Source: Planctomyces sp. SH-PL14 (GTDB taxonomy: Bacteria > Planctomycetota > Planctomycetia > Planctomycetales > Planctomycetaceae). From it: a stretch of DNA of 64,000 nt. The translations under genes were made by a program, and so were the position numbers. The stretch spans positions 5,040,001-5,104,000 of the forward strand of contig NZ_CP011270.1 of NCBI RefSeq assembly GCF_001610835.1, in the 5' to 3' direction. Positions 1 to 64,000 of this stretch are shown here, piece after piece. Position 1 is the first letter of the stretch; each line of letters begins with the position of its first letter. The notes beneath the pieces are model-generated. The model ran no database searches, was not told the DNA's origin, and saw only the letters and a program-made list of their open reading frames with translations.

Positions 1-514
1 GGATGAGCTGATCGAGGACCGGTTCGTTGAGAGCGATGTAACGGGCCAGCTCCGGAAACTGCCCCTGGCGGCCGATGTTCTCGAGAGCGTTCCGCGTCTC
101 GTCCCGGAGTGCCGCGACTCGCTTCTGCTGCGACTCCTCATCGGTTTCCAGTGCAGCCGCGTAGTCCTCGTCATTCAGGAATGCGGACCGCCGGGCGGGG
201 AAGGTTTTGACCCCGAGCATCCGGAGTTCGTCCGGACCGAAGGCGGGGGAGACGCCAAGCAGGCGTGCCAGCGGAACGGCGGCGTTGTGCTGGGGAGCGA
301 GCCCTTTCGTCAACGCGGCGTTGAGGTCTCGATATCGCTGCGGCAGCGTCGCCGGGATCTCCGGTTCAGAAAGGACGATTCCCTCCAGCAGGTCGGCGGG
401 GCGGTTCTCCGCCCGGAGGAGGGCCGGGGCGGTTCCCAGCAGAAGCAGTCCGCCCAGGGCGATCAACAACGATGGCATCCGCCTCGGCCGCATGAGACAC
501 CGCATTCCTTTCAT
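1..514 (-). CDS. Secreted protein of unknown function, 3' part outside window
   Basis: An uninterrupted minus-strand reading frame of about 171 codons starts at ATG 514 (alternatives at 505 and 493) and runs off the left edge. The N-terminus is basic (MRPRRMP) and is followed by a Leu/Ala-rich hydrophobic segment ending in ALLRAEN, a signal peptide pattern. The mature part is charged and probably helical, with no motif I recognise. Codon use is GC-rich like the neighbours. Export to the periplasm or envelope is inferred; function unknown. It is divergent from the methyltransferase at 963, with a copy of the dispersed repeat between them. Confidence 0.7.
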   Translation of the reverse strand, partial: MKGMRCLMRPRRMPSLLIALGGLLLLGTAPALLRAENRPADLLEGIVLSEPEIPATLPQRYRDLNAALTKGLAPQHNAAVPLARLLGVSPAFGPDELRMLGVKTFPARRSAFLNDEDYAAALETDEESQQKRVAALRDETRNALENIGRQGQFPELARYIALNEPVLDQLI

Positions 515-566
515 CAGGCTCGCCAGAATCGCAGTTTACGTCCGCAGCAGTTGAAACATGAAGACG

Positions 567-890
567 CTGGCCGGCACGACTCGATAGCTCAAACCCAACG
601 TGCGACGGCAGGCTGGGGTCAAGGGGTTTCGACCCCTTGCCGCCGGAGGCACTTCCATGAGGAACCGTGGTGAGCAACGGACGGCCCTTTGTGGGACCGG
701 CGTTGAGAACTCCATCGCTCGCGCTGGACTCCCCGCGGATTGATGTGGGGGCATACGCCACGTTGTCCGGGTTTGGACACGCCCTCCTTCAGACATCTCT
801 CGACGGCCAGGCCTCCGGCGGGCATGAGAGCCATAAAAACAACACAGGCCCCTCTGCCCTCCCCACCAGGGGTGCCCCCCTGGACCCCGG
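567..890 (-). repeat. Dispersed ~320-bp intergenic repeat, copy 1
   Basis: Near full-length copy. Strand '-' means the end carrying GGTCCAGGGG lies at the right. Recognisable blocks are CTCAAACCCAACGTGCGACG at the left, TTGCCGCCGGAGGCACTTCC, CTTCAGACATCTCTCGACGG, GGCCTCCGGCGGG and the right-end CCCTGGACCCCGG. It belongs to the variant whose right-hand hairpin loop is T/A-rich (aaaacaacacagg) rather than the GCAACG type. It lies between two divergent genes and is non-coding. Confidence 0.9.
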
Positions 891-962
891 ATCTGCCATT
901 GGTTGCGCTCTTGGCGCCTCCCCGATAAACTGCCGCCCACTCCTCCTTGAACAGCGGACGAC

Positions 963-1997
963 ATGAGCGACCCGGTCAACACAATCCTCAACGCCGACTG
1001 CATCGCCGGGATGAACGCCCTCCAGCCCGGAAGCGTTGACCTCGTCTTCGCCGACCCCCCCTTCAACATCGGCTACGACTACGACGTCTACAACGACTCC
1101 CTCGACTGCGACAAGTACATCCACTGGTGCCGCGACTGGATGCAGGCGGTCCACCGGGCCCTCGCCGACAACGGCACCTTCTGGCTCGCCATCGGCGATG
1201 AGTACGCCGCCGAACTCAAGATCGAGGCCAAGAAGCTCGGCTTCCACTGCCGGAGCTGGGTCATCTGGTACTACACGTTCGGCGTCAACTGCGCCCGCAA
1301 GTTCACCCGCTCGCACGCACACCTCTTCCACTTCGTAAAAGACCCGGCCAACTTCGTCTTCCGATCCGACGAACTGGAGAACCGCGTCCCCTCCGCCCGA
1401 CAGCTCGTCTACGCCGACGCCCGCGCCAACCCCCGCGGCCGACTCCCCGACGACACCTGGATCCTCCCTCCGGCCAACGCCGCGGAGGTCCGCACGGGGA
1501 CCGAAGAGCTTCCGCCGCAGCCGGCTCCGGCCGACGCCAACGATGACACCCCGCAGACCTGGACCCTTCGCCCGCAGGACCTCGCCGAGCGGTTCCAACC
1601 CAACGAGAACACCTGGTACTTCCCACGGGTGGCGGGGACGTTCAAGGAACGCGCCGGCTTCCACGGCTGCCAGATGCCGGAGCAGCTTCTGGCCCGGATC
1701 ATCCGGGTCTGCTCGGAACCGGATGCCCTGGTGATGGACCCCTTCTCGGGGAGCGCCACGACCGCGGCCGTCGCCAAGAAGCTCGGCCGCCGCTACCTCG
1801 CCTTCGACCTCTCGGAACAGTACGTCGACCTGGGCCTCCGACGACTGGCGGGGATCACCTCCGGCGACCGGATGGACGGCGCGGAAGAGCCGCTGATGAG
1901 CGCTCCCAAAACGTCGGAAGGAAAGCCGCGCCGAACCGCGGAGAAGAAGCGTCCCGGCCGCAAGAAGGCGTCGGTCCCTGCTGTCGAAGAGACATAG
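963..1997 (+). CDS. Site-specific DNA methyltransferase, beta-class N6-adenine/N4-cytosine type
   Basis: 344 residues. Transfers a methyl group from S-adenosylmethionine to an exocyclic amino group in DNA. Catalytic motif IV, DPPF, is at residues 31-34 ([13 protein letters not shown]) and precedes the SAM-binding motif [10 protein letters not shown], near residue 260; this order is that of the beta class (HinfI/CcrM-like). The C-terminus is a Lys/Arg-rich tail of about 30 residues that could add non-specific DNA contact. No restriction endonuclease or specificity subunit is adjacent, so it appears to be an orphan enzyme; target sequence unknown. The start ATG 963 has no strong Shine-Dalgarno sequence but begins just before the conserved N-terminal block. 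The gene converges on the next one with a 10-nt gap. Confidence 0.88.
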
Positions 1998-2007
1998 AGC
2001 CCACGGC

Positions 2008-2814
2008 TCACAACTCTCCGTTCCGCCGCAGGTTGTCGACGAGTTGCCTGCACATCTGCTGCCGTTCGTACGCCTCCGAGAGAGCCTCTGCGCCCGGCAT
2101 GTCGTGCCACGCAAAGAAGGCGTCCATGAGCCGCTGGCCGATGCTGTCGGAGACGAGCCACTCCAGAACGTGCGGCGGGTGACCATGCCGGAACCCGTGT
2201 CTTGATCGGGGGCTCAGGAAGTCCTGCCCTTCGTCCTCGACAAGTCGAGCCAGATGAAAGGCGGGAGTCGGCCCTCGCGACAAGTCCGCCAGATCCGCTT
2301 CCCATTGGTGAAGGAGCGGAGTCAGGGTGCCGCGCACCGACGAGAGATCACGGAGCCATCTCGATATCGGCCACGCCCAGGAGCCTTCGTCTGGACGCAG
2401 AAGGAGCACGCTCCACAGGGCATTGAAATAAGAGTCCACGGCGGAGCGTTCATCCGCCAGCCACGATGTCCAGCTCGCGTAGTCGAGCTTTCCGAAGATG
2501 AAGAACGGATCGAGCTCGCCGAACGGATCCGACCGGGCAGGCGTTCCAATGATGTCGAGCATCCTGGGGAGGAAGTGCTTGAAATCACGAAGCGTTCCCC
2601 ATGTGGTCATCGCCTTCATTTGATAGGTCTTGAAGGCCTCCGGAGGCAGCTGATCGAGAGGGGCCGCACCCAACGGGCGCTCATCGCAAACTCCCGGGAA
2701 GCGTGGATCGGCATCCATCGGACCGACGAGGCGGTACCGTCGGAACACGGCGTACAACTCCTCAATCGATCGAAGCAACTCGCGTTCGCGTGACGACAGT
2801 TCCTCGTGTGACAT
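2008..2814 (-). CDS. Hypothetical protein, 268 aa
   Basis: I do not recognise this family. The protein is soluble, without signal peptide or membrane segment, acidic at the N-terminus (SHEELSSRERELLRSIEELY) and rich in Trp and Phe in the middle (residues ~90-150), suggesting a compact mostly helical fold. Codon use matches real planctomycete genes (GC-rich third positions) and the frame is intact from ATG 2814 to the stop at 2008. It converges on the methyltransferase gene. No function is proposed. Confidence 0.7.
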   Translation of the reverse strand: MSHEELSSRERELLRSIEELYAVFRRYRLVGPMDADPRFPGVCDERPLGAAPLDQLPPEAFKTYQMKAMTTWGTLRDFKHFLPRMLDIIGTPARSDPFGELDPFFIFGKLDYASWTSWLADERSAVDSYFNALWSVLLLRPDEGSWAWPISRWLRDLSSVRGTLTPLLHQWEADLADLSRGPTPAFHLARLVEDEGQDFLSPRSRHGFRHGHPPHVLEWLVSDSIGQRLMDAFFAWHDMPGAEALSEAYERQQMCRQLVDNLRRNGEL

Positions 2815-3020
2815 CGGCGGGCCCGTGCGTTCCGAGGTTCAGGGAGGACAAGGCCTTGGCATTTGTACTGGATTGCGGGATCTGGACATCGGTCGACTCC
2901 GTCCGGTTCGCTGATCCACTGCGAGTCTCGCAGGGCGTCGTCGACGCCCCAATTGGGGCACGGTCTGGTCAAGCCATGCCCTTCCGCAGAGCGTTTCGGG
3001 GAGGGGCCTGCGACGTCACG

Positions 3021-4145
3021 CTACGGAACGAAGGTCCAGACTGTCTCTCCGGTGAGCGCGTCGGCCAGTTCGATCCGATTGGACTGGCACCACGCGACGA
3101 ACCGGCCGTCGGGTGAGAAGCGAATCGCATCCGGTTCGCTGAAGAGTCGGTCCGTGCTCCAGATCACGTCTCCGCTGGCGGCATCCCGCAGAGCCATCGT
3201 CTGGATGCGTCCGTTCCGGGCGGGGCGGCTGGTGATGACGCGATTGCCGTCGGGCGAGACGGCCAGCGTGCGGAGCATTTCGGAGCTGGGAGGGTCGATC
3301 AATTGGATTGTGCCCCCGTCCTGTAGAACCAGCGTCCAGAGTGCTCCGGCCGCACGGGTCTTCTTTCCCACCTGTTCGGAGATTGCGCCGGCGATATAGA
3401 GCCGCTGGTCGTCGTGCGTGAATCCGGTTGCGGCTCCGAACGGGCTTCCTTTCCGATCGCCAGTCGGAAGCGAGGCTGTCCCGATGCTCTCGAAGGTCTC
3501 CGGCTCGATCAGTTCGACCGTGTTGCCGGCGCAGAACGCCAGCTGCTGGCCATCGCGAGAGATCGAAAGGGCCTCGATGCTTCGGTCCCGTTCCAGAACA
3601 CGAAGCCGCCGGCCGCCGGCTGTCCGCCAGGAGATGAGATGTCCTTTGGGGGGCTTCTGAAACTGAAACCTGGTGGACGCGCTCATCAGGAACTGGCCGT
3701 CCGGCGTGAACGCCAGCGCCCGCGGTTCGCCCATCTCCCGTGTCAGCTCCTGCCGAACGCGGACGGCGCCGAACCGCCAGAGCTGGATCCGTCCGGAGTC
3801 GAAGCCGACCGCGAGTACGTTCGGTTCCGTAGGTGAGAACGCGATCACGCGGCTGATCCGCTCGTCCGGCCCCACCTTGAACGGCCAGCGCCACTCCGGC
3901 TCGGCATCCGCGTCGGGCTTCGGGGATTCGCCCGCCGTCTCCAGTTCGGGAACACGGCGGCCGGTCCGCAGGTCGAAGATCCGGACCCGGTCGCCGCACG
4001 TCGCGAGGTGGCGGCCGTCCGCCGAGAAGCTCAGCCCCAGGCAGATCGGCTGTTCACGCGGCGGCTGCGCAGCGGCATACGCGGCGAAGACCAGCACGGC
4101 CCACACCACGCCCCACGATCGCCACCACGTCCGCCGACGGCCCAT
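3021..4145 (-). CDS. Secreted WD40-like beta-propeller protein
   Basis: 374 residues. An N-terminal basic/Trp-rich stretch followed by a hydrophobic helix ending in AAYAAAQ indicates export by a signal peptide or N-terminal anchor. The rest is a series of blade-like repeats with WD40/PD40 signatures: FSADGRHLATC (about residue 40), FSPTEPNVLAV, FTPDGQFLMSA, ISRDGQQLAFC, VSPDGNRVITS and FSPDGRFVAWC, each followed by strand segments such as RIQLWRFG. Six or seven blades are expected. Probably a protein-interaction scaffold in the envelope; ligand unknown. About 200 nt without features separates it from the gene at 2008-2814. Confidence 0.8.
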   Translation of the reverse strand: MGRRRTWWRSWGVVWAVLVFAAYAAAQPPREQPICLGLSFSADGRHLATCGDRVRIFDLRTGRRVPELETAGESPKPDADAEPEWRWPFKVGPDERISRVIAFSPTEPNVLAVGFDSGRIQLWRFGAVRVRQELTREMGEPRALAFTPDGQFLMSASTRFQFQKPPKGHLISWRTAGGRRLRVLERDRSIEALSISRDGQQLAFCAGNTVELIEPETFESIGTASLPTGDRKGSPFGAATGFTHDDQRLYIAGAISEQVGKKTRAAGALWTLVLQDGGTIQLIDPPSSEMLRTLAVSPDGNRVITSRPARNGRIQTMALRDAASGDVIWSTDRLFSEPDAIRFSPDGRFVAWCQSNRIELADALTGETVWTFVP

Positions 4146-4312
4146 GACGCTCCTCAGCCAGGACAGCTCTCAACGCCGGAGAACATTGTTCCCGCGAACG
4201 GCTCCACCTGCGAGCGATCGGACCTCTGCCGCCAATTGGTGTGTGCTGCGAGAGTCGGTGGAAAACTCGCAGGGGGACGATCAAGGGAGCCGCGTTGCTT
4301 GCGGTGAAGACC

Positions 4313-4482
4313 CTGGGAGGGCGAGGCTCCGGCCGAGCCGCGGCGGTGGAGAAGGTTCCCGTTCGCCCCTTCGCCCGATGGGAGCAGTGGCGGTCCTCCG
4401 GGAGAGGGGCGGGAGGGCGAGATGATAGGTGGGGACGCGTTTGCGAACCTTCGCGGCTCAGCAGGAGCTTCGCCCTCCCGGA
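4313..4482. repeat. Inverted repeat with ~30-nt imperfect arms around GGGAGGGCGARGCTCC
   Basis: Left arm about 4313-4343 (GGGAGGGCGAGGCTCC then GAGCCGCGG) is nearly the reverse complement of the right arm about 4450-4482 (CGCGGCTCAGCAGGAGCTTC then GCCCTCCC). The ~105 nt between the arms hold further G-rich runs. It fills most of the gap between the start of the WD40-like gene (4145) and the stop of the gene at 4542. It resembles an interspersed palindromic element and is unrelated to the 320-bp family. Confidence 0.7.
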
Positions 4483-4541
4483 AGGGGCGTTGCCCTGTCG
4501 GTCCCTCCGATAGGCACACCGCCCAGTGAAACCGGCGGCCT

Positions 4542-5450
4542 TTATTTGGAGCGATCGAGGTCGCGCGCCCTCGCGGGGATCTCCAGCGACTTGAGATCGA
4601 ACACCGCGTCATCGACCTTCTGATTGGGAGCGAAGGTGGTGTAGGTGACCGAGGTCCGGGTCTCGCCTTCGCCGCCGAAGCGCTCCGTGAGATGCAGCTC
4701 CTTCACGAACCAGACCGACTCCGCCTGGCCCCAGACAACCTGCTTCTCCACCAGCGGGGTCGTCGACGGATCGACCAAGGTCTGGTGCGACGTCACCCGA
4801 TATCCGGTGCGGGGGTCGATCTCGAAAACGCCGTGACTCTTCTTTGAATTTTTGACACGGTATCGTCCTTCGAGCCGCCCATTCTTGCCATCGGCGAAGG
4901 CGATCGGATCGCCGTCGAGATTGGTGATCAGCCGGTCGACGTTCAGAACGTCCTGCCACAGGTGGGCGGGATGCCGGAAAGGGAATTCGGCGAAGGCGAT
5001 CGCATCGTCCAGCGAGCCATAGTTTTCGATCTGGCAGCTGGTCGGGTGAATCCGCGGCGAGAACGTCACGACTGTGCCCGAGTCAGCGTCCCCCAGGATG
5101 ACGCGGCGCTCCCCTTTGAGGTCGCCTTCCTGCCCCGCTTCGTCCTCCTTGCCCAGTATCACAACGCGAACCCGATGCCGGGTGAGGTGGAGATCGAGGC
5201 GGCAGCGGCCTTCCTTCCAGAACAGTTCGAATGTCCCCTCGGACTGGACGACCTCCTTCTCGTCTGCCCGCGCTTTGCGGCGAACGAGGAGAATTCCTTT
5301 GCCGTATGCAGACCGCATGTCGCGGGCATCCGCAATGGCCGCCTCGCGGGCCTTCTCGAGGATCTCCGCTTCGGAGGGCTCGGCGCCGCTCGCCGTCCAC
5401 GGAAGGGACATCGCCACCAGAACCAGACCCGCCAGCCATTTCACGTGCAT
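4542..5450 (-). CDS. Secreted protein of unknown function
   Basis: 302 residues from ATG 5450. The frame is open further upstream to 5564, but that extension would read through a strong terminator hairpin at 5501-5532, so the start at MHVKWLAGLVLVAMSLPWTA is preferred; this gives a good signal peptide cleaved near ASGAE. The mature protein is beta-rich, with alternating charged segments (RVRVVILGKEDE, VTFSPRIHP, RYRVKNSKK, TSVTYTTFAPNQKVDDAVFD). The C-terminal FxP-x-DxVFDL pattern resembles LolA/RseB-like lipid-binding folds, but this is only a resemblance. It follows the DUF1080-GSDH gene on the same strand. Confidence 0.72.
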   Translation of the reverse strand: MHVKWLAGLVLVAMSLPWTASGAEPSEAEILEKAREAAIADARDMRSAYGKGILLVRRKARADEKEVVQSEGTFELFWKEGRCRLDLHLTRHRVRVVILGKEDEAGQEGDLKGERRVILGDADSGTVVTFSPRIHPTSCQIENYGSLDDAIAFAEFPFRHPAHLWQDVLNVDRLITNLDGDPIAFADGKNGRLEGRYRVKNSKKSHGVFEIDPRTGYRVTSHQTLVDPSTTPLVEKQVVWGQAESVWFVKELHLTERFGGEGETRTSVTYTTFAPNQKVDDAVFDLKSLEIPARARDLDRSK

Positions 5451-5500
5451 CGCAGACTCCCAAGGTCGGAAAGTGGTCGCCGCCGTCGCGTGTCGATACG

Positions 5501-5532
5501 AAAAGAGCCTTGGACGTTTCCGTCCAAGGCTC
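5501..5532 (-). terminator. Rho-independent terminator of the DUF1080-GSDH gene
   Basis: Perfect 12-bp stem GAGCCTTGGACG / CGTCCAAGGCTC with a 4-nt loop. On the minus strand it is followed by TTTTCG. It lies 35 nt after the stop of the gene ending at 5568 and upstream of the next gene's start at 5450. Confidence 0.85.
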
Positions 5533-5567
5533 CCCTGGCCTCGAATTCCGATCCTCTCAGGCAACTC

Positions 5568-7463
5568 TTATTCCGCTTTGAAGCGGTAGATGCCGTGGCC
5601 GTCCGGTGCGACCCCCATGAAGTACATGTCCCCCTGCTCGTCTTCGCCAAAGGACATGATCGGCAGGCCGTTCGACGGGATGCTGTAGTTCCCCTTCACC
5701 GCCTTCTTCTCCTCGTCGTAGTCGAGGGCCCAGACTTTGCCGGTGACGTAGTCGGCGTAGACGTACTTGCCGGCGAGTTCCTTGATCCGGCTGCCGCGGT
5801 AGACGTTGCCGCCGGTGATCGACTTGCCGACCTGGTGGTCGTACTCCCAGATCGGATCGAGCAGCTTGGCGTCCGCCGGCGGGGTCTTGGCGCCGAAGGG
5901 GTGCAGGCCTTCGCGGAAGTTCCAGCCGTAGTTACCGCCCTTTTCGACGAGGTCGATCTCTTCCCACAGGTTCTGGCCGACGTCCGAGCACCAGAGCGTG
6001 CCGGTCTTGGAGTCGAAGGCGATCCGCCACGGATTGCGGAAGCCGTAGGCGTAGATCTCCGGAGCGGCGTCCTTGTTCCCGACGAACGGGTTGTCCTTCG
6101 GGATGGCGTACGCCTTGCCGGCGTCCTTGTGGTCGACATCGATGCGGAGGATCTTGCCGAGCTGCTTGCTGAGGTTCTGGCCGTTGCCGAACGGGTCGTT
6201 CCCCGCGCCGCCGTCGCCGAGGGCGATGTAGAGCATTCCGTCCGGACCGAAGGCGATCGTTCCTCCCTTGTGGTTCCAGAACGGCTGCGGGAAGCGGATC
6301 AGTTCCTCTTCCGAGGCAGGGTCCGCCTTGTTGGGGTCATCCTTGGAGACCTTGAACCGCGAGACGACGGTGGTGTGCTCGGCGTCCTTGGTGCTGTAGT
6401 AGATGAAGAACTCGCCGTTCGTCTTGAACTTGGGATGGAACGCCATCCCGAGGAGGCCCTCCTCGTTCATGTTGTCGGCGTACTGGACCTTCTTGCGGAG
6501 GTCGAGGAAGACGTGGCTGTCGGTCGCCGCCTGATCGTTCTTGAAGGCGAAGACCTGGCCCCACTGCTCGCCCGCGAAGAGGCGGTTGGTGCCGTCGCCG
6601 GAGTGCATGAGGAAGATGGTGCGGAACGGCCGGATCTGGCCGCTCTCGGTCTCCGGCTCCCAGCCCGCCCACTTGAGGTTGGGGAACGCCTTCTCGGAGA
6701 CGAGCGGGAGCTTGCCGTCGACCGGGTCCTTGGCGATGCCGTTGTCCGGGAGTTCGCGGATCTTGATGTTGCGGTAGGCGACGACGTCGTTGTGGTCCTG
6801 GAGGCAGAGGTGCCCCTTGGTGTTCTTGCCGAACTTTTCCATCTTGGCGAACTTGCTCTTCGCCACGCGGTCGTCCCAGTCCTTGTTCCCCTTGGTGAAC
6901 GTGACGTAGCGGACGCCGTTCATGTTGATTTCGCTGCCGGCCGGAGTGATGCGGATCTGCATCTGGTTCCATTCGCCGGCGGGGCGGGTGGCGTCGGGCT
7001 GGGTCTTTTCCATGAAGCCGGGCTTGGGCTCATAGAGCTGGTAGAGCCAGCCGGCCTTCTGGGGGTCGTGCCCTTTGACGTTGTCCTGGACCTGGATTTC
7101 GGGTCCGGAGTGCCATGGGGCTCCGCCGTCTTCGGAGACGTGGAACATGATGCCGCTGTTGCCGGCTTCGGTGATCTTGTATTCGATGGAGAGTTCGAAG
7201 CTGCCGTATTCGTCCTTGGTGACGATGTCTCCGGCCCCTTTGTCGGCGCGGACGAGGGTGCCGTCCTGGACCTTCCAGCCTTCGGAGATGTTGTCCTTCT
7301 TGTAGTTCCGCCAGCCGTCGGTGGTTTTGCCGTCGAAGAGGAGTTTCCAGCCGCCGCGCTTTTCGGATTCGGTGAGTTCGTTTTCGCCGGCGAAGAGGGG
7401 GAGGGTGGAGGTGCCGAAGAGGGTGGCGATGGCGGCAGCGGACCACCAGCGGGACACGGACAT
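5568..7463 (-). CDS. Secreted DUF1080 (concanavalin-like) domain fused to glucose/sorbosone dehydrogenase domain
   Basis: 631 residues from ATG 7463, which has GGAG about 8 nt upstream and starts a clear signal peptide (MSVSRWWSAAAIATLFG). Residues ~30-240 form a DUF1080/3-keto-disaccharide-hydrolase-type jelly roll (GGWKLLFDGKTTDGW, GNSGIMFHVSE, GPEIQVQDN). Residues ~255-630 form a GSDH/PQQ-type six-bladed propeller (NEEGLLGMAFHPKF, GPDGMLYIALGDGG, EIYAYGFRNPWRIAFD, CSDVGQNLWEEIDLVEKGGN). The first domain is expected to bind or cleave carbohydrate and the second to oxidise sugars with a quinone cofactor, so the fusion may process one polysaccharide-derived substrate at the cell surface; substrate unknown. 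A strong terminator follows. Confidence 0.88.
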   Translation of the reverse strand: MSVSRWWSAAAIATLFGTSTLPLFAGENELTESEKRGGWKLLFDGKTTDGWRNYKKDNISEGWKVQDGTLVRADKGAGDIVTKDEYGSFELSIEYKITEAGNSGIMFHVSEDGGAPWHSGPEIQVQDNVKGHDPQKAGWLYQLYEPKPGFMEKTQPDATRPAGEWNQMQIRITPAGSEINMNGVRYVTFTKGNKDWDDRVAKSKFAKMEKFGKNTKGHLCLQDHNDVVAYRNIKIRELPDNGIAKDPVDGKLPLVSEKAFPNLKWAGWEPETESGQIRPFRTIFLMHSGDGTNRLFAGEQWGQVFAFKNDQAATDSHVFLDLRKKVQYADNMNEEGLLGMAFHPKFKTNGEFFIYYSTKDAEHTTVVSRFKVSKDDPNKADPASEEELIRFPQPFWNHKGGTIAFGPDGMLYIALGDGGAGNDPFGNGQNLSKQLGKILRIDVDHKDAGKAYAIPKDNPFVGNKDAAPEIYAYGFRNPWRIAFDSKTGTLWCSDVGQNLWEEIDLVEKGGNYGWNFREGLHPFGAKTPPADAKLLDPIWEYDHQVGKSITGGNVYRGSRIKELAGKYVYADYVTGKVWALDYDEEKKAVKGNYSIPSNGLPIMSFGEDEQGDMYFMGVAPDGHGIYRFKAE

Positions 7464-7555
7464 GAAGGAATCTCCGATCAGAGTGAGTTGGCGATCAGGG
7501 CTGGGCATCGTACGCGGGGGTTCCGTCGATCGAAAGCGACCGGGTCAAAGCCTGA

Positions 7556-7600
7556 CCGGGGTCCAGGGGGTCACCCTTGGTGGGAGATGCAAGGGGCGCC
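7556..7600 (+). repeat. Fragment of the dispersed repeat (GGTCCAGGGG end only)
   Basis: About 45 nt matching only the terminal part of the 320-bp family (ACCGGGGTCCAGGGGGTCAC, then TGGTGGGAGATGCAAGGGG). It stops abruptly about 75 nt before a full copy in the same orientation, so the gap holds one complete copy and one stump. Confidence 0.75.
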
Positions 7601-7674
7601 TGTGAGGGAGGCGGAAGGGGTTCAGGCTGAAGGCGGAAGGTAGAGCGGCGCAACGCAAAATCACTTGTCCCTAT

Positions 7675-8012
7675 CCGGGTCCAGGGGCACCCTGGTCAGG
7701 GAGTGCAGAGGGGCCTGTGTTGTTTTTTCGGCCCTTTGCCCGCCGGAGGCCGTCTCGTCGAACACCATCGGATACCTTGTGTGTCCAAACGCGGACGACG
7801 TGTGGGATGCCCCCTCACCAACCCGCGGGGATTCCAGGGCGAGCGTGGAGTCCTCAACGCCGGTTCCACAAAGGGACGTCCGTTGTTGACCACGGTTCCT
7901 CATGGAAGCGCCTCCGGCGGCAAGGGGGCCCGTGTTGTGTCTTTGGCCCCTTGACCCCAGGCTGTCGTGGCACGTTGGGTTTGCATGAAGAACACTGCGC
8001 CGACCAGGACGT
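7675..8012 (+). repeat. Dispersed ~320-bp intergenic repeat, copy 2
   Basis: Full copy starting CCGGGTCCAGGGGCACCCTGG and ending near GCACGTTGGGTTTG...CCGACCAGGACG. Both terminal hairpins carry the T-rich loop (TGTTGTTTTTTC at the left, GTGTTGTGTCTTT at the right), unlike the GCAACG/GTGAGA loops of other copies. It sits between divergent genes (starts at 7463 and 8094) and may therefore overlap their promoters. Confidence 0.9.
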
Positions 8013-8093
8013 CGTCCGCGAATTGCGACTGCCCCACCCTCGCCTTAGACTCCAGATCTCCCGCGACCATCCCACCCGCCCGGAGCCCCCCGC

Positions 8094-9560
8094 GTGTCTC
8101 AAGACCAGCCTGCCGCTTCCCCTCCTGCTCCTCCCCCGCCGATCAAGATGACCACGATGCACTGGCTCGTGTGCATCATCGCCTCCATCGGCTTCGCGTT
8201 CGACATCTACGAACTCCTGATGCTCCCGCTGATCGTCAAGCCGGCGATCGCGGCCCTCCATCCGAACACCGGCACCCCGGCCGACTGGCTCCCCGGCGGC
8301 GTTCAATACGTCCAGTGGGCCCGCACCCTGTTCTTCGTTCCCGCGATCGCCGGGGGCGTCTTCGGCCTCCTCGGCGGTTACCTCACCGACCGCCTCGGCC
8401 GCCGCTTCGTCCTCACCTGGAGCATCCTGCTCTACGCCTTCGGGGCGTGCGCCGCCGGACTCTCGACCGACCTCTACCAGCTCCTCTTCTTCCGCTGCCT
8501 CGTCTTCATCGGCGTCTGCGTCGAGTTCGTCGCGGCGGTGGCGTGGCTGGCCGAACTCTTCCCGAACCCGGAGCAGCGTGAGAAGGTCCTCGGCTACACC
8601 CAGGCGTTCTCCTCGGCCGGCGGCGTCATGGTGGCGGTCGCGGCGAATCTCGCGGCGACCTACGCCACGGTCTTCCCGGCGATCCGCGGCGGACACGAGG
8701 CCTGGCGGTACACGCTGATCTCCGGCCTGATCCCGGCGATCCCCCTGATCCTGATTCGCCCGTTTCTGCCTGAGTCCCCGGCGTGGCAGAAGAAGCGGGA
8801 GACCGGAACGCTCAAGCGACCGAGCTTTGCCGAGCTCTTCAGCCCGGCCCTCCGCAAGACGACGATCGTCACGACCCTCTGCTTCGCCACGACCTTTGGC
8901 CTGGCGTTCGGCGCCATTCAGCAGACCCCGCAGATCCTCGCCGGTCACGTCGATGTCCTGAAGGCGGTCGAAGCGAACCAGGCCAAGGCCAAGGAGGCCG
9001 CCACGGCCGAGAAGCCCTTCACCCAGAAGGATGCGGGGATCATCAAGGGGAACACGACCGACAAGATTGCCGCGTCGGTCCAGGGATGGCAGGAGATCGG
9101 CGGGCTTGTCGGCCGGATCCTCCTGGCGATCCTGGCCGTGCGGATCCTCAGCCGCCGGAACCTGTTCCGGATCTTCCAGATTCCGAGCCTGCTCTTCGTT
9201 CCGGCGATCTTTTACTGGCTCTCCATGAACCTCAAGACCGAGGGCTCGGTCGAGATGTTCCGGTACGCGATCTTTGCCGCGGGAGCGCTGGTCGTCGGCC
9301 AGATGAGCTTCTGGGGGAACTACATCCCGCTCGTCTTCCCGGTCCACCTCCGCGGGACGGGTGAGAGCTTTGCGGCGAACATTGGGGGCCGGGTCATCGG
9401 GACCGCGGCGGCGTGGATTACGATCACGCTCTCCGCCGCCAAGCCGCCCGATCCGGCGAAGATCGCCCTCATGGGGGCGGCGGTTGCCGGGGTGTATGCC
9501 CTGGTGGGAGCGATCCTGACGCAGTTCCTTCCGGAGCCGACGAACGACGTCCACGAGTGA
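8094..9560 (+). CDS. Major facilitator superfamily transporter
   Basis: 488 residues beginning at GTG 8094; in-frame ATGs at 8148 and 8157 are possible alternatives because residues 1-17 are only a Ala/Pro-rich leader. About 12 hydrophobic segments are visible. The cytoplasmic loop after TM2 has the MFS signature GGYLTDRLGRR and the region after TM4 has LAELFPNPEQREKVLG, as in sugar/metabolite:H+ symporters. The central loop (residues ~280-330) is longer than usual and charged (ANQAKAKEAATAEKPFTQKD). Substrate cannot be read from the sequence. The gene stands alone between a repeat copy and a MetW-like gene. Confidence 0.85.
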   Translation: MSQDQPAASPPAPPPPIKMTTMHWLVCIIASIGFAFDIYELLMLPLIVKPAIAALHPNTGTPADWLPGGVQYVQWARTLFFVPAIAGGVFGLLGGYLTDRLGRRFVLTWSILLYAFGACAAGLSTDLYQLLFFRCLVFIGVCVEFVAAVAWLAELFPNPEQREKVLGYTQAFSSAGGVMVAVAANLAATYATVFPAIRGGHEAWRYTLISGLIPAIPLILIRPFLPESPAWQKKRETGTLKRPSFAELFSPALRKTTIVTTLCFATTFGLAFGAIQQTPQILAGHVDVLKAVEANQAKAKEAATAEKPFTQKDAGIIKGNTTDKIAASVQGWQEIGGLVGRILLAILAVRILSRRNLFRIFQIPSLLFVPAIFYWLSMNLKTEGSVEMFRYAIFAAGALVVGQMSFWGNYIPLVFPVHLRGTGESFAANIGGRVIGTAAAWITITLSAAKPPDPAKIALMGAAVAGVYALVGAILTQFLPEPTNDVHE

Positions 9561-9696
9561 TGTCGCCGGCGTGGCAGCTGTCGGCGGCTGGCCGGTTCTG
9601 GAGGCCGTGCCCCTCGAAAACAGGGGCGCGGCGGAATCGGTGCTTGTCACCCGCCGTTTTCCGTGATCTGCTGACTGAACACTGACGACCGAGAAC

Positions 9697-10344
9697 TTGT
9701 CACTTTCCGTGCCTATGCCTAAACGCCTGGTCTTTGCCGACTCCTGTGCCACGGTGGCGGACGACGTCATCCTGGGGCAGATCGAGCGCGGCAGCCGGGT
9801 GGTGGACCTGGGGTGCGGGGATGGGCGGCTGCTGTCGCAGTTGCGGGATACACTGGGCTGTGACGTGCTGGGGGTGGAGCGGGACCATCTGGCGTTTCAG
9901 CATGCGATTGGTCGCGGCGTGCCGATGCTGAAGGCGGATTTGAATCAGGGACTGCACCAGATCCCGCCGGGGAGTTTTGACTTTGCGGTGTTGAGTCAGA
10001 CGTTGCAGCAGGTGAGTCGGCCGCTGGAGGTGCTCGATGAGATCCTGCGGGTGGCTCGGCGGGCGTTGATTGTGGTGCCGAACTTTGGGCACTGGCGGAT
10101 CCGGATGCAGGTGGCGTTGCGTGGTCGGGCGCCGGTGACGGATTCGTTGCCGTATGAGTGGTACGAGTCGCCGAACGTTCACTTCCTCACGATGCTTGAT
10201 TTCCGTGAGCTGGCGCATCATGGCAACTTCCGGATTGTGAAGGAGTTGCCGATTATTGGTGACCGGGCGGTGGAGCGTGCATGGGCCGCGAATCTGAGGG
10301 CGAACAGTGCGCTGTACATTCTGGAGCGGGCCCACAGCGCGTAG
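9697..10344 (+). CDS. metW: MetW-like class I SAM-dependent methyltransferase family protein
   Basis: 215 residues from TTG 9697 (ATG 9715, giving 209 residues, is an equally plausible start). The SAM-binding motif I is VVDLGCGDGRLL at about 35-46. The blocks FAVLSQTLQQVSRPLEVLDE, RRALIVVPNFGHWRIRMQ and TDSLPYEWYESPNVHF are those of MetW. In proteobacteria MetW works with homoserine acetyltransferase MetX in methionine synthesis; no metX is adjacent here, so the role in methionine synthesis rests on family membership only. The 3' end converges on a response-regulator gene, with a repeat copy filling the gap. Confidence 0.85.
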   Translation: MSLSVPMPKRLVFADSCATVADDVILGQIERGSRVVDLGCGDGRLLSQLRDTLGCDVLGVERDHLAFQHAIGRGVPMLKADLNQGLHQIPPGSFDFAVLSQTLQQVSRPLEVLDEILRVARRALIVVPNFGHWRIRMQVALRGRAPVTDSLPYEWYESPNVHFLTMLDFRELAHHGNFRIVKELPIIGDRAVERAWAANLRANSALYILERAHSA

Positions 10345-10360
10345 TTGAGCTCTTGCCGAA

Positions 10361-10680
10361 CCGGGGTCCAGGGGGCCACCCCTGGTGGGGGATGCAAGGG
10401 GGCGAAGCCCTCTTGCCCGCCGGAGGCCTGGCCGTCGAGAGATGTCTGAAGGAGGGCGTGTCCAAGCGCGGACGACGTGCCGGATGCCCCCACACCAACC
10501 CGCTGGGATTGCAAAGCGAGCGGGGAATCTTCAACGCCGGTACCACAAAACGGTCGCCCGTTGTGCACCACGGTTCCGCAGGGAGAATGCCTCCGGCGGC
10601 AAGGGGGTGAGACCCCCTTGACCCCAGGCTGCCGTAGCACGTTGGGTTTGAGCTGTGGGAGCCGCGCCGGCAAGGACGTT
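10361..10680 (+). repeat. Dispersed ~320-bp intergenic repeat, copy 3
   Basis: Full copy from CCGGGGTCCAGGGGG to CCGCGCCGGCAAGGACG. It begins 16 nt after the metW stop and ends 1 nt before the stop codon of the convergent response-regulator gene, so it is the entire intergenic region and any shared terminator must be within it. Confidence 0.92.
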
Positions 10681-10681
10681 G

Positions 10682-11113
10682 TTACCCGCCGATCGGCGCC
10701 AGCTCGTTCAGAACTCGCGTCAGCTCCTGATGCTGGATCGGCTTGACCATGTGAGCATCAAACCCCGCCTCGGCCGACCGCTGACGATCCTCTTCCTGAC
10801 TCCAGCCAGTGAGGGCAATCAGCACCATCCCCTCACTCCACTCCTGCGCCCGAATCCAGCGGCACACCTCATGACCACTGATCCGCGGCAGCCCGATGTC
10901 GAGGAGCACCACCCGCGGACGAAGCGACTCCGCCAACCGCATCGCCTCCTCGGCATCAAACGCCGTGTGAGGCTCATTCCCCGTCAGCTTCAGCAGCATG
11001 CCAAGCGTCTTGGCATTGTCGGCATTGTCGTCCACAACCAGGATCCGGCGCTTCCCGGAGGCCTCAGGCCCCGGCTGGGGAGCGGATCCGGCTGGCCGAT
11101 CATTCGAGTTCAC
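10682..11113 (-). CDS. Single-domain response regulator (CheY-like receiver)
   Basis: 143 residues. After a ~20-residue Pro/Gly-rich linker, a complete receiver domain is present: acidic pair D28-D29 (ILVVDDN), phospho-acceptor D72 in VVLLDIGLP, conserved T102 (LIALTGW) and K124 (HMVKPI). No output domain follows, so it should act by protein-protein contact or as a phosphotransfer intermediate. No histidine kinase is nearby; the partner is unknown. Its 3' end abuts a repeat copy. Confidence 0.9.
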   Translation of the reverse strand: MNSNDRPAGSAPQPGPEASGKRRILVVDDNADNAKTLGMLLKLTGNEPHTAFDAEEAMRLAESLRPRVVLLDIGLPRISGHEVCRWIRAQEWSEGMVLIALTGWSQEEDRQRSAEAGFDAHMVKPIQHQELTRVLNELAPIGG

Positions 11114-12068
11114 GATTCCTCCGTGACGGACAGCGACGCCAGAAAGGGGTGGGGGGGATCCACTGAGTCCAGCCCTGCTCGACTCAGGACCTGAAAGTGT
11201 AGCCGCTCAAAGGGGTGATGGAACTTCATACGCCGGCGGCGGGCTGAATTTGACACAGTCGGCGTCGCTCCCACGGTCGAAACCCGCAGCCCGCTGATGC
11301 CCCCCGGGATTCTCCGGTCGTCCCACGGGGCATTGCCCGGGAGAACAGACGAGGCCCGGTCGAGCCAGGAGCGCAACGGCGAAGCGAACCGGACGGCCCC
11401 GAAGACTGTCCTGTTCCGGGCGGGAATCGCCTCCCCCGGGCCGCAGTGCGCCCCAAAATCGCGCCGGAAAATTCCCCTTGCCCTTGTTTTGGCAGGGGGA
11501 CGATGAATACGATTCCGCCGCCATCCAGGGATGGACCCGCTGAGAATCTGTCTGTTTTCCGTCAGTTTCCACCTGTGGGTTTGTCGTTTTCCTCCCGCTT
11601 CGTGATCGAAGCGAGGGAAATTTCCCCGGATGCGGAACGATTCGGCTGGACGATTCCCTACACCCGTAAGACAGGAAGCCGCCATGGCTGAACAATCCGA
11701 TCCACCACAGTGGCGTCAGGCCTGACGGCTCTCTCCCATGAGCTTGCGTCCGCCAGGTCGTAAGCCGCTTCGCGGTCAAAAGGTAACAGGTTCCCCGGTC
11801 CCGGCTCCGTTCGTTTCGCAACGGCCGCCGTGTCCGAGCCCGCTCCTTCTCTTGGCCGCCCGACCAGATCCTGCGTGATTTTGCCTTCCGCCACAGACTC
11901 CTGTCTCACGACAGACCCGGTCCTGCGGAAGCGGCGGCCAGCCGGGCGCGTTGCCCGGGCCTCACCTTCGGCAGACCAATCGTCCGGTCTCCGGAGAGCG
12001 CTTGGCGTGTTCCTTTCACCCACAACTGACCCAAGAACCTCCAACCTCAACTCAACGACCTCACCGTC
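11114..12068. other. Long intergenic region upstream of fusA, no convincing gene
   Basis: About 955 nt. Open frames on the minus strand (e.g. one ending at 11110) have Arg/Trp/Pro-rich, low-complexity translations and no conserved motif, so I do not call them. A 13-codon frame at 11684-11725 with GGAAG upstream could be a tiny leader peptide, but nothing supports it further. A short palindrome CCGGGCgcgttGCCCGG lies near 11941-11957. The last ~60 nt before fusA are C/A-rich (CAACCTCAACTCAACGACC) and look like an unstructured leader without a Shine-Dalgarno sequence. Confidence 0.5.
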
Positions 12069-14237
12069 ATGGCAATGGACCTCACTCTCGTCAGAAACAT
12101 CGGGATCTCCGCCCACATCGACTCGGGCAAGACGACCCTCAGCGAACGCATCCTCTTCTACTCCGGCAAGATCCATAAGATCCAGGAAGTGAAGGGGGAC
12201 GGCGACGGGGCAACCATGGACCACATGGACCTCGAACAGGAACGCGGCATCACCATCACGTCCGCCGCCACCCAGGTGCACTGGCACCGCAAGGAAGCCG
12301 ACGGAACGGACCAGGACTACACGATCAACCTGATCGATACGCCAGGGCACGTGGACTTCACCGTCGAAGTCGAACGCTCCCTCCGCGTGCTCGACGGGGC
12401 CGTCCTCGTCCTGTGCTCGGTCGGCGGCGTGCAGAGCCAGTCGCTGACCGTGGACCGCCAGATGAAGCGGTACAAGGTTCCCCGCATCGCGTTCGTCAAC
12501 AAGATGGACCGCACGGGAGCCGACTTCTTCAAGGTCGTGAAGCAGGTCACCGACAAGCTGAACGTCCACGCCGTTCCGCTGACGATTCCCATCGGCGCCG
12601 GCAACACCTTCGAAGGGGTCATCGACCTCGTCGCCATGAAGGCCCTCTCTTACGAAGGTAAGAAGGGGGAAACCGTCGTCGTCAAGGAGATCTCCGAAGA
12701 CGACATCGACGAGGCCAAGAAGCATCGCGCCACGATGCTCGAAGCCCTCTCGCTGTACGACGACGACCTGATGGCGGCCCTCCTGGAAGAGACCGAGTAC
12801 CCGATCGAGAAGCTGCACGCCCTGATCCGCAAGGTGACCCTGGCCCACCACATCACCCCCGTGATGTGCGGCTCCGCCTTCAAGGACAAGGGGGTCCAGA
12901 CCCTCCTCGACGCCGTCACCCGCTACCTGCCGAGCCCGCTCGACCGCGAAGTGACCGCCATCGACAACGATGCGACGGAAGCCGCGCGGAAGTCGGGCGA
13001 GATCCAGGAATCGGAGACGAAGCGGATCGTCCTCGCTCCGGACCCGACCAAGCCGACCGTCGCGATGGCATTCAAGACCGTCGTCGAGCAGTTCGGCCAG
13101 CTGACGTTCACCCGCATCTATCAGGGTGTCATCCGCAAGGGGGACACCTACACCAACACCCGTACCGGCAAGTCGACGCGTATCGGACGTCTCGTCCGCA
13201 TGCACGCCGACGACCGGCAGGACATTGAAGTCGGCGAAGCCGGCGACATCATCGCGGTGGTCGGTGTCGACTGTGCGACCGGGGATACGTTCGTCAGCGG
13301 CGACATGAACATCTCGCTGGAAAGCATCTACGCCCCCGAACCGGTGCTGAAGCTCAAGATCGAGCCGAAGGATCGGGACGGCGCGGCGCAGCTGTCGAAG
13401 GCGCTCGAGCGGTTCCGTCGTGAAGACCCCACCTTCCACGTCATGTCGGACCCCGAAACCGGGGAAACCCTCATCGCGGGGATGGGTCAGCTTCACCTCG
13501 AAATCTACACGGAGCGGATTCGCCGCGAGTACAAGTGCGAGACGATCATTGGTGAGCCGCGCGTCGCCTACAAGGAGACGCCGACCAAGGAAGTCAGCTT
13601 CAACTACAAGCACAAGAAGCAGACCGGTGGTTCGGGTCAGTACGCCCACGTCGTGGGTCGTGTCTTCCCGCTGCCGGAAGGTTCGGCGGTGAACTACGAG
13701 TTCGTCAACAAGATCACCCAGGGACGCATCCCGTCCCAGTTCATCCCCGCCATCGACTACGGTTTCCAGCGAGCGATCGTGAAGGGACCGCTGGCCGAGT
13801 GCGAGGTGGTCCGGGTCGGTGCGGAGATCACGGACGGCAGCTACCACGACGTCGACTCGAACGAACGTGCGTTCGAGACGTGCGGCTGGCTGGCGCTGCG
13901 GGAAGCGATTCTGCAGGCGAGCCCGTGCCTGCTCGAGCCGATCATGAAGCTCGAAGTGGAAGTCCCTGAGGAGTATCAGGGTCCGGTCACCGGCCACATT
14001 TCGAGCAAGCGGGGACTCATCACCAACACGACGGCCCGCCTCGGCGTGGCGGTCATTGAAGGGGAAGTCCCGCTGGCGAACATGTTCGACTACGCCAACG
14101 AACTGCGTTCGATGACGCAGGGCAAGGGCGGCTTCAGCATGGAATTCGCGGCCTACAAGCAGGTCCCGAAGAACGTGCAGGAAGAAGTGGTCGAGCGTCG
14201 CCGCAAGGAAAAGCTCGAAAAGGAAAAGAACAAGTAG
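12069..14237 (+). CDS. fusA: Elongation factor G (spdEFG1/mitochondrial-like subtype)
   Basis: 722 residues, a GTPase that drives translocation of tRNA and mRNA on the ribosome. G1 is AHIDSGKTT (residues ~15-23), G2 lies in GITITSAATQVHW, G3 is DTPGHVDF (90-97), G4 is NKMD (144-147). Domains II, III (GMGQLHLEIYTERI), IV (KKQTGGSGQYAHV) and V follow with normal length. The P-loop reads AHIDSGKTTLSERIL rather than the AHIDAGKTTTTERIL typical of canonical bacterial EF-G, which is the pattern of spdEFG1 and mitochondrial EFG1. Starts at ATG 12069 or 12075, neither with a Shine-Dalgarno sequence. It is monocistronic, not in a str operon, and is followed by a strong terminator. Confidence 0.95.
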   Translation: MAMDLTLVRNIGISAHIDSGKTTLSERILFYSGKIHKIQEVKGDGDGATMDHMDLEQERGITITSAATQVHWHRKEADGTDQDYTINLIDTPGHVDFTVEVERSLRVLDGAVLVLCSVGGVQSQSLTVDRQMKRYKVPRIAFVNKMDRTGADFFKVVKQVTDKLNVHAVPLTIPIGAGNTFEGVIDLVAMKALSYEGKKGETVVVKEISEDDIDEAKKHRATMLEALSLYDDDLMAALLEETEYPIEKLHALIRKVTLAHHITPVMCGSAFKDKGVQTLLDAVTRYLPSPLDREVTAIDNDATEAARKSGEIQESETKRIVLAPDPTKPTVAMAFKTVVEQFGQLTFTRIYQGVIRKGDTYTNTRTGKSTRIGRLVRMHADDRQDIEVGEAGDIIAVVGVDCATGDTFVSGDMNISLESIYAPEPVLKLKIEPKDRDGAAQLSKALERFRREDPTFHVMSDPETGETLIAGMGQLHLEIYTERIRREYKCETIIGEPRVAYKETPTKEVSFNYKHKKQTGGSGQYAHVVGRVFPLPEGSAVNYEFVNKITQGRIPSQFIPAIDYGFQRAIVKGPLAECEVVRVGAEITDGSYHDVDSNERAFETCGWLALREAILQASPCLLEPIMKLEVEVPEEYQGPVTGHISSKRGLITNTTARLGVAVIEGEVPLANMFDYANELRSMTQGKGGFSMEFAAYKQVPKNVQEEVVERRRKEKLEKEKNK

Positions 14238-14375
14238 CCAGGGGCGAAGCCCCTGGACCTGGTGGCCGTGGAACGATGGGTTGCGCGAAGGATGTCCGTC
14301 CGGCCAGGACGGTGTTCGAACGCAACTGTCGGAGGCGGTCTCCGGACTTGTTGACAGCTTGATGTGTTGAATGTC

Positions 14376-14420
14376 GAAGGGGCGAGTTGGCAGCAATGCC
14401 GGCTCGCCCCTTCTTTTTTT
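14376..14420 (+). terminator. Rho-independent terminator after fusA
   Basis: Stem GAAGGGGCGAG / CTCGCCCCTTC with an inner GGCA-GCAA-TGCC extension, followed by a run of seven T. A smaller hairpin CCAGGGGCgaaGCCCCTGG also starts directly after the fusA stop (14238-14256) but has no T-run. Confidence 0.9.
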
Positions 14421-14533
14421 GCGCGAGCCGACGGACGCGCGACCGCCGAGAACCGTTGGAAGCGAGTGCTGTCCGATCGCGAACCCTTGTTGCGGGCTCT
14501 TTCTCGCCGCTTCATCTCATTGCATAAACACGA

Positions 14534-14563
14534 AAGGAGGCTGCGCATCAGCGCAGCCTCCTT
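14534..14563 (-). terminator. Probable terminator hairpin of the small secreted-protein gene
   Basis: Perfect 13-bp stem AAGGAGGCTGCGC / GCGCAGCCTCCTT, 4-nt loop, 26 nt past the stop of the gene ending at 14590. On the minus strand it continues TCGTGTTTATG, a weak T-run. Confidence 0.75.
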
Positions 14564-14589
14564 CGCGATGTCTGGCCTCACGGCCTGTC

Positions 14590-14934
14590 TCAGTTCGACA
14601 GCTGGAACCCGAAGTTCTTGCCGTAGAGCGAGATCCCGGACTGCGGGTAGTACGGGGCGTAGGTCGGCGCGACATAGGTCGGCGGAACGTAGACCGGCGC
14701 GGGTGCGACGGGGACGGCCGGGGCGACGTAGGTGTAGCCGTAGGGGGGAGCCACGTATCCGTAGCCGCGATACGGGCGGTACGGCGGATGGACGTGGACG
14801 TGGCTCGGGCCGTAGTGACCGTGCCCCGAGTGGCCGTGTCCCGAGGGGCCGTGGTGGTGGTCGGCCCGCGCTTCGGTCGACGGAGCGAGGGCGGCGGTCA
14901 GAGCCACGGCGGCGGACAGGATCAGAGTCTTCAT
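14590..14934 (-). CDS. Small secreted His/Tyr/Pro-rich protein
   Basis: 114 residues from ATG 14934. The frame stays open far upstream, but MKTLILSAAVALTAALAPST is a textbook signal peptide and codons upstream of it have no protein-like character. The mature protein has a His/Gly cluster (HHHGPSGHGHSGHGHYG, about residues 26-42) that could bind metal, then a Pro/Tyr/Val repeat region (PPYRPYRGYGY, YVPPTYVAPTYAPYYP). Low-complexity secreted proteins of this type are common in planctomycetes; function unknown. It has its own terminator. Confidence 0.78.
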   Translation of the reverse strand: MKTLILSAAVALTAALAPSTEARADHHHGPSGHGHSGHGHYGPSHVHVHPPYRPYRGYGYVAPPYGYTYVAPAVPVAPAPVYVPPTYVAPTYAPYYPQSGISLYGKNFGFQLSN

Positions 14935-15333
14935 CGTGCACCTGCAAAGAGGAATGAGGCGTCTCATGGGGAGACGCGGGAACGGCCGGCTTCGCAACGG
15001 TCCGCCGGCTTTCGTTCGCTCGCCGGGACCACAATGAAAGGTCCGTGCCAATCGGTTGCTGCCGCGGTCTGCGGCGTCGGAAACCGGCGGAGAGGGCCGT
15101 TCCGTCCCGCGCGATCTGCCCAATCGGATGTTGATGCCGTCGGATTGAGGACGGTTCGCGGGTGCGGTTGGGAGGGGCGGGGTGGATACGCCCGTTCGAA
15201 GGGGGTGAGGTCGATTGACGGAGATGCGCGGAGCGGAGGAGTGGCGCAGGTCGGTCGGCCGGTGCTGGTGGCTCGCCTGTTCGAAGAGTGGGACTACTGA
15301 CGCGCCGCCGTCCATCCCGATGCTCGAACCGCG
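14935..15333. other. Intergenic region without recognised gene
   Basis: About 400 nt upstream of the small secreted-protein gene and before repeat copy 4. It should contain the minus-strand promoter of that gene, but I see no confident -35/-10 pair and no protein-like frame. Confidence 0.4.
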
Positions 15334-15654
15334 TTCTTGCCGGCGCAGCATTGATTGCTCAAACCCAATATGCGACGGCCGCTGGGGTCAAGGGGGCCTC
15401 GCCCCCTTGCCGCCGGAGGCACTTCTATGAGGGGCCGTGGGACACAACGGATGTTCCCTTTGTGGTACCAGCATTGAGGACTCCCTCAACCTGCACCGCT
15501 CGCTTTGCAATCCCCGCGGGTTGGTATGGGGGCATACGGCACGTTGTCCGCGTTTGGACACGCGCTCCTTCAGACATCTCTCGACGGCCAGGCCTCCGGC
15601 GGGCAGAGGGGCGTTGCCCCTCTGCACTCCCCACCAGGGTCCCCCTGGACCCGG
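15334..15654 (-). repeat. Dispersed ~320-bp intergenic repeat, copy 4
   Basis: Full copy with the GGTCCAGGGG-type end at the right, GCAACG-type loop (GGGGCGTTGCCCCTC on the plus strand). It lies between divergent genes whose starts are at 14934 and 15787. Confidence 0.9.
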
Positions 15655-15786
15655 TTGGGGATCGCGCCCGCTTGTTGCCGCCAGGATCTCCGGATAGCGT
15701 GAATGACGTCGGGGCGCGCTCCTCTGCCCCGGTGATGAGGAACGTCGACGTCGCGGGCCATACCCGACGCCTGTGCTGAGGCCGCC

Positions 15787-18024
15787 ATGCTGAGCCGTAA
15801 ACTGCTCCCGACTCGTCTCCTGCTCTCCCTGCTGACCAGCGTTGCTGTGCCGTTGGCTGGACCGGTCACCGCCGCGGAGCCAGCCGCCAAGACCGACTTC
15901 GCCAGCCTCGACCGCGACGGCAACAAAGCCCTCTCGGTAGAGGAGTACCTCGCATCACCGGGCCTCCCCGATCCGAAAGTCGCCCGCCGAAACTTCAGCG
16001 TCGTCGACTTCGACCGCAGCGGGGGACTGAACGAAGACGAGTTCCGCGCCCTGCCAGGCCGGCTTCCCGTCGACGAACGAGGCCCCGTTCCCGATCCGAT
16101 CGCCGAGCTCGCGGCCGCCGCCCTCAAGACCTGGCGGCCGCTGCTGAAAGAGGCAGACCGGAACGGCGACGCCCAGTTGTCGGCAGGCGAATGGCCCGAA
16201 GCGAACCTCAAAGCCAAGCTCCCCCCGTTCGGCGATCTCAAGTTCGAGGTCTGGGACGCCGACGGCAACGGAGCCGTGGACGACGCAGAAGCCCAGCGGC
16301 TGATCGGCCTCGGCTACGGAACGGTCTATGGAGACGGCACGCCGGCCCGCTCCACAAACGGCCGAGTGCTCTACCTGAGCTGGATCCGCACGGCGGACCG
16401 GACCGGCGACCACGCGGTTTCCCGCTCCGAGTTCGTCGCGTCGTACTGGCTGACCCCTCCCGACCGGGCCAAGCTGTTCACCGAGCTCGACAAGGACGGA
16501 GACGGCCAGCTCACCGGCCCCGAGATGCTCAAGGCCCCCAGCCTGAACGTCGACGGCATGAACCTTTTCCTCCACCTCGACAAGGACCTCGACGGCCTCC
16601 TGAACGCCGCCGAGCTGTTCGGCAACCCCTCAACCGGCGCCACGAAGGCCCAGTGCGTCCATTCAGTCGCCGCTTGCGATGACGACCGGGACGGCCAGCT
16701 CTCGCTCCGCGAGTTCCAGCTCGCCCCGGCCGGCCTCGGCTACGTGACGCTGAGGCTCCTCAGCCGTCAGGACGCCAACAAGGACGGTTTCCTCGACTGG
16801 TCGGAGTTCTACACCGAGCGGAGCCCATGGATGATCGGCGTCGCGGCGGACCTCTTTCGCCGCTTCGACCGCAACGGCGACCGGCGGCTGGGGCTCGACG
16901 AGTTCGAGTTCGTCACCGACCTCACCAAGGTCCCGGTCGATGTCCTGTTCCGGATCAAGGACGCCGACCGCGACAACCGGCTGACGTTCACCGAGGTCTT
17001 CCCGCACGCCGAGCCCGTCACGGACGACCAGCGCGAAGCGGAGCGATACCGCATTCGGTTCGGCCGGGCGACGGCACGGTTCAAGCGGGACGACGCGGAC
17101 GAAAACGGCTCGCTCGATCTCGCCGAGTTCACCCGCGGCCGCGAGCAGGCGGCCGCCGAACTAGGTGAGACTCCGGGCGAGTATTCGACGCGGCTCTTCA
17201 TCGCCGATGCCGACGGCTCGAACATGAAGCAGCTCACGGAGCTGCCGGACTTCCAGAAGCAGGGCTCCCCCGTCTGGTCAGCCGACGGCCAGCTCATCGC
17301 CTTCGACGGCTGGAAGCCCCAGAGCGGCGAAAGTTTTTCCTCCTCCAAGATCGTCATTGTCGACGCCGATGGCCGAAACCCGCGGATCCTGGGGGACGGC
17401 TCCATGCCGAGTTTCTCGCCGCGAAGTCAACGCGTCGCCTTTTCGAGCCCCAAGATGGGCGGGGTTGTAGTCGCCAGCAGCCAGGGGGCCGAGCAGGAGC
17501 TGGTCCAGATCAGCTCGAGCGGCTGGGGAACTGACTGGGCGCCCGACGGCCGGCTCGTCTTTGCGACGGCGACTCCGGGCGGAGGGAATCTCGTGGTGGC
17601 CAATATCGTCGAGGGGACGACGGAGAGTCTGTTTGAGGAGGCCGACACTCCGTATCGGCAGATCGCGTGGAACATGGTCTGGTCGCCGGATGGAAAGCGG
17701 ATCGCGTTCAAAGGGGTGACGAAGGAGGGGAAGGAAGAGCTGGGCATCGTCGACGCCAGGGGGGCGGACTCCGGCCTCATCCGGCGGTGCGAAGGGCCAA
17801 TGCTGGCGAGCTTTGCCTGGAGTCCGGCCGAGAGCCGGATCCTGTTCGTGAAGCTCGATCCCGAGACCCGGCGGCACCAGATCTACTTCGTCGATCCGGA
17901 CACCCAGGACCCGCCCCGCCTCCTCCCCGGCCAGGACGACCTGCGGAGCTACTCAGACGTCGCCTATTCGCCCGACGGAAAGAAGATCGTCGTCTCCTGC
18001 CACATGCGGACCGCTTCGGAGTAG
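15787..18024 (+). CDS. Secreted protein with twelve EF-hand loops and a C-terminal TolB-like propeller
   Basis: 745 residues with a signal peptide (LLPTRLLLSLLTSVAVPLAG, cleaved near TAAEP). From about residue 38 to 440 I count twelve canonical EF-hand calcium loops, e.g. DRDGNKALSVEE, DFDRSGGLNEDE, DRNGDAQLSAGE, DADGNGAVDDAE, DKDGDGQLTGPE, DDDRDGQLSLRE, DANKDGFLDWSE, DRNGDRRLGLDE and DADENGSLDLAE. Residues ~460-745 carry PD40/TolB blades (RLFIADADGSNMKQLTEL, PVWSADGQLIAFDG, MVWSPDGKRIAFKG, VAYSPDGKKIVVSC). Calcium binding is a safe family inference; the propeller probably binds a partner or glycan. It stands alone, about 100 nt before an ECF sigma operon. Confidence 0.88.
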   Translation: MLSRKLLPTRLLLSLLTSVAVPLAGPVTAAEPAAKTDFASLDRDGNKALSVEEYLASPGLPDPKVARRNFSVVDFDRSGGLNEDEFRALPGRLPVDERGPVPDPIAELAAAALKTWRPLLKEADRNGDAQLSAGEWPEANLKAKLPPFGDLKFEVWDADGNGAVDDAEAQRLIGLGYGTVYGDGTPARSTNGRVLYLSWIRTADRTGDHAVSRSEFVASYWLTPPDRAKLFTELDKDGDGQLTGPEMLKAPSLNVDGMNLFLHLDKDLDGLLNAAELFGNPSTGATKAQCVHSVAACDDDRDGQLSLREFQLAPAGLGYVTLRLLSRQDANKDGFLDWSEFYTERSPWMIGVAADLFRRFDRNGDRRLGLDEFEFVTDLTKVPVDVLFRIKDADRDNRLTFTEVFPHAEPVTDDQREAERYRIRFGRATARFKRDDADENGSLDLAEFTRGREQAAAELGETPGEYSTRLFIADADGSNMKQLTELPDFQKQGSPVWSADGQLIAFDGWKPQSGESFSSSKIVIVDADGRNPRILGDGSMPSFSPRSQRVAFSSPKMGGVVVASSQGAEQELVQISSSGWGTDWAPDGRLVFATATPGGGNLVVANIVEGTTESLFEEADTPYRQIAWNMVWSPDGKRIAFKGVTKEGKEELGIVDARGADSGLIRRCEGPMLASFAWSPAESRILFVKLDPETRRHQIYFVDPDTQDPPRLLPGQDDLRSYSDVAYSPDGKKIVVSCHMRTASE

Positions 18025-18121
18025 CGGTGTCACGGCTCGGTGCCCGCGACTTTCTCGTCGATCCGCCGTCGCGTCCCCGGCGAAGACCGACAGTTTTCCT
18101 ATTCCGGGCCGTTGCTCTGTA

Positions 18122-18706
18122 ATGTTCAGGGTGTCTCCAGCGACTTCCTGGAGGATCGACACCCTTCTTCGTTCCGCAGAAGTCACCCGCATGCCGGAGT
18201 GGGACGCTCTCTACCGACGACATTCGGCCGCGGTCTGGCGGTCCGCCTGGCGGATCCTCCGGGATCGCGAGGGGGCGGCCGACTGCGTGCAGGAGACGTT
18301 CCTCTCGGTGCTGCGCCACCCGCAGGCCGAGATGGTCCGCGAATGGGAAGCGTTTCTCGTCAGCGTGGCGGTCCGCCGGGCGCTTGATCAGCTCCGCGTC
18401 CGCTGTCGTCGCGAGCGGCGTGAGTCGGAAGAAGGGCCGGACGCCTGTTCGCCCGGCTCGAGTCCCGAACAGGCGGCTGCGGCGTCGGAACTGGCGGACC
18501 GGTTGCGTCGGGCCCTCGCCGACCTTCCGCCCCAGCAGGCGGAAGTCTTCTGCCTGCGGACCTTCGACGAGATGAGTTACGACGACATTGCCGTTCAGCT
18601 CGGTCTGAGCGGCCCGCACGTCGGTGTGTTGCTGCATCGGGCCCGGCAGGCTCTCGGCCGCGCCCTCCACGACCTTCGCCCCGTCCTCGCGCCCCGGGAG
18701 GAATGA
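18122..18706 (+). CDS. ECF-family RNA polymerase sigma factor
   Basis: 194 residues. Region 2 begins at YRRHSAAVWRSAWRILRDRE and includes the core-binding AADCVQETFLSVLRH; region 4 is LADLPPQQAEVFCLRTFDEMSYDDIAVQLGLSG and ends with VGVLLHRARQALGR, the DNA-recognition helix. The start is uncertain: ATG 18122 or the in-frame ATG 18191, which begins just before region 2. The stop overlaps the next start by 4 nt (ATGA), so the two are translationally coupled. The target regulon is not evident from the window. Confidence 0.9.
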   Translation: MFRVSPATSWRIDTLLRSAEVTRMPEWDALYRRHSAAVWRSAWRILRDREGAADCVQETFLSVLRHPQAEMVREWEAFLVSVAVRRALDQLRVRCRRERRESEEGPDACSPGSSPEQAAAASELADRLRRALADLPPQQAEVFCLRTFDEMSYDDIAVQLGLSGPHVGVLLHRARQALGRALHDLRPVLAPREE

Positions 18707-20043
18707 TCATGACACGACTCCATGCTGACCACGATTCCGAATCCGCGGTGCTCGATGCGGCGGTGGCGGCGGTCCTGGCCGAAGAGGTCCCGCCGGGACC
18801 GCCCCCCTTTGTTCTGGACAAGCTCGCCGAGCGCGGGCTGCCGTCCAGGGGAGGGCCGGGGAGCCGTCGCTGGGGGGCGCGGGTCATGTCGGCCGGGCTT
18901 GCCGCGGCGGTTCTGCTGTGCGGTGTGCTGGCGTGGCAGGCTCTCGGAACCTCGGGAAGCATCGCCCTGGCCGATGTCGCCCAGGATTTCCGCCGGGCCA
19001 GGAACATCCAGTTCCGCAGCGTCGGCTACGTTCACGTCCGGGGCGAAGGGGATCCGGCTCCGCTGTGGCGGCAGGTCTCGTACACGGAACACAACTATCG
19101 GGCGCCGGGCCTGTACCGGATGGTGAACTTTGGCGCCGATGGCGTTCCGTGGCAGATCGTCACCGAGGACGCCCCTCGCGGACTCAAGCTGGAGCTCCGG
19201 TTGAGCGAGAAGAAGGCGATCCTCACCGATGAAAGCTGTGCCGCCCCATTTCAGGCCCACCAGCAGTTTCCCTCGGCACTGAGACAGATCGAGGAGATGC
19301 TGGAGCGTGGTAAGGTGCGGAAGGATCTGGGGACCCGCGAGATCGACGGGCGGCGGGTCATCGGCCTGCGGGTGTCGACCGAGGCCGGGAACGAAGAGGC
19401 CGACTTCTGGATCGATCGGAAGACGCGGCAGATCGTTCGCTATCAGAACCCGACGGCCGAGGTCTACGACCCGGAGACCGACCCCGCGTCCCCCGGGCCG
19501 GTCCCGCCAGACGCCAAGACCGCGGGGACGGAGCTGAAGGGGTCGATCGTCACCGACATCGTCTATGACGCTCCGCTCGATGTTGCGCAGTACGTCCTGA
19601 CGCCGCCGGAGGAATACCAGCTGGAGCAGACCCGGTATCGGATGCCGACGGAGAAGGATCTCGTTGAGTGGCTGGAAGTCTTCGCCCGGGTCCGAGGGGG
19701 GACTTTCACGGACGACGAGAATTCCCCGGCTTCCGATCCGCTCATGGCGGACAGGCTCTGGAAGACGCCTGAAGCGGAGCAGACGGAGTGGGAGAAGACG
19801 CTTCAGCGGGGATACGTTCGCCAGGAAGAGGTGTCGCTGTGGGGAAGCGGTCGGTCGGTGCTGGTCGGCTTCTGGACCATGTATCGCGGCAGCTGGCATT
19901 ACCAGGGGAAGGGGGTCCGGCTGGGGGACACCGCGACGGCGGTCTGCTGGTATCGCCCGGCGGGTGCGGCTGACTACCGCGTCGTTTACGGAGACCTCAG
20001 TGTGCGGGACGTTCCGGCTGAGAAGTTGCCGAATCGCCGATAG
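18703..20043 (+). CDS. Membrane-anchored candidate anti-sigma factor
   Basis: 446 residues, start ATG 18703 inside the sigma gene's stop. A ~60-residue N-terminal part would be cytoplasmic; one membrane segment (VMSAGLAAAVLLCGVLAWQAL, about 66-86) is followed by a large periplasmic domain with a LolA/RseB-like feel (ALADVAQDFRRARNIQFRS, DFWIDRKTRQIVRY). The HxxxCxxC zinc motif of ZAS anti-sigma factors is absent. The role is inferred from coupling to the sigma gene and the one-TM topology. Compare the analogous protein at 57017-57922. Confidence 0.75.
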   Translation: MIMTRLHADHDSESAVLDAAVAAVLAEEVPPGPPPFVLDKLAERGLPSRGGPGSRRWGARVMSAGLAAAVLLCGVLAWQALGTSGSIALADVAQDFRRARNIQFRSVGYVHVRGEGDPAPLWRQVSYTEHNYRAPGLYRMVNFGADGVPWQIVTEDAPRGLKLELRLSEKKAILTDESCAAPFQAHQQFPSALRQIEEMLERGKVRKDLGTREIDGRRVIGLRVSTEAGNEEADFWIDRKTRQIVRYQNPTAEVYDPETDPASPGPVPPDAKTAGTELKGSIVTDIVYDAPLDVAQYVLTPPEEYQLEQTRYRMPTEKDLVEWLEVFARVRGGTFTDDENSPASDPLMADRLWKTPEAEQTEWEKTLQRGYVRQEEVSLWGSGRSVLVGFWTMYRGSWHYQGKGVRLGDTATAVCWYRPAGAADYRVVYGDLSVRDVPAEKLPNRR

Positions 20044-20061
20044 AGCCGTCTCGAGCCACAT

Positions 20062-20369
20062 CCTTGCCGGCGCGGCGCTGCTAGCTCAAACCCAACGTGC
20101 GACGGCAGCCAGGGTCAAGGGGGTCTCACCCCCTTGCCGCCGGAGGCACTTCCATGAGGAACCGTTGTATGCAACGGATGTCCGCTTTGGGGAACCGGCG
20201 TTGAGACCTTTACGCTCGCTTTGCAGTCGCCGCGGGTTGGTGAGGGGGCATACGACACGGTGTCCGCGCTTGGACACATACTCCTTCTGACGACTCTCGA
20301 CGAGACGGCCTCCGGCGGGCAAGGGGCGTTGCCCCCTTGCATCCCCCACCAGGGTGCCCCTGGACCCGG
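20062..20369 (-). repeat. Dispersed ~320-bp intergenic repeat, copy 5
   Basis: Full copy, GGTCCAGGGG-type end at the right (CCAGGGTGCCCCTGGACCCGG on the plus strand). It starts 18 nt after the stop of the anti-sigma gene. One variant block (CATACTCCTTCTGACGACTC, then CGACGAGACGGCCTCC) differs from the majority CAGACATCTCTCGACGGCC, as in copies 2 and 7. Confidence 0.9.
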
Positions 20370-20474
20370 TTTACTCTCGCTGGCAATCATCCGAACGCCG
20401 TCACCCGATCCGAATTGCGAAGGGCCGCCCCGAGTCGTAGCCTGCTGGCATCCGAGGCGCTATCGGAGGTGGGC

Positions 20475-21785
20475 ATGATCAGTATCAAACGGTGGTGGAC
20501 TTGGGCGGGGGAGGTCTGGAACGACCCGCCCCGGCTGACCGGAATCCTCGGGGTCGCGGCCGGCCTGCGCCTGGCCTGGCTCAACTGGAAAATGTCGCTC
20601 GCCGGACGTTGGGGATGGGGCGAGATCCCGATGCTCGGCTGGTTCGCCGCACTCATCTGGATCGGCGGGGGGATCGCCCTCTACCGCCGTTCGAAGATCG
20701 CCAAGTGGCTCCTGAGCACGACGTTCACGCTCATGACGCTGTTCTACGGCTTCCTGCTCGTCCGGGCCGGTCGATACCCTCTGTCGCAGCTTCTTTTCCT
20801 GGCCGGCGGCATCTATGGGGTCTATCTGCTGTGGACGATGGACCTCAGCCCGCCGTCCGAAGAATCGGACGACGACGCGACCGGTCCTTCGATCGTTCTG
20901 TTGCGGTCGACGCCGCTCTATCTCGACTCCGCCATCCTGACCCGCGCGGCCTCGCGGGCCTTCGGCGCCGAGTGCTCCGACATGGGTGACGACGGCGAAG
21001 CGGAGTCCTCCGGCGACCTCTTCGTCGGCGGAAACATGCCGGTCTTCCTCTGCTTCTGCCGGCCCCACTCGCTCGCGGTTCACTCCATCGACGAGCCTCT
21101 GGATGACCACGAGAGCGTCGCGGCCTCGATTCGGGAGCCGCGGGCCAGGAAGGCCGTCGAGGCGCACAAGGCGTGGATCGCGATCACGTCGATGGACGAC
21201 ACTCCGGACGATCCCGCGGCCGTGTACCGCGCCTGCGGCCGGCTCGCGGCGGAGCTGTACGACGAAGAGTGCCTGGGGGTCCTCCTGCCGCAGTTCACCG
21301 CCGTGTACTCCGTGGAGCCCGGGACCGAGGCGAAGCTGCGGAGCGACGATCCGGTCGCCGCGATCCGCGGCCGCGACGCTGATCCGATTCTGCTCGTCGA
21401 CGAGGACGATCCGCTCATGGTGGCGGCGATGCAGGAGGCCAAGCGGCGGTGGCCCGAGTTCGTCGAGGTGTTTGAAGAGGTGGGGGAGGGAGAACGGCCC
21501 CCGTGCTTCGTCAAAGTCCCGTTCAAGACTCCGAAGCATCCGGAGTTCATGTGGCTGCGGGTCACGGCGATGGAGGGGGACTCGGTCTTCGGTGTTCTCG
21601 ACAGCGATCCGGGGATGGCGGTTGGGGTCAAGGCGGGGGACCGGGTCCGCAAGCCGGTCGCCGATGTCTGTGACTGGATCATTGTTCAGGGCGGGGCGAT
21701 GACGGGTGGTTTTACGGCGGAGGCGATGAAGAAGATCGTCGAGCGGGACTCGGCGTCGTCGAACGAGGAACGCCGGAAGGAATAG
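20475..21785 (+). CDS. Membrane protein with C-terminal DUF2314-like domain
   Basis: 436 residues from ATG 20475, which has GGAGGT 4 nt upstream; the frame continues upstream into repeat copy 5, which is not coding. Four membrane segments lie within residues ~20-130 (GILGVAAGLRLAWL, WFAALIWIGGGIALY, LSTTFTLMTLFYGFLLV, LLFLAGGIYGVYLLW). An acidic cytoplasmic part follows, and residues ~340-420 match the DUF2314 pattern (EFMWLRVTAMEGDSVFGVLD, VKAGDRVRKPVADVCDWIIV). The function of DUF2314 is unknown. The gene appears monocistronic. Confidence 0.78.
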   Translation: MISIKRWWTWAGEVWNDPPRLTGILGVAAGLRLAWLNWKMSLAGRWGWGEIPMLGWFAALIWIGGGIALYRRSKIAKWLLSTTFTLMTLFYGFLLVRAGRYPLSQLLFLAGGIYGVYLLWTMDLSPPSEESDDDATGPSIVLLRSTPLYLDSAILTRAASRAFGAECSDMGDDGEAESSGDLFVGGNMPVFLCFCRPHSLAVHSIDEPLDDHESVAASIREPRARKAVEAHKAWIAITSMDDTPDDPAAVYRACGRLAAELYDEECLGVLLPQFTAVYSVEPGTEAKLRSDDPVAAIRGRDADPILLVDEDDPLMVAAMQEAKRRWPEFVEVFEEVGEGERPPCFVKVPFKTPKHPEFMWLRVTAMEGDSVFGVLDSDPGMAVGVKAGDRVRKPVADVCDWIIVQGGAMTGGFTAEAMKKIVERDSASSNEERRKE

Positions 21786-21950
21786 TCCCCGGCCACCCGC
21801 TTCTCTTCCGTTTGCCTTCAGAAGCGTTCGGGCGCCGTGACTGTCAAGAGGGGACGGCGCGACCGTTCCTCGCCGCCTCTCTTCAGTGGAAGGAGTCTTC
21901 GTTAGCCTTTGCCCGTCGGCAAACTCTTCAGCACGTCAGTGAGGACGGCC

Positions 21951-22253
21951 ATGAAGACGGCGAGTCTTGTCATCGCGTGGACGCAAAACCGGCATGAGAT
22001 GGACAACCTGCTGGAGTTGGGGGCCAGCTGGGGAATTGACGATGAGCTATGGGCCTCGAAACGTGAGCACAAGGGCGTTCCATTTCTGACTCTGTCATTG
22101 CCGGAGGGGGACGAGCGCCGTCGCCGCTTCATCATGCGACTGCGTCAGGAACCCGGATTATGGCGAGTTGAGTTCAGGCCGCATGTTCCTTACTGGCAGA
22201 CGGGTGACGAGCAGTTTCTTCGTCGTCGCGGGGCCCGTCACGCGATCCGGTAG
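21951..22253 (+). CDS. Small hypothetical protein
   Basis: 100 residues from ATG 21951 (GAGG about 7 nt upstream). Soluble, Arg- and Trp-rich C-terminus, no motif recognised (MKTASLVIAWTQNRHEMDNL at the N-terminus). Base composition is slightly less GC-rich than the flanks. Confidence that it is real is moderate. Confidence 0.5.
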   Translation: MKTASLVIAWTQNRHEMDNLLELGASWGIDDELWASKREHKGVPFLTLSLPEGDERRRRFIMRLRQEPGLWRVEFRPHVPYWQTGDEQFLRRRGARHAIR

Positions 22254-22323
22254 GCAGGTCTCTCCTCCGCGCAGTCACCGATTCATGAAATCCGAAACTC
22301 GCAAAGATTCTCTCCAGAAGTTG

Positions 22324-22352
22324 TTGACACTATACAGACCTGTCTGTATCTT
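22324..22352 (+). promoter_or_regulatory. tetR-type promoter with embedded operator; probably leaderless transcript
   Basis: -35 TTGACA (22324-22329), 17-nt spacer, -10 TATCTT (22347-22352). The palindrome ATACAGAC-CT-GTCTGTAT (22332-22349) fills the spacer and overlaps the -10, an ideal position for repression. Transcription would start about 7 nt past the -10, i.e. at or within a base or two of the regulator's ATG at 22359. Confidence 0.85.
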
Positions 22353-22358
22353 CGGGCC

Positions 22359-22940
22359 ATGGCCACCAAGACCTCCTCCTCCGAAGCCCGCCAGCGTCTC
22401 ATCGAGACGGCCGACCGGCTCTTCTACCGGGACGGGTTCCGCAGCGTCGGGATCGACAAGATCATCGCCGAGGCGGGGGTGGCCAAGATGACGCTGTACT
22501 CCCACTTCCCCTCGAAGGACGACCTCCTCCTGGCGGTCCTGCAGTATCGCGAGCAGCTTGTGGCCGAGTTCTTCCAGGCCGCGATGACGCGGCATGCCAA
22601 GGCCGGCAAGAGCCCGCTCGACCCCTTCTTCGCCGCCCTCAAGGATTGGCTGGAGTCCCCCGCCTTCCGCGGGTGCGCCTTCATCAACGCGACCGTCGAG
22701 CTGGCCAATCCGGAGCATCCGGGAGCCGAATACTGCCGGTCGCAGCGGGAGCGGTTCAACGGGATGCTGAAGAGCCTGATCGCCGAATCGATCGGATCGA
22801 AGTCGACCCGGCTCCTGCCGGCGATCTCGCTCCTGGTCGAAGGAGCGATCGTCACCGCCCAGATGCATCAGGACCCCAAGGCGGCCGATGTCGCCCGGGA
22901 CGCCGCTCGCGTGCTCATGGAGCAGGCCGCGAAGAACTGA
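22359..22940 (+). CDS. TetR/AcrR-family transcriptional repressor
   Basis: 193 residues. Residues ~8-58 are the TetR helix-turn-helix domain (RLIETADRLFYRDGFRSVGI, AGVAKMTLYSHFPSKDDLL). The C-terminal ligand-binding domain contains FRGCAFINATVEL, as in regulators of drug or small-molecule response. It is very likely autoregulated: a palindromic operator sits within its own promoter, and a second copy of the core lies before the hydrolase gene 64 nt downstream. No Shine-Dalgarno sequence precedes ATG 22359, in agreement with a leaderless mRNA. Inducer unknown. Confidence 0.92.
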   Translation: MATKTSSSEARQRLIETADRLFYRDGFRSVGIDKIIAEAGVAKMTLYSHFPSKDDLLLAVLQYREQLVAEFFQAAMTRHAKAGKSPLDPFFAALKDWLESPAFRGCAFINATVELANPEHPGAEYCRSQRERFNGMLKSLIAESIGSKSTRLLPAISLLVEGAIVTAQMHQDPKAADVARDAARVLMEQAAKN

Positions 22941-22954
22941 TCGAGTGTTCATTT

Positions 22955-22984
22955 TTGACCAAGCAAGACAGACCTGTCTGTATT
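22955..22984 (+). promoter_or_regulatory. Second TetR operator and promoter before the hydrolase gene
   Basis: ACAGAC-CT-GTCTGT (22968-22981) repeats the core of the upstream operator. It is flanked by -35-like TTGACC (22955-22960) and -10-like TGTATT (22979-22984, spacing 18); an alternative -10 is TATTAA at 22981. The hydrolase start codon is 20 nt further on, with its own Shine-Dalgarno sequence GGAGGA. Confidence 0.8.
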
Positions 22985-23003
22985 AACCGCGGAGGACAAT
23001 GAG

Positions 23004-23906
23004 ATGACACACGCCGCCCCGATCAACGAACCCTCGCTCGCCACGATCCCGGAGGTGACGCACCGCTCGGTCGATGTCGACGGCTTGCGGGTCTTCTACC
23101 GCGAGGCCGGCCCCGCGGATGCCCCGGTGATCCTGCTGCTGCACGGTTTTCCGACGTCGTCCCACATGTTCCGCCGGCTGATGCCGCTCCTGGCCGGCTC
23201 GTTCCGCCTCGTCGCGCCGGACCTCCCGGGCTTCGGGTTCACGGACCAGCCGAGCCGCGACACGTTCGCCTACACCTTCGACAACCTGGCCCGGACGATC
23301 GAACGGTTTACAGCCGTGGTCGGACTGACGCGGTACGCCCTGTATGTCTTCGACTATGGCGCACCGGTCGGGTTCCGCCTCGCGATGGCCCAGCCGAAGG
23401 GGGTGACGGCGATCATCTCGCAGAACGGCAACGCTTACGCCGAAGGGCTGAGCGACGCCTGGGACCCGATCCAGCGGTACTGGCGCGAGCCAACCGCCGC
23501 CCATCGCGAGGCCCTCCGCTCGCTGTTGACTCTCGAGGCGACCCGGTGGCAGTATGTCCACGGCGTCCCGGACGAATCGCTCGTCGCTCCGGAAACATGG
23601 ACTCTCGACTGGGCCCTGCTGCAGCGGCCCGACAACGACGAGATCCAGCTCGACCTGTTCCGCGACTACGCGAAGAATGTCGCCCTCTATCCCGCATTCC
23701 AGGCCCACCTTGCGATTCATCGTCCGCCGACGCTCGCGATCTGGGGACGTAACGACCCGTTCTTTCTCCCGGCCGGAGCGGAGGCCTACCGCCTCCACAA
23801 CCCGGGCGCGGAAGTCCGCCTCCTCGACACGGGCCACTTCGCCCTGGAGACCCACGCCGTCGAGATCGCCGGAGCGATCCGGACGTTCCTGAGCCGTTCG
23901 CTCTGA
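23004..23906 (+). CDS. Alpha/beta hydrolase with Asp nucleophile (haloalkane dehalogenase/epoxide hydrolase-like)
   Basis: 300 residues, strong Shine-Dalgarno sequence GGAGGA 7 nt before ATG. The oxyanion motif is HGFP (47-50). The nucleophile elbow VFDYGAP places Asp at residue 117 where lipases have Ser, which points to haloalkane dehalogenase or epoxide hydrolase chemistry through an ester intermediate. The candidate acid is D251 (GRNDPFF) and the general base H278 (DTGHFALE). No signal peptide; cytoplasmic. It is preceded by a copy of the TetR operator, so expression should be induced by the regulator's ligand, possibly the substrate. Substrate not determinable. Confidence 0.85.
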   Translation: MTHAAPINEPSLATIPEVTHRSVDVDGLRVFYREAGPADAPVILLLHGFPTSSHMFRRLMPLLAGSFRLVAPDLPGFGFTDQPSRDTFAYTFDNLARTIERFTAVVGLTRYALYVFDYGAPVGFRLAMAQPKGVTAIISQNGNAYAEGLSDAWDPIQRYWREPTAAHREALRSLLTLEATRWQYVHGVPDESLVAPETWTLDWALLQRPDNDEIQLDLFRDYAKNVALYPAFQAHLAIHRPPTLAIWGRNDPFFLPAGAEAYRLHNPGAEVRLLDTGHFALETHAVEIAGAIRTFLSRSL

Positions 23907-23974
23907 GTTCACGAGTCCATCGTTCAATCCAGTCCCTGCTGACAACCTTCTCGATTGACCCAAGGAGACCTCTC

Positions 23975-24460
23975 ATGTTCACGTTCTTCCTCGTCGTCCA
24001 TGTCGCCATCAGCCTGGTTGGGATCGCCGCCGGTTTCGTCGCGGCCTATGGCTTCGTCACGGCGCAGCGGCTCGACCGCTGGCAGTCGCTGTTCCTGAAC
24101 ACCACGATCGCTACGAGCCTCACCGGCTTCCTGCTCCCCGCCGACCGGATCCTCCCCTCGCATATCCTGGCGGTCCTCTCGCTGATCGTCCTGGCGGTCG
24201 CGGTCTACGCCCGGTCGGCCCGGCAGATGCAAGGGGGATGGCGGAGCACCTACGTCGTGACGGCCCTGGTCGCCCAGTACTTCAACGTCTTCGTGCTGGT
24301 GGTCCAGCTGTTCCAGAAGGTTCCGGCTCTCAAGGCTCTGGCTCCCACGCAGACGGAGGCGCCGTTCGCCATCGCCCAGCTCACTGTGGTCGTCGCCTTC
24401 GTGCTCCTGGGTATCGCGTCCGTGACCCGGTTCCGCCCGATCGCCGTTGTCGCCCGCTGA
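23975..24460 (+). CDS. Four-TM membrane protein of unknown function
   Basis: 161 residues, AAGGAGA about 6 nt before ATG 23975. Four hydrophobic helices: FLVVHVAISLVGIAAGFVAA, TTIATSLTGFLLP, ILAVLSLIVLAVAVYA and IAQLTVVVAFVLLGIAS. It follows the hydrolase gene by 68 nt on the same strand and is probably in the TetR-controlled unit. It could aid export or import of the hydrolase substrate, but this is inference only. Confidence 0.75.
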   Translation: MFTFFLVVHVAISLVGIAAGFVAAYGFVTAQRLDRWQSLFLNTTIATSLTGFLLPADRILPSHILAVLSLIVLAVAVYARSARQMQGGWRSTYVVTALVAQYFNVFVLVVQLFQKVPALKALAPTQTEAPFAIAQLTVVVAFVLLGIASVTRFRPIAVVAR

Positions 24461-24639
24461 TGCTCCCTCCAAACGATGTTGCGTCCCGCCCCGCGAACCC
24501 GCGGGGCGTTCGCATTGGGGGGGGGGAAGAGAACTGGACGGGGCCCGTGGCCACGGCTCGGGCGACAGTCGAATCGGCCTGTCCGGGCACCTCAGTTGCA
24601 CTCATGCTCCTTCGCCGGAACTGCGGAGGAGAGCGACCA

Positions 24640-24870
24640 ATGTGCATACGGCTCATCAAGATCCTGACCCAGGTCACCACGGAATCGCCTGTGGGCCGGC
24701 CGGCGTTTGCGGCCCATCTCCGTCGCATCTTCGATCAGCTGAATGAGAATCGGGATTCCGGCCCGGAGGCTTCGCCGGAGATCCGCCCGCGTTCACAGGA
24801 TCTCCTCGTGGAACTTGCGGCGATCGAAGAGGCCCTGACGGGAGTTCGGTCGCCGGTGCTCTTGCCGTGA
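24640..24870 (+). CDS. Small hypothetical protein, 76 aa
   Basis: ATG 24640 is preceded by GGAGGAGAG at 8 nt spacing, which argues for translation. The protein begins MCIRLIKILTQVTTESPVG and is helical and charged; the C-terminal part (QDLLVELAAIEEALTG) is amphipathic. Its stop lies 41 nt before the next small gene. Not recognised. Confidence 0.5.
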   Translation: MCIRLIKILTQVTTESPVGRPAFAAHLRRIFDQLNENRDSGPEASPEIRPRSQDLLVELAAIEEALTGVRSPVLLP

Positions 24871-24911
24871 ATCCGGCCCGTCGGTTGGCCGTCCCCAAGG
24901 AGAGGCTTGTC

Positions 24912-25265
24912 ATGCAGCGGATCCCGTTCACCCGAAAGGCGACGGACGTGGAGTTCGCGGCGATCATGCAGCTGGCGTCCGCTTTCAATGACGCCGAATG
25001 GCGGGGCTTTCCGCCCGGCTCCATCCAGTTCAACTCGGCCGACTGGGATCCCGCGACGGGGATTCTCTCGGGCGATCTCGATGTAGGCCGCTCCCGGCTT
25101 CTCATCGACCAGGAGACCGGAGAGCCGACGGAGCACGCCCTTTATCGAAAGGGCAACTTTGCGCTGCTGGGCGATGTGCAACTGGGGACCCCGCGCGAGA
25201 TCCCGCTGCCGGAGCCGAAGCAGGACTCCTCGGGGATCGCGGAGAGCTTTGCCCCTTCGATCTGA
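24912..25265 (+). CDS. Small hypothetical protein, 117 aa
   Basis: ATG 24912 with AAGGAG 8 nt upstream is preferred over GTG 24867, which overlaps the preceding stop. The soluble protein starts MQRIPFTRKATDVEFAAIMQ, has a central IQFNSADWDPATGILSGDLD and a Pro-rich acidic tail. No family recognised. It is part of a run of short plus-strand genes with good ribosome-binding sites. Confidence 0.6.
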   Translation: MQRIPFTRKATDVEFAAIMQLASAFNDAEWRGFPPGSIQFNSADWDPATGILSGDLDVGRSRLLIDQETGEPTEHALYRKGNFALLGDVQLGTPREIPLPEPKQDSSGIAESFAPSI

Positions 25266-25370
25266 AGGTGGGCTGCGGCGTTCGGCTGGCCCGCTGGGGG
25301 AAAGAGCATCGCTTCTTTATGCGTGTTCGGGCACGACGTGTGTACGGTTTCCGGGCAGGAGGAAAACGCC

Positions 25371-25646
25371 ATGTCCGAAGCCAGAACAACGACCGATCAC
25401 TCGACAATCCGGCAGTGGATCGAGCAGCGCGGCGGTCAGCCGTCGAGCGTTGCCGGGACCGAGAAGAACGAGGAGGCCGGGATCCTGCGGGTCGATTTCC
25501 CGCCCGAGGAGGAACGCCTGGAGGAAGTCGACTGGGAGACGTTCTTTGACAAGTTCGACAAGGAAGACCTGGCCTTTCTCTACCAGGACGAAACCGCGGA
25601 GGGAAAGACCAGCCGGTTCTGCAAGTTCATCCGCAAGCCCAAGTAG
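25371..25646 (+). CDS. Small acidic protein of a widespread uncharacterised family
   Basis: 91 residues from ATG 25371 with AGGAGGAAAA upstream. The N-terminal block DHSTIRQWIEQRGGQPSSV and later GILRVDFPPEEE, EVDWETFFDKFDKEDLAFLY match a small soluble family seen in many proteobacteria and planctomycetes; from memory it is sometimes misnamed as a glucan branching enzyme, for which it is far too short. No catalytic motif is visible. It is 57 nt upstream of the DksA-like gene and probably co-transcribed. Confidence 0.72.
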   Translation: MSEARTTTDHSTIRQWIEQRGGQPSSVAGTEKNEEAGILRVDFPPEEERLEEVDWETFFDKFDKEDLAFLYQDETAEGKTSRFCKFIRKPK

Positions 25647-25703
25647 GGGCGTCCGCCAGGACGACATGTCGCAACGACCCTCCGTTATCAAGGAGCCGGG
25701 GCT

Positions 25704-26447
25704 ATGAGCACCAAAACGCAGGATTCGATCGAACGCCTGGAAGTCACCCTGAAGTGGACTCGCGACCGCCTTCGTTCCGACGCCGAGGGGATGGCAGAAT
25801 CGGCGGCCGGCCTCACGAGCGAAGCGGGGACGGGCGATCTCTCCAACGCCCCGATGCATCTGGGGGACAAGGGGAGCGAAGAGTTCGAGCACGGAATGGA
25901 TATGGTTCTTCTCGGCAACGAGGAGAACCTGCTGCAGGAGGTCGAAGCGGCCCTCGATCGGATCGAGGGAGGGACGTTCGGCACCTGCGAGGCGTGCGGC
26001 GAGGCGATCGCTCCGGAGCGTCTGGAGGCGATCCCCTACACGCGGTACTGCGTCGAGTGCTCGAAGACGGAATCCGAGATCCCGGTGCCGAACTTCAACG
26101 ACGGCCGGCCCCGTTCGTTCGGCGACACGCTGGGGGGCGAAGGGATGGGAAGCAGCTCGCTCGACATGCCGGTGTCGGCCGACGACGAGAGCGAACCGAT
26201 CCGCCGCCACGAGACCGATCTGGCGATCGGGACGCCTGGCGGAGGGACGCTGTCGGGAGGACTCGCCGGGAGCACCGAGGGGCACGGCGACCCGGATGAG
26301 GAGGAGCTGGAGGCCGAGATGGGAGCCGGCGACTTCGATCCCGACGACCGGGATGTCGATCCGGTTCACCGGGCGACCAGTGGTCCATCCGGCGGAGCGG
26401 TCGGCGGGAGCCCGGCCAACAAGCGGCGGCGGAACAAGGCCAAGTGA
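25704..26447 (+). CDS. DksA/TraR-type zinc-finger protein with long acidic tail
   Basis: 247 residues. Residues ~8-90 form a helical N-terminal region, followed by a C4 zinc finger with C95-C98 (TCEACGEAI) and C116-C119 (YCVECS), the DksA/TraR signature. DksA-family proteins bind RNA polymerase through the secondary channel; this one lacks a clear DksA coiled-coil tip (no D-A-D-A-type pair seen), so it may belong to the YteA/general-stress branch. The C-terminal ~130 residues are Gly/Asp/Glu-rich and disordered, ending in a basic NKRRRNKAK. Start ATG 25704 with GGAG upstream. Likely followed by the hairpin at 26570. Confidence 0.82.
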   Translation: MSTKTQDSIERLEVTLKWTRDRLRSDAEGMAESAAGLTSEAGTGDLSNAPMHLGDKGSEEFEHGMDMVLLGNEENLLQEVEAALDRIEGGTFGTCEACGEAIAPERLEAIPYTRYCVECSKTESEIPVPNFNDGRPRSFGDTLGGEGMGSSSLDMPVSADDESEPIRRHETDLAIGTPGGGTLSGGLAGSTEGHGDPDEEELEAEMGAGDFDPDDRDVDPVHRATSGPSGGAVGGSPANKRRRNKAK

Positions 26448-26569
26448 CCTCGCTGGCCGATCGAGTCCGGTCAGCCGGTAACCCGGGGTCACGGCCCCGG
26501 AAAACTCTGGTTGACGGGAAACTTCGACTGGAAGGCTTCAGCGGTCGTTCGACACTCGGTGGATCTGAT

Positions 26570-26600
26570 GAGGCGGACGGGGCGTGACTCCGTCCGCCTC
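26570..26600 (+). terminator. Terminator-like hairpin between convergent genes
   Basis: Perfect 11-bp stem GAGGCGGACGG / CCGTCCGCCTC, 9-nt loop, followed on the plus strand by CCTTTCTTTG. It lies 122 nt after the DksA-like gene and 23 nt past the stop of the minus-strand gene ending at 26624, so it may serve both. Confidence 0.65.
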
Positions 26601-26623
26601 CCTTTCTTTGACACTGTCCGTCC

Positions 26624-26974
26624 TCAGTAGCAGCAGACGGTGGAGTCGGAGTAGCCCGCGCTGGGAGCGGCGTACTCGACGGGCGCTACGGTCGTCCCTC
26701 CGACGATCGCCGGGTTGCAGGCATCGCTGTACCCGTAGCCGGAGTCCGCATAGCCGCTGCTCCAGCCGGGGGAGGACCAGCCGCTGGAGCCGTAGCCGTT
26801 GCCATAGGCGTACCCACCGCCGTTCCAGCCGGGGGAGGCGTTCCAGCCCACGCCCCATCCGCCCCCGCCGTACCATCCGCCGCCCCGTCGCCATCGGCGG
26901 GCTTCCGATGGCGATGCGAAGGCCAGGACCGTCACGGCGATCGTCAACGTCATCATCCAGAATCGCGCTTTCAT
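26624..26974 (-). CDS. Small secreted Gly/Tyr/Trp/Ser-rich protein
   Basis: 116 residues from ATG 26974, preceded by GGGAGAGGGAAG. MKARFWMMTLTIAVTVLAFASPSEA is a clear signal peptide. The mature protein is low complexity (GGGWYGGGGWGVGWN, GGYAYGNGYGSSGWSS) and ends in CCY; C-terminal cysteines could form disulphides. It resembles cell-surface or matrix proteins; function unknown. The frame upstream of the chosen start is not protein-like. Confidence 0.72.
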   Translation of the reverse strand: MKARFWMMTLTIAVTVLAFASPSEARRWRRGGGWYGGGGWGVGWNASPGWNGGGYAYGNGYGSSGWSSPGWSSGYADSGYGYSDACNPAIVGGTTVAPVEYAAPSAGYSDSTVCCY

Positions 26975-27348
26975 CTTCCCTCTCCCCGGTTGAGCGGTTC
27001 GCGCCGTTGGCCGACAGGGCTCGGTCCGCGAACCGCCGGGCAATGGTTTCCGCGCGGCGCGGGCAGGAAACTGAACACGAGGGCAGCACTGCCGCCATGC
27101 GGGTGCGGAAGGGGAGAAGCCACAGCGGATCTGTTCGCGTGTTCCGGGTCTTCGTTGCTGGCGTGTCCGAAAACGCTTTGCCTGCAAAGGAAACCGGCCG
27201 GTCGGCTCGGTTCGGGGAATCGAATCTTGCTCAAGGGAGCGGAGTGGGCCGGTTTAGAATGGAGCGAGGTCCGGCATGTGCTGGGAGTTCGGGGGAGAGG
27301 TGCTCCGGTCCTGGTGTGGGCTGGGATCTTTTCGAAGGGGGAGTCTCC
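26975..27348. other. Divergent intergenic region, no gene recognised
   Basis: About 375 nt between the starts of a minus-strand gene (26974) and a plus-strand gene (27349). It should hold two promoters, but no confident -35/-10 pair is seen. No convincing inverted repeat. Confidence 0.4.
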
Positions 27349-27663
27349 ATGGTGATGGACAATCTGAGCGAGGTGATCCGGGAGCTGGCTTACTTCAAGT
27401 GGGAGGAGGCTGGCAGTCCGCCGGGTGATGGCAGGGAGTTCTGGCTGGAGGCGGAGCAGGAGGTGTTTGAGTCGCGGCTGGCGGATCGGGATGAGGACGT
27501 CGATGTGATTCAGGAGGCGTCGGAGGAGTCGTTTCCGGCGAGTGATCCGCCGGCGTGGACGGGTGCGATTTCGCATGCTCCGTTGCCGAATCGGATTGGG
27601 TCGGAGTCGAGGTCGCGGCGTGGTAAGTCAACGCGACAGGTCACAGCGACAAAGCGCGATTAA
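27349..27663 (+). CDS. DUF2934-like small protein with EESFPASDPPAW motif
   Basis: 104 residues from ATG 27349 (GGGGGAG 6 nt upstream). Residues ~5-40 fit the DUF2934 pattern (VIRELAYFKWEEAGSPPGD, then REFWLEAEQEV). Residues ~58-72 hold ASEESFPASDPPAW, a short motif found as the tail of many small bacterial proteins of unknown function. The C-terminus is basic. The two modules in one small protein are notable. It converges on the cytochrome oxidase operon, with repeat copy 6 between. Confidence 0.7.
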   Translation: MVMDNLSEVIRELAYFKWEEAGSPPGDGREFWLEAEQEVFESRLADRDEDVDVIQEASEESFPASDPPAWTGAISHAPLPNRIGSESRSRRGKSTRQVTATKRD

Positions 27664-27676
27664 AGCCACGCCGAAT

Positions 27677-27990
27677 CCGGGGTCCAGGGGGTCACCCCTG
27701 GTGGGGGATGCAAGGGGGCAACGCCCTCTTGCCCGCCGGAGGCCCTCTCGTCGAGAGATGTCTGAAGGAGCCCGTGTCCAAACGCGGACACCGTGTCGGA
27801 TGCCCCCACATCAACCCGCGGGGATTGCAAGGCGAGCGGTGAGTCCTCAACGCCGGTCCCACAAAGGGGACGTCCGTTGTGTCCCACGGTTCCTCATGGA
27901 AGTGCCTCCGGCGGCAAGGGGGCGTGGCCCCCTTGACCCCAGGCTGCCGTAGCACGTTGGGTTTGAGCTATGGGAGTCGTGCCGGCGAGA
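27677..27990 (+). repeat. Dispersed ~320-bp intergenic repeat, copy 6
   Basis: Full copy from CCGGGGTCCAGGGGGTCACC to GTCGTGCCGGCGAGAG. It starts 13 nt after the DUF2934 gene's stop and ends 3 nt before the stop codon of ctaF, filling the gap between convergent genes. Confidence 0.92.
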
Positions 27991-27993
27991 GCG

Positions 27994-28314
27994 TCAGGCT
28001 CCAGGGCTGCGGGTCACGTAATCCATCAGTAGACCCACAATCAGAATCACCAGCCACAGGAACGAACCGGCGGCGACAATCCAGTTCAGCCGCGGGCTGT
28101 CCCGCAGATGCATGAAGTTCATCACGACCAGCCACGCCTTGATCGACGCGATCACGAGCGCCACCACAATGTTCAGCGGCCCCAGGTGGACATAAGCCGC
28201 CCCCACCGTGACCGCCAGCAGCACCAGCAGAGAGACATAAATCCGCAGGTACAGCCCGATCGGCGGATGCGCCGGATCATGCGGAACGGGAAGGTTGGTC
28301 GTGGCAGCGCTCAT
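27994..28314 (-). CDS. ctaF: Cytochrome c oxidase subunit IV
   Basis: 106 residues from ATG 28314, overlapping the ctaE stop by 4 nt (ATGA). Three hydrophobic helices: YLRIYVSLLVLLAVTVGAAY, NIVVALVIASIKAWLVVMNF (with the family's KAxLVxxxFMHL pattern) and LNWIVAAGSFLWLVILIVGL. This small subunit stabilises the haem-copper oxidase. It is the last gene of the act-cta operon; repeat copy 6 follows directly. Confidence 0.88.
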   Translation of the reverse strand: MSAATTNLPVPHDPAHPPIGLYLRIYVSLLVLLAVTVGAAYVHLGPLNIVVALVIASIKAWLVVMNFMHLRDSPRLNWIVAAGSFLWLVILIVGLLMDYVTRSPGA

Positions 28315-29006
28315 GATCGATCGATCAGGTAAAGCAGCGGGAACAGATAGATCCAGACCACGTCGACGAAGTGCCAGTACAGGCCCAGGACCTCGGTCCC
28401 CTGCCGTCGATGGCCGACGTCCACGGATCGCCACACCCGCACGGCGAAGATCCCCATCAGGGCGATGCCGATCACCATGTGCAGGGCATGCAGGCCGGTC
28501 ATCCCCAGGTACAGGGAGAAGAACAGCTTCGCTCCCCCGGCCTGGGCGTGATCGTGCCACTCAAAGGGCAGGCCGAACGCGGGGAGCAGATGATGCTCGT
28601 ACTTGTGGTGGTACTCCACTCCCTTGATCCCCAGGAACGCGGCCCCCAGGACCATCGTGGCCGCGAGCATCAGGACGGTCAGCCCCTTCTTCCTCGCCCC
28701 CGCCGCCGCGACCGCGAAGGCCATCGTGAGGCTGCTCGTGAGTAGGACGAGCGTATTGACTCCGCCGAGAACGAGGTCGAGCTCGCGGCTGGCGGCGTGG
28801 AAGGCGGCGGAGTGCTCGCGGCGGTAAACGGTGTAGGTGGCGAAGGCTCCGCCGAAGAACATGATCTCCGTCGCCAGGAAGACCCACATCCCCAGCGTCA
28901 CCGCCTCCTGCTGCTGCTGGAGGGTGTCGAAATGATGGGCCACCGGCTCGTCGGACTCCGCCCCGTCAGTGGGCGTCGCCGACAAGGGCGCTGTCTTGGT
29001 AGGCAT
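28311..29006 (-). CDS. ctaE: Cytochrome c oxidase subunit III
   Basis: 231 residues. Five membrane segments in the order of caa3-type subunit III, with hallmark blocks [54 protein letters not shown] and [20 protein letters not shown]. It assembles with subunits I and II in the cytoplasmic membrane. The start at 29006 lies inside the 3' end of ctaD (41-nt overlap), and its stop overlaps the start of ctaF. Confidence 0.95.
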
Positions 29007-30663
29007 AGGCGTCTTCCGTCACGTGCGGAGTCACCGCAAAGTTGTGCGTCGTCGGGGGACTCGGGACCTGCCATTCGAGACCGGTCGCGTCCCACGGATT
29101 CGCGGGGGCCTTCGGTCCGAACTTGAGGGACCAGATCAGGTACGTGATGGGGAACAGGTACGCGACACCGAGGATCGAGGCCCCGGCGGAGGACATCACG
29201 TTCAGCGTCTGCCACTCCGGGGGATAGATGTGGTACCGCCGCGGCATCCCCAGGTAACCGAGAACGAACTGCGGGAAGAACGTCAGGTTGAAGCCGACGA
29301 ACACGAGGATCGCCGACAGCCGGGCCCAGCCTTCGGGATACAGCCGGCCGGTCATCTTGGGCCACCAGTAGTGCAGCCCGCCGAGGTACCCCATCACCGC
29401 CCCGCCGACCATGATGTAGTGGAAGTGGGCCACGATGAAGTAGGTGTCGTGAACGTGGACGTCGATCGCCAGGAGGGCCAGGAACAGGCCGGTCAGGCCG
29501 CCGATCGTAAAGAGGCCGATGAACCCCAGGGCGTAGAGCAGCGGGGTGTCGAACCGCAGCCGGCCACGGTAGAGGGTGGCGGTCCAGTTGAAGACCTTGA
29601 TCGCCGAGGGGACCGCGATGAGGAGGCTCAGGATCGAGAACACCATCCCCGCGTAGGCGGACTGGCCGCTGACGAACATGTGGTGCCCCCACACCAGAAA
29701 GCCCAGGACCGCGATTCCCAGGCTGGCGAAGGCGACGAAGCGGTAGCCGAAGACCCGGTTCCGCGAGAAGGCGGCGATGATCTCGCTGATGACCCCGAAC
29801 GACGGCAGGATCATGATGTAGACCGCCGGGTGCGAGTAGAACCAGAACAGGTGCTGGAACAGGATCGGATCGCCGCCGAGCTTGGGGTCGAAGATCCCGA
29901 TCCCCATCCCCCGCTCGATCGCCACGAGGAGGATCGTCACCGCCAGGACCGGCGTCCCGAGGATCATGATCAGGCTCGCGGCGTAGTGCGACCAGATGAA
30001 GAGCGGCATCCGGAACCAGTGCATCCCCGGCGCGCGGAGCTTGTGGACCGTGACGATGATGTTGAGCCCCGTCAGGATCGACGAGAAGCCGGTGATGAAC
30101 ACCGCCACGGCGGTCGCCATGACGTAGGTGTTGCTGTAGGTGCTGCTGTAGGGGGTGTAGAAGGTCCAGCCGGTGTCGACCCCGCCGATGAGCATTGTCC
30201 AGACGGCGGTCAGCCCGCCGATCATGAACAGGTACCAGCTGGCGAGGTTCAGTTTCGGGAACGCCATGTCCCGCGCCCCGACCATCAGCGGCACGAGGAA
30301 GTTGCCGAGGACCGCCGGGATCGAGGGGATGAGGAAGAAGAAGATCATCACCACGCCGTGCATGGTGAAGAGCTTGTTGTACGTCTCGGACTCGAAGAGG
30401 TCCGCCTTGGGGGTCATGAGCTCCAGGCGGAACGCGACCGCCGCCGCCCCGCCGATGACGAAGAAGAACGTGATCGACAGGAGATAGAGGATCCCGATCC
30501 GCTTGTGGTCGACGGTCAGGAGCCACGACTTCCAGCTGTAGTCGACGTTCAGGTAGTTGACCGGATCGCGGACCGCAGGCCGCGTGACCGTCACGACGCC
30601 GGGGGGCGACGATGGCTGCGGGGCGGGCGAAGGGCTCACGGTGGTGCCGTGCGGATCACTCAT
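28966..30663 (-). CDS. ctaD: Cytochrome c oxidase subunit I (haem a/a3-CuB)
   Basis: 565 residues. The catalytic subunit, which reduces O2 to water and pumps protons. Twelve membrane helices. Key ligands are visible: the haem a His in [11 protein letters not shown], the CuB His with its cross-linked Tyr in [11 protein letters not shown], the CuB pair in GHHMFVSG, and the haem a3/a His residues in [18 protein letters not shown]. The start at 30663 overlaps the ctaC stop by 4 nt. The N-terminal ~50 residues are Pro/Ser-rich and cytoplasmic. Confidence 0.97.
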
Positions 30664-31649
30664 GGTTTCGCACCCTCCCCGGAACCTCCTTCGGTCGCAC
30701 CGCCCGCTCCGCTGTCCGCCGCCCCGAGCGACTTGAGGTACGCCAGCAGGTCGCTCAGACCCTCTTCGCTGATCTGGCCTTCGAAGACGGGCATGATCGG
30801 CTGGAACCCCGCCACGACCTTCGCGGCCGGGCGGGTGATCGATTCGCGGAGGTAGCTGTCGTCCGCCGTCACGGTCGCACCGTTCGCCAGTTTCACCGAG
30901 CGGCCGTAGATCCCTTCGAGCGGCGGGGCGCGGAGCGGTGTTACGGTCGGAGCGTGGCAGCTTCCGCAGCGGAACTGCTCATACAGGGCCGCCCCGGCCA
31001 CGACCGGCGACTGGTCCCGCCGTCCGCCGCCGAGCCACTCCTCGTACTCCGACGGCGTCTGGACCACGACGCGGCCTTTCATCCGGGAGTGGTTCGTCCC
31101 GCAGTATTCCGCGCAGAACAGGTGGTACGTCCCCGGCGTGTCGGCCTCGAACCAGGTCGTCGTGTACCGGCCCGGAAGGACGTCCTGTTTGATCCGGAAG
31201 GCCGGGACGTAGAAGCTGTGGATGACGTCCTCGCTGATCATCGTCATCCGGACCGCCCGCCCGGTCGGGACGTGCAGCTCGTCGATCTCCCGCCGGCCGC
31301 TCGGATGCTGGAGCTTCCACATCCACTGCTTGGCCACGACCCGGATCTCCATCGCGTCCTTCGGCGGCCGCTGCATCTCGAGGAAGAGCTGCGAGCTCCA
31401 GATGAAGACGAAGATCACGACCGGGACCGGCGTCAGGAGCCACGAGAGCTCCAGCCACAGCGGCGGCGAATATTGCGAGCGGTTCACGTTGGCCCCGCGG
31501 CGGTAGCGGATCCCGAGGTACAGGATCGCCCCGGCGATGGCGACGGTGAAGAAGACCGTCAGGGCGGTCATGAACAGGAACAGGGCGTCGACTCGCGAGG
31601 CGACGGTCGAGGCGGCGTCCGGAAAGAGCTGGAATTCGGCGTTATCCAT
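30660..31649 (-). CDS. ctaC: Cytochrome c oxidase subunit II with fused C-terminal cytochrome c (caa3 type)
   Basis: 329 residues. Two N-terminal membrane helices (about 20-45 and 65-85), a cupredoxin domain with the CuA site ([13 protein letters not shown] and [14 protein letters not shown]), and a C-terminal cytochrome c domain with CGSCH and a distal Met in PIMPVFEGQ. The fused cytochrome marks a caa3 oxidase, so electrons can arrive directly from ACIII or via its monohaem subunit. Overlaps sco upstream by 8 nt and ctaD downstream by 4 nt. Confidence 0.96.
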
Positions 31650-32508
31650 GGACCGCCTCCTCCCGCTCCGGCTCCGCGGTCTCCTCCACGGCCTTCACCC
31701 TCAGCCGTTCCTGGCGGAGCATCGAGTAGATCCCGCTCCCCATCACTCCCAGGGTCAGCAGTCCAGCAAGTTGAAGCGTCCGCATGACCGTCAGGCTGTA
31801 GCGGCCGGTCGACGGGTCGTAGTGGAAGCAGAGGAGCAGGAGCTGGTCGACGACCGTCCCGATCCGCTCCTCGGCCGCTTCGACGAGCGCCAGCCGCACG
31901 TCGCGGGTCGGGAAGTCGATCCCGAAGAAGTATTTCGACAGTTTTCCATCGGGCGTCACGACGATCAGGCCGCTGGGGTGGGCGTACTGGCCGGTCTTGG
32001 GGTCGGGCTCGTAGCGGTATCCCGCCTCGTCGGCGATCGTTCGGATGCTGGCCTCGTCTCCGGTCAGAAAGTGCCAGCCGGCGGCGGTCTCGGGACGGCC
32101 GAACCGATTGAGGAGGCTCCGTTTCTTCCCGGCGGCGAGCGCGGGGGTCTCGGTCGGCGAGATGCTGATGACCACGACGTTGTACTCCCGTCCCGGCGTG
32201 AAGTCGATCGCCTTGAGGCACTGGACGAGCCCCTGGAGGACCTGCCCGCACAGCATCGGACACTCGTGGTAGACAAACGTCAAAACGACCGGCCGCGCGC
32301 CGAAGCAGTCCGCCAGCCGGATCTCCCGCCCCTGGTCGTCGCGGAATTTCTCGTCGAGCGAGAGCGTCCCGCCGAGCCGCTGTTCGAACCGGACCGATTT
32401 GAGAATCTCCCCCGAGCCGACCGCCATCGGTCGCGGCACCTGTGCGGCGGCGAGCGCCGGAGTCAGCAGCGCGATGACAAGGGCGAGGATGCGGGACAGG
32501 GAGGACAT
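31642..32508 (-). CDS. SCO1/SenC-family copper chaperone for CuA assembly
   Basis: 288 residues with a signal peptide or N-terminal anchor (ILALVIALLTPALAAAQ). Copper-binding ligands are C83 and C87 in HECPMLCGQ and H167 in YAHPSG, the standard SCO set on a thioredoxin fold. An additional C-terminal membrane helix (LAGLLTLGVMGSGIYSML) anchors it. It delivers copper to, or reduces, the CuA site of CtaC, whose gene follows with an 8-nt overlap. Confidence 0.92.
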   Translation of the reverse strand: MSSLSRILALVIALLTPALAAAQVPRPMAVGSGEILKSVRFEQRLGGTLSLDEKFRDDQGREIRLADCFGARPVVLTFVYHECPMLCGQVLQGLVQCLKAIDFTPGREYNVVVISISPTETPALAAGKKRSLLNRFGRPETAAGWHFLTGDEASIRTIADEAGYRYEPDPKTGQYAHPSGLIVVTPDGKLSKYFFGIDFPTRDVRLALVEAAEERIGTVVDQLLLLCFHYDPSTGRYSLTVMRTLQLAGLLTLGVMGSGIYSMLRQERLRVKAVEETAEPEREEAVHG

Positions 32509-32559
32509 GCGGCTTCGGCTGGGGTTCGTTCTGTCGGGGACGTTGGTGGTTCGAGGCGG

Positions 32560-33087
32560 TCAGTCGCTCGGCGGAGGGGGCTTCTGGTCCGCGTCGGCTC
32601 CGGTCGCCGGTGGCTGGCCTTTCGCGTCGTCCTTCGCGGAGGGTCCGTCGGTCGCGACGGCGGGCCATCGCCGAATCCCTTTCTCGGCGACGATCGCCAG
32701 GGCCCGGTCGATCGGGATCCGGACGAGTTTTTCATTGCGGTTGACCCAGGCGATGCTCTGCAGGATCGCCTCCTGCTTCGCCCGGAGTGTTGCCATGTCG
32801 GCCACTTCGTCGACCTGGAGATGCGGTTCGGGCGGAGGACGGCGCTCGTCCGCCCGCGGGATCGGAGTTGGATCGTTGGCGCGGGCGATCCACTCGAACC
32901 GGCGGTACTGCCAGTAGACCAGGCCCCCCACGACGACGAGCCCCACCGCCATCGCGATCAGGAACTCGCCCAGCCCCGTAATGCTGACGTCGGACTCTTC
33001 GTGATCCGTCGCCTGCGGCGGAACCGGCTCCGCGGCTCCGGCGGGCGGGGGAATGATCTCTTCGGGAGTCGCGTCATGGTCCGCCAT
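32560..33087 (-). CDS. Single-TM protein within the act-cta operon, function unknown
   Basis: 175 residues. The ATG directly follows the actF stop codon (TAG-ATG, zero spacing), so translation is coupled. A Pro/acidic N-terminus (~40 residues) precedes one membrane helix (GEFLIAMAVGLVVVGGLVYW, about 42-61). The outer part contains WVNRNEKLVRIPIDRALAIV, a pattern reminiscent of short segments seen in other membrane proteins encoded with ACIII, and ends in a disordered Pro/Asp-rich tail. No cofactor motif. Position suggests an accessory subunit or assembly factor joining ACIII and the oxidase. Confidence 0.75.
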   Translation of the reverse strand: MADHDATPEEIIPPPAGAAEPVPPQATDHEESDVSITGLGEFLIAMAVGLVVVGGLVYWQYRRFEWIARANDPTPIPRADERRPPPEPHLQVDEVADMATLRAKQEAILQSIAWVNRNEKLVRIPIDRALAIVAEKGIRRWPAVATDGPSAKDDAKGQPPATGADADQKPPPPSD

Positions 33088-34266
33088 CTAGTGCGCCTCC
33101 CCGTGCAGAGGCCGCGCCGTAGCGGAACCGAGAGCCGTCGGCGTCGGGGTCCAGCGGTCGACAAGCGTTCCGTACCGCCAGAAGAACACCGCCAGCCAGG
33201 GGACGCCGAGGACGAGCGTCACGACGGCGAACATCAACAGATTCGCGGCGCTGGAGTCGGCGAACGCCGGCTCGACGCACCACACGAGATCGAACCACCG
33301 CAGGACGATCTGCCACACCGCGACGATCGAGACCATCCGGGCCAGCCGCTTCACGTCGCTGCTGAGGAGCGCGAAGAACGGCGCGGCGAAGTGGAACGCC
33401 AGCAGCACGATCCCCAGCCACAGCCAGCCCCGGTCGAGACGGGTGCGGTAGTAGATGACCTCTTCCGGGAGGTCCGCGTACCAGATGATGAGGAACTGCG
33501 AGAAGGCGACGTAGGTCCAGAGCATTGTGAACGCCAGCAGCATGTTGCCGAGGTCTTTCGACGGCGGCCGCGGCGTCGGGAGGTCGTTCATCCCGCGGGA
33601 CATCGCCCGGACGGTCCCGAACGCGAGCCCCGCCAGCGCCTGCCCGATGAGGAAGATCACGCCGTAGATCCCCGAGAACCAGTGCGGCTCCAGCGACATC
33701 CCCCAGTCGATCGCGGCGAAAGTCATTGTCAGGCCGTAGAGCAGGATCCCGAGGGCGCTGCGGGCCCGGACGTCGCGCTCATTCTCGACCGTTGGGTCCG
33801 CGGTCGCCCGCCGCTCCAGCCGGCGGACCGACCACGCCATGAACAGCCACACGCCGAAGTAGATCGCCGCTCGAACGCAGAAGGCGGTCGGGTTGAGCCA
33901 CAGATGCTTCTTCGCGATCAGAGCGTCGTGGGCCACGACTTCGGGGCGGGCCCAGAGGTAGAGGGCGGCGAGGTTCAGCGGGATGACGAGGAACCCGATC
34001 GCCACGAGCGGGAGCGTCTGACCCGCCGCTTCGCAGTCGCGGCGGATCGCCTTCCCCCACCCGCCGCCGGTCAGATTGTGGAGCCACACCAGCACCTGTC
34101 CGCCGAGGCTCAGCCCCAGCCAGAACAGCCAGCCGATCAGGTAACCCCGGAGCAGGACCGACGCGCCGACTGTCCCGCCGGAAGTGGCGTCACTGGCCGC
34201 GCCCAGAAGGCTCAGGGACTCAACGGTGAAGATCGCGTCACTCGCGAGGGGGAGCGGCATCGCCAC
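33088..34266 (-). CDS. actF: Alternative complex III membrane subunit ActF
   Basis: 392 residues from GTG 34266 (or ATG 34260). About ten membrane helices in the arrangement of ActF, a paralogue in fold of the NrfD-like ActC, e.g. LIGWLFWLGLSLGGQVLVWL, FAAIDWGMSLEPHWFSGIYG, FTMLWTYVAFSQFLIIWYAD and IVLLAFHFAAPFFALLSSDV. In ACIII it is thought to form part of the proton path and to support complex architecture. Overlaps the actE 3' end by 29 nt. Confidence 0.9.
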   Translation of the reverse strand: MAMPLPLASDAIFTVESLSLLGAASDATSGGTVGASVLLRGYLIGWLFWLGLSLGGQVLVWLHNLTGGGWGKAIRRDCEAAGQTLPLVAIGFLVIPLNLAALYLWARPEVVAHDALIAKKHLWLNPTAFCVRAAIYFGVWLFMAWSVRRLERRATADPTVENERDVRARSALGILLYGLTMTFAAIDWGMSLEPHWFSGIYGVIFLIGQALAGLAFGTVRAMSRGMNDLPTPRPPSKDLGNMLLAFTMLWTYVAFSQFLIIWYADLPEEVIYYRTRLDRGWLWLGIVLLAFHFAAPFFALLSSDVKRLARMVSIVAVWQIVLRWFDLVWCVEPAFADSSAANLLMFAVVTLVLGVPWLAVFFWRYGTLVDRWTPTPTALGSATARPLHGEAH

Positions 34267-34912
34267 CTCGCTGTTCGGTCGACAACCGGGACTGCTCCTC
34301 CGGCGTCAGGTCGCTGACCGAGGCGGCCTGACTGAGCTGGAGGGTCCGGACATAGGCGACGATCGCCCACCGGTCGCGGACGGAGATCCGCTCCCGCAGG
34401 CTCGGCATCGCGCCGAAGCCGTGGGTGATGACGTCGAAGACCTGGCCGTCGGGAACGCCCCGCAGCCGGTCGGTGTGGTAGGACGGGGGCCGGCGGAACC
34501 CCCGCTCGACCACGATCCCGTCGCCGCTGCCGGCAAGGCCGTGGCACGGCGTGCAGAAGATGTTGAACCTCTCGTGTCCGCGATCGAGCAGCTCCCGCGT
34601 CAGCTCGACCGGCAGTTCGGCAACGAAGGCGTCGCCCCGCTTGCCGGTCCCGACGGCGTCATCGGTCTCGATCGTTCCGCGAGCGACGACCCCCGGCTCC
34701 AGCGGGCGGGAGCTGCGGCCGTCGGAGAAGAACGTGCTCGGCTCGAGCGGCTCGTGCTTCACCTGGTTGTACATATCGTCGTGACAGCCGGCCGCGAGCA
34801 GCACGGCCCCGAGAACGATCGCGGTTCCCGTCCACTGGTGCAGAACATCGCCCGTCTCCCTGTGGCCGGGAGGCCGTTCGGACGGTCGGTGATGCGACAG
34901 GGGAAAACTCAT
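34238..34912 (-). CDS. actE: Alternative complex III monohaem cytochrome c subunit ActE
   Basis: 224 residues. The N-terminal hydrophobic segment ends in LLAAGC, a lipobox, so the protein is probably a lipoprotein facing the periplasm. One haem c site, CTPCH (RFNIFCTPCHGLAGSGDG), and a candidate distal Met in FGAMPSLRERIS. It passes electrons from ActA towards the oxidase. Overlaps actD by 4 nt and actF by 29 nt. Confidence 0.92.
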   Translation of the reverse strand: MSFPLSHHRPSERPPGHRETGDVLHQWTGTAIVLGAVLLAAGCHDDMYNQVKHEPLEPSTFFSDGRSSRPLEPGVVARGTIETDDAVGTGKRGDAFVAELPVELTRELLDRGHERFNIFCTPCHGLAGSGDGIVVERGFRRPPSYHTDRLRGVPDGQVFDVITHGFGAMPSLRERISVRDRWAIVAYVRTLQLSQAASVSDLTPEEQSRLSTEQRGGDAAPPRE

Positions 34913-35455
34913 CGGGGGACGATGCTGACCTGAAGCGGATGGAGGGTGAGCAGGAACGCCGAGACCGCCTCGACGTCGAACTTGGGATCGGTCGACTCGA
35001 TGCAGAGGAAGAACCGGTCCCGGCTGGCGAGGCCGAACTCCGGGACGTTGAACAGCGGGTGGTAGGGCGTCGGCAGGCCGTTAAGGGCCAGCATTCCGAA
35101 CACCGCCGCCAGGGCCGCGGCGAGGATCGTGGTCTCGAACGTCACCGGGATGAACGCCGGCCAGCTGTTGAGCGGCCGCCCGCCGACGTTCAGCGGATAG
35201 GCGATCACGGCGCAGTAATATTGCAGGCCGAAGCCCCCGAGCGCCCCGAGGACGCCGGCGGCGAAGACGATCCACGGCAGGCGGGTGTGGGTCATCCCCA
35301 GTTCGTGGTCGAGCTCCTCGACGGGGAACGGGGTGTAGGTGTCCATCGCGCGGTAGCCCGCCGCCCGCGCGGCCCGCGTGGCGGCGATCAGGTCGTGCGG
35401 TTCGGCGAACGAGGCCATGACGCCGTAGGGTGTTTCGACCACCGGTTCGAGCGGT

Positions 35456-35463
<8 letters not shown>
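34909..35463 (-). CDS. actD: Alternative complex III subunit ActD (DUF3341)
   Basis: 184 residues. DUF3341 hallmarks: GVMASFAEPHDLIAATRAAR, a Tyr/Pro-rich TYTPFPVEELD, then two membrane helices (WIVFAAGVLGALGGFGLQYY and ETTILAAALAAVFGMLAL), and a soluble tail (RDRFFLCIESTDP). It is a structural subunit without cofactors. It overlaps actC by 8 nt and actE by 4 nt, in the canonical order. Confidence 0.93.
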
Positions 35464-36920
<1,457 letters not shown>

Positions 36921-36931
<11 letters not shown>

Positions 36932-39900
36932 GAGGCTGACCTCCTTCCGAGTGCCCGGCTGCGGCCAGGAGCGGCGAGGGGTTCGTGACCCGCGGGAGGT
37001 AGGTCGTCCGGGGCCGCGTTCCAAGCTCTTCGAGGACGCCGTACTTCTGCGGGATCTCCCGCCACTTGGAAACCGCGCTTCCCTTGTCGTTGATATCGCC
37101 GAAGACGATGGCCCGGGCGGGGCAGGCGGCCTGGCAGGCGGTCACGATCGCGCCGTCGGCGATCTGGAGCGGCTCGCCCGTATGGGCCGATTCGATCGAG
37201 GCTTCGATCCGGGCCGCGTTGATCCGCTGGACGCAGTAGGTGCACTTCTCCATGACGCCGCGGGAGCGGACCGTCACGTCGGGATTGGCGCGGAGCATCG
37301 CCAGCGGGTCGCCGTCTTCGGAGTACCGCAGGAAGTTGAACCGCCGGACCTTGTAGGGGCAATTGTTCGAGCAGTACCGCGTCCCGACGCAGCGGTTGTA
37401 GGTCATCTCGTTGAGGCCCTCGCTGCTGTGGGTCGTGGCCGCGACGGGGCAGACCGACTCGCAGGGGGCGTGCTCGCAGTGCTGGCACATCATCGGCTGC
37501 TGGAGGACCTGGGGGTTCTCCGGATCGCCGGCGAAGTATTCGTCGATCCGCAGCCAGTGCATCTCGCGGCCCATCAGGACGCCGGGCTTCCCGACGACCG
37601 GGATGTTGTTCTCGACCTGACAGGCGAGGACGCAGGCGCTGCAGCCCGAGCACCGCGTCAGATCGATCGACATCCCCCAGGCCCGGTCCGGGTAGTTCCA
37701 GTCCGGGAGGAGCGTCGGCAGATGGGCTGCGTCATGGCCGGCTCCGTGACCGCTGACCACGGGCAGCCCGTTGGCGAGGACGTCGAGGGTCAACGTCCGG
37801 AAGATCGCTTCGTCGCGGCCTTCGAGGCTGGTCGTCTTCTGCGTGCAAGCGAACTTGTGCCGGCCTCCCGCCGCCGTCGCTTTCGGGGAGAGGGCGATGG
37901 ATGGCTCGTTCGACGTCCGGAGCGAGAACGCGTCAAAGCCGTGGGCCGTCGCGATCCGGCCACCCACTTTGCGGCCGTAACCGAAGTGGAGCGTCACGAC
38001 TTCGGCCGGCTGGCCGGGGACGATCCAGACCGGGACCGAGAGACTCCGCTCGCCGACCTGCAGCTCGACGAAGTTCCCCTTCGTAACTCCCAGCCGCTCG
38101 GCGGTCGCGGCCGACATGAGGGCCGCGTTGTCCCAGGTGAGCCGGGTCCAGGGCTTCGGGAGTTCCTGCAGCCAGCCGTTGTTTGCGAAGCGGCCGTCGA
38201 GGATCGTCGGGTCGGGAGCAAAGACGACCGCCAGCGGGGGCGGGCTCGCGATCGCTCCCGTACCGAACCGGCCGAGTTCTTCGATGACCTCCGCCGCGGG
38301 GCTGGCGGTGGTCGAGACCGGCTTCGTCTCCGTCCCGGCGATCAGGCCGTCGTGGACCGACTTCTTCCAGACCGCTTCGAAGTCGTCGCTCCGCTGCTCC
38401 TTCCACGTCGCCCGGACGGCCTCGTAGGCCGGGACGGTCTCCGTTCCCGCGACGGCGGAGAGAAACTCGTGCGGCGACCGGCCGGCAAACAGCGGGGCGA
38501 TGAGCGGCTGCTGGATCGTCACCGTGTGGTCGTAGGCCCGGACGTCGCTCCACGACTCCAGGAAGTGCGTCTGCGGAATGTGCCAGTGGCACTGCAGACT
38601 CGTCTCGTCCTCGTAGGGGCCGAGATGGACCGCCAGCCGTTCAATCGCCCGGATGTGTTTGGCGAACTCCAGGTCCGCGGGGGCGGTGTAGGCCGGATTT
38701 CCGCCGGCGATGAGCAGGACGTCCACCTCGCCCGCCGCCATCGAGCGGGTCAGCTCGCGGATCGACTCGATGTGATGGACCGGGGCCAGCGCGACCGGCT
38801 CGATGAGGTCGAGCGTCTGGCCGACGTTTTCCAGCTTGGCGTTGATGAGGTGCACGAGCGCGTGGACCGGCCACGGCTGGGCGGGGCCCACGACGACGAG
38901 CGATTTGCCAGCGGCCCCTTTCAGGTCCGCAATGACCGCCGCGAGCCACTTTGCCGCCCCTTCCGGCAGCGCCGCGATCCGGCTCTCCGCCGGCAGCGAT
39001 TCGACGCCGATCTCCTGGGCGAGCTTTCGAACCAGCGCCGCCATGACCGCCGGATGAACCGGCAGCCGATGGTCCGCCGCGGCCCCGGTGTTCGAGACGC
39101 CGCACTCGGCGACGTACAGGCGGTTCATCGCCTTGCCGCCGCCCGTCAGGTCGCGGCGGGACATGAAGTCCCGCGTGTACCGCGGACTGCCGTCGAGCGT
39201 GGCGAGGAAGTCGCAGTCGAGCGAGACCACGACATCCGCCTTCTCGAAACGGTAGACCGCATCGAGCGGACGCCCGAAAAGCTTTTCGCTCGCCCGGAGC
39301 GATGTGTCGGGATGTCCCGCCTCGTACTGGTGCCAGCGGGCTTTCGGGAACCGTTCCAGGATCTGCCGGAGCTGGCGGTGGAGCGTCGGCGAGACGACCG
39401 TTTCGGTCAGGATCCGCAGTCCGGCCCCCTGCTGTCCCTCCTGCTGCTGCAGGGCGTCCCGCAGGTCGGTGAGGTACGCCTCCCAGGTGCTGATCTCGCC
39501 GAGCCGCCGGACCGCCTGCGAGCGGTCGGGGTCGTAGAGCGAGAGGGGGGCAGCCTGGGCGATGGCGTCCGTCGCCCCGAGCGAGGCGGGGTGGTCCGGG
39601 TTCCCTTCGACCTTCGTCGGGCGGCCCATGTGGCTTTCGACGAGGATCCCTGTCGTCCGTCCCCCTTCGTGGATTGCCGTGGCGAAGAACTGCGGGCGGC
39701 CGGGGACGAGGGATTCCGGCTGGTGGGCGTAGGGGGCGATCGTCTCCCGCGGCTGTGAGAAGTCGCATCCCGAGAGGCCGCCGACCACAGCCGCCGCTCC
39801 CATCATCTCAAGGAACTCGCGGCGGCCGAAGACGGTCGGGTCCTCGGGGATGTCGAGCCGCGCGTCAGACGAGCGATGGGGAACGGTTTCGAAGTGTCCG

Positions 39901-40016
39901 GCGTGTTCGTCGAGGTCCCGCCAGAGGCGGAGGGAGGAAAGCGGGTAGTGCGTGACTGGCGGTGGCGAGGCCGACGAGAGCGGCAGATGTTTCGACTCCA
40001 TATCCACCCTCGTCAT
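36921..40016 (-). CDS. actB: Alternative complex III iron-sulfur/molybdopterin-like subunit ActB
   Basis: 1031 residues. After ~65 residues a twin-arginine-like signal appears (GRREFLEMMGAAAVVGGLSG). Residues ~80-750 resemble a molybdopterin oxidoreductase (family catalytic fold without the cofactor in characterised ACIII). The C-terminal ~280 residues form a ferredoxin part with cysteine sets in CSGCSACVLACQ, CQHCEHAPCESVCP, CVGTRYCSNNCPY, CTYCVQ and CQAACPA, enough for three or four clusters. It carries electrons from ActC to ActA. Alternative start at Met 6. Confidence 0.95.
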
Positions 40017-40080
40017 CGCTCACTGGTGCCAAGCTCGTCCGTCCTACCCACGCCCCACCATCAACGCCCCGCATCTCCCC

Positions 40081-40725
40081 TCAGTAATGACACGCCGAGC
40101 AGTCGGTCGGATGCCGTAGCCGGTAGCGGCTGGCGAGCTCTTTCTTTTCCGTGAGCGATCCGGCGAACGCTTTCATCGAGAACACCTCACTCCGCGGCCG
40201 GACGTGCTCTTCCGTGGTCCGGTGGCAATCGAGACACCACTTCATCTGCATGCTCTTTTCGCGCCACATGAGCGGCATCTCGTCGACTTGTCCGTGGCAT
40301 TCCGTGCAGGCGATCCCCTTGTGGATGTGGATGTCGTGCTTGAAGTGGACGTAGTCGGGCAGGTCGGTGACGCGGGTCCACTGCAGCGGCTGGCCGGTCT
40401 TGAGGCTGTCGCGGACGAGCGCCAGCTTGGGGCTGTCGGACCAGATCTGGGAGTGGCAGTTCATGCAGACCTCCGTGGCGGGGACGCCGGCGGAGGAGCT
40501 GTTTTCCACGGAGGTGTGGCAGAAGCGGCAGTCGAGTCCGAGGCCCGCGACGTGGTGGCGGTGGCTGAAGTCGACCGGCTGCGGGCGGACGATGTGGGCC
40601 TGGGTGTAGTAGTCCGACGTCGCCACGGCGTAGGCGGCCGCGAGGCCGGCCACGACGAAGAAGAGGGCGCCGAAGATCGTGACCTTGGCGAGAGAGTTCG
40701 TCAGCGGATGGAAGATCTGGGTCAT
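40081..40725 (-). CDS. actA: Alternative complex III pentahaem cytochrome c subunit ActA
   Basis: 214 residues from ATG 40725 (AAAGGAG 12 nt upstream); the frame further upstream to 40938 is not protein-like. One membrane anchor (ITIFGALFFVVAGLAAAYAV pattern, about 15-36), then five CxxCH haem sites in order: CRFCH, CMNCH, CTECH, CLDCH and CSACH, the last almost at the C-terminus. First gene of the act-cta operon (13 genes over about 12.7 kb with short or no gaps); its promoter should be within 40726-41000. Confidence 0.95.
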   Translation of the reverse strand: MTQIFHPLTNSLAKVTIFGALFFVVAGLAAAYAVATSDYYTQAHIVRPQPVDFSHRHHVAGLGLDCRFCHTSVENSSSAGVPATEVCMNCHSQIWSDSPKLALVRDSLKTGQPLQWTRVTDLPDYVHFKHDIHIHKGIACTECHGQVDEMPLMWREKSMQMKWCLDCHRTTEEHVRPRSEVFSMKAFAGSLTEKKELASRYRLRHPTDCSACHY

Positions 40726-41172
40726 TTCGGCGCGGCACTCTCCTTTGGGGGATCGTCGCGGAGGGTTCCGCGTGGGCCATCGCAAATTGCCAACCAGTTC
40801 AACGCTGAAAGACGCTCCCACCTCCGGTGGACGGGCACGGTTTGAATATCGCGAGTGGAGTTTACCACTCCGCGGTGGAATGCAATCTCTTTTTCCGGGC
40901 GTGGTCCTGCTTGCGCAGGAACCATGCTGACACACCAACAGTCACGGGACCGCGGGGCAGAGCTCGCCTCCAGGAGTTCCCCTCGTAAGGGAGCAGGGGG
41001 ACGGTGTTGTTCTCTGGGCCCCCTTGTCCGCGGAATGCCCGTCTTTGTCCGGAGCCGAGGTTCGAGCCTCCGCGCCCGCCGGGCGAAGAGGATTCCTCAC
41101 AAATCGACTCGATCTGTCCCGCATTTCGAGACCGCGAAGCGTACTCCTCCCGGTGACAGACCGGAGGGGCTC
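40726..41172. other. Divergent control region between actA and a cytochrome-like membrane protein
   Basis: About 450 nt between two opposite starts. It must contain the operon promoter for the terminal respiratory chain. No convincing -35/-10 pair is evident; a short imperfect palindrome GGAGTttaccACTCC lies near 40858-40872. The right half holds a degraded piece of the 320-bp repeat (40970-41042). Confidence 0.45.
40970..41042 (+). repeat. Degraded fragment of the dispersed repeat
   Basis: The stretch GGGACGGTGTTGTTCTCTGG followed by GCCCCCTTGTCCGCGGAATG aligns with the T-rich-loop end hairpin of copies 2, 7 and 11 (GGCCTGTGTTGTTTTCTTGG, then CCCTTTGCCCGCCGGAGG). The rest of the element is absent. 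Assignment rests on this one block. Confidence 0.45.
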
Positions 41173-42312
41173 ATGTTCGACATCGATCGGGCGACTGTCA
41201 TGAATCTGGTGGTGATCGCAATCGTTCTCCTGATTCCCTGCTTCTGGAAGACCGGAGCGCGATGTTCGGCCGGGGTGGCGGCCATCGCGGGGATCTGGCT
41301 TCTCATCCAGCCCGCGGGGCGCGGGCCGCTGGCTTTCCTGCTCCTGGCGTTTGCGACCATGGTCGGGCTGGGGCTGCGGTCCGAACTGGCGGCGTCGCGC
41401 CGGGTTCTCGCGGGGGCGGTGGCCGCCTTCCTTGTCATCGGGCTGACGGCGTTCTCCCGGCATCCTGCACCGCGAACTCCCATGGCCGACAGGTTTCCGC
41501 TGCTCTCACTGGCCCCGCGGCTGGAGTACGAGGCGCGGGCTCAGGTTGCGGAACCCAAAGAGCCCTTCACCGCGGACGTTACGGCGGCGATGACGGAACA
41601 GGATCAGCGGATGGCCCCCTGGAACGAGCGGGTCGCGATCCTGCGGCTGTTTCACGCAGGCGTTCATCGCCGGTTCGACGAGACGGAGGGGTTCGGCGTG
41701 AGCCGCATGGGTGAGCTCACGCCCGACAAGCTGGTGCTTCCTGCGGAACCCGATCCGCTCCCTACGGAGCCGCCCGACACCCTGAGGTACGAGCCGCTGG
41801 CCGGACCTTCCGATGTGCCGGATGTGAAGCGGCTGCAGGGGGCGCACGTGGAGGCCCGGGACAGTTTCCTGTGGCCGACGGCGTTCGGGTACGTCAGGGA
41901 CCGCGAGCATGTGGCCGGGTTTGCCTCGCATGCCTTCCGCCGGCCATTGGAGCCGCGGGTGGAGTCACCGCGGGGGGCTGTGGCGTGGAATCTCACGCGG
42001 CTGCAGCTGGTGAGCCTCCTCAAGCATGAGACTCCGCGGGTTTATGAATCCGGGGAGCTGCCGAACATGGAGAGGCTGGCGGCGGTTCCGACGCGGGCCC
42101 TGACGGACTTCGAGCAGGCCGCGCTGTTGCAGCTCGTCACGGAGCGGGATGTGGTCACTGAAGACGGGCCCCATCGGATCCAGATGCTGGGGTCGCTTCG
42201 TGCGTCGAAGGCGTGTCAGCAGTGTCACGAGGTACCGATGGGGACGCTGCTGGGGGCATTCAGCTATGTGTTCTCGCGCGTGCCTGACGAGCGTGATGTG
42301 GCCGTTCCGTGA
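41173..42312 (+). CDS. Membrane protein with a single C-terminal c-type haem motif
   Basis: 379 residues from ATG 41173 with GGAGGGG 4 nt upstream. Three or four N-terminal membrane helices (VMNLVVIAIVLLIPCFW, AGVAAIAGIWLLIQPAG, LAFLLLAFATMVGLGL, LAGAVAAFLVIGLTAF), then a ~280-residue soluble domain ending in ACQQCHEVPMGTLLGAFSY: one CxxCH site about 30 residues from the C-terminus. The haem site and divergent position from the ACIII operon suggest a redox or sensing function linked to respiration. I do not recognise the family; Met in EVPMGT could be the sixth ligand. Confidence 0.75.
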   Translation: MFDIDRATVMNLVVIAIVLLIPCFWKTGARCSAGVAAIAGIWLLIQPAGRGPLAFLLLAFATMVGLGLRSELAASRRVLAGAVAAFLVIGLTAFSRHPAPRTPMADRFPLLSLAPRLEYEARAQVAEPKEPFTADVTAAMTEQDQRMAPWNERVAILRLFHAGVHRRFDETEGFGVSRMGELTPDKLVLPAEPDPLPTEPPDTLRYEPLAGPSDVPDVKRLQGAHVEARDSFLWPTAFGYVRDREHVAGFASHAFRRPLEPRVESPRGAVAWNLTRLQLVSLLKHETPRVYESGELPNMERLAAVPTRALTDFEQAALLQLVTERDVVTEDGPHRIQMLGSLRASKACQQCHEVPMGTLLGAFSYVFSRVPDERDVAVP

Positions 42313-42325
42313 CGTGCCTGAACAT

Positions 42326-42650
42326 CCGGGTCCAGGGGGACCCTGGTGGGGAGTGCAGAGGGGCCTGTGTTGTTTTCTTGGCCCTTTGCCCGCCCGAGGC
42401 CGTCTCGTCGGAAACCATCGGAAGGATTGCGTGTCCAAGCGCGGACGACGTATCGGATGCCCCCTCACCAATCCGCCGGGATTCCAGAGCGAACGGCGAG
42501 GTCTTAACGCCGGTTCCACAAAGCGGACGTCCGTTGCTTACAACGGGTCCTCATGGAAGTGCCTCCGGCGGCAAGGGGGCGTGGCCCCCTTGACCCCAAC
42601 CTGCCGTGGCACATTGGGTTTGAGCAAAGACGCTGTGCCGGCAAGGACGG
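42326..42650 (+). repeat. Dispersed ~320-bp intergenic repeat, copy 7
   Basis: Full copy of the T-rich-loop variant, from CCGGGTCCAGGGGGACCCTGG to CTGTGCCGGCAAGGACG. It starts 13 nt after the stop of the plus-strand gene and ends 9 nt before the stop codon of the convergent autotransporter gene. Confidence 0.92.
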
Positions 42651-42659
42651 TGTTCAACC

Positions 42660-45248
42660 TTACGGCTTGGTGATCGTCAGACTGTCAAACTGCAACTGCA
42701 GATTGCCGCCGTTGCCCGTCAGGATGTCGATGTTGTCGCCGAAGAGCGTGCTGACCGTGCTCGCAATGCCCGTAGTCCCCAGGCTCACCGTCAGCGGAGC
42801 CGGCGTGTTCTGAATCTGGATCGACGGCGGGCTCGCTCCATTGATCGTCGTCGTACCGCTGTCGATGCTCCCCGAAACCGCGTTCAGGAAGATCCCCCGC
42901 GTCGGACTGTTGACCGACCGGATCGAATCGAACGCCAGATCGACACTCACAGTGTTGAGCTGCATCGCCGCTCCGGCCGTCGTGCTGATCGTGCTCGTCG
43001 ACTGCGACGAGATGCTGAACGTTGTCCCGAGACCCGTCGTGTCGACCAGCAGCCCTGTCCCCGTCGAGTTGAAAATGTCGAGCGTCGAGAACTGCAGGGC
43101 CCCGGTCGTGTTCAGCAGCCGCACACCGTCCCCGACGACGTTCGTGAGGGTCGTCGAACTGCCGACCGTCAGGCTGCCGGCCACCGCATCGATGGCGGCG
43201 GTCGTCGGATCGGCATCGAACGTGACCACGTTCGCCAGGAAGCCGCCGGCAACCGCCCGGCCGACCGTGTTGCCGTTGAACGAGGTGACATAGAGCGTTC
43301 CCGCACCCGCCGAGCCGTCCAGGATGATCCCCGAGCCGGTCGTGGAGGCGACGGTCGTGTCGTTCAGCGAAACGATGGCGTTGCCCGCTCCGCTCTTCAC
43401 GATGTCGATCGCGTTGCCGGAGGAGGAGATCGTGTTGCCCCCTCCCGTTGTGCCGGAGCTCTGGAGCGTCAGGGTCAGGTCGCCGGCCCCGGTCACGTTG
43501 ACGTCCAGCCCCTGCGTTCCCGCGGACTGCACGTTCAGGTCGGTGAAGGTGATCGTCCGGTCGTTGGCTCCGTTGTTGATGACGACGCCGTTGGCGGATC
43601 CGGTCGCGACCTTGAAGTTCGTAAAGTCCGCGTCGCTGTCCGTGATCGTGGCTCCGTTGCCGCCGCCTCCCGCCGTCACGGTGATGTTCGAGATCGTGGC
43701 TCCGTTCACGCCATTGAGGGTGATCGCATCGCCGACGGAGCTGAACGTCGCGTTGTCGACCTCGATGTTCGAGACGCCGTTGGCCAGCAGTTGCCCCGTG
43801 ACGTTGAAGCCCGAGAACCGCGAGTTGTTGGCCATCGTGACGTTGCCCGTGAGCGATGGCGGCGGCGTCCCCGGCGAGAACGGGAGCTGCTCCGCTCCGT
43901 ACTGCGTCGGGAGGAACTGGGCGGTGATTCCGTTCCCCAGGACCGTCGCCCCCGGCACGAGGACGATGTTCTCGTTGAAGGTTCCCCCCTGCGGCGTGTA
44001 GATGATGCTCGTGCCGGCGTTGCCGTCGGCCAGGGCGGCGGTGAGCGTGCCGTAGGGGTTCTCGAACGTTCCGGTCCCCACACCGCCGTTCACGACGTGC
44101 AGGAAGTTGTAGGCGAGGCCGGTCGTCGGATCGCGGGCGATGTCGGAGATGCGGTTGAGGACGACGTTCGTCTGGCGGGCGACCGGCTCGCTGAGCCGCG
44201 ACGAGATCGTTCCGGCCTCGGCATCGCCGTAGCGGCGGAAGAACTTGTGGTCCATCGGGACCGGAGTCTGCTTCGCCGGCGGGAGGAAGCGGTGGAGGAA
44301 GCGGATCGTGACCCCCACGCTGGCCGTCATGCCGAAGACGTCATCATCCTGGATGCGGAAGTCGACGTTGTACTGCTGGTCGAGGTCCGCCTCGGCCCGG
44401 ACCCGCCAGCCGGAGGCGTCGGGGGCTCCCTTGTGTCCGGCGAAGAAGTAACCGCCGCCGAAGACCTTGAGCTGGAGGCGGTCCTCGTTGATGACGCTCA
44501 GACCCGCTTCGGCGTCGAAGCCGGTCATGGCGACTTCGCGGTTGATGAGCAGGCTGTTGCCGACGAAGAAGCCCGGCAGGACGCCGACGGTCTGGTCGAG
44601 ATCGGGGATGTAGGCGTTGGCCCGGAAGTCCATCAGCGGGCCGAGGGACTCGACCCCCGCGCCGAGCTGGTTGAAGCCGTTGTGTCCGGAGTCGCGGTAG
44701 TCCCAGAAGCCGTTGACGCCCCAGATGCGGTTCCGGGGGAGGTCGTACCAGCGATAGGCGATGCCGAGGTTCGACGAGACCGTAGCGTCATTGAGGAGGT
44801 TGACGTGGGCTTCGCCGAAGAGGATGTCGAATTCGTTGTCGCCGTGGATGGGGGTCATCCACTCGAACGTCCCGTAGCCGCCGTTGTAGCCGACGCCGTC
44901 GCCGCCCGTGTAACCGAGGCCGAAGCGCTGGACGTAGGGGTTGAACTGGTCGAACGACCAAGCCGCGGGGGCGTTGGGATCGGGGGCTGGTGCGGTGTCG
45001 GCCGGAGGATTGGTGAGGGCGGCGTCGAAGCTGGGGGTGGCGAGGAACGGCGAGGGGTCGACGACCTGGGTGGTCGGGCCTTCTTTGGGTTGTTCGCCGG
45101 GGGCGAGGCCGCTGACGTCCGGTGCGACGTTGTCCGGGTTCTGGGCGACGCGTTTGGGTGGAGCGGCGGAAACTGCCGGTCCGGTGATGACCGCAGCGAG
45201 GGCCGCGAGTGTGGCGGCGAACCGAGCTGTCCGTTGCCGGGCCATCAA
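42660..45248 (-). CDS. Inverse-autotransporter-like surface protein with beta-helix passenger
   Basis: 862 residues. Signal peptide to about residue 28 (FAATLAALAAVITGPAVSAA), a Pro-rich linker, then residues ~100-330 forming an outer-membrane barrel of intimin/invasin type (GGYGTFEWMTPIHGDNEFD, NLGIAYRWYDLPRNRIWGVN, FWDYRDSGHNGFNQLGAGVE). From ~385 on, a right-handed beta-helix: NGGVGTGTFENPYGTLTAAL is typical of its start, followed by many short Gly/Asn/Thr/Ser repeats to the end. The passenger is C-terminal to the barrel, as in inverse autotransporters, and would be displayed outside for adhesion. Few Cys or Lys. Monocistronic. Confidence 0.85.
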   Translation of the reverse strand: MMARQRTARFAATLAALAAVITGPAVSAAPPKRVAQNPDNVAPDVSGLAPGEQPKEGPTTQVVDPSPFLATPSFDAALTNPPADTAPAPDPNAPAAWSFDQFNPYVQRFGLGYTGGDGVGYNGGYGTFEWMTPIHGDNEFDILFGEAHVNLLNDATVSSNLGIAYRWYDLPRNRIWGVNGFWDYRDSGHNGFNQLGAGVESLGPLMDFRANAYIPDLDQTVGVLPGFFVGNSLLINREVAMTGFDAEAGLSVINEDRLQLKVFGGGYFFAGHKGAPDASGWRVRAEADLDQQYNVDFRIQDDDVFGMTASVGVTIRFLHRFLPPAKQTPVPMDHKFFRRYGDAEAGTISSRLSEPVARQTNVVLNRISDIARDPTTGLAYNFLHVVNGGVGTGTFENPYGTLTAALADGNAGTSIIYTPQGGTFNENIVLVPGATVLGNGITAQFLPTQYGAEQLPFSPGTPPPSLTGNVTMANNSRFSGFNVTGQLLANGVSNIEVDNATFSSVGDAITLNGVNGATISNITVTAGGGGNGATITDSDADFTNFKVATGSANGVVINNGANDRTITFTDLNVQSAGTQGLDVNVTGAGDLTLTLQSSGTTGGGNTISSSGNAIDIVKSGAGNAIVSLNDTTVASTTGSGIILDGSAGAGTLYVTSFNGNTVGRAVAGGFLANVVTFDADPTTAAIDAVAGSLTVGSSTTLTNVVGDGVRLLNTTGALQFSTLDIFNSTGTGLLVDTTGLGTTFSISSQSTSTISTTAGAAMQLNTVSVDLAFDSIRSVNSPTRGIFLNAVSGSIDSGTTTINGASPPSIQIQNTPAPLTVSLGTTGIASTVSTLFGDNIDILTGNGGNLQLQFDSLTITKP

Positions 45249-45423
45249 ATGGTGACCTTCCGTCCCTGAACGTCCGGGGTGCGTGGTGGCGCAGTCCCGT
45301 CGGCTTCGTTGCCGTATTCGGGTTATCGACCTTGCGGGTTAGGCAGGCCAAGTTGACTTTGCCGATTCAGTAGATCTTGAGGCGAAAGTGGGAGGAAAGC
45401 GGCAAAAGTGAGCAGGTCGGGTG

Positions 45424-45687
45424 GGGGTCAAGGGGGCCACGCCCCCTTGCCGCCGGAGGCACTTCCATGAGGAACCTCGGTAAGCAACGGACGTCCGCTT
45501 TGTGGTGCCGGCGTCGAGGACTCACCGTTCGCCTTGGCGTCCCCGTGTGTTGACGTGAGGGCATCCGACGCCGTGTCCGCGCTTGGACGCGTGCTCCTTC
45601 AGATATCTCTCGACGGCCAGGCCTCCGGCGGGCATGTGGGCTTCGCCCCCCTGCACCCCCCACCAGGGGTGGCCCCCTGGACCCCGG
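45424..45687 (-). repeat. Dispersed repeat, copy 8 (left end truncated)
   Basis: Starts inside the GGGGTCAAGGGGGCCACGCC hairpin, so the outer ~50 nt with CAAACCCAACGTGCGACG are missing; the right end (CCCCCTGGACCCCGG) is intact. It lies between two minus-strand genes, upstream of the autotransporter start (45248). Confidence 0.9.
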
Positions 45688-45720
45688 TTGGACTGGCTCG
45701 AAGTTGGTGTTCTGCCAACG

Positions 45721-45752
45721 AAAACGCCCTCGTCGAATCGCTTCGACAAGGG
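45721..45752 (-). terminator. Rho-independent terminator of cysC
   Basis: Stem CGCCCTcGTCGAA / TTCGACaAGGGCG with a 4-nt-like loop; on the minus strand it is followed by TTTTCG. It lies 35 nt past the cysC stop. Confidence 0.85.
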
Positions 45753-45786
45753 CGCGATCTCAAATCAGCAGACCACCCGACACCAA

Positions 45787-46449
45787 TCAGGCGTCCAGGT
45801 AACCCTTCCCCTTCAGGAAGGCGATCACATCGTCCGCCAGCTGATCAATGTTCTTGTTGTCCGAATCCAGCACCAGCTCCGGCTTCAGCGGCTCTTCATA
45901 AGGATCGCTGATCCCCGTGAAGTTCTTGATCTCGCCAGCACGGGCCTTCTTATACAGACCCTTCGGATCGCGCTTCTCACACGTCTCGACCGAAGCCTTG
46001 ACCAGGACTTCGATGAACTCGCCGTCCTTGAACAGCGCCCGCACGTTGTCCCGGTCGATCCGGTACGGCGAGATGAAGGCGGTCAGGGTGATGATCCCGG
46101 CGTCTGCGAACAGCTTCGCCACTTCGCCGATCCGGCGGATGTTCTCAGCCCGGTCCGTCGCGCCGAAGCCGAGGCCGAACCGCGTCGCGAACTCGTCGCC
46201 GTAACGCTCCTTCAGCATCGGACCACCGGCGTTCAGACCCATCCGGATGTTGTCCCCATCCAGGATGTAAGTCCGCTTGCCGAGGGCAAACAGCTTGTGG
46301 TCGACCGTGTTGGCGATCGTGCTCTTGCCCGAAGCGCTCAACCCCGTGAACCAGATCACGCAGGACTTCTGTCCGTTGAGCTTCTTCCGGTCCGCGCTGG
46401 CGACCTTGTGCTCATGCCACGTCACGTTCATCGATTGACCAGCCGACAT
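45787..46449 (-). CDS. cysC: Adenylylsulfate (APS) kinase
   Basis: 220 residues from ATG 46449 (AGGAG about 9 nt upstream); ATG 46431 is an alternative. Phosphorylates adenylyl sulfate to PAPS with ATP. Walker A is GLSASGKST (36-44), the substrate-binding block is DGDNIRMGLN (64-73), then ATDRAENIRRIGEVAKLFAD and FISPYRIDRDNVR. Between GLN and the usual GFGATDR lies an insertion of about 19 residues (AGGPMLKERYGDEFATRFG) compared with the standard DGDNVRHGLNxDLGF spacing. No sulfate adenylyltransferase is adjacent. Its own terminator follows. Confidence 0.92.
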   Translation of the reverse strand: MSAGQSMNVTWHEHKVASADRKKLNGQKSCVIWFTGLSASGKSTIANTVDHKLFALGKRTYILDGDNIRMGLNAGGPMLKERYGDEFATRFGLGFGATDRAENIRRIGEVAKLFADAGIITLTAFISPYRIDRDNVRALFKDGEFIEVLVKASVETCEKRDPKGLYKKARAGEIKNFTGISDPYEEPLKPELVLDSDNKNIDQLADDVIAFLKGKGYLDA

Positions 46450-46671
46450 CTCTCTCGTTCTCCTGACTGCCGGGACGCCTTGGCCCGGAACTGGACGCCT
46501 CCCGCGAACAAAGGACTGGCGTTCAAAACAATTCACATCCGTTCGCAACGGTTGAAATGCTAGAGAAGTCCTGGGCGAGGGGGAAGACCGCGCGGCGTCC
46601 GCCCACCAAACCGGGTGCGTTCGCTGGATAGCGGTTTGGTAGTGGGGCGGTTTGATCCATTGCGCAAGTGA

Positions 46672-46989
46672 ACCGGGGTCCAGGGGCTCGCCCCTGGTGG
46701 GGGATGCAAGGGGGCAACGCCCCTTTGCCCGCCGGAGGCCTGGCCGTCGCGAGATGTCTGAAGGAGTCTGTGTCCAATCGCGGACATCATGCCGTATGCC
46801 CCCTCACCAACCAGCCGCGTCTTCAGGACGAGTAGTGAGTCCTCGACGCCGGCACCACAAAGCGGACGTCCGTTGCTTGCCACGGTTCCTCATGGAAGTG
46901 CCTCCGGCGGCAAGGGGTTGCCCCCTTGACCCCGGCTGCCGTGGCACGATGGGTTTGAGGTAACAGAGCCGCGCCGGCAAGGACGTGGT
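46672..46989 (+). repeat. Dispersed ~320-bp intergenic repeat, copy 9
   Basis: Full copy from ACCGGGGTCCAGGGG to GCGCCGGCAAGGACG, with a small internal deletion next to the right-end hairpin (AAGGGGTTGCCCCCTTGACC). It lies between the cysC start and the rpoZ terminator. Confidence 0.9.
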
Positions 46990-47020
46990 TCAAAACACCG
47001 GGATCTGCCCGCCGCAAAAA

Positions 47021-47060
47021 CGAAAACGCCCTGCCCGGATCAGTCGTCCCGGGCAGGGCG
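47021..47060 (-). terminator. Rho-independent terminator of rpoZ
   Basis: Stem CGCCCTGCCCGG / CCGGGCAGGGCG (12 bp, loop ~10 nt); on the minus strand it is followed by TTTTCGTTTTTG. It lies 26 nt past the rpoZ stop. Confidence 0.88.
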
Positions 47061-47086
47061 CGGTGTTCAATCAACGAGACCCGATC

Positions 47087-47353
47087 TTACAGGTCGTCGA
47101 GGTTCGGAGCCCCGTCGTCGCGGATGTCCGGAGCGTCGTCCGAAGCGATCACGACGTTGTTCGAGTTGTCCAGGAAGATCTTGTCTTCGAGGATCTCACG
47201 GATGACGGTGTGCATCCCCGGCTTCGTCATCTCTTCGACGAGCGGCGGAGCCCCCCGGTTGAGCTGCACGAGGCGCTTCTGGATAAGAGTCGAGAGCTTG
47301 AAGCGGCCCCCGACCTTGTTGACGATGCTCTCTTCTTTCAGTTCGTCCAGCAT
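47087..47353 (-). CDS. rpoZ: RNA polymerase omega subunit-like protein
   Basis: 88 residues from ATG 47353 with GGGAGAAA upstream. [20 protein letters not shown] followed by NRGAPPLVE is the pattern of the omega subunit, which stabilises assembly of beta' in the RNA polymerase core. The C-terminal part ([12 protein letters not shown], then an acidic [18 protein letters not shown]) is planctomycete-like. The neighbour upstream is gmk, the classical gmk-rpoZ order. A strong terminator follows. Confidence 0.88.
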
Positions 47354-47475
47354 TCGCGTGTTTCTCCCGCCGCGGCCCGCTCTCCGGGCGATTGCAGCGT
47401 CGTCAACGTGATCCCGGGCTTCGCTGCCACGGTCCCCAATCTCAGTCGTCTGCGCTCGCCCGTCGCCGAGGGAGA

Positions 47476-48051
47476 TCACCGGGCCGCACAGGCACCCAGC
47501 AGGTCGCAGATCTCACGCACCGCGCGATCCAGATCGTCATTGACGACACGGTGGCGGTACGAATCCGCCAGTTTAAGTTCTTCTGCCGCCGTCTGCAACC
47601 GACGCTGGATGACCCCCTCCGTCTCCGTCCCCCGCGACCGCAGCCGGCTCTCGAACTCCGCCATCGACGACGCCGTCAGGAAAATGCTGACCGCCTCAGG
47701 GTATTCCCGCATGATGCTCCGGGCCCCCTCGACGTCCACCTCCACCAGAGCCCACTTGCCATCCGTCCAGATCCGGGTCAGCTCGGACTTGAGCGTCCCG
47801 TAGAGGTATCCGCTCTTGTGGACCTCCGCCCACTCCAGGAACTCCCGGTTGGCGAGCCGCTTGTCAAACTGCTCGCGGGTCAGGAAGTGGTAGTGAATCC
47901 CATCGATTTCCTGGGGCCGGGGCGGCCGGGTCGTGGCCGAGACCGACATCCGCAGCGGAACCGGGGCCTCCTTGAGCAGCCGCTGAATGATCGTGGACTT
48001 TCCGCTACCGCTGGGGCCGGACAGAACGACAAGGCGGCAGGAAGTTTCCAC
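47476..48051 (-). CDS. gmk: Guanylate kinase
   Basis: 191 residues if started at GTG 48051. Converts GMP to GDP with ATP. P-loop is [11 protein letters not shown]; the GMP-binding region has [20 protein letters not shown] and [11 protein letters not shown]; the lid and C-terminal part are complete, so length fits the family. The start is uncertain: there is no ATG at a suitable place and the open frame extends to 48210 through sequence that is part of an inverted repeat. Followed by rpoZ at 122 nt. Confidence 0.92.
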
Positions 48052-48142
48052 GGGGGAGAGCAGCGTGCGGCGATGGAGAGAGAAACACCGTAACGGCTGG
48101 AGTGTAATCCGAGGCGTACCGACCGGCGAGAGACGGGGCGGA

Positions 48143-48265
48143 GTGAAACACGAAGACACGAAGTTCACCAGGAGCGAAGGGAGGCGGACGACCGGAGACC
48201 GCGGTGCCAATGACAGGCAAACCCCTTCGTGCCCTTGGTGCCTCCTTTGTGTCTTGGTGTTTCAC
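48143..48265. repeat. Long inverted repeat, GTGAAACACxAAGACACxAAG family
   Basis: Left arm 48143-48181 (GTGAAACACGAAGACACGAA then ...GCGAAGGG) pairs with right arm 48223-48265 (CCCTTCGTGCCCTTGG then ...TTGGTGTTTCAC) over about 40 nt with few mismatches, ~40-nt loop. It fills the gmk-hpnC gap and its right arm covers the hpnC stop codon (48262-48264). Confidence 0.8.
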
Positions 48266-49182
48266 CTCCCCAAGCCGGTCCACTGTCTCAAAGCGGACTT
48301 GGCCAGAAGCCGCAGGGCCATCCCTTTCGTCACCTTGGGCCGCGTCTCCCAGACCCGGTAGTCGATCCGCTCGATCTCCCGCAGGATCTGGAGTCCCCCC
48401 TGGATGAAGAGGTCGATGTCGATCTTCAGCCGGCCCGGCATCCGGTCGACGAGCGGGAGCCCCTCGGTCAGGAAACCCTGGGCCCGGTCGACTTCGAACC
48501 GCATCAGTTCCAGGAACGCGGGGGTCGTCCGGCGCTGCCGCAGGTCTTCGTCGGGGTAGCCGAAGCGGAGGCGGTCTTCGCGCGGCAGATAGATCCGCGG
48601 GATGTCGAGGTCGCGGGCGACGTCCTGCCAGAAGTTCGCCAGTTGCAGCCCGGTGCAGACGGAGTCCGACCAGCGGACGTTCTCGTCCGTCACGCGCTCG
48701 CACAGATGGAGGACGATCCGGCCCACCGGATCGGCGCTGCGGCGGCAGTAGTCCTGGAGTTGGGGGAACGTCTCGTAGTCCGTGACGAGCTGGTCCTGCT
48801 GGAAGGCGGAGATGAGGTCCGCGAACGGCGTCATCGGGATGTCGAAGCGGCGGATCGTCGGGAGGAGGGCGATGAAGACCCAGTGCCGTGGCTCGCCTGC
48901 GTAGCAGGCTTCGAGTTCCTGTTGCCACCAGCCGAGGAGTTCGCGGGCCCGTTCGGGGGTGCCGGCGTCGTCTCCGAGGTCGTCCGCCCAGCGGCAGAAG
49001 GCGTAGACGTTGTAGAACGGTTGTCGAAGGTCGCGCGGGAGGGCCCAGGAGACCACCGGGAAGTTCTCGTAGTGTCCCAGCGCCAATTGTCGCGCGGCGG
49101 CTTCGGCCTCGGCGTGGGTCAGGGGAGCGATGGCACCGCGTCGCCAGGCATCGGCTTGATCGGCGAGCGACACGGGGGACAA
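48262..49182 (-). CDS. hpnC: Squalene/phytoene synthase family, HpnC-like
   Basis: 306 residues from TTG 49182 (GTG 49173 possible). Head-to-head prenyl synthase: HYENFPVVSWALPRDLRQPF, first aspartate-rich motif YAFCRWADDLGDD (67-71), second motif NFWQDVARDLDIPR (D187, D191) followed by YLPREDRLRFG. The ENFPV start of the domain is characteristic of HpnC, which condenses farnesyl diphosphate on the way to squalene in the HpnCDE route. No hpnD or hpnE is adjacent, and no hopanoid cyclase is in the window. Confidence 0.88.
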   Translation of the reverse strand: MSPVSLADQADAWRRGAIAPLTHAEAEAAARQLALGHYENFPVVSWALPRDLRQPFYNVYAFCRWADDLGDDAGTPERARELLGWWQQELEACYAGEPRHWVFIALLPTIRRFDIPMTPFADLISAFQQDQLVTDYETFPQLQDYCRRSADPVGRIVLHLCERVTDENVRWSDSVCTGLQLANFWQDVARDLDIPRIYLPREDRLRFGYPDEDLRQRRTTPAFLELMRFEVDRAQGFLTEGLPLVDRMPGRLKIDIDLFIQGGLQILREIERIDYRVWETRPKVTKGMALRLLAKSALRQWTGLGR

Positions 49183-49283
49183 GTTCCGGGCGGAGCGAGG
49201 GGATGGGGACCGGCGGCCGGGCCACCGATCGAGGCGAGCGGCATGCTATCGAGATTCGCGAGTCGCCGCCGCATCAAACGCGT

Positions 49284-49592
49284 CCTTGCCGGCACGACTC
49301 CGATAGCTCAAACCCAACGTGCGACGGCAGCCGGGGTCAAGGGGGTCTCACCCCCTTGCCGCCGGAGGCACTTCCATGAGGAACCGTGGTAAGCAACGGA
49401 CGTCCCCTTTGTGGGACCCGCGTTGAGGACTCCACACTCGCGTTGCACTCCCCGCGGGTCGGTGAGGGGGCATACGACGCGATGTCCGCGCTTGGACACT
49501 CACTCTTTCAGACATCTCTCGACGGCCAGGCCTCCGGCGGGCAAAGGGGCGTTGCCCCTCTGCACTCCCCACCAGGGTGCCCCTGGACCCGG
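49284..49592 (-). repeat. Dispersed ~320-bp intergenic repeat, copy 10
   Basis: Full copy, GGTCCAGGGG-type end on the right (CAGGGTGCCCCTGGACCCGG). About 75 nt further on, 49669-49702 repeats both end motifs in miniature (CCCAGCGTGCGACGG joined to GGTCCAGCGGGACCCTGG), as if a second copy had been reduced to its two ends. Confidence 0.9.
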
Positions 49593-49706
49593 TCGATGAG
49601 CAGCGATTGCTCGTTCCATCGAAAGCTCGAACACCGCCCCCGCCCGAACGGACTCCGCCACCTCAATCCCAGCGTGCGACGGCCACCCGGTCCAGCGGGA
49701 CCCTGG

Positions 49707-51341
49707 CTAAAAATCGACCTGGCAACGCATCGCAAAGAGATCCGTCCCCGTCTTCCCGAAAAACGCCGGATTGTTCGGCGCATTCGCAATCGTGTACGTG
49801 TTCGGCGTCGTGTTCGCCACCGAATGAACATAGTTGAACACGATCTTCGTATACGGGTTCCAGAACCAGTTGATCCCCGCCGTGAAGTCCGTCACCTCGC
49901 CACCGCGGTAAGCGGGAAGCAGATCGTTGTTCAGATTGAGGTACGAGACCCGCGCCGCAAGCTCCCACGCCCCGATCCCCGGGTTGCCGCAGGTGTCGCA
50001 GAACGCCAGGTTCGTCTTCGGAATCACCCGGTCGATCGCCCCCGCCTTGCGGTCGTACGGCCGATGCTCACCCGTCAGGAAGTAACCCGCCTGCACATAC
50101 CCGCCCGGCAGAACCGCCGTCGGTCCCCCCGCCTGATCGACGAAGTTCAACATCCCTTCCGACTGCAGCGAGAACGGCCCTTCCACCCACAGCAGCTCGG
50201 ACCCCAGGACGTTGTAGCAGCTCGCAATGATCGTCGCGGTCTGAGCAAAGAAAGGGGTCCCGTTGATCGGTCCCGTCGGCACCGGCGCTCCGCTGGTCCC
50301 GCCGGCGGCGGTCGTGGCGTTCTGGCCGATGAACAGCTCGGGGATTGTCCGGAAGGCGATGCGGCTGTCGTTGGGAGCGCTGAAGTAGTGCCCCACCCCC
50401 AGGTGCAGATACTCCTTCCCCTCGCACTCCCAGTGCGGGAGAAACGTGACGCGTTCGGCGGTTCCGATTCCCCCTCCGGTCGCGATCGACCCGCCGAGCT
50501 GGTCCTGGCCGGCGGCGAACACCGAGGCCGCCCAGGTCATGCTCAGGTCTTCCGAGTGGTCGTAGAACCCGACCCCCAGGTGGCGGAACGGCGTAAAGGG
50601 GACGAAGAGGAGCGAACGCTCCATGAAGGTCGTGTACCGGTAGCTGCTGACCACTTCGAGACTGAACGGCTGCTTCCACTGCCCGATGCGGACGTTGCCG
50701 AAAAGAGGGACATCCGTCTGCTCGACCCACATGTCGGTGATCGTCGGACGGCCGAAGGCCCCGAAGTCCACCTGCATGAGGTAGTTCGTGTGCTCAGTGA
50801 CCGACCCCTTGGCAGAGAGACGGGCCCGGCGGATGTCGGCCCCGTTCTTGATCCGCCCGAACTCCTCCAGGCTCGCGGCATCCTGGTGGAAGAACCCGGT
50901 GTCGGCCTGGAGAGCCCCGTTGACGACGACGTTGGGATAGGTCTTCTTGCTGCCCTTGTCGGTCAGCGCTTTGATCGCCTTCTCGAGGGTCGAGAGCTGC
51001 TGCTGCTGGGCGGCGTTGGTCGCGTCGAGGAACGACCCTTCGACGGGCGGCTCCACCGCGAAGGTCTCCATGGACCCCTGATCTTCCACCGCTTCGATCG
51101 CCTGCAGCCGCTGGGTCGCTTCGTTCCGGATCGAGCTGCGGAGCTCCTGGTTGTCCGCTTCAAGCTGCTCGATTCGCCGGCGGAGGTCGTCGATCGGATC
51201 GACCTCCTGCGTGATCTCCGGGGCCGGCTCCTGAGCCAGCACCGATCCGCCGCAGCAGGCGGCGAGCAACAGGCCGATTCGGCCCCATCGGGCGCAACTC
51301 GAGAGTCGGGCCCAGGTCGAAAACGGCGAGACTCCTGCCAT
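49707..51341 (-). CDS. OprP/OprO-like outer-membrane porin with N-terminal coiled coil
   Basis: 544 residues. Signal peptide (RIGLLLAACCGGSVLA, cleaved near AQEPA), then a coiled-coil segment (DPIDDLRRRIEQLEADNQEL; about 48-75) that may bind peptidoglycan or trimerise. From ~130 a phosphate-selective-porin-type barrel: GAFGRPTITDMWVEQTDVPL, then FGNVRIGQWKQPFSLE, VSSYRYTTFMERSLLFVPF, and a C-terminal strand ending in CQVDF with terminal Phe, as for BAM substrates. Substrate selectivity not readable. No pst or pho genes nearby. Confidence 0.85.
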   Translation of the reverse strand: MAGVSPFSTWARLSSCARWGRIGLLLAACCGGSVLAQEPAPEITQEVDPIDDLRRRIEQLEADNQELRSSIRNEATQRLQAIEAVEDQGSMETFAVEPPVEGSFLDATNAAQQQQLSTLEKAIKALTDKGSKKTYPNVVVNGALQADTGFFHQDAASLEEFGRIKNGADIRRARLSAKGSVTEHTNYLMQVDFGAFGRPTITDMWVEQTDVPLFGNVRIGQWKQPFSLEVVSSYRYTTFMERSLLFVPFTPFRHLGVGFYDHSEDLSMTWAASVFAAGQDQLGGSIATGGGIGTAERVTFLPHWECEGKEYLHLGVGHYFSAPNDSRIAFRTIPELFIGQNATTAAGGTSGAPVPTGPINGTPFFAQTATIIASCYNVLGSELLWVEGPFSLQSEGMLNFVDQAGGPTAVLPGGYVQAGYFLTGEHRPYDRKAGAIDRVIPKTNLAFCDTCGNPGIGAWELAARVSYLNLNNDLLPAYRGGEVTDFTAGINWFWNPYTKIVFNYVHSVANTTPNTYTIANAPNNPAFFGKTGTDLFAMRCQVDF

Positions 51342-51644
51342 GCTGCCTGCTCCGTCGGCGGTTCCTGTGAGCCATCCTGTCTCACGCCAGCAAAAGAACT
51401 ATCGTCGCACGGGGCCGAGGGATTGCGTGCCAGTTACCGCGTTGTAATCTGCAAGTTCGGACTCAGCGGCATAACCGGCGCATCTTGCCAGCCTTGCCAG
51501 GCAGGACCCCCGCGACATGGATTTCCCGCAAGGGGCGGATTCCGGCTGGAGAGGTTGCAGTCCTGGGACAGCCGCGACGTCGCCGTCCAGCTTTCGGGCG
51601 ATCATCCGACCCCAGACGCGCGTTCAGGCCAAGGCCAAAACAGA
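51342..51644. other. Intergenic region, no gene recognised
   Basis: About 300 nt upstream of the porin start and beyond the stop of the rlmB-like gene. It should hold the porin promoter on the minus strand. No strong hairpin or protein-like frame seen. Confidence 0.4.
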
Positions 51645-52370
51645 TCAGGCCAGTGCGGAAATCATGATCGCCGCCGCCGCGGAGACGTTGAGCGATGTGA
51701 CCCCGCCCGGCGTGCCGCGAGGGGTCAGCCGGCACATCTCGTCGCAATGCTCCGCGACGAGCCGCCGCAGGCCGCTCTCTTCATTGCCGACGACCATCAG
51801 CCACTTGCGGTCGCGGTCGACCTGGGTGATATCCCGCTCGGTGTGCTCGGACGTCCCCAGAACCCACAACCCCTTCTCCTTGGCCACCTCGATGGCTCGG
51901 ACCATGTTCGGCAGGACGACGAAGGGGACGAACTCCAGCCCCCCGGATGCGACGTCGTAGACGGTCGCGGTGAGCGGAACCGACTGGTCCTTGGTGAGGA
52001 TGATCCCCTTTACGCCAAAGAACGCGGCGGTGCGGAAAATCGCACCGGCGTTGTGCGGATCCTGGATGTGGTCCAGGGCGATCCACAGGCCGCGCGTCGC
52101 GTCGGTGGCAAACAGCTCCGGCAGCCCGGCTCCCTGTCGCTCGCGGACGACCGCTTCGCTGCCGCCGATCCGGCCCGCCTCCTTGGAGCGGGCGTCGCGG
52201 GCGGGAGCCAGCGGCGCCCGGACCGGGATGCGGTGGGCGTACGCGGTATCGACGACCGTCTTCCAGGCGTCGTTGGCGGTCTTTGTGTTCGTTCGGACTT
52301 CCAGCACGTCGGCCGGGCGCGTCTGCAGGATCGCTAGGACGCTGTGCGGATTCTTGAGGGTCAGAGACAT
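51645..52370 (-). CDS. rlmB: TrmH/SpoU-family rRNA 2'-O-methyltransferase (RlmB-like)
   Basis: 241 residues. The SPOUT knot motifs are present: motif 1 LDHIQDPHNAGAIFRTAAFF, motif 2 LMVVGNEESGLRRLV and motif 3 SLNVSAAAAIMISAL. A short N-terminal substrate-binding domain (NPHSVLAILQTRP) fits RlmB, which methylates G2251 of 23S rRNA at the ribose 2'-O; other members (TrmH-like) cannot be excluded by eye. Monocistronic. Confidence 0.88.
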   Translation of the reverse strand: MSLTLKNPHSVLAILQTRPADVLEVRTNTKTANDAWKTVVDTAYAHRIPVRAPLAPARDARSKEAGRIGGSEAVVRERQGAGLPELFATDATRGLWIALDHIQDPHNAGAIFRTAAFFGVKGIILTKDQSVPLTATVYDVASGGLEFVPFVVLPNMVRAIEVAKEKGLWVLGTSEHTERDITQVDRDRKWLMVVGNEESGLRRLVAEHCDEMCRLTPRGTPGGVTSLNVSAAAAIMISALA

Positions 52371-52448
52371 GCGGCGAGTGTATCGCGCGCGAGCCCGTTC
52401 GCCAGATTGGAGCGATCCGCTTTCAGCCGTCAGCCAGAGGAGAAGACG

Positions 52449-52472
52449 CCGAGCCGCCGCGTGGCGGCTCGG
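52449..52472 (-). terminator. Hairpin after the host-attachment-type gene
   Basis: Perfect 10-bp stem CCGAGCCGCC / GGCGGCTCGG, 4-nt loop, 54 nt past the stop at 52526. No T-run on the minus strand, so termination is uncertain. Confidence 0.5.
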
Positions 52473-52525
52473 GCCAATTCCGCGGATTGCCGGCAGCCGA
52501 TCGCTGACAGCCAGCCGTCAACGGT

Positions 52526-53011
52526 TCAGACAACAGCCGCCGTCGCGGCGAGCGCCTTGCGGGCGTGGGCCGCGATCTCGTTGTCCTTGAGCTGCACGAT
52601 CGTCTTGTCGATATCGAGTTCCACGATCTTCTGCAGCGGTCCACTGAAACGATTACGCAGCTCGCCCAGCATCAGCGACGGGGCGAGCAGGATCAGATGG
52701 CCGAACTCGTTCTCGTTCCGTCCCTGTTCCAGACGCGTGACGATCTCATCCGCGAACTTCTGCGCGGTCGCGTGTCTGTGGTCCGTCGGCCAGACGAACG
52801 AATGGGCCGGCCCGAAGGAAGCTCGTTCGCGCCCCGCCCCGTCCGCGTTGAGCTCTCGACCCATCATTTGCCCTTCCGGGTTGTCGAGAGTTTCGATGAG
52901 CTGGAAACCGTCGAGCGCGGGCCAGTTGGCGGCGTAAATCTTCGCCAGGGCGCGGTCGGCGGCAACGATCCAGGCAACGGGATTGCGGCGTGGTTCGCGA
53001 CGAAAACTCAT
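52526..53011 (-). CDS. Host-attachment-protein family (baeRF-like) small protein
   Basis: 161 residues. AWIVAADRALAKIYAAN at the N-terminus, then FGPAHSFVWPTDHRHATAQK and FGHLILLAPSLMLGELRNRF match the family annotated as protein required for attachment to host cells, structurally related to release-factor-like (RF1/Rossmann-like) domains. Cytoplasmic, no signal peptide; despite its name, a surface role is not supported here. The upstream sequence of the minus-strand start contains GGAGGTGTCC about 4 nt before ATG. Confidence 0.8.
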   Translation of the reverse strand: MSFRREPRRNPVAWIVAADRALAKIYAANWPALDGFQLIETLDNPEGQMMGRELNADGAGRERASFGPAHSFVWPTDHRHATAQKFADEIVTRLEQGRNENEFGHLILLAPSLMLGELRNRFSGPLQKIVELDIDKTIVQLKDNEIAAHARKALAATAAVV

Positions 53012-53440
53012 TGGACACCTCCATTTTCCGAGAAATGAACTTGCGCATAGGGAGCAACCAGGGTGCCCGGCGGTGTCAAACCGCCCTTACCTGATTGGCC
53101 ATGACAGAAATTGCCAGGATGCCCGATCCCCACCCGGTTCAAGGGACCATTCGAGGTTCAAGCAGGAACCCGAATCGCAGAAGCGATAAACCATGATTCC
53201 GAATCCCGGAACGTCATGACTTGAGAACGCGCAACCACGTCATTCTCCGCGCAGGGATGCTCCGGGCCAGAGAATTCTTCGGAAGTTTGCCGGAATGTCA
53301 CGGTTTGCGTTCCGCGCTCCAGAGAACGAGCGGCCACTGACATTCGCTGGAATCCGGGGATATAGTGGAGGTCCACGTCCCGCACAGCGCGTCGCGCAGT
53401 GCCCAGCGCCCGTCACCTGGATGTCACTCACGGTATCTCG
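53012..53440. other. Divergent intergenic region upstream of the kinase gene
   Basis: About 430 nt. The left half is less GC-rich and without features. A sigma70-like promoter for the kinase gene can be proposed in the right part (see 53337-53366). No protein-like frame. Confidence 0.45.
53337..53366 (+). promoter_or_regulatory. Candidate promoter of the kinase gene
   Basis: CTGACA (53337-53342), 18-nt spacer, TATAGT (53361-53366), about 75 nt before ATG 53441. The match is good at both boxes but is a single eye-found instance. Confidence 0.4.
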
Positions 53441-54979
53441 ATGGCCGATAAGCAGCCGGAAAATGAACGACAGATCGACCAGTACCAGCTGGTCAACGTC
53501 ATCGCCACCGGCGGGATCTCGCAGGTCTGGGAAGTCCGGCACCTGGCGACGCAGCAGCCCTACGCCATGAAGCTCCTCCTGCCGGAGGCGTTCCAGGACA
53601 AGGAGCAGCGGGCCGAGATCAAGACCGAGGCCAACACCGCCAAGCTCTTCGAGCATCCGAACATCATTCGCGTGCTGGACGTCAACGTCAGCCGCGACCA
53701 TGCCTACTTCCTGATGGAGCATTTCCGCGCCAGCAACCTCAAGCAGATGATCCGCGGCGACCTGGCGGGCGCGCAGGCCCGGATGAAGAAGATTGCCGAA
53801 GGGCTGGCGAGCGCGCTGACCCTGGTTCACGACAAGGGGTGGCTGCATCGCGACATCAAGCCGGAGAACATCCTCGTCAACCGCTCGGGAGAGATCCGGC
53901 TGATCGACTTTTCGCTCTCGTCGAAGATCCCTTCGGGACTGGCGAAGATGATGACCGCCAAGAGCCGGGTCGTCATTCAGGGAACCCGGACCTACATCGC
54001 TCCGGAACTCGTCGAGCGGCAGCTGCCGGGGATCCCGTCCGAGATCTACAGCATGGGGGTCCTGTTCTATGAGATCCTGACCGGGCGTCCGCCGTTCGTC
54101 AGCAAGAACCCGAACGACCTCTTGATGATGCACGTCCGCGACATCCCCGAGCATCCGGCCGGCTACAACCCGAACGTGTCGCCGGAGATGGACCAGCTCG
54201 TGATGAAGATGCTGGCCAAGAAGCCGAAGGACCGGCCGCAGAACATGAACGAGCTGTTCACCACGATCCGGTCGATGCCGTTCTTCAAGGAGGATCCCGA
54301 AAAGTACCACCGGACGAAGGCCCAGGCGGCGAGCGAGAAGCAGGCGCAGTCGCTCGACGTCCGTCTCGACAGCCGCGTCGATGCCGGCCGGACTCCGGAA
54401 GAGCGGGCCCTGGTGGCGAAGGCGGCCAAGGAGAAGCTGGAAGCCTCGCAGAAGAAGAAGGCCGAGATCGAGCGGCACGTCGCCAAGACGGGCGGCGGGT
54501 CGGCGCCGGCTCCCGCTCCGGCGGCGGCCTCTCCCGCGCCGCAGGCTCCGCCGCCGAACTTTGGCTACGGGATGCCCGGATACCCGCCCGGCTATCCGAT
54601 GCCGATGCCCGGAATGATGCCGGGGATGCCTCCCGGAGGAATGCCCGGCATGGGCTTCCCGGGGATGCCGTTCCCGGGAATGCCCGGGATGCCCGGTCCG
54701 GGTGGAATGCCTGTTCCCGGGGGCATGCCGGGCGCGATGCCCGGGATGCCGATGCCTGGCGCTCCGATGCCCGGTATGCCGGGAGGACAGATGCCCGGGG
54801 GGATGCCGATGCCGGCCGGAATGCCGGTCCCCGGCGCTCCTCCGCGTCCCGCGGCTCCTGCGGCGGCCCAACCGGCTCCCGTCCCGGCGAAGGCCGCTCC
54901 TCCGAAGGCGGCCCCGGCTCCTCCGCCGAAACCGCAGGACGACATTCCGCTGATGGATGAGCTGCCGGACGTGCTGTAG
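53441..54979 (+). CDS. Soluble Ser/Thr protein kinase with Pro/Gly/Met-rich tail
   Basis: 512 residues from ATG 53441. Kinase domain ~14-280: Gly-loop reduced to ATGGISQVW (22-30), catalytic K44 (YAMKLLL), alpha-C E63, HRDIKPEN (136-143, catalytic D138), APE at 187-189. The metal-binding DFG is DFS (156-158). A basic helical linker (EERALVAKAAKEKLEASQKK) leads to a ~100-residue tract of PGM, MPG and GGM units (~367-466), then an Ala/Pro-rich stretch and an acidic end (DIPLMDELPDVL). No transmembrane helix, unlike many bacterial PknB-type kinases. Substrate unknown. Confidence 0.9.
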   Translation: MADKQPENERQIDQYQLVNVIATGGISQVWEVRHLATQQPYAMKLLLPEAFQDKEQRAEIKTEANTAKLFEHPNIIRVLDVNVSRDHAYFLMEHFRASNLKQMIRGDLAGAQARMKKIAEGLASALTLVHDKGWLHRDIKPENILVNRSGEIRLIDFSLSSKIPSGLAKMMTAKSRVVIQGTRTYIAPELVERQLPGIPSEIYSMGVLFYEILTGRPPFVSKNPNDLLMMHVRDIPEHPAGYNPNVSPEMDQLVMKMLAKKPKDRPQNMNELFTTIRSMPFFKEDPEKYHRTKAQAASEKQAQSLDVRLDSRVDAGRTPEERALVAKAAKEKLEASQKKKAEIERHVAKTGGGSAPAPAPAAASPAPQAPPPNFGYGMPGYPPGYPMPMPGMMPGMPPGGMPGMGFPGMPFPGMPGMPGPGGMPVPGGMPGAMPGMPMPGAPMPGMPGGQMPGGMPMPAGMPVPGAPPRPAAPAAAQPAPVPAKAAPPKAAPAPPPKPQDDIPLMDELPDVL

Positions 54980-55005
54980 CGACAGCGACCGGAAAGCCTC
55001 TTTAA

Positions 55006-55208
55006 ACCGGGTCCAGGGGCACCCTGGTGGGGAGTGCAGAGGGGGCCTAGGTTGTGTTCTTGGGCCCTTTGCCCGCCGGAGGCCTGGCCGTCGAGAGATG
55101 TCTGAAGGAAGGTGTGTCCAAGCGCGGACGCCGTGCTGTATGCCCCCTCACCAACCCGTGGTGATTGCGGAGCAAACGGTGCGGGGTTGAGGGCGTCCTC
55201 AACGTGCG
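55006..55208 (+). repeat. Dispersed repeat, copy 11 (right half missing)
   Basis: T-rich-loop variant beginning ACCGGGTCCAGGGGCACC, 26 nt after the kinase stop. It follows the family up to the TCCTCAACG block and then breaks off; a nested palindrome begins a few nt later, and the missing half is not found after it. Confidence 0.85.
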
Positions 55209-55215
55209 CTCCGTG

Positions 55216-55400
55216 ACGCTGAAGGCGTCTAACAGCCTAGCCTGGGGCCAACGCCCCAGGTTCGCGGCGCAAATCAAGCGACAAGCCCTGTAGGGGCGCA
55301 ACAATCCTGTTCGTTGTTGCGCCCCTACAGGGCTTGGGCTCCAGCACCGTCCCCGTACCTGGGGCGTTGCCCCAGGCTAGGTTGTCTCACGCCGTTGGCG
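55216..55400. repeat. Nested palindrome, ~185 nt
   Basis: Outer arms 55216-55260 and 55358-55400 pair through CCTAGCCTGGGGCcAACGCC and its complement, plus weaker pairing further out (acgctgaaggcgt / acgccgttggcgt). Inner arms 55282-55304 and 55314-55336 form a perfect 23-bp stem (CAAGCCCTGTAGGGGCGCAA plus CAA) with a 9-nt loop. The whole could fold into one cruciform or RNA hairpin. Confidence 0.9.
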
Positions 55401-56038
55401 TTCCCCGAAGATGCGGCTCGATGCGTTGATCAGTCGCAACAAATTACCCAAGAACATCTTACGGCATCTGAGGTTGGATACAACGCGGAGATACGGAGAA
55501 CGGATATCTTCGTGGATACAGAACACCATCGGAAGCTCTCCGAATACCAAGTGCACTGGTTCTCATGGCCCGGCAGGATTCGGCCACAGCCCACTCAAAC
55601 AATGGGGGTTCGGACTATTATTGCGGGAATGATCGGGCGCAATTCTGGGCGCGGTCGGAGGAACAATTGGCCGGTCAGGACCTGCTGACGGACCTCTTTC
55701 CAGAACTCCATATCGGATCGCACTTCTGGGCACCTCGGGGACGACGGACAGGACGAAGGCTGGCGCCTCCATCCTTCAGCGTTCCTGAAATGCACAACTG
55801 TGCGCTGTCAGATTCGAGCGCCCCGATCCCCGCCCGCCGCCACCATTTTGAACCGCCCTCAACACTCGGCTCCTGGTCGGTCGTTTGTGCCAATGCCCTG
55901 CCTCGTCCTGCCAGGAGACGCACGCCACCCGCATCTGTCGTCACACCATCCGGCTCTCTTGCGGGTCGTCTGGAGCGGGCTCGCGCTGATAGGTACAAAA
56001 CAGGATTCCGTCACAACTGACATGTGCCCGCTTGGGGG
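55401..56038. other. Gene-poor stretch with lower GC, no gene called
   Basis: About 640 nt. Short open frames exist on both strands, but their translations are Arg/Ser/Pro-rich without motifs. The part near 55470-55500 (GGATACAACGCGGAGATACG) resembles degenerate A-rich interspersed sequence. Likely debris next to the palindrome and pseudogene. Confidence 0.4.
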
Positions 56039-56290
56039 TCACCCGAGGCTCGGGACAGGTGAATTCTCTGCAAGCAACTGCAGGGCTCTCTCGGGGCCAT
56101 GTTTCTTGATTAGCTCTAGCACCTGACGAGCCCGTGGGTGGTCAGGCTTTAGCTTGACGAGTTCCTAGGCCCGCTTGGCCAATTTCGCTCCTTCGCGGGA
56201 CTGGAGCGCTGACTCCATCTCCTTCAGGATGAAGTTGACTTCATCCATCAGCTTGTGGGCCTGCGCCAACAGCAACGCCGTTAACCCTCT
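56039..56290 (-). pseudogene. Remnant of a protein-coding gene with an in-frame amber codon
   Basis: On the minus strand, the frame ending at TGA 56041-56039 reads as good helical protein: LLLAQAHKLMDEVNFILKEM, ESALQSREGAKLAKRA, TAG stop at 56167-56165, then ELVKLKPDHPRARQVLELIK and KHGPERALQLLAENSP. The pattern on both sides of the stop is continuous and charged like a real helical C-terminus. No start codon or N-terminal part was found upstream within the window. Family not recognised. Confidence 0.5.
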
Positions 56291-56471
56291 GAGAGAGGCT
56301 GTTCAAAGAAAGTCTTGAGGCGACAACGCGTTGTGGCGACGCTTCGGTTCTCACTCTGAAAGTCTCACTCCGTCATCGCGCTCTCGGTCTCTGAAAAATG
56401 GTTCCCTTTCCGTGCGGCCCACATTTTCTGTAACGCTTCCGTGCTGACCGGGTTCTTTTGGTACCAGGAGG

Positions 56472-57020
56472 TTGTCCCTGAATTCTGGAGACGAATCCAT
56501 TCAGAAGTGCGGCGAACGCGAGCGATGGGTTGCCTCGACCGTTCGCCGTGCGCTGGCGTACGCCCTGACCCTGGTCCGCCGGCAGCACGATGCGGAAGAC
56601 ATTGTCCAGGAGTGTTACCGGCGCCTGCTCACGAGGGCGGACCGGTACGACCTCCCTCGTGATGGGGCGAAGATCCTATTCAAGTCGATCACGAATGCCT
56701 GCTTCAACCACCTCAAGCGGCGGCGCCCCGCGGTCAGCATCGAGGGCGGGGCTGGCATGCCGGAGGTTTCCACGCCAGTAGCTGGCACAGGCCCTGATTT
56801 GCCGGTGCTGGAGCAGGAGCTCCAGCAAGCCATCGGAAGGGCCCTTGCTGAACTGCCGGTCAACCAGCGAGCGGTTGTCGAACTGTCGAGCCTAGGACAT
56901 CCCCTCGTGGATGTGGCCGAGATGGTTGGCCTCAGTCCTGGCAACACTCGCGTGTTGCTGCACCGGGCGAGGCAGATGCTGGCAGAGAGACTGCGAGAGT
57001 TTCGAGAGGAGAAGTCATGA
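56472..57020 (+). CDS. ECF-family RNA polymerase sigma factor (second locus)
   Basis: 182 residues. Region 2: ALAYALTLVRRQHDAEDIVQ then ECYRRLLTRAD; region 4: LAELPVNQRAVVELSSLGHP through VAEMVGLSPGNTRVLLHRAR. The start is unusual: TTG 56472 directly abuts AGGAGG (56466-56471), whereas an in-frame CTG at 56478 has correct spacing to that Shine-Dalgarno sequence; no ATG lies before region 2. The stop overlaps the next start by 4 nt. First gene of a four-gene unit with an anti-sigma candidate, PSCyt1-PSD1 and DUF1501 genes. Confidence 0.88.
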   Translation: MSLNSGDESIQKCGERERWVASTVRRALAYALTLVRRQHDAEDIVQECYRRLLTRADRYDLPRDGAKILFKSITNACFNHLKRRRPAVSIEGGAGMPEVSTPVAGTGPDLPVLEQELQQAIGRALAELPVNQRAVVELSSLGHPLVDVAEMVGLSPGNTRVLLHRARQMLAERLREFREEKS

Positions 57021-57922
57021 CGGATCCGGAACGCGACCCGATCGACCAGCTGGTGCGATCATATCTCGACAACCAGGAATCGTTGGTCAATGCCGAACGT
57101 CTGCTCAGCCGGATCTCGGACGATCAGGGCCTCGATCCCGTGAGGTTTCGTCCTACCGAGGTCTCCGCGACTCGAAGACGGTTCCTGTGGATGGCGTGGT
57201 GGCCGTCGATCGTGACCTTGATCGTGGGGGCCTTTCTAGTCGGGCGGTCCTACCATCCCTCCTCCGCCAGTGCGGCGACCTTGCTGCGGAACGTCCAGGA
57301 GGTTCATCAGCGAGGGGGCGACCGCTGCTACCGCGTACTGCACGTCCCGGAACCGTCGGCGCTGTCGGGGCAGAACTCGAAGATCCTCGGATCCGAGAGC
57401 CTGTTGTGGACGAGGGGAGACCGCTTCTGGTCTGACTGCCGGATCGGAGAGACGCGGTTGAAGATCGGGCGGGATGTTGACGGCGCGCTTTGGCTGGCCC
57501 CGTCGCGAAAGAAGGGGGTCCGCTTCCCCCCCGATGACCCCGCCTTTCCGAAGGACCTCGAGACGCTGTGCCAGATCAGCTCCGTCACGGTCCCCGTTCT
57601 GCTCGACCGAGTCCTGGCCGATTTCGATTTCCGAACGGAAGCCCCCCTGGCCCATACCGGGAATGAGCGGCGCCTCGTCTGGGCGCGGCTGATGCCGGGG
57701 CGGACTCACAGCTTCCTGTCGGCGGCTTGCCTGGAGGTCGATCAGGAGACCGATGTGCTGGTCAGGATGGTGCTGTGGCTGCAGAAAGATGACCGTCCCA
57801 ATGGGACCGTCACCTATTCCCTGATGGAACAGTCTCCCCCAGGGGACGAGAGCTACCGGCTGGAGTCGCACCTCGATCCGGACGCGACGATCGAAGAGCA
57901 GTCATTTCAGAAGCCGAAGTGA
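57017..57922 (+). CDS. Membrane-anchored candidate anti-sigma factor (second locus)
   Basis: 301 residues, start ATG 57017 in the sigma stop (ATGA). About 60 cytoplasmic residues, one membrane helix (FLWMAWWPSIVTLIVGAFLV, about 56-75), then a periplasmic domain beginning ASAATLLRNVQEVHQRGGDR, with later FDFRTEAPLAHTGNERRLVW and CLEVDQETDVLVRMVLWL. Same topology as the protein at 18703-20043 and likewise without the zinc-finger HxxxCxxC. It should sequester the coupled sigma factor at the membrane; trigger unknown. Confidence 0.75.
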   Translation: MTDPERDPIDQLVRSYLDNQESLVNAERLLSRISDDQGLDPVRFRPTEVSATRRRFLWMAWWPSIVTLIVGAFLVGRSYHPSSASAATLLRNVQEVHQRGGDRCYRVLHVPEPSALSGQNSKILGSESLLWTRGDRFWSDCRIGETRLKIGRDVDGALWLAPSRKKGVRFPPDDPAFPKDLETLCQISSVTVPVLLDRVLADFDFRTEAPLAHTGNERRLVWARLMPGRTHSFLSAACLEVDQETDVLVRMVLWLQKDDRPNGTVTYSLMEQSPPGDESYRLESHLDPDATIEEQSFQKPK

Positions 57923-57954
57923 ACGTGCCGAACAAGATCAGCGGGAATAGAAAG

Positions 57955-60438
57955 ATGAAACTGCGGCTGATTCTGATGTGCGCGATCGCCCTCGGATCGC
58001 CCTCCTTTCTGTCGGCGAACGAGAAGGGGGGCGAGTTGGCCGGCGCTGCCGACGTGGCGTTCTTCGAGGCGAAGATCCGCCCCGTCCTTGTCGAGCATTG
58101 CTACCGCTGTCACTCCGCCGCCTCGGGGAAGGCGGAGGGGGAACTGCGGGTCGACTCCCGGGCCGCCCTTCGGAAGGGGGGCTCAAGGGGGCCGGCCGTC
58201 GTCGCCGGCGACACGAAGGCGAGTTGGCTGCTCGTCGCGGTCGCTCACTCCGATCCCGATCTCCGGATGCCGCCGCGGGAAGATCGGCTCAAGGACTCGG
58301 TCCTCGCCGACTTCAAATCCTGGATCGACCGCGGCGCGACTGACCCGCGGGACGTCGATCCTCCGGTCATGGCAAAGCCGCGTCCGGAATTCTGGGCGAA
58401 ACGAGGGATGGTCGATCATCCGGCTCCGGAAGTGGTCCGAAAGCATTGGCCGCTCACTCCCATTGATCGCTTCATCCTCGCCAAACTCGAGGCCGAGCGA
58501 ATTGCCCCGTCGCCGGATGCCTCCCCGGCCGTGCTCCTCCGCAGAATCTATTTCGACCTGACCGGTCTTCCCCCCTCGACGGCTGACCTCGATCGGTTCA
58601 CGGGGCGCGCGGCGGCGGACGGAATGGATGTCGCCTTGGTGGTGGAGGTCGACGCCCTCCTGGCCACGCGGCAGTTCGGCGAACACTGGGGGCGGCACTG
58701 GCTCGATGTCGCCCGCTTTGCCGAGTCGAGCGGGAAAGAGGCCAATATTTCCTTCCCATACGCCTGGCGATACCGTGACTACGTGATCGACAGCGTCACG
58801 GCCGACGTTCCCTACAATCGGTTCCTGGAGGAACAGGTCTCCGGGGACCTGCTGCCGACCGGGACCAATGCGGAACGGGCCCGGCTTCTGATTGCGACCG
58901 GCTTTCTCGCGCTGGGGCCAAAGAATCTCGACGAAGGGAACGAGGCCCAGTTTCAGGCGGACCTGGTCGATGAACAGATCGACACAGTTACCCGGGCCAT
59001 CCTGGCGAACTCCATCGCCTGCGCCCGTTGTCACGATCACAAGTTCGACCCTTACTCGATGGAGGACTACTACGGCCTCGCGGGGATCTTCGGCAGCACG
59101 AAGACGTACTTCGGCACGGCGGTTTCCCCCTCCAACCGGAACAGCGGCGATCCGCTCCGGCTGCCGGACATCGAAGGACAGACGGTCCTGCATGCCTCGA
59201 TCCCCAAAGCAAAAGTCGATGAGCTGAAGACGAAGCTCGCCGCCCTCAACAAGGAAGAGCAGGAGAAACAGGCCGCCGTGTTGAAAGCGGTCGCCGAAGG
59301 AAGGGATGCCAGCGGGATCTTCACTCTTCAGGACGCGCTCCGGATCTTCTGGTCTCGCGGCGGCATCGAAGGGGAACTGGAGCGGGTTTCCGACGACGGG
59401 ACGGCATTGCCTCTGGCGATGGGGGTTCTCGATCGCAAGGAGATCAAGGATTCCCCCGTCTATGACCGCGGGGACGTGGCGCGGCCGCGCGAGCTGGTCC
59501 CTCGTAGTATTCCCGCCGCGCTCCGAATTGACGGGTGCGAAGCCATCTCCCCGGACCACAGCGGACGTCTCGAGTTCGCTCGATGGCTCATTCATCCCGA
59601 GAATCCGCTCACGGCCCGTGTCTTCGTCAATCGGGTCGTCCGGAACCTGCTGGGAGCGGGGCTCGTCAGGTCCGTCGACAACTTTGGCTCGACGGGTGAA
59701 CCGCCGACGCACCCTGAGCTGCTGGATCACCTGGCGGTGCAGTTCGTCTCGGAAGGATGGTCACTGAAGAAGCTCGTGCGGAGTGTGGTCCTGTCGCGGA
59801 CGTACCGGCAGGCCTCCGACTTTCGCAGCGACTGCTTTGAGCACGACCCGGAGAACCGACTTGTCTGGAGGATTCCGAAACGACGGCTGCCCGCCGAGGC
59901 GATTCGCGACGCAATGCTGTGCGCTTCGGGAGAACTCGACCTCTCGCGCCCTCAGGGGTCGCTGGTAGGACGAGTCATCGGAGATCGTCCGATCTCACTG
60001 ATCGGGCTCGACCGGCGGTTGCCGCGGGATCTCGACGGTTCCGTTCAGCGGAGCGTGTACCTCCCTGTCATCCGGGATCGCCTGCCGGATGTCCTTGAGC
60101 TTTTCGATTTCGCCGAGCCGAGCCTGGTGACCGGGGAACGCGAGAAGACCAACGTGCCGACCCAGGCCCTGTACCTGATGAACAGTCCCTTCGTGAGCGA
60201 GCGATCGACCGCGATGGCCCGGCGTCTGACCCGGGAGTCGACTCGTCCGGATGAACAAGTCCGGATGGCGTTTCAGATCTGCTTCGCCCGCGACCCGCTG
60301 CCAGAAGAATCGACCCGCGTGATGGCCTTTCTGGATTCGCAGCATTCCGGTCCTGAGGAACAGAAGACACCGCCAAAGTCCCTGGTCATGTTCTGCCAGG
60401 CACTGCTCTCCACGGCCGAATTTCGCTACGTCGACTGA
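57955..60438 (+). CDS. PSCyt1/DUF1549/DUF1553 planctomycete cytochrome-type protein
   Basis: 827 residues from ATG 57955; GTG 57919, which overlaps the preceding stop (GTGA), is an alternative. Signal peptide MKLRLILMCAIALGSPSFLS. An N-terminal PSCyt1-type domain carries CYRCH (about 49-53) with RMPPRED as possible haem ligand region. DUF1549 follows (IDRFILAKLEAE, YFDLTGLPPS, HWGRHWLDVARFAES), with a second CxxCH in ACARCHDHKFDPYS (about 356), then DUF1553 (GRLEFARWLIHPENPLTARV, NVPTQALYLMNSPFVSERS). Exported, probably haem-binding; family function unknown but often paired with DUF1501, as here. Confidence 0.92.
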   Translation: MKLRLILMCAIALGSPSFLSANEKGGELAGAADVAFFEAKIRPVLVEHCYRCHSAASGKAEGELRVDSRAALRKGGSRGPAVVAGDTKASWLLVAVAHSDPDLRMPPREDRLKDSVLADFKSWIDRGATDPRDVDPPVMAKPRPEFWAKRGMVDHPAPEVVRKHWPLTPIDRFILAKLEAERIAPSPDASPAVLLRRIYFDLTGLPPSTADLDRFTGRAAADGMDVALVVEVDALLATRQFGEHWGRHWLDVARFAESSGKEANISFPYAWRYRDYVIDSVTADVPYNRFLEEQVSGDLLPTGTNAERARLLIATGFLALGPKNLDEGNEAQFQADLVDEQIDTVTRAILANSIACARCHDHKFDPYSMEDYYGLAGIFGSTKTYFGTAVSPSNRNSGDPLRLPDIEGQTVLHASIPKAKVDELKTKLAALNKEEQEKQAAVLKAVAEGRDASGIFTLQDALRIFWSRGGIEGELERVSDDGTALPLAMGVLDRKEIKDSPVYDRGDVARPRELVPRSIPAALRIDGCEAISPDHSGRLEFARWLIHPENPLTARVFVNRVVRNLLGAGLVRSVDNFGSTGEPPTHPELLDHLAVQFVSEGWSLKKLVRSVVLSRTYRQASDFRSDCFEHDPENRLVWRIPKRRLPAEAIRDAMLCASGELDLSRPQGSLVGRVIGDRPISLIGLDRRLPRDLDGSVQRSVYLPVIRDRLPDVLELFDFAEPSLVTGEREKTNVPTQALYLMNSPFVSERSTAMARRLTRESTRPDEQVRMAFQICFARDPLPEESTRVMAFLDSQHSGPEEQKTPPKSLVMFCQALLSTAEFRYVD

Positions 60439-60472
60439 CTTTGGAACGCTTCTCCGCACAAGAGGACGAGGA

Positions 60473-61921
60473 ATGACTCACAACCTCGATCACACGCCCG
60501 CACTCCTGTCGCGGCGCGCGACGCTGAAGTCCCTGGCCTCGGGTTTCGGCTATCTCGCCTTCGCGGGCCTCGCGCAGGCCGAAGCCCTTCGCTCGCCCTC
60601 GGCCGCCGGCTCCCAGTTGGCGCGGCGGACGACTCACTTTCCGGCCCGCGCGAAGCAGGTCATCTTCCTCTGCATGAACGGCGGCCCGTCGCATGTCGAC
60701 CTCTTCGACTACAAGCCCGAGCTGAACCAACGCTCCGGCCAGCCGATGAAGGTCGACCAGAAGAACGGTCCGCGGCTTCTCGGTTCCCCGTTTTCGTTTG
60801 CCCGGCACGCGGAATCGGGGCTTTGGATCTCCGAGCTCTTTCCGCACCTGTCGCAGCACGCCGACGAGCTGTGCGTGGTCCGCAGCATGCAGACAGATCT
60901 CCCGAATCACTCGCAGGCGTTCCTGCAGATGCACACGGGAAGCTTCCAGTTCGTCCGCCCGTCACTTGGAGCCTGGACGCTCTACGGGCTTGGGACGGAG
61001 AACGCCAATCTCCCGGGGTTCGTCACGCTCAACCCGCCGAGCGACAACGGGGGAGCCCGCAACTACGGCAGCGCGCTCCTGCCATCCATCTGCCAGGCGA
61101 CCCGGATCGGCACGAACCAGATTCCCGGGTTCTACGCAGCCCTTCTGAAGATCGACCAGGAGCCGGGGCCGCCGCTGAAGAACATCGAGAATTCGGCCCT
61201 CTCACTGGCCGAGCAACGCAGTCAGCTCGATATGGTTCGCGATCTGAATGCCATGAAGCTCGCTCGCGACCAGTACCATCCTGAGATCGAGGGAGCGATC
61301 GAGTCGTTCGAGCTCGCTTTCCGGATGCAGGGTGAACTGCCGGAGGTGCTCGACCTGCGGAAGGAGACGGAGGCGACTCAGGAGGCGTATGGACTCGGAG
61401 CCGGCAAATCGACCGACCGTTTCGGCCGCCAGTGCCTGTTGGCGAGGCGGATGGTCGAATCGGGTGTAAGGTTCATTGAGCTGACGTCGCCAGTCGCCTG
61501 GGATCACCACTTCCTGCTCAAGGACGAACTTTCGAAGAGCTGCCTGGCGACCGATCAGCCCATCGCCGCCCTCCTCAGCGACCTGAAGCAGCGGGGCCTC
61601 TTAAGCGACACCCTGATCGTCTGGGCAGGCGAGTTCGGAAGAACTCCGTACGTGCAGGGGGGAGCCGGACGCGACCATAATAACAAGGGCTACTCTATTT
61701 GGATGGCAGGCGGCGGCGTGAAAGGGGGGCTCGCGTACGGGGAAACCGACGAAATCGGCTACGAGGCGGTCGAAAACCCGGTCCACCTCCACGATTGGCA
61801 CGCCACACTGCTGCACCTGTTGGGGTTCGACCACACGCGGCTCACGTTCAACTACGGCGGCCGGGATTTTCGGCTCACGGACGTGCACGGACACGTGATC
61901 CACGAGTTGGTGAAGGGCTGA
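60473..61921 (+). CDS. DUF1501 protein (Tat-exported, sulfatase-like fold)
   Basis: 482 residues. A twin-arginine signal, LLSRRATLKSLASGFGYLAF (about 11-30), points to export in folded form. Hallmarks of DUF1501: FLCMNGGPSHVDLFDYKPEL, HSQAFLQMHTGS, LLARRMVESGVRFIEL, WAGEFGRTPYVQGGAGRDH and GGVKGGLAYGETDEIGYEAV. The fold is related to the alkaline phosphatase/sulfatase superfamily, with putative metal ligands in DHH and HDWHATLLHLLG. It follows the PSCyt1-PSD1 gene by 34 nt, the usual order, and ends the ECF-led unit. Confidence 0.93.
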   Translation: MTHNLDHTPALLSRRATLKSLASGFGYLAFAGLAQAEALRSPSAAGSQLARRTTHFPARAKQVIFLCMNGGPSHVDLFDYKPELNQRSGQPMKVDQKNGPRLLGSPFSFARHAESGLWISELFPHLSQHADELCVVRSMQTDLPNHSQAFLQMHTGSFQFVRPSLGAWTLYGLGTENANLPGFVTLNPPSDNGGARNYGSALLPSICQATRIGTNQIPGFYAALLKIDQEPGPPLKNIENSALSLAEQRSQLDMVRDLNAMKLARDQYHPEIEGAIESFELAFRMQGELPEVLDLRKETEATQEAYGLGAGKSTDRFGRQCLLARRMVESGVRFIELTSPVAWDHHFLLKDELSKSCLATDQPIAALLSDLKQRGLLSDTLIVWAGEFGRTPYVQGGAGRDHNNKGYSIWMAGGGVKGGLAYGETDEIGYEAVENPVHLHDWHATLLHLLGFDHTRLTFNYGGRDFRLTDVHGHVIHELVKG

Positions 61922-62196
61922 CTCCACGGACCACGGACAACGAGTATTTTCGGCATCGCGACCTCATTGTCGCAGAGAGTGGTAAGCCGGTGATCGTCAT
62001 GCGACGGTGCTCCTGCCGGACCACAAAGCCGCGCTCCTGCTCGAAGACTGGTTCGAAGCGGAGCCCCCGTTCGTGCGGGTAATTGCCCTGCGATATGGAG
62101 TGTCTTCGACATCGGTCCAAGGAATTGTCAGAGAGGTCAGAGGGTCAGTTCTGGTGCCTTCTCAACGGCCTTGCTCACGCTCTAAAAACCGCTCGT
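61922..62196. other. Short gap between convergent genes, nothing recognised
   Basis: About 275 nt between the stops of the DUF1501 gene and the P-type ATPase gene. The small open frame 62007-62207 has no ribosome-binding site or motif and overlaps the ATPase end. No hairpin with T-run seen. Confidence 0.4.
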
Positions 62197-64000
62197 CTAC
62201 GCACTGATTTCTTGGTCGCGATGGAGATCGTCGAGATTTCGCGGCCGGTGCGCCACGCGAAGCGCATTCAGAACAGCCAGGACATCGATGACTTCCTGGC
62301 TGATTGCACCAGCGACCGGGGCCAGATGGCCGCTCGCCGCGAGGAGCATGCCGACCAGGCTGAGGCCCATTCCCCCCAGCGCGCTCTGCATCGCAATCGT
62401 CCGCATCCGATGGCCGATGTGGAGCAGCTCGTCGACTCGTTGCAGGGAGCTTTCCAGAAGAACCGCTCCCGCCGCCTCAGCCGTAACGTCGCCTTGGCCG
62501 AAGGCGATCCCGACCGTCGCGGCCGTGAGGGCCGGGGCGTCGTTGATGCCGTCTCCCATGTAGAGCGTCTGGGCCCGCGCGGTCTCCTTCCGGACGAGCT
62601 CGAGCTTCTGCTCCGGAGTCTGGTCCGCGTAGACCTCGCGGATGCCGACCACGGAGGCCAGATGCCGGGCCTCGATCTCGCGGTCGCCGGAGACGAGCAG
62701 CACCCGTTCAAAGTGGTGCCGCGGAAGATGGTCCAGGAACGGTTTGCTGTCGCGGCGGGGCTCGTCTCGAAACCGCAGAACCGCCGCGAAGACGCCGTCG
62801 ATCACCAGCACGCACTCCAGCCCCGCCGCTTGGGCCGGAAGCGTTTCGGGGGAGACGCCGCGGCGGGCCAGGAGTTTCGTCCGGCCCGTGACCTCGACGT
62901 CATAACCCTCCACCCGGCCGGTCAGGCCGTGGCCCGGGGGTTCCCGTACCTCGGTCGCCTCCGGGATAGTCAGTCCCCGCTCCCGGGCTCCGCGGAGGAC
63001 CGCGTCGGCCAGAGGATGCTTCGAATACTGTTCCAGCGCCGCGGCGAGTCGCAGGACCGGCCCCTCCGCGAGAGCGCTTCCCGGCGCGAGGACGCATTCC
63101 GTCAGCCGCGGGCGGCCGTAGGTGAGCGTTCCGGTCTTGTCGAAGATGGCAACCCGGCACTGGTCGATCCGCTCCAGGACCGAGGGGTCCCGGATGATGA
63201 TGCCGCGGCGGGCCGCGAGCGAGATTCCACCGAGAATCGCGACGGGAATGGCGATCAGCAGGGGGCAGGGGGTCGCCACGACGAGCACCGCGAGAAACCG
63301 CGTCGCATCCCCGCTGGCGATCCAGGCCGCGAGGGCGATCGCCACCGCGAGGGGCGTGTACCAGGCGCCGAGCTGGTCAGCGAGTCGCCGGAGACTGGGC
63401 CGCCGCTGCTCGGCGTCGCGCATGACCGACATGATCTTTGCGTAGCGGGAGTCAACAGGGAGTCGGTCGGCCCGGATCCGGAGGGCCGCCGTTCCGTTGA
63501 GCGCGCCGGAGAGCACGAGGGCGCCCGGCGCTTTCGGCATCTGGTAGGGCTCGCCCGTGAGATAGGACTCGTCCATGCTCCCCCGCCCGTCGAGGACCGT
63601 TCCGTCGACCGGGCAGACTTCGTGCGGCAGAACGACGAGCTCGTCGCCGGTCTGGATCTCTTCCAGTGGGATGTCGGACTGGCCGTCGGTTGTTTTCCGA
63701 TGGGCGGTCCGCGGAACCCGCTTGGCCAGGGCCCGCAGGACCGAGGAGGCCTGCCGCATGGCGAACGATTCGAGGGTCTCGCCTCCGGAGAGCATCAGGA
63801 CGACGATCAGGCCGGCAAGGTATTCCCCCTGGATTGCGGCGGTGGTGATCGAGAGTCCCGCCAGGAGGTCGGAGCCGAACTCGCCGCGCAGGGCCTGTCG
63901 CGCGAGCAGGAGGACGAGGGGGAGTCCGCCAGCGATCAGGCCGGCGATCAGCGGGGCGTCCCGCGCCGGGACGAGGTGGCCTGGATCCGCCGCCACTAGC
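62197..64000 (-). CDS. P1B-type heavy-metal-transporting ATPase, N-terminus possibly outside window
   Basis: About 600 residues visible. Membrane metal site [10 protein letters not shown], i.e. TPC(x)6P instead of CPC; phosphorylation site DKTGTLT; HP-motif [13 protein letters not shown]-binding and hinge [10 protein letters not shown]; actuator TGEPYQM. These define a P1B transporter. The TPC motif has been linked in other ATPases to Ni/Co-type substrates, but metal choice cannot be fixed here. A GTG at 63996 could start the protein, but the frame stays open to the edge and one or two N-terminal helices of a full P1B ATPase may be missing. No N-terminal CxxC domain visible. Confidence 0.9.

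Follow-up and report, generated by a model that had tools for sequence, protein, structure and literature searches.

A shared palindromic operator predicts a TetR-family regulon with exchangeable detoxification-type genes in Planctomycetota

Introduction

Why does the same palindrome stand twice within a few hundred nucleotides of a planctomycete genome, once before a gene for a TetR-family repressor and again before a gene for an alpha/beta hydrolase? The stretch of DNA analysed here, referred to as the window, comprises 64,000 nucleotides of Planctomyces sp. SH-PL14 and belongs to a single closed contig of 8,442,773 bases (8.44-Mb genome). The original prediction for this locus proposed a shared operator controlling an autoregulated repressor and a hydrolase, with a halogenated or epoxide compound as possible inducer and a downstream membrane protein that may complete the pathway. 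Its coordinates and description proved correct, with two refinements, namely an overlap with the -10 element at the first site and the nature of the promoter at the second.

Results

The first palindrome (operator 1, positions 22332-22349, no strand assigned) was located by motif scan, sequence and conservation and reads ATACAGAC-CT-GTCTGTAT, that is ATACAGACCTGTCTGTAT. The second (operator 2, positions 22968-22981, also without strand) reads ACAGAC-CT-GTCTGT, that is ACAGACCTGTCTGT, and lies 27 nt past the tetR stop codon. The 16-mer ACAGACCTGTCTGTAT is common to both. The exact 14-mer ACAGACCTGTCTGT has two copies genome-wide, one covering the promoter of tetR and one ahead of the hydrolase gene, while its reversed control has no match in the same 8.44-Mb genome. 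The twin palindromes are thus real, and the further genome scan that had been suggested returned no third exact copy of the 14-mer. About 0.03 copies are expected genome-wide from the base composition of the window, and an origin by chance was rejected on this ground.

Looser searches add little. With up to three mismatches, the window yields six rows, of which four are operators 1 and 2 read on both strands; shuffles give a mean of 3.4, and 13 out of 100 reach six. As this count is near chance, exactness and conservation carry the case for an operator. For the 16-mer with up to three mismatches, the whole genome yields 13 rows vs 17 in the reversed control, so that no further operator targets can be claimed in this genome.

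Conservation was examined through a protein search of 170 genomes of the window's family, which at a threshold of E 1e-25 detected a relative of tetR in 39 of them. A close tetR, defined as E 4e-43 or better, is found in 33 of the 39 (tallied by hand), and the six genomes with a weaker tetR were counted among the other 137. At least one copy of ACAGACNNGTCTGT is present in 33/33 close-tetR genomes vs 28/137 of the others (Fisher p 1e-18), and at least two copies in 27/33 vs 5/137.

Comparison of 50 distinct loci (L046-L075 and L106-L135; 51 rows, L072 and L130 being one locus) shows that the placement is also kept. The operator lies upstream of tetR in 47 of them, the exceptions being L124, the cyanobacterial locus L134 and L072/L130, where the contig starts within the operator. 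Its first base is 25-26 nt before the tetR ATG in 46 of the 47 relatives with a site. A second operator is found past the tetR stop codon in 45/50 loci, all except L113, L057, L062, L134 and L135 (cut by contig end).

Sequence logos were built from 46 first sites and 44 second sites, with AGAC and GTCT fixed by the selection pattern AGACNNGTCT. The outer AC/GT, which played no part in the selection except for L114, is nearly invariant as well. At site 1 the central pair is mostly AG (A in 33 and G in 40 of 46), at site 2 mostly CT (C in 37 and T in 38 of 44), so that the second site is usually the first in reverse orientation. The identity of both cores, on which the original prediction relied, therefore holds in the window, where CT at both sites is a minority state, but does not extend to most relatives.

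In terms of gene content, the genes behind the second operator vary among relatives: AhpD-like, isochorismatase, YdhR-like or a hydrolase of the window's type, often together with PNPOx or DUF1348. Considering only the fetched flanks of 28 loci (L106-L133), with families assigned by Pfam, we found PNPOx in 24, AhpD-like in 23, the hydrolase in nine, DUF1348 in eight, isochorismatase in three and YdhR-like in two, one AhpD-like and the YdhR-like protein falling below the curated Pfam cut-off. Some loci have a third operator before a further module, as in L107, with the order operator-tetR-operator-isochorismatase-hydrolase-operator-AhpD-DUF1348. The hydrolase of L109 is upstream of tetR on the opposite strand.

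The order seen in the window, where the hydrolase gene comes immediately after operator 2, is found again in L122, L123, L131 and the Aquisphaera giovannonii plasmid pOJF2_1. On this plasmid the repressor is 64% and the hydrolase 59% identical to those of the window, and a PNPOx gene comes next. No relatives were found on phages. In the window genome itself, PNPOx and AhpD homologues were absent at E 1e-3 (a search run with no positive control), so the regulon there looks reduced to the hydrolase, perhaps with the membrane protein. The proposal of a regulon of repressor and hydrolase was too narrow in scope, as in relatives the position of the hydrolase gene is also occupied by AhpD-like, PNPOx, DUF1348, isochorismatase and YdhR genes.

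Furthermore, 11 sites in close-tetR genomes are not beside the close tetR: five precede DUF1348, two precede AhpD-like genes and four are in long open frames. The five before DUF1348 come from five genomes of one genus (g3), which is probably Gimesia, judging by the resemblance of its tetR upstream DNA to that of the Gimesia bin L133. In these, the DUF1348 ATG is 47-48 nt past the first base of the site, and the site is megabases from tetR in G410, G411 and G238 and on another contig in G350 and G415. Since DUF1348 is linked to tetR elsewhere, the operator predicts regulon membership without linkage. On contig 319 of G422 and contig 47 of G513, the site stands ahead of AhpD-like and PNPOx genes, and a tetR match that is partial or weak lies next to it. 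The sites in G411, G458, G509 and G511 fall inside open frames of 546-1000 codons, three with a GC centre; these four are probably chance, and not every match is therefore an operator. The shared operator and the autoregulated repressor of the original prediction find strong support, at the level of sequence comparison, in this conservation and in the unlinked sites.

As for the repressor, the tetR gene (22359-22940, + strand) encodes a protein of 193 aa with TetR_N and TetR_C_13 domains, identified from the open reading frame, Pfam and a structural model. Its place in the TetR/AcrR family follows from a TetR_N score of 56.3 bits vs a cut-off of 24, and the AF2 model (pLDDT 92.7) is all-helical with nine helices. 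The nearest solved structure is SCO4454 (3g7r; Z 21.0, rmsd 2.1 over 183 residues, 32% identity), with which the repressor has the motif FRGCAF in common. The NCBIfam AcuR equivalog scores 37.8 bits vs a cut-off of 247.

The codon at 22674-22676 (+ strand) specifies Cys106, a putative sensor thiol that aligns with Cys106 of E. coli NemR. This residue is invariant in 17/17 family sequences, drawn from 17 of 30 tetR loci and the only set free of selection on the RGC motif, as well as in 31/31 sequences of a second set, for which this motif was one of the selection criteria. NemR, the electrophile and hypochlorite repressor of nemRA-gloA, uses Cys106 with a lysine (Lys175) in a thiol switch. Both proteins have TetR_N and TetR_C_13 domains, and their folds match with Z 17.1 at 14-18% identity; nemA does not figure among the target genes noted near relatives of the window repressor. 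The AGAC/GTCT half-sites of NemR (TAGACCGACTGGTCTA) also stand just before its own ATG, four bases further apart than in the window: AGAC-N6-GTCT vs N2 in the window and its clade, the N6 form occurring in distant homologues. The partner lysine of NemR is seemingly not conserved in the family of the window repressor, with K at column 174 in 5/17 and 3/31 sequences, although this column is approximate, as the hhalign match ends at residue 119.

Other TetR proteins are switched through thiols too. The NemR thiol:sulfenamide switch is mentioned in excerpts of PMC9600549, which also describe RcrR, switched through cysteines other than Cys106. Going by parts of the respective papers, AltR of Pantoea is a cysteine-switched, autoregulated repressor (PMC13178969) and DitR of Stenotrophomonas is switched through cysteines as well (PMC9342713). 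Their cysteines are elsewhere (Cys100 in AltR, Cys92 and Cys127 in DitR), their targets are also other, and the AltR operator, CAATCTAC-N6-GTAGATTG, is unlike that of the window. The use of other cysteines by DitR and RcrR, as far as these excerpts go, speaks against release at Cys106.

The same holds for the presence of Cys106 in two aligned cyanobacterial homologues (L136, L146) that have neither operator nor targets. This fits a repressor whose ordinary TetR pocket senses a non-reactive ligand, such as a compound that the hydrolase consumes or produces, with Cys106 being structural. Most TetR proteins bind their ligands non-covalently. AcuR answers to acrylate as co-inducer, according to part of PMC3017554. 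We consider a non-reactive ligand plausible, though on balance the less probable option: the cysteine corresponds in the alignment to that of NemR, and targets that are exchanged under a constant repressor and operator are a better fit to a general stress signal than to one substrate.

The hydrolase gene (23004-23906, + strand) encodes a protein of 300 aa which, from the open reading frame, alignment and model, has the triad Asp117-His278-Asp251 and the motif HGFP. It thus contains both the H-G-X-P motif and the Asp-His-Asp/Glu triad of epoxide hydrolases. We aligned it with 13 homologues (at least 45% identity, 250 aligned residues; L119, at 28%, was left out). Asp117, His278, Asp251, H47-G-F-P50, Tyr118 and Phe49 are invariant in 14/14 sequences, which agrees with the role of nucleophile previously assigned to Asp117. 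Tyrosines Y145, Y159, Y222 and Y229, not placed in three dimensions, are also invariant in the 14 sequences.

The hydrolase model is confident, and the 50 solved matches listed are haloalkane dehalogenases or engineered forms (TM 0.72-0.79), with the Cif-like Cfl2 (7jqz) at rank 4 (TM 0.77). Fold matches so rich in dehalogenases cannot decide the chemistry of the modelled enzyme. Haloalkane dehalogenases bind halide through an Asn (in HGNP) and the Trp after the nucleophile. Phe49 and Tyr118 replace these two residues in 14/14 sequences, so the hydrolase is not called a dehalogenase, and the haloalkane substrate put forward earlier is not supported. It also scores below the cut-off of the NCBIfam dehalogenase models, e.g. 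98.2 vs 241.

On the basis of motif and triad, epoxide hydrolase activity is possible. The locus could then be a circuit of the CifR/Cif type, in which an epoxide is the inducer and the hydrolase opens epoxides. In Pseudomonas aeruginosa, epoxides release the TetR repressor CifR, whose partner is the epoxide hydrolase Cif (parts of PMC8244358); CifR uses two binding sites, according to a reference title in that paper. CifR/Cif and cfl2R/cfl2 of Burkholderia, both epoxide-inducible in the same partial source, place a TetR gene beside an Asp-type alpha/beta hydrolase, as in the window; the cfl genes are co-directional with their TetR gene, again as in the window, whereas CifR and cif are divergent. 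The window repressor matches CifR with Z about 15 at 12% identity. We regard such a circuit as unlikely, considering that a hydrolase is near tetR in just nine of the 28 loci with fetched flanks, that the neighbour of the nucleophile is Tyr and not Trp, and that the lid Tyr/His pair was not identified in the hydrolase alignment.

Downstream, a hydrophobic protein of 161 aa with four transmembrane segments is encoded at 23975-24460 (+ strand, from the open reading frame), possibly co-transcribed, as there is no terminator between the genes in the scan. A homologue is present in 3/148 other genomes of the phylum, and no regulon genes lie within about 1.5 kb on either side of the two strong homologues. 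A role of this protein in completing the pathway therefore has no support from linkage, and it was rejected as a conserved partner.

Regarding the promoters, the only promoter-like match between 21700 and 24700 is that of tetR, with a -35 element TTGACA (22324-22329, + strand) and a -10 element TATCTT (22347-22352, + strand). Operator 1 takes up the whole 17-bp spacer between them and reaches three bases into the -10 element. TTGA is found 9-10 nt ahead of operator 1 in 40/47 relatives with a site, and the -10 element is TATANT in 38/47. This spacing puts the predicted start of transcription at or beside the tetR ATG. A motif resembling a Shine-Dalgarno sequence precedes tetR in 1/47 upstreams, vs 51/63 target genes (AhpD 18/19, DUF1348 7/8, PNPOx 18/23, hydrolase 3/8, isochorismatase 3/3, YdhR 2/2), the latter counted in loci L106-L135 for matches that are 45% or more identical, taking the start codon closest to the alignment. 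From both features, the tetR mRNA is predicted to be leaderless. The hydrolase gene of the window has the Shine-Dalgarno sequence GGAGG (22991-22995, + strand).

AcuR of Rhodobacter sphaeroides offers a close parallel. According to excerpts of PMC3017554, it is an autoregulated TetR repressor, encoded by the first gene of its operon on a leaderless mRNA, its operator TAATAGAC-n6-GTCTATTA overlaps the promoter, and its target genes have Shine-Dalgarno sequences. From its sequence, the window is predicted to resemble it in these features, autoregulation and the leaderless tetR mRNA included. The same excerpts indicate that AcuR differs in the n6 spacing of its operator, in its targets (acuI and dddL) and in having no internal promoters.

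A clear promoter is absent at site 2. The sequence holds a weak -35-like TTGACC before operator 2 (22955-22960, + strand), which was missed by the promoter scan and needs a spacer of 18-20 bp to reach TGTATT/TATTAA. The palindromes had been described as lying over promoter elements; this holds at site 1, in the spacer between -35 and -10, but the promoter at site 2 is not canonical. Among relatives, TTGA occurs within 30 nt before site 2 in only 9/45, and what is kept upstream of it is a T-rich tract and a loose TTGNCA-like element with non-standard spacing. These features, together with a scan that found no terminator after tetR, would suit a second site that covers no promoter of its own and instead stops transcription coming from the tetR promoter, as a roadblock or auxiliary operator. 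We find this improbable, as the unlinked sites of like kind, also with T-rich DNA ahead, precede DUF1348 in five genomes, where the site probably goes with a promoter.

A terminator function of the palindromes was rejected: a hairpin must open the inner pair, leaving a short A/T-rich stem, and the terminator scan and the fixed placement over the promoter also oppose it.

Next, we considered 52 distant homologues (L134-L185). AGAC-N2-GTCT or AGAC-N6-GTCT is found at most 260 nt upstream of tetR in 26/31 loci with targets (some PNPOx matches, in L134, L144, L158 and L176, being only 27-31% identical) and in 6/21 loci without target genes, vs 7/1,040 shuffled upstreams that kept base composition only. 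In many of these loci the target genes are divergent from tetR. Fourteen Nostoc-like loci (L136-L143, L145, L146, L148-L151; 40-42% identity) have no upstream site and no targets. A tree of 31 repressors, with layout labels assigned by hand, gives the tandem clade of the window one origin (100/99 support). This clade includes bins labelled Vicinamibacteraceae, Wallbacteria and Obscuribacterales, although bin labels can be wrong.

Lastly, 13 of the 28 genomes with a site but without a close tetR were inspected (G398, G399, G404, G406, G423, G424, G431, G438, G439, G451, G456, G315, G462). Regulon genes were found at the stray site in 1/13, on contig 580 of G438 (isochorismatase, site, AhpD, DUF1348, PNPOx), which is a piece of this regulon. 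The stray sites of G398, G399, G456, G315 and G462 fall inside open frames of 647-989 codons, all longer than those over 52 sites in L106-L133 (76-524 codons). That the palindromes are chance or are bound by another regulator, an idea left room by these stray matches and by a repressor binding that we infer, is highly improbable next to the expectation in its own genome, the fixed placement in relatives and the co-occurrence with tetR in every close-tetR genome.

Discussion

The best explanation, to which we give a probability of roughly 80%, is an autoregulated repressor resembling NemR, AcuR and CifR that would act at both sites, be released by an electrophile or oxidant through a thiol-type switch, and govern a detoxification regulon of modular make-up, which in the window genome would have shrunk to the hydrolase. 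This reading is drawn from sequence, with binding and inducer deduced by analogy.

In such a scheme, a dimer of the TetR-family protein would bind both palindromes. At site 1 it would cover the -35 and -10 elements of its own leaderless promoter and so repress itself, and at site 2 it would keep RNA polymerase from loading or advancing ahead of the hydrolase gene. The repressor would be released by a reactive electrophile or oxidant, probably through Cys106 or its vicinity, upon which the hydrolase would be made and the membrane protein encoded downstream possibly carried along. The repressor would be the constant part, and the targets (AhpD-like, PNPOx, DUF1348, isochorismatase, YdhR-like and hydrolase) would carry the same operator tag in groups.

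Each part works as in known TetR circuits, and the unusual part is the breadth together with the exchange of targets. Literature searches on operator sequences, gene content, leaderless TetR, CifR and NemR, which covered mostly papers outside subscription, found no description of this regulon. We tentatively propose, at somewhat less than even odds, an undescribed electrophile-stress regulon across Planctomycetota which, with AGAC-N6-GTCT beside the N2 form, also extends to Pseudomonadota, Verrucomicrobiota and some Cyanobacteria. Repressor and operator, with the leaderless promoter in the clade of the window, would be constant, and the detoxification genes tagged by the operator would be exchanged. 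The centres of the two operators mirror each other, with AG before tetR and CT before targets, and this may set the strength or order of derepression.

The same switch before different detoxification-type genes in many bacteria suggests a response to chemical stress. A pair of palindromes thereby becomes a testable regulon, with a defined operator and a repressor that has a cysteine as candidate sensor. Several enzymes whose function is unclear (DUF1348, PNPOx-like, AhpD-like, YdhR-like and the hydrolase) would be expected to share one class of chemical as substrate, which offers a way into the function of DUF1348 and the stress responses of planctomycetes.

Operator pairs and additional inverted repeats

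More distant homologues of the TetR-family repressor gene (tetR) can also carry paired sites. Four of them (L153, L159, L166 and L185) have two AGAC-N6-GTCT operators 5' of tetR, 28-44 bp apart, so two sites per regulon recur, in a different layout. Another tetR locus, L114, has further inverted repeats (1057-1316) besides the normal second operator after the tetR stop codon, at 1091. One of these, AGAGACTCGTCTCT, differs from the operator and lies at the tetR end (L114:1057), and a third repeat, ACAGACCTGTCTGT, is found at L114:1303.

Repeated sequences

Two genomes of different genera, G399 and G439, neither with a close tetR, have in common a stretch of about 70 bases around a ACAGACTGGTCTGT site (contig 279:51-64 and contig 85:6200-6213, respectively), in opposite orientations. 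This stretch may be part of another repeat.

Within the 64 kb window, a repeat of about 300 bp is scattered over 11 places in either orientation. Compared with the copy at about 20050-20375, the 10 others (567-824, 7675-7983, 10359-10679, 15323-15656, 27680-27989, 42326-42647, 45425-45689, 46667-46991, 49283-49593 and 55003-55168) are 76-87% identical. A genome search returned 1,190 first-look candidates, and all 40 of those scored were strong matches. Should most of these candidates be real, so high a copy number would be remarkable in a bacterium.
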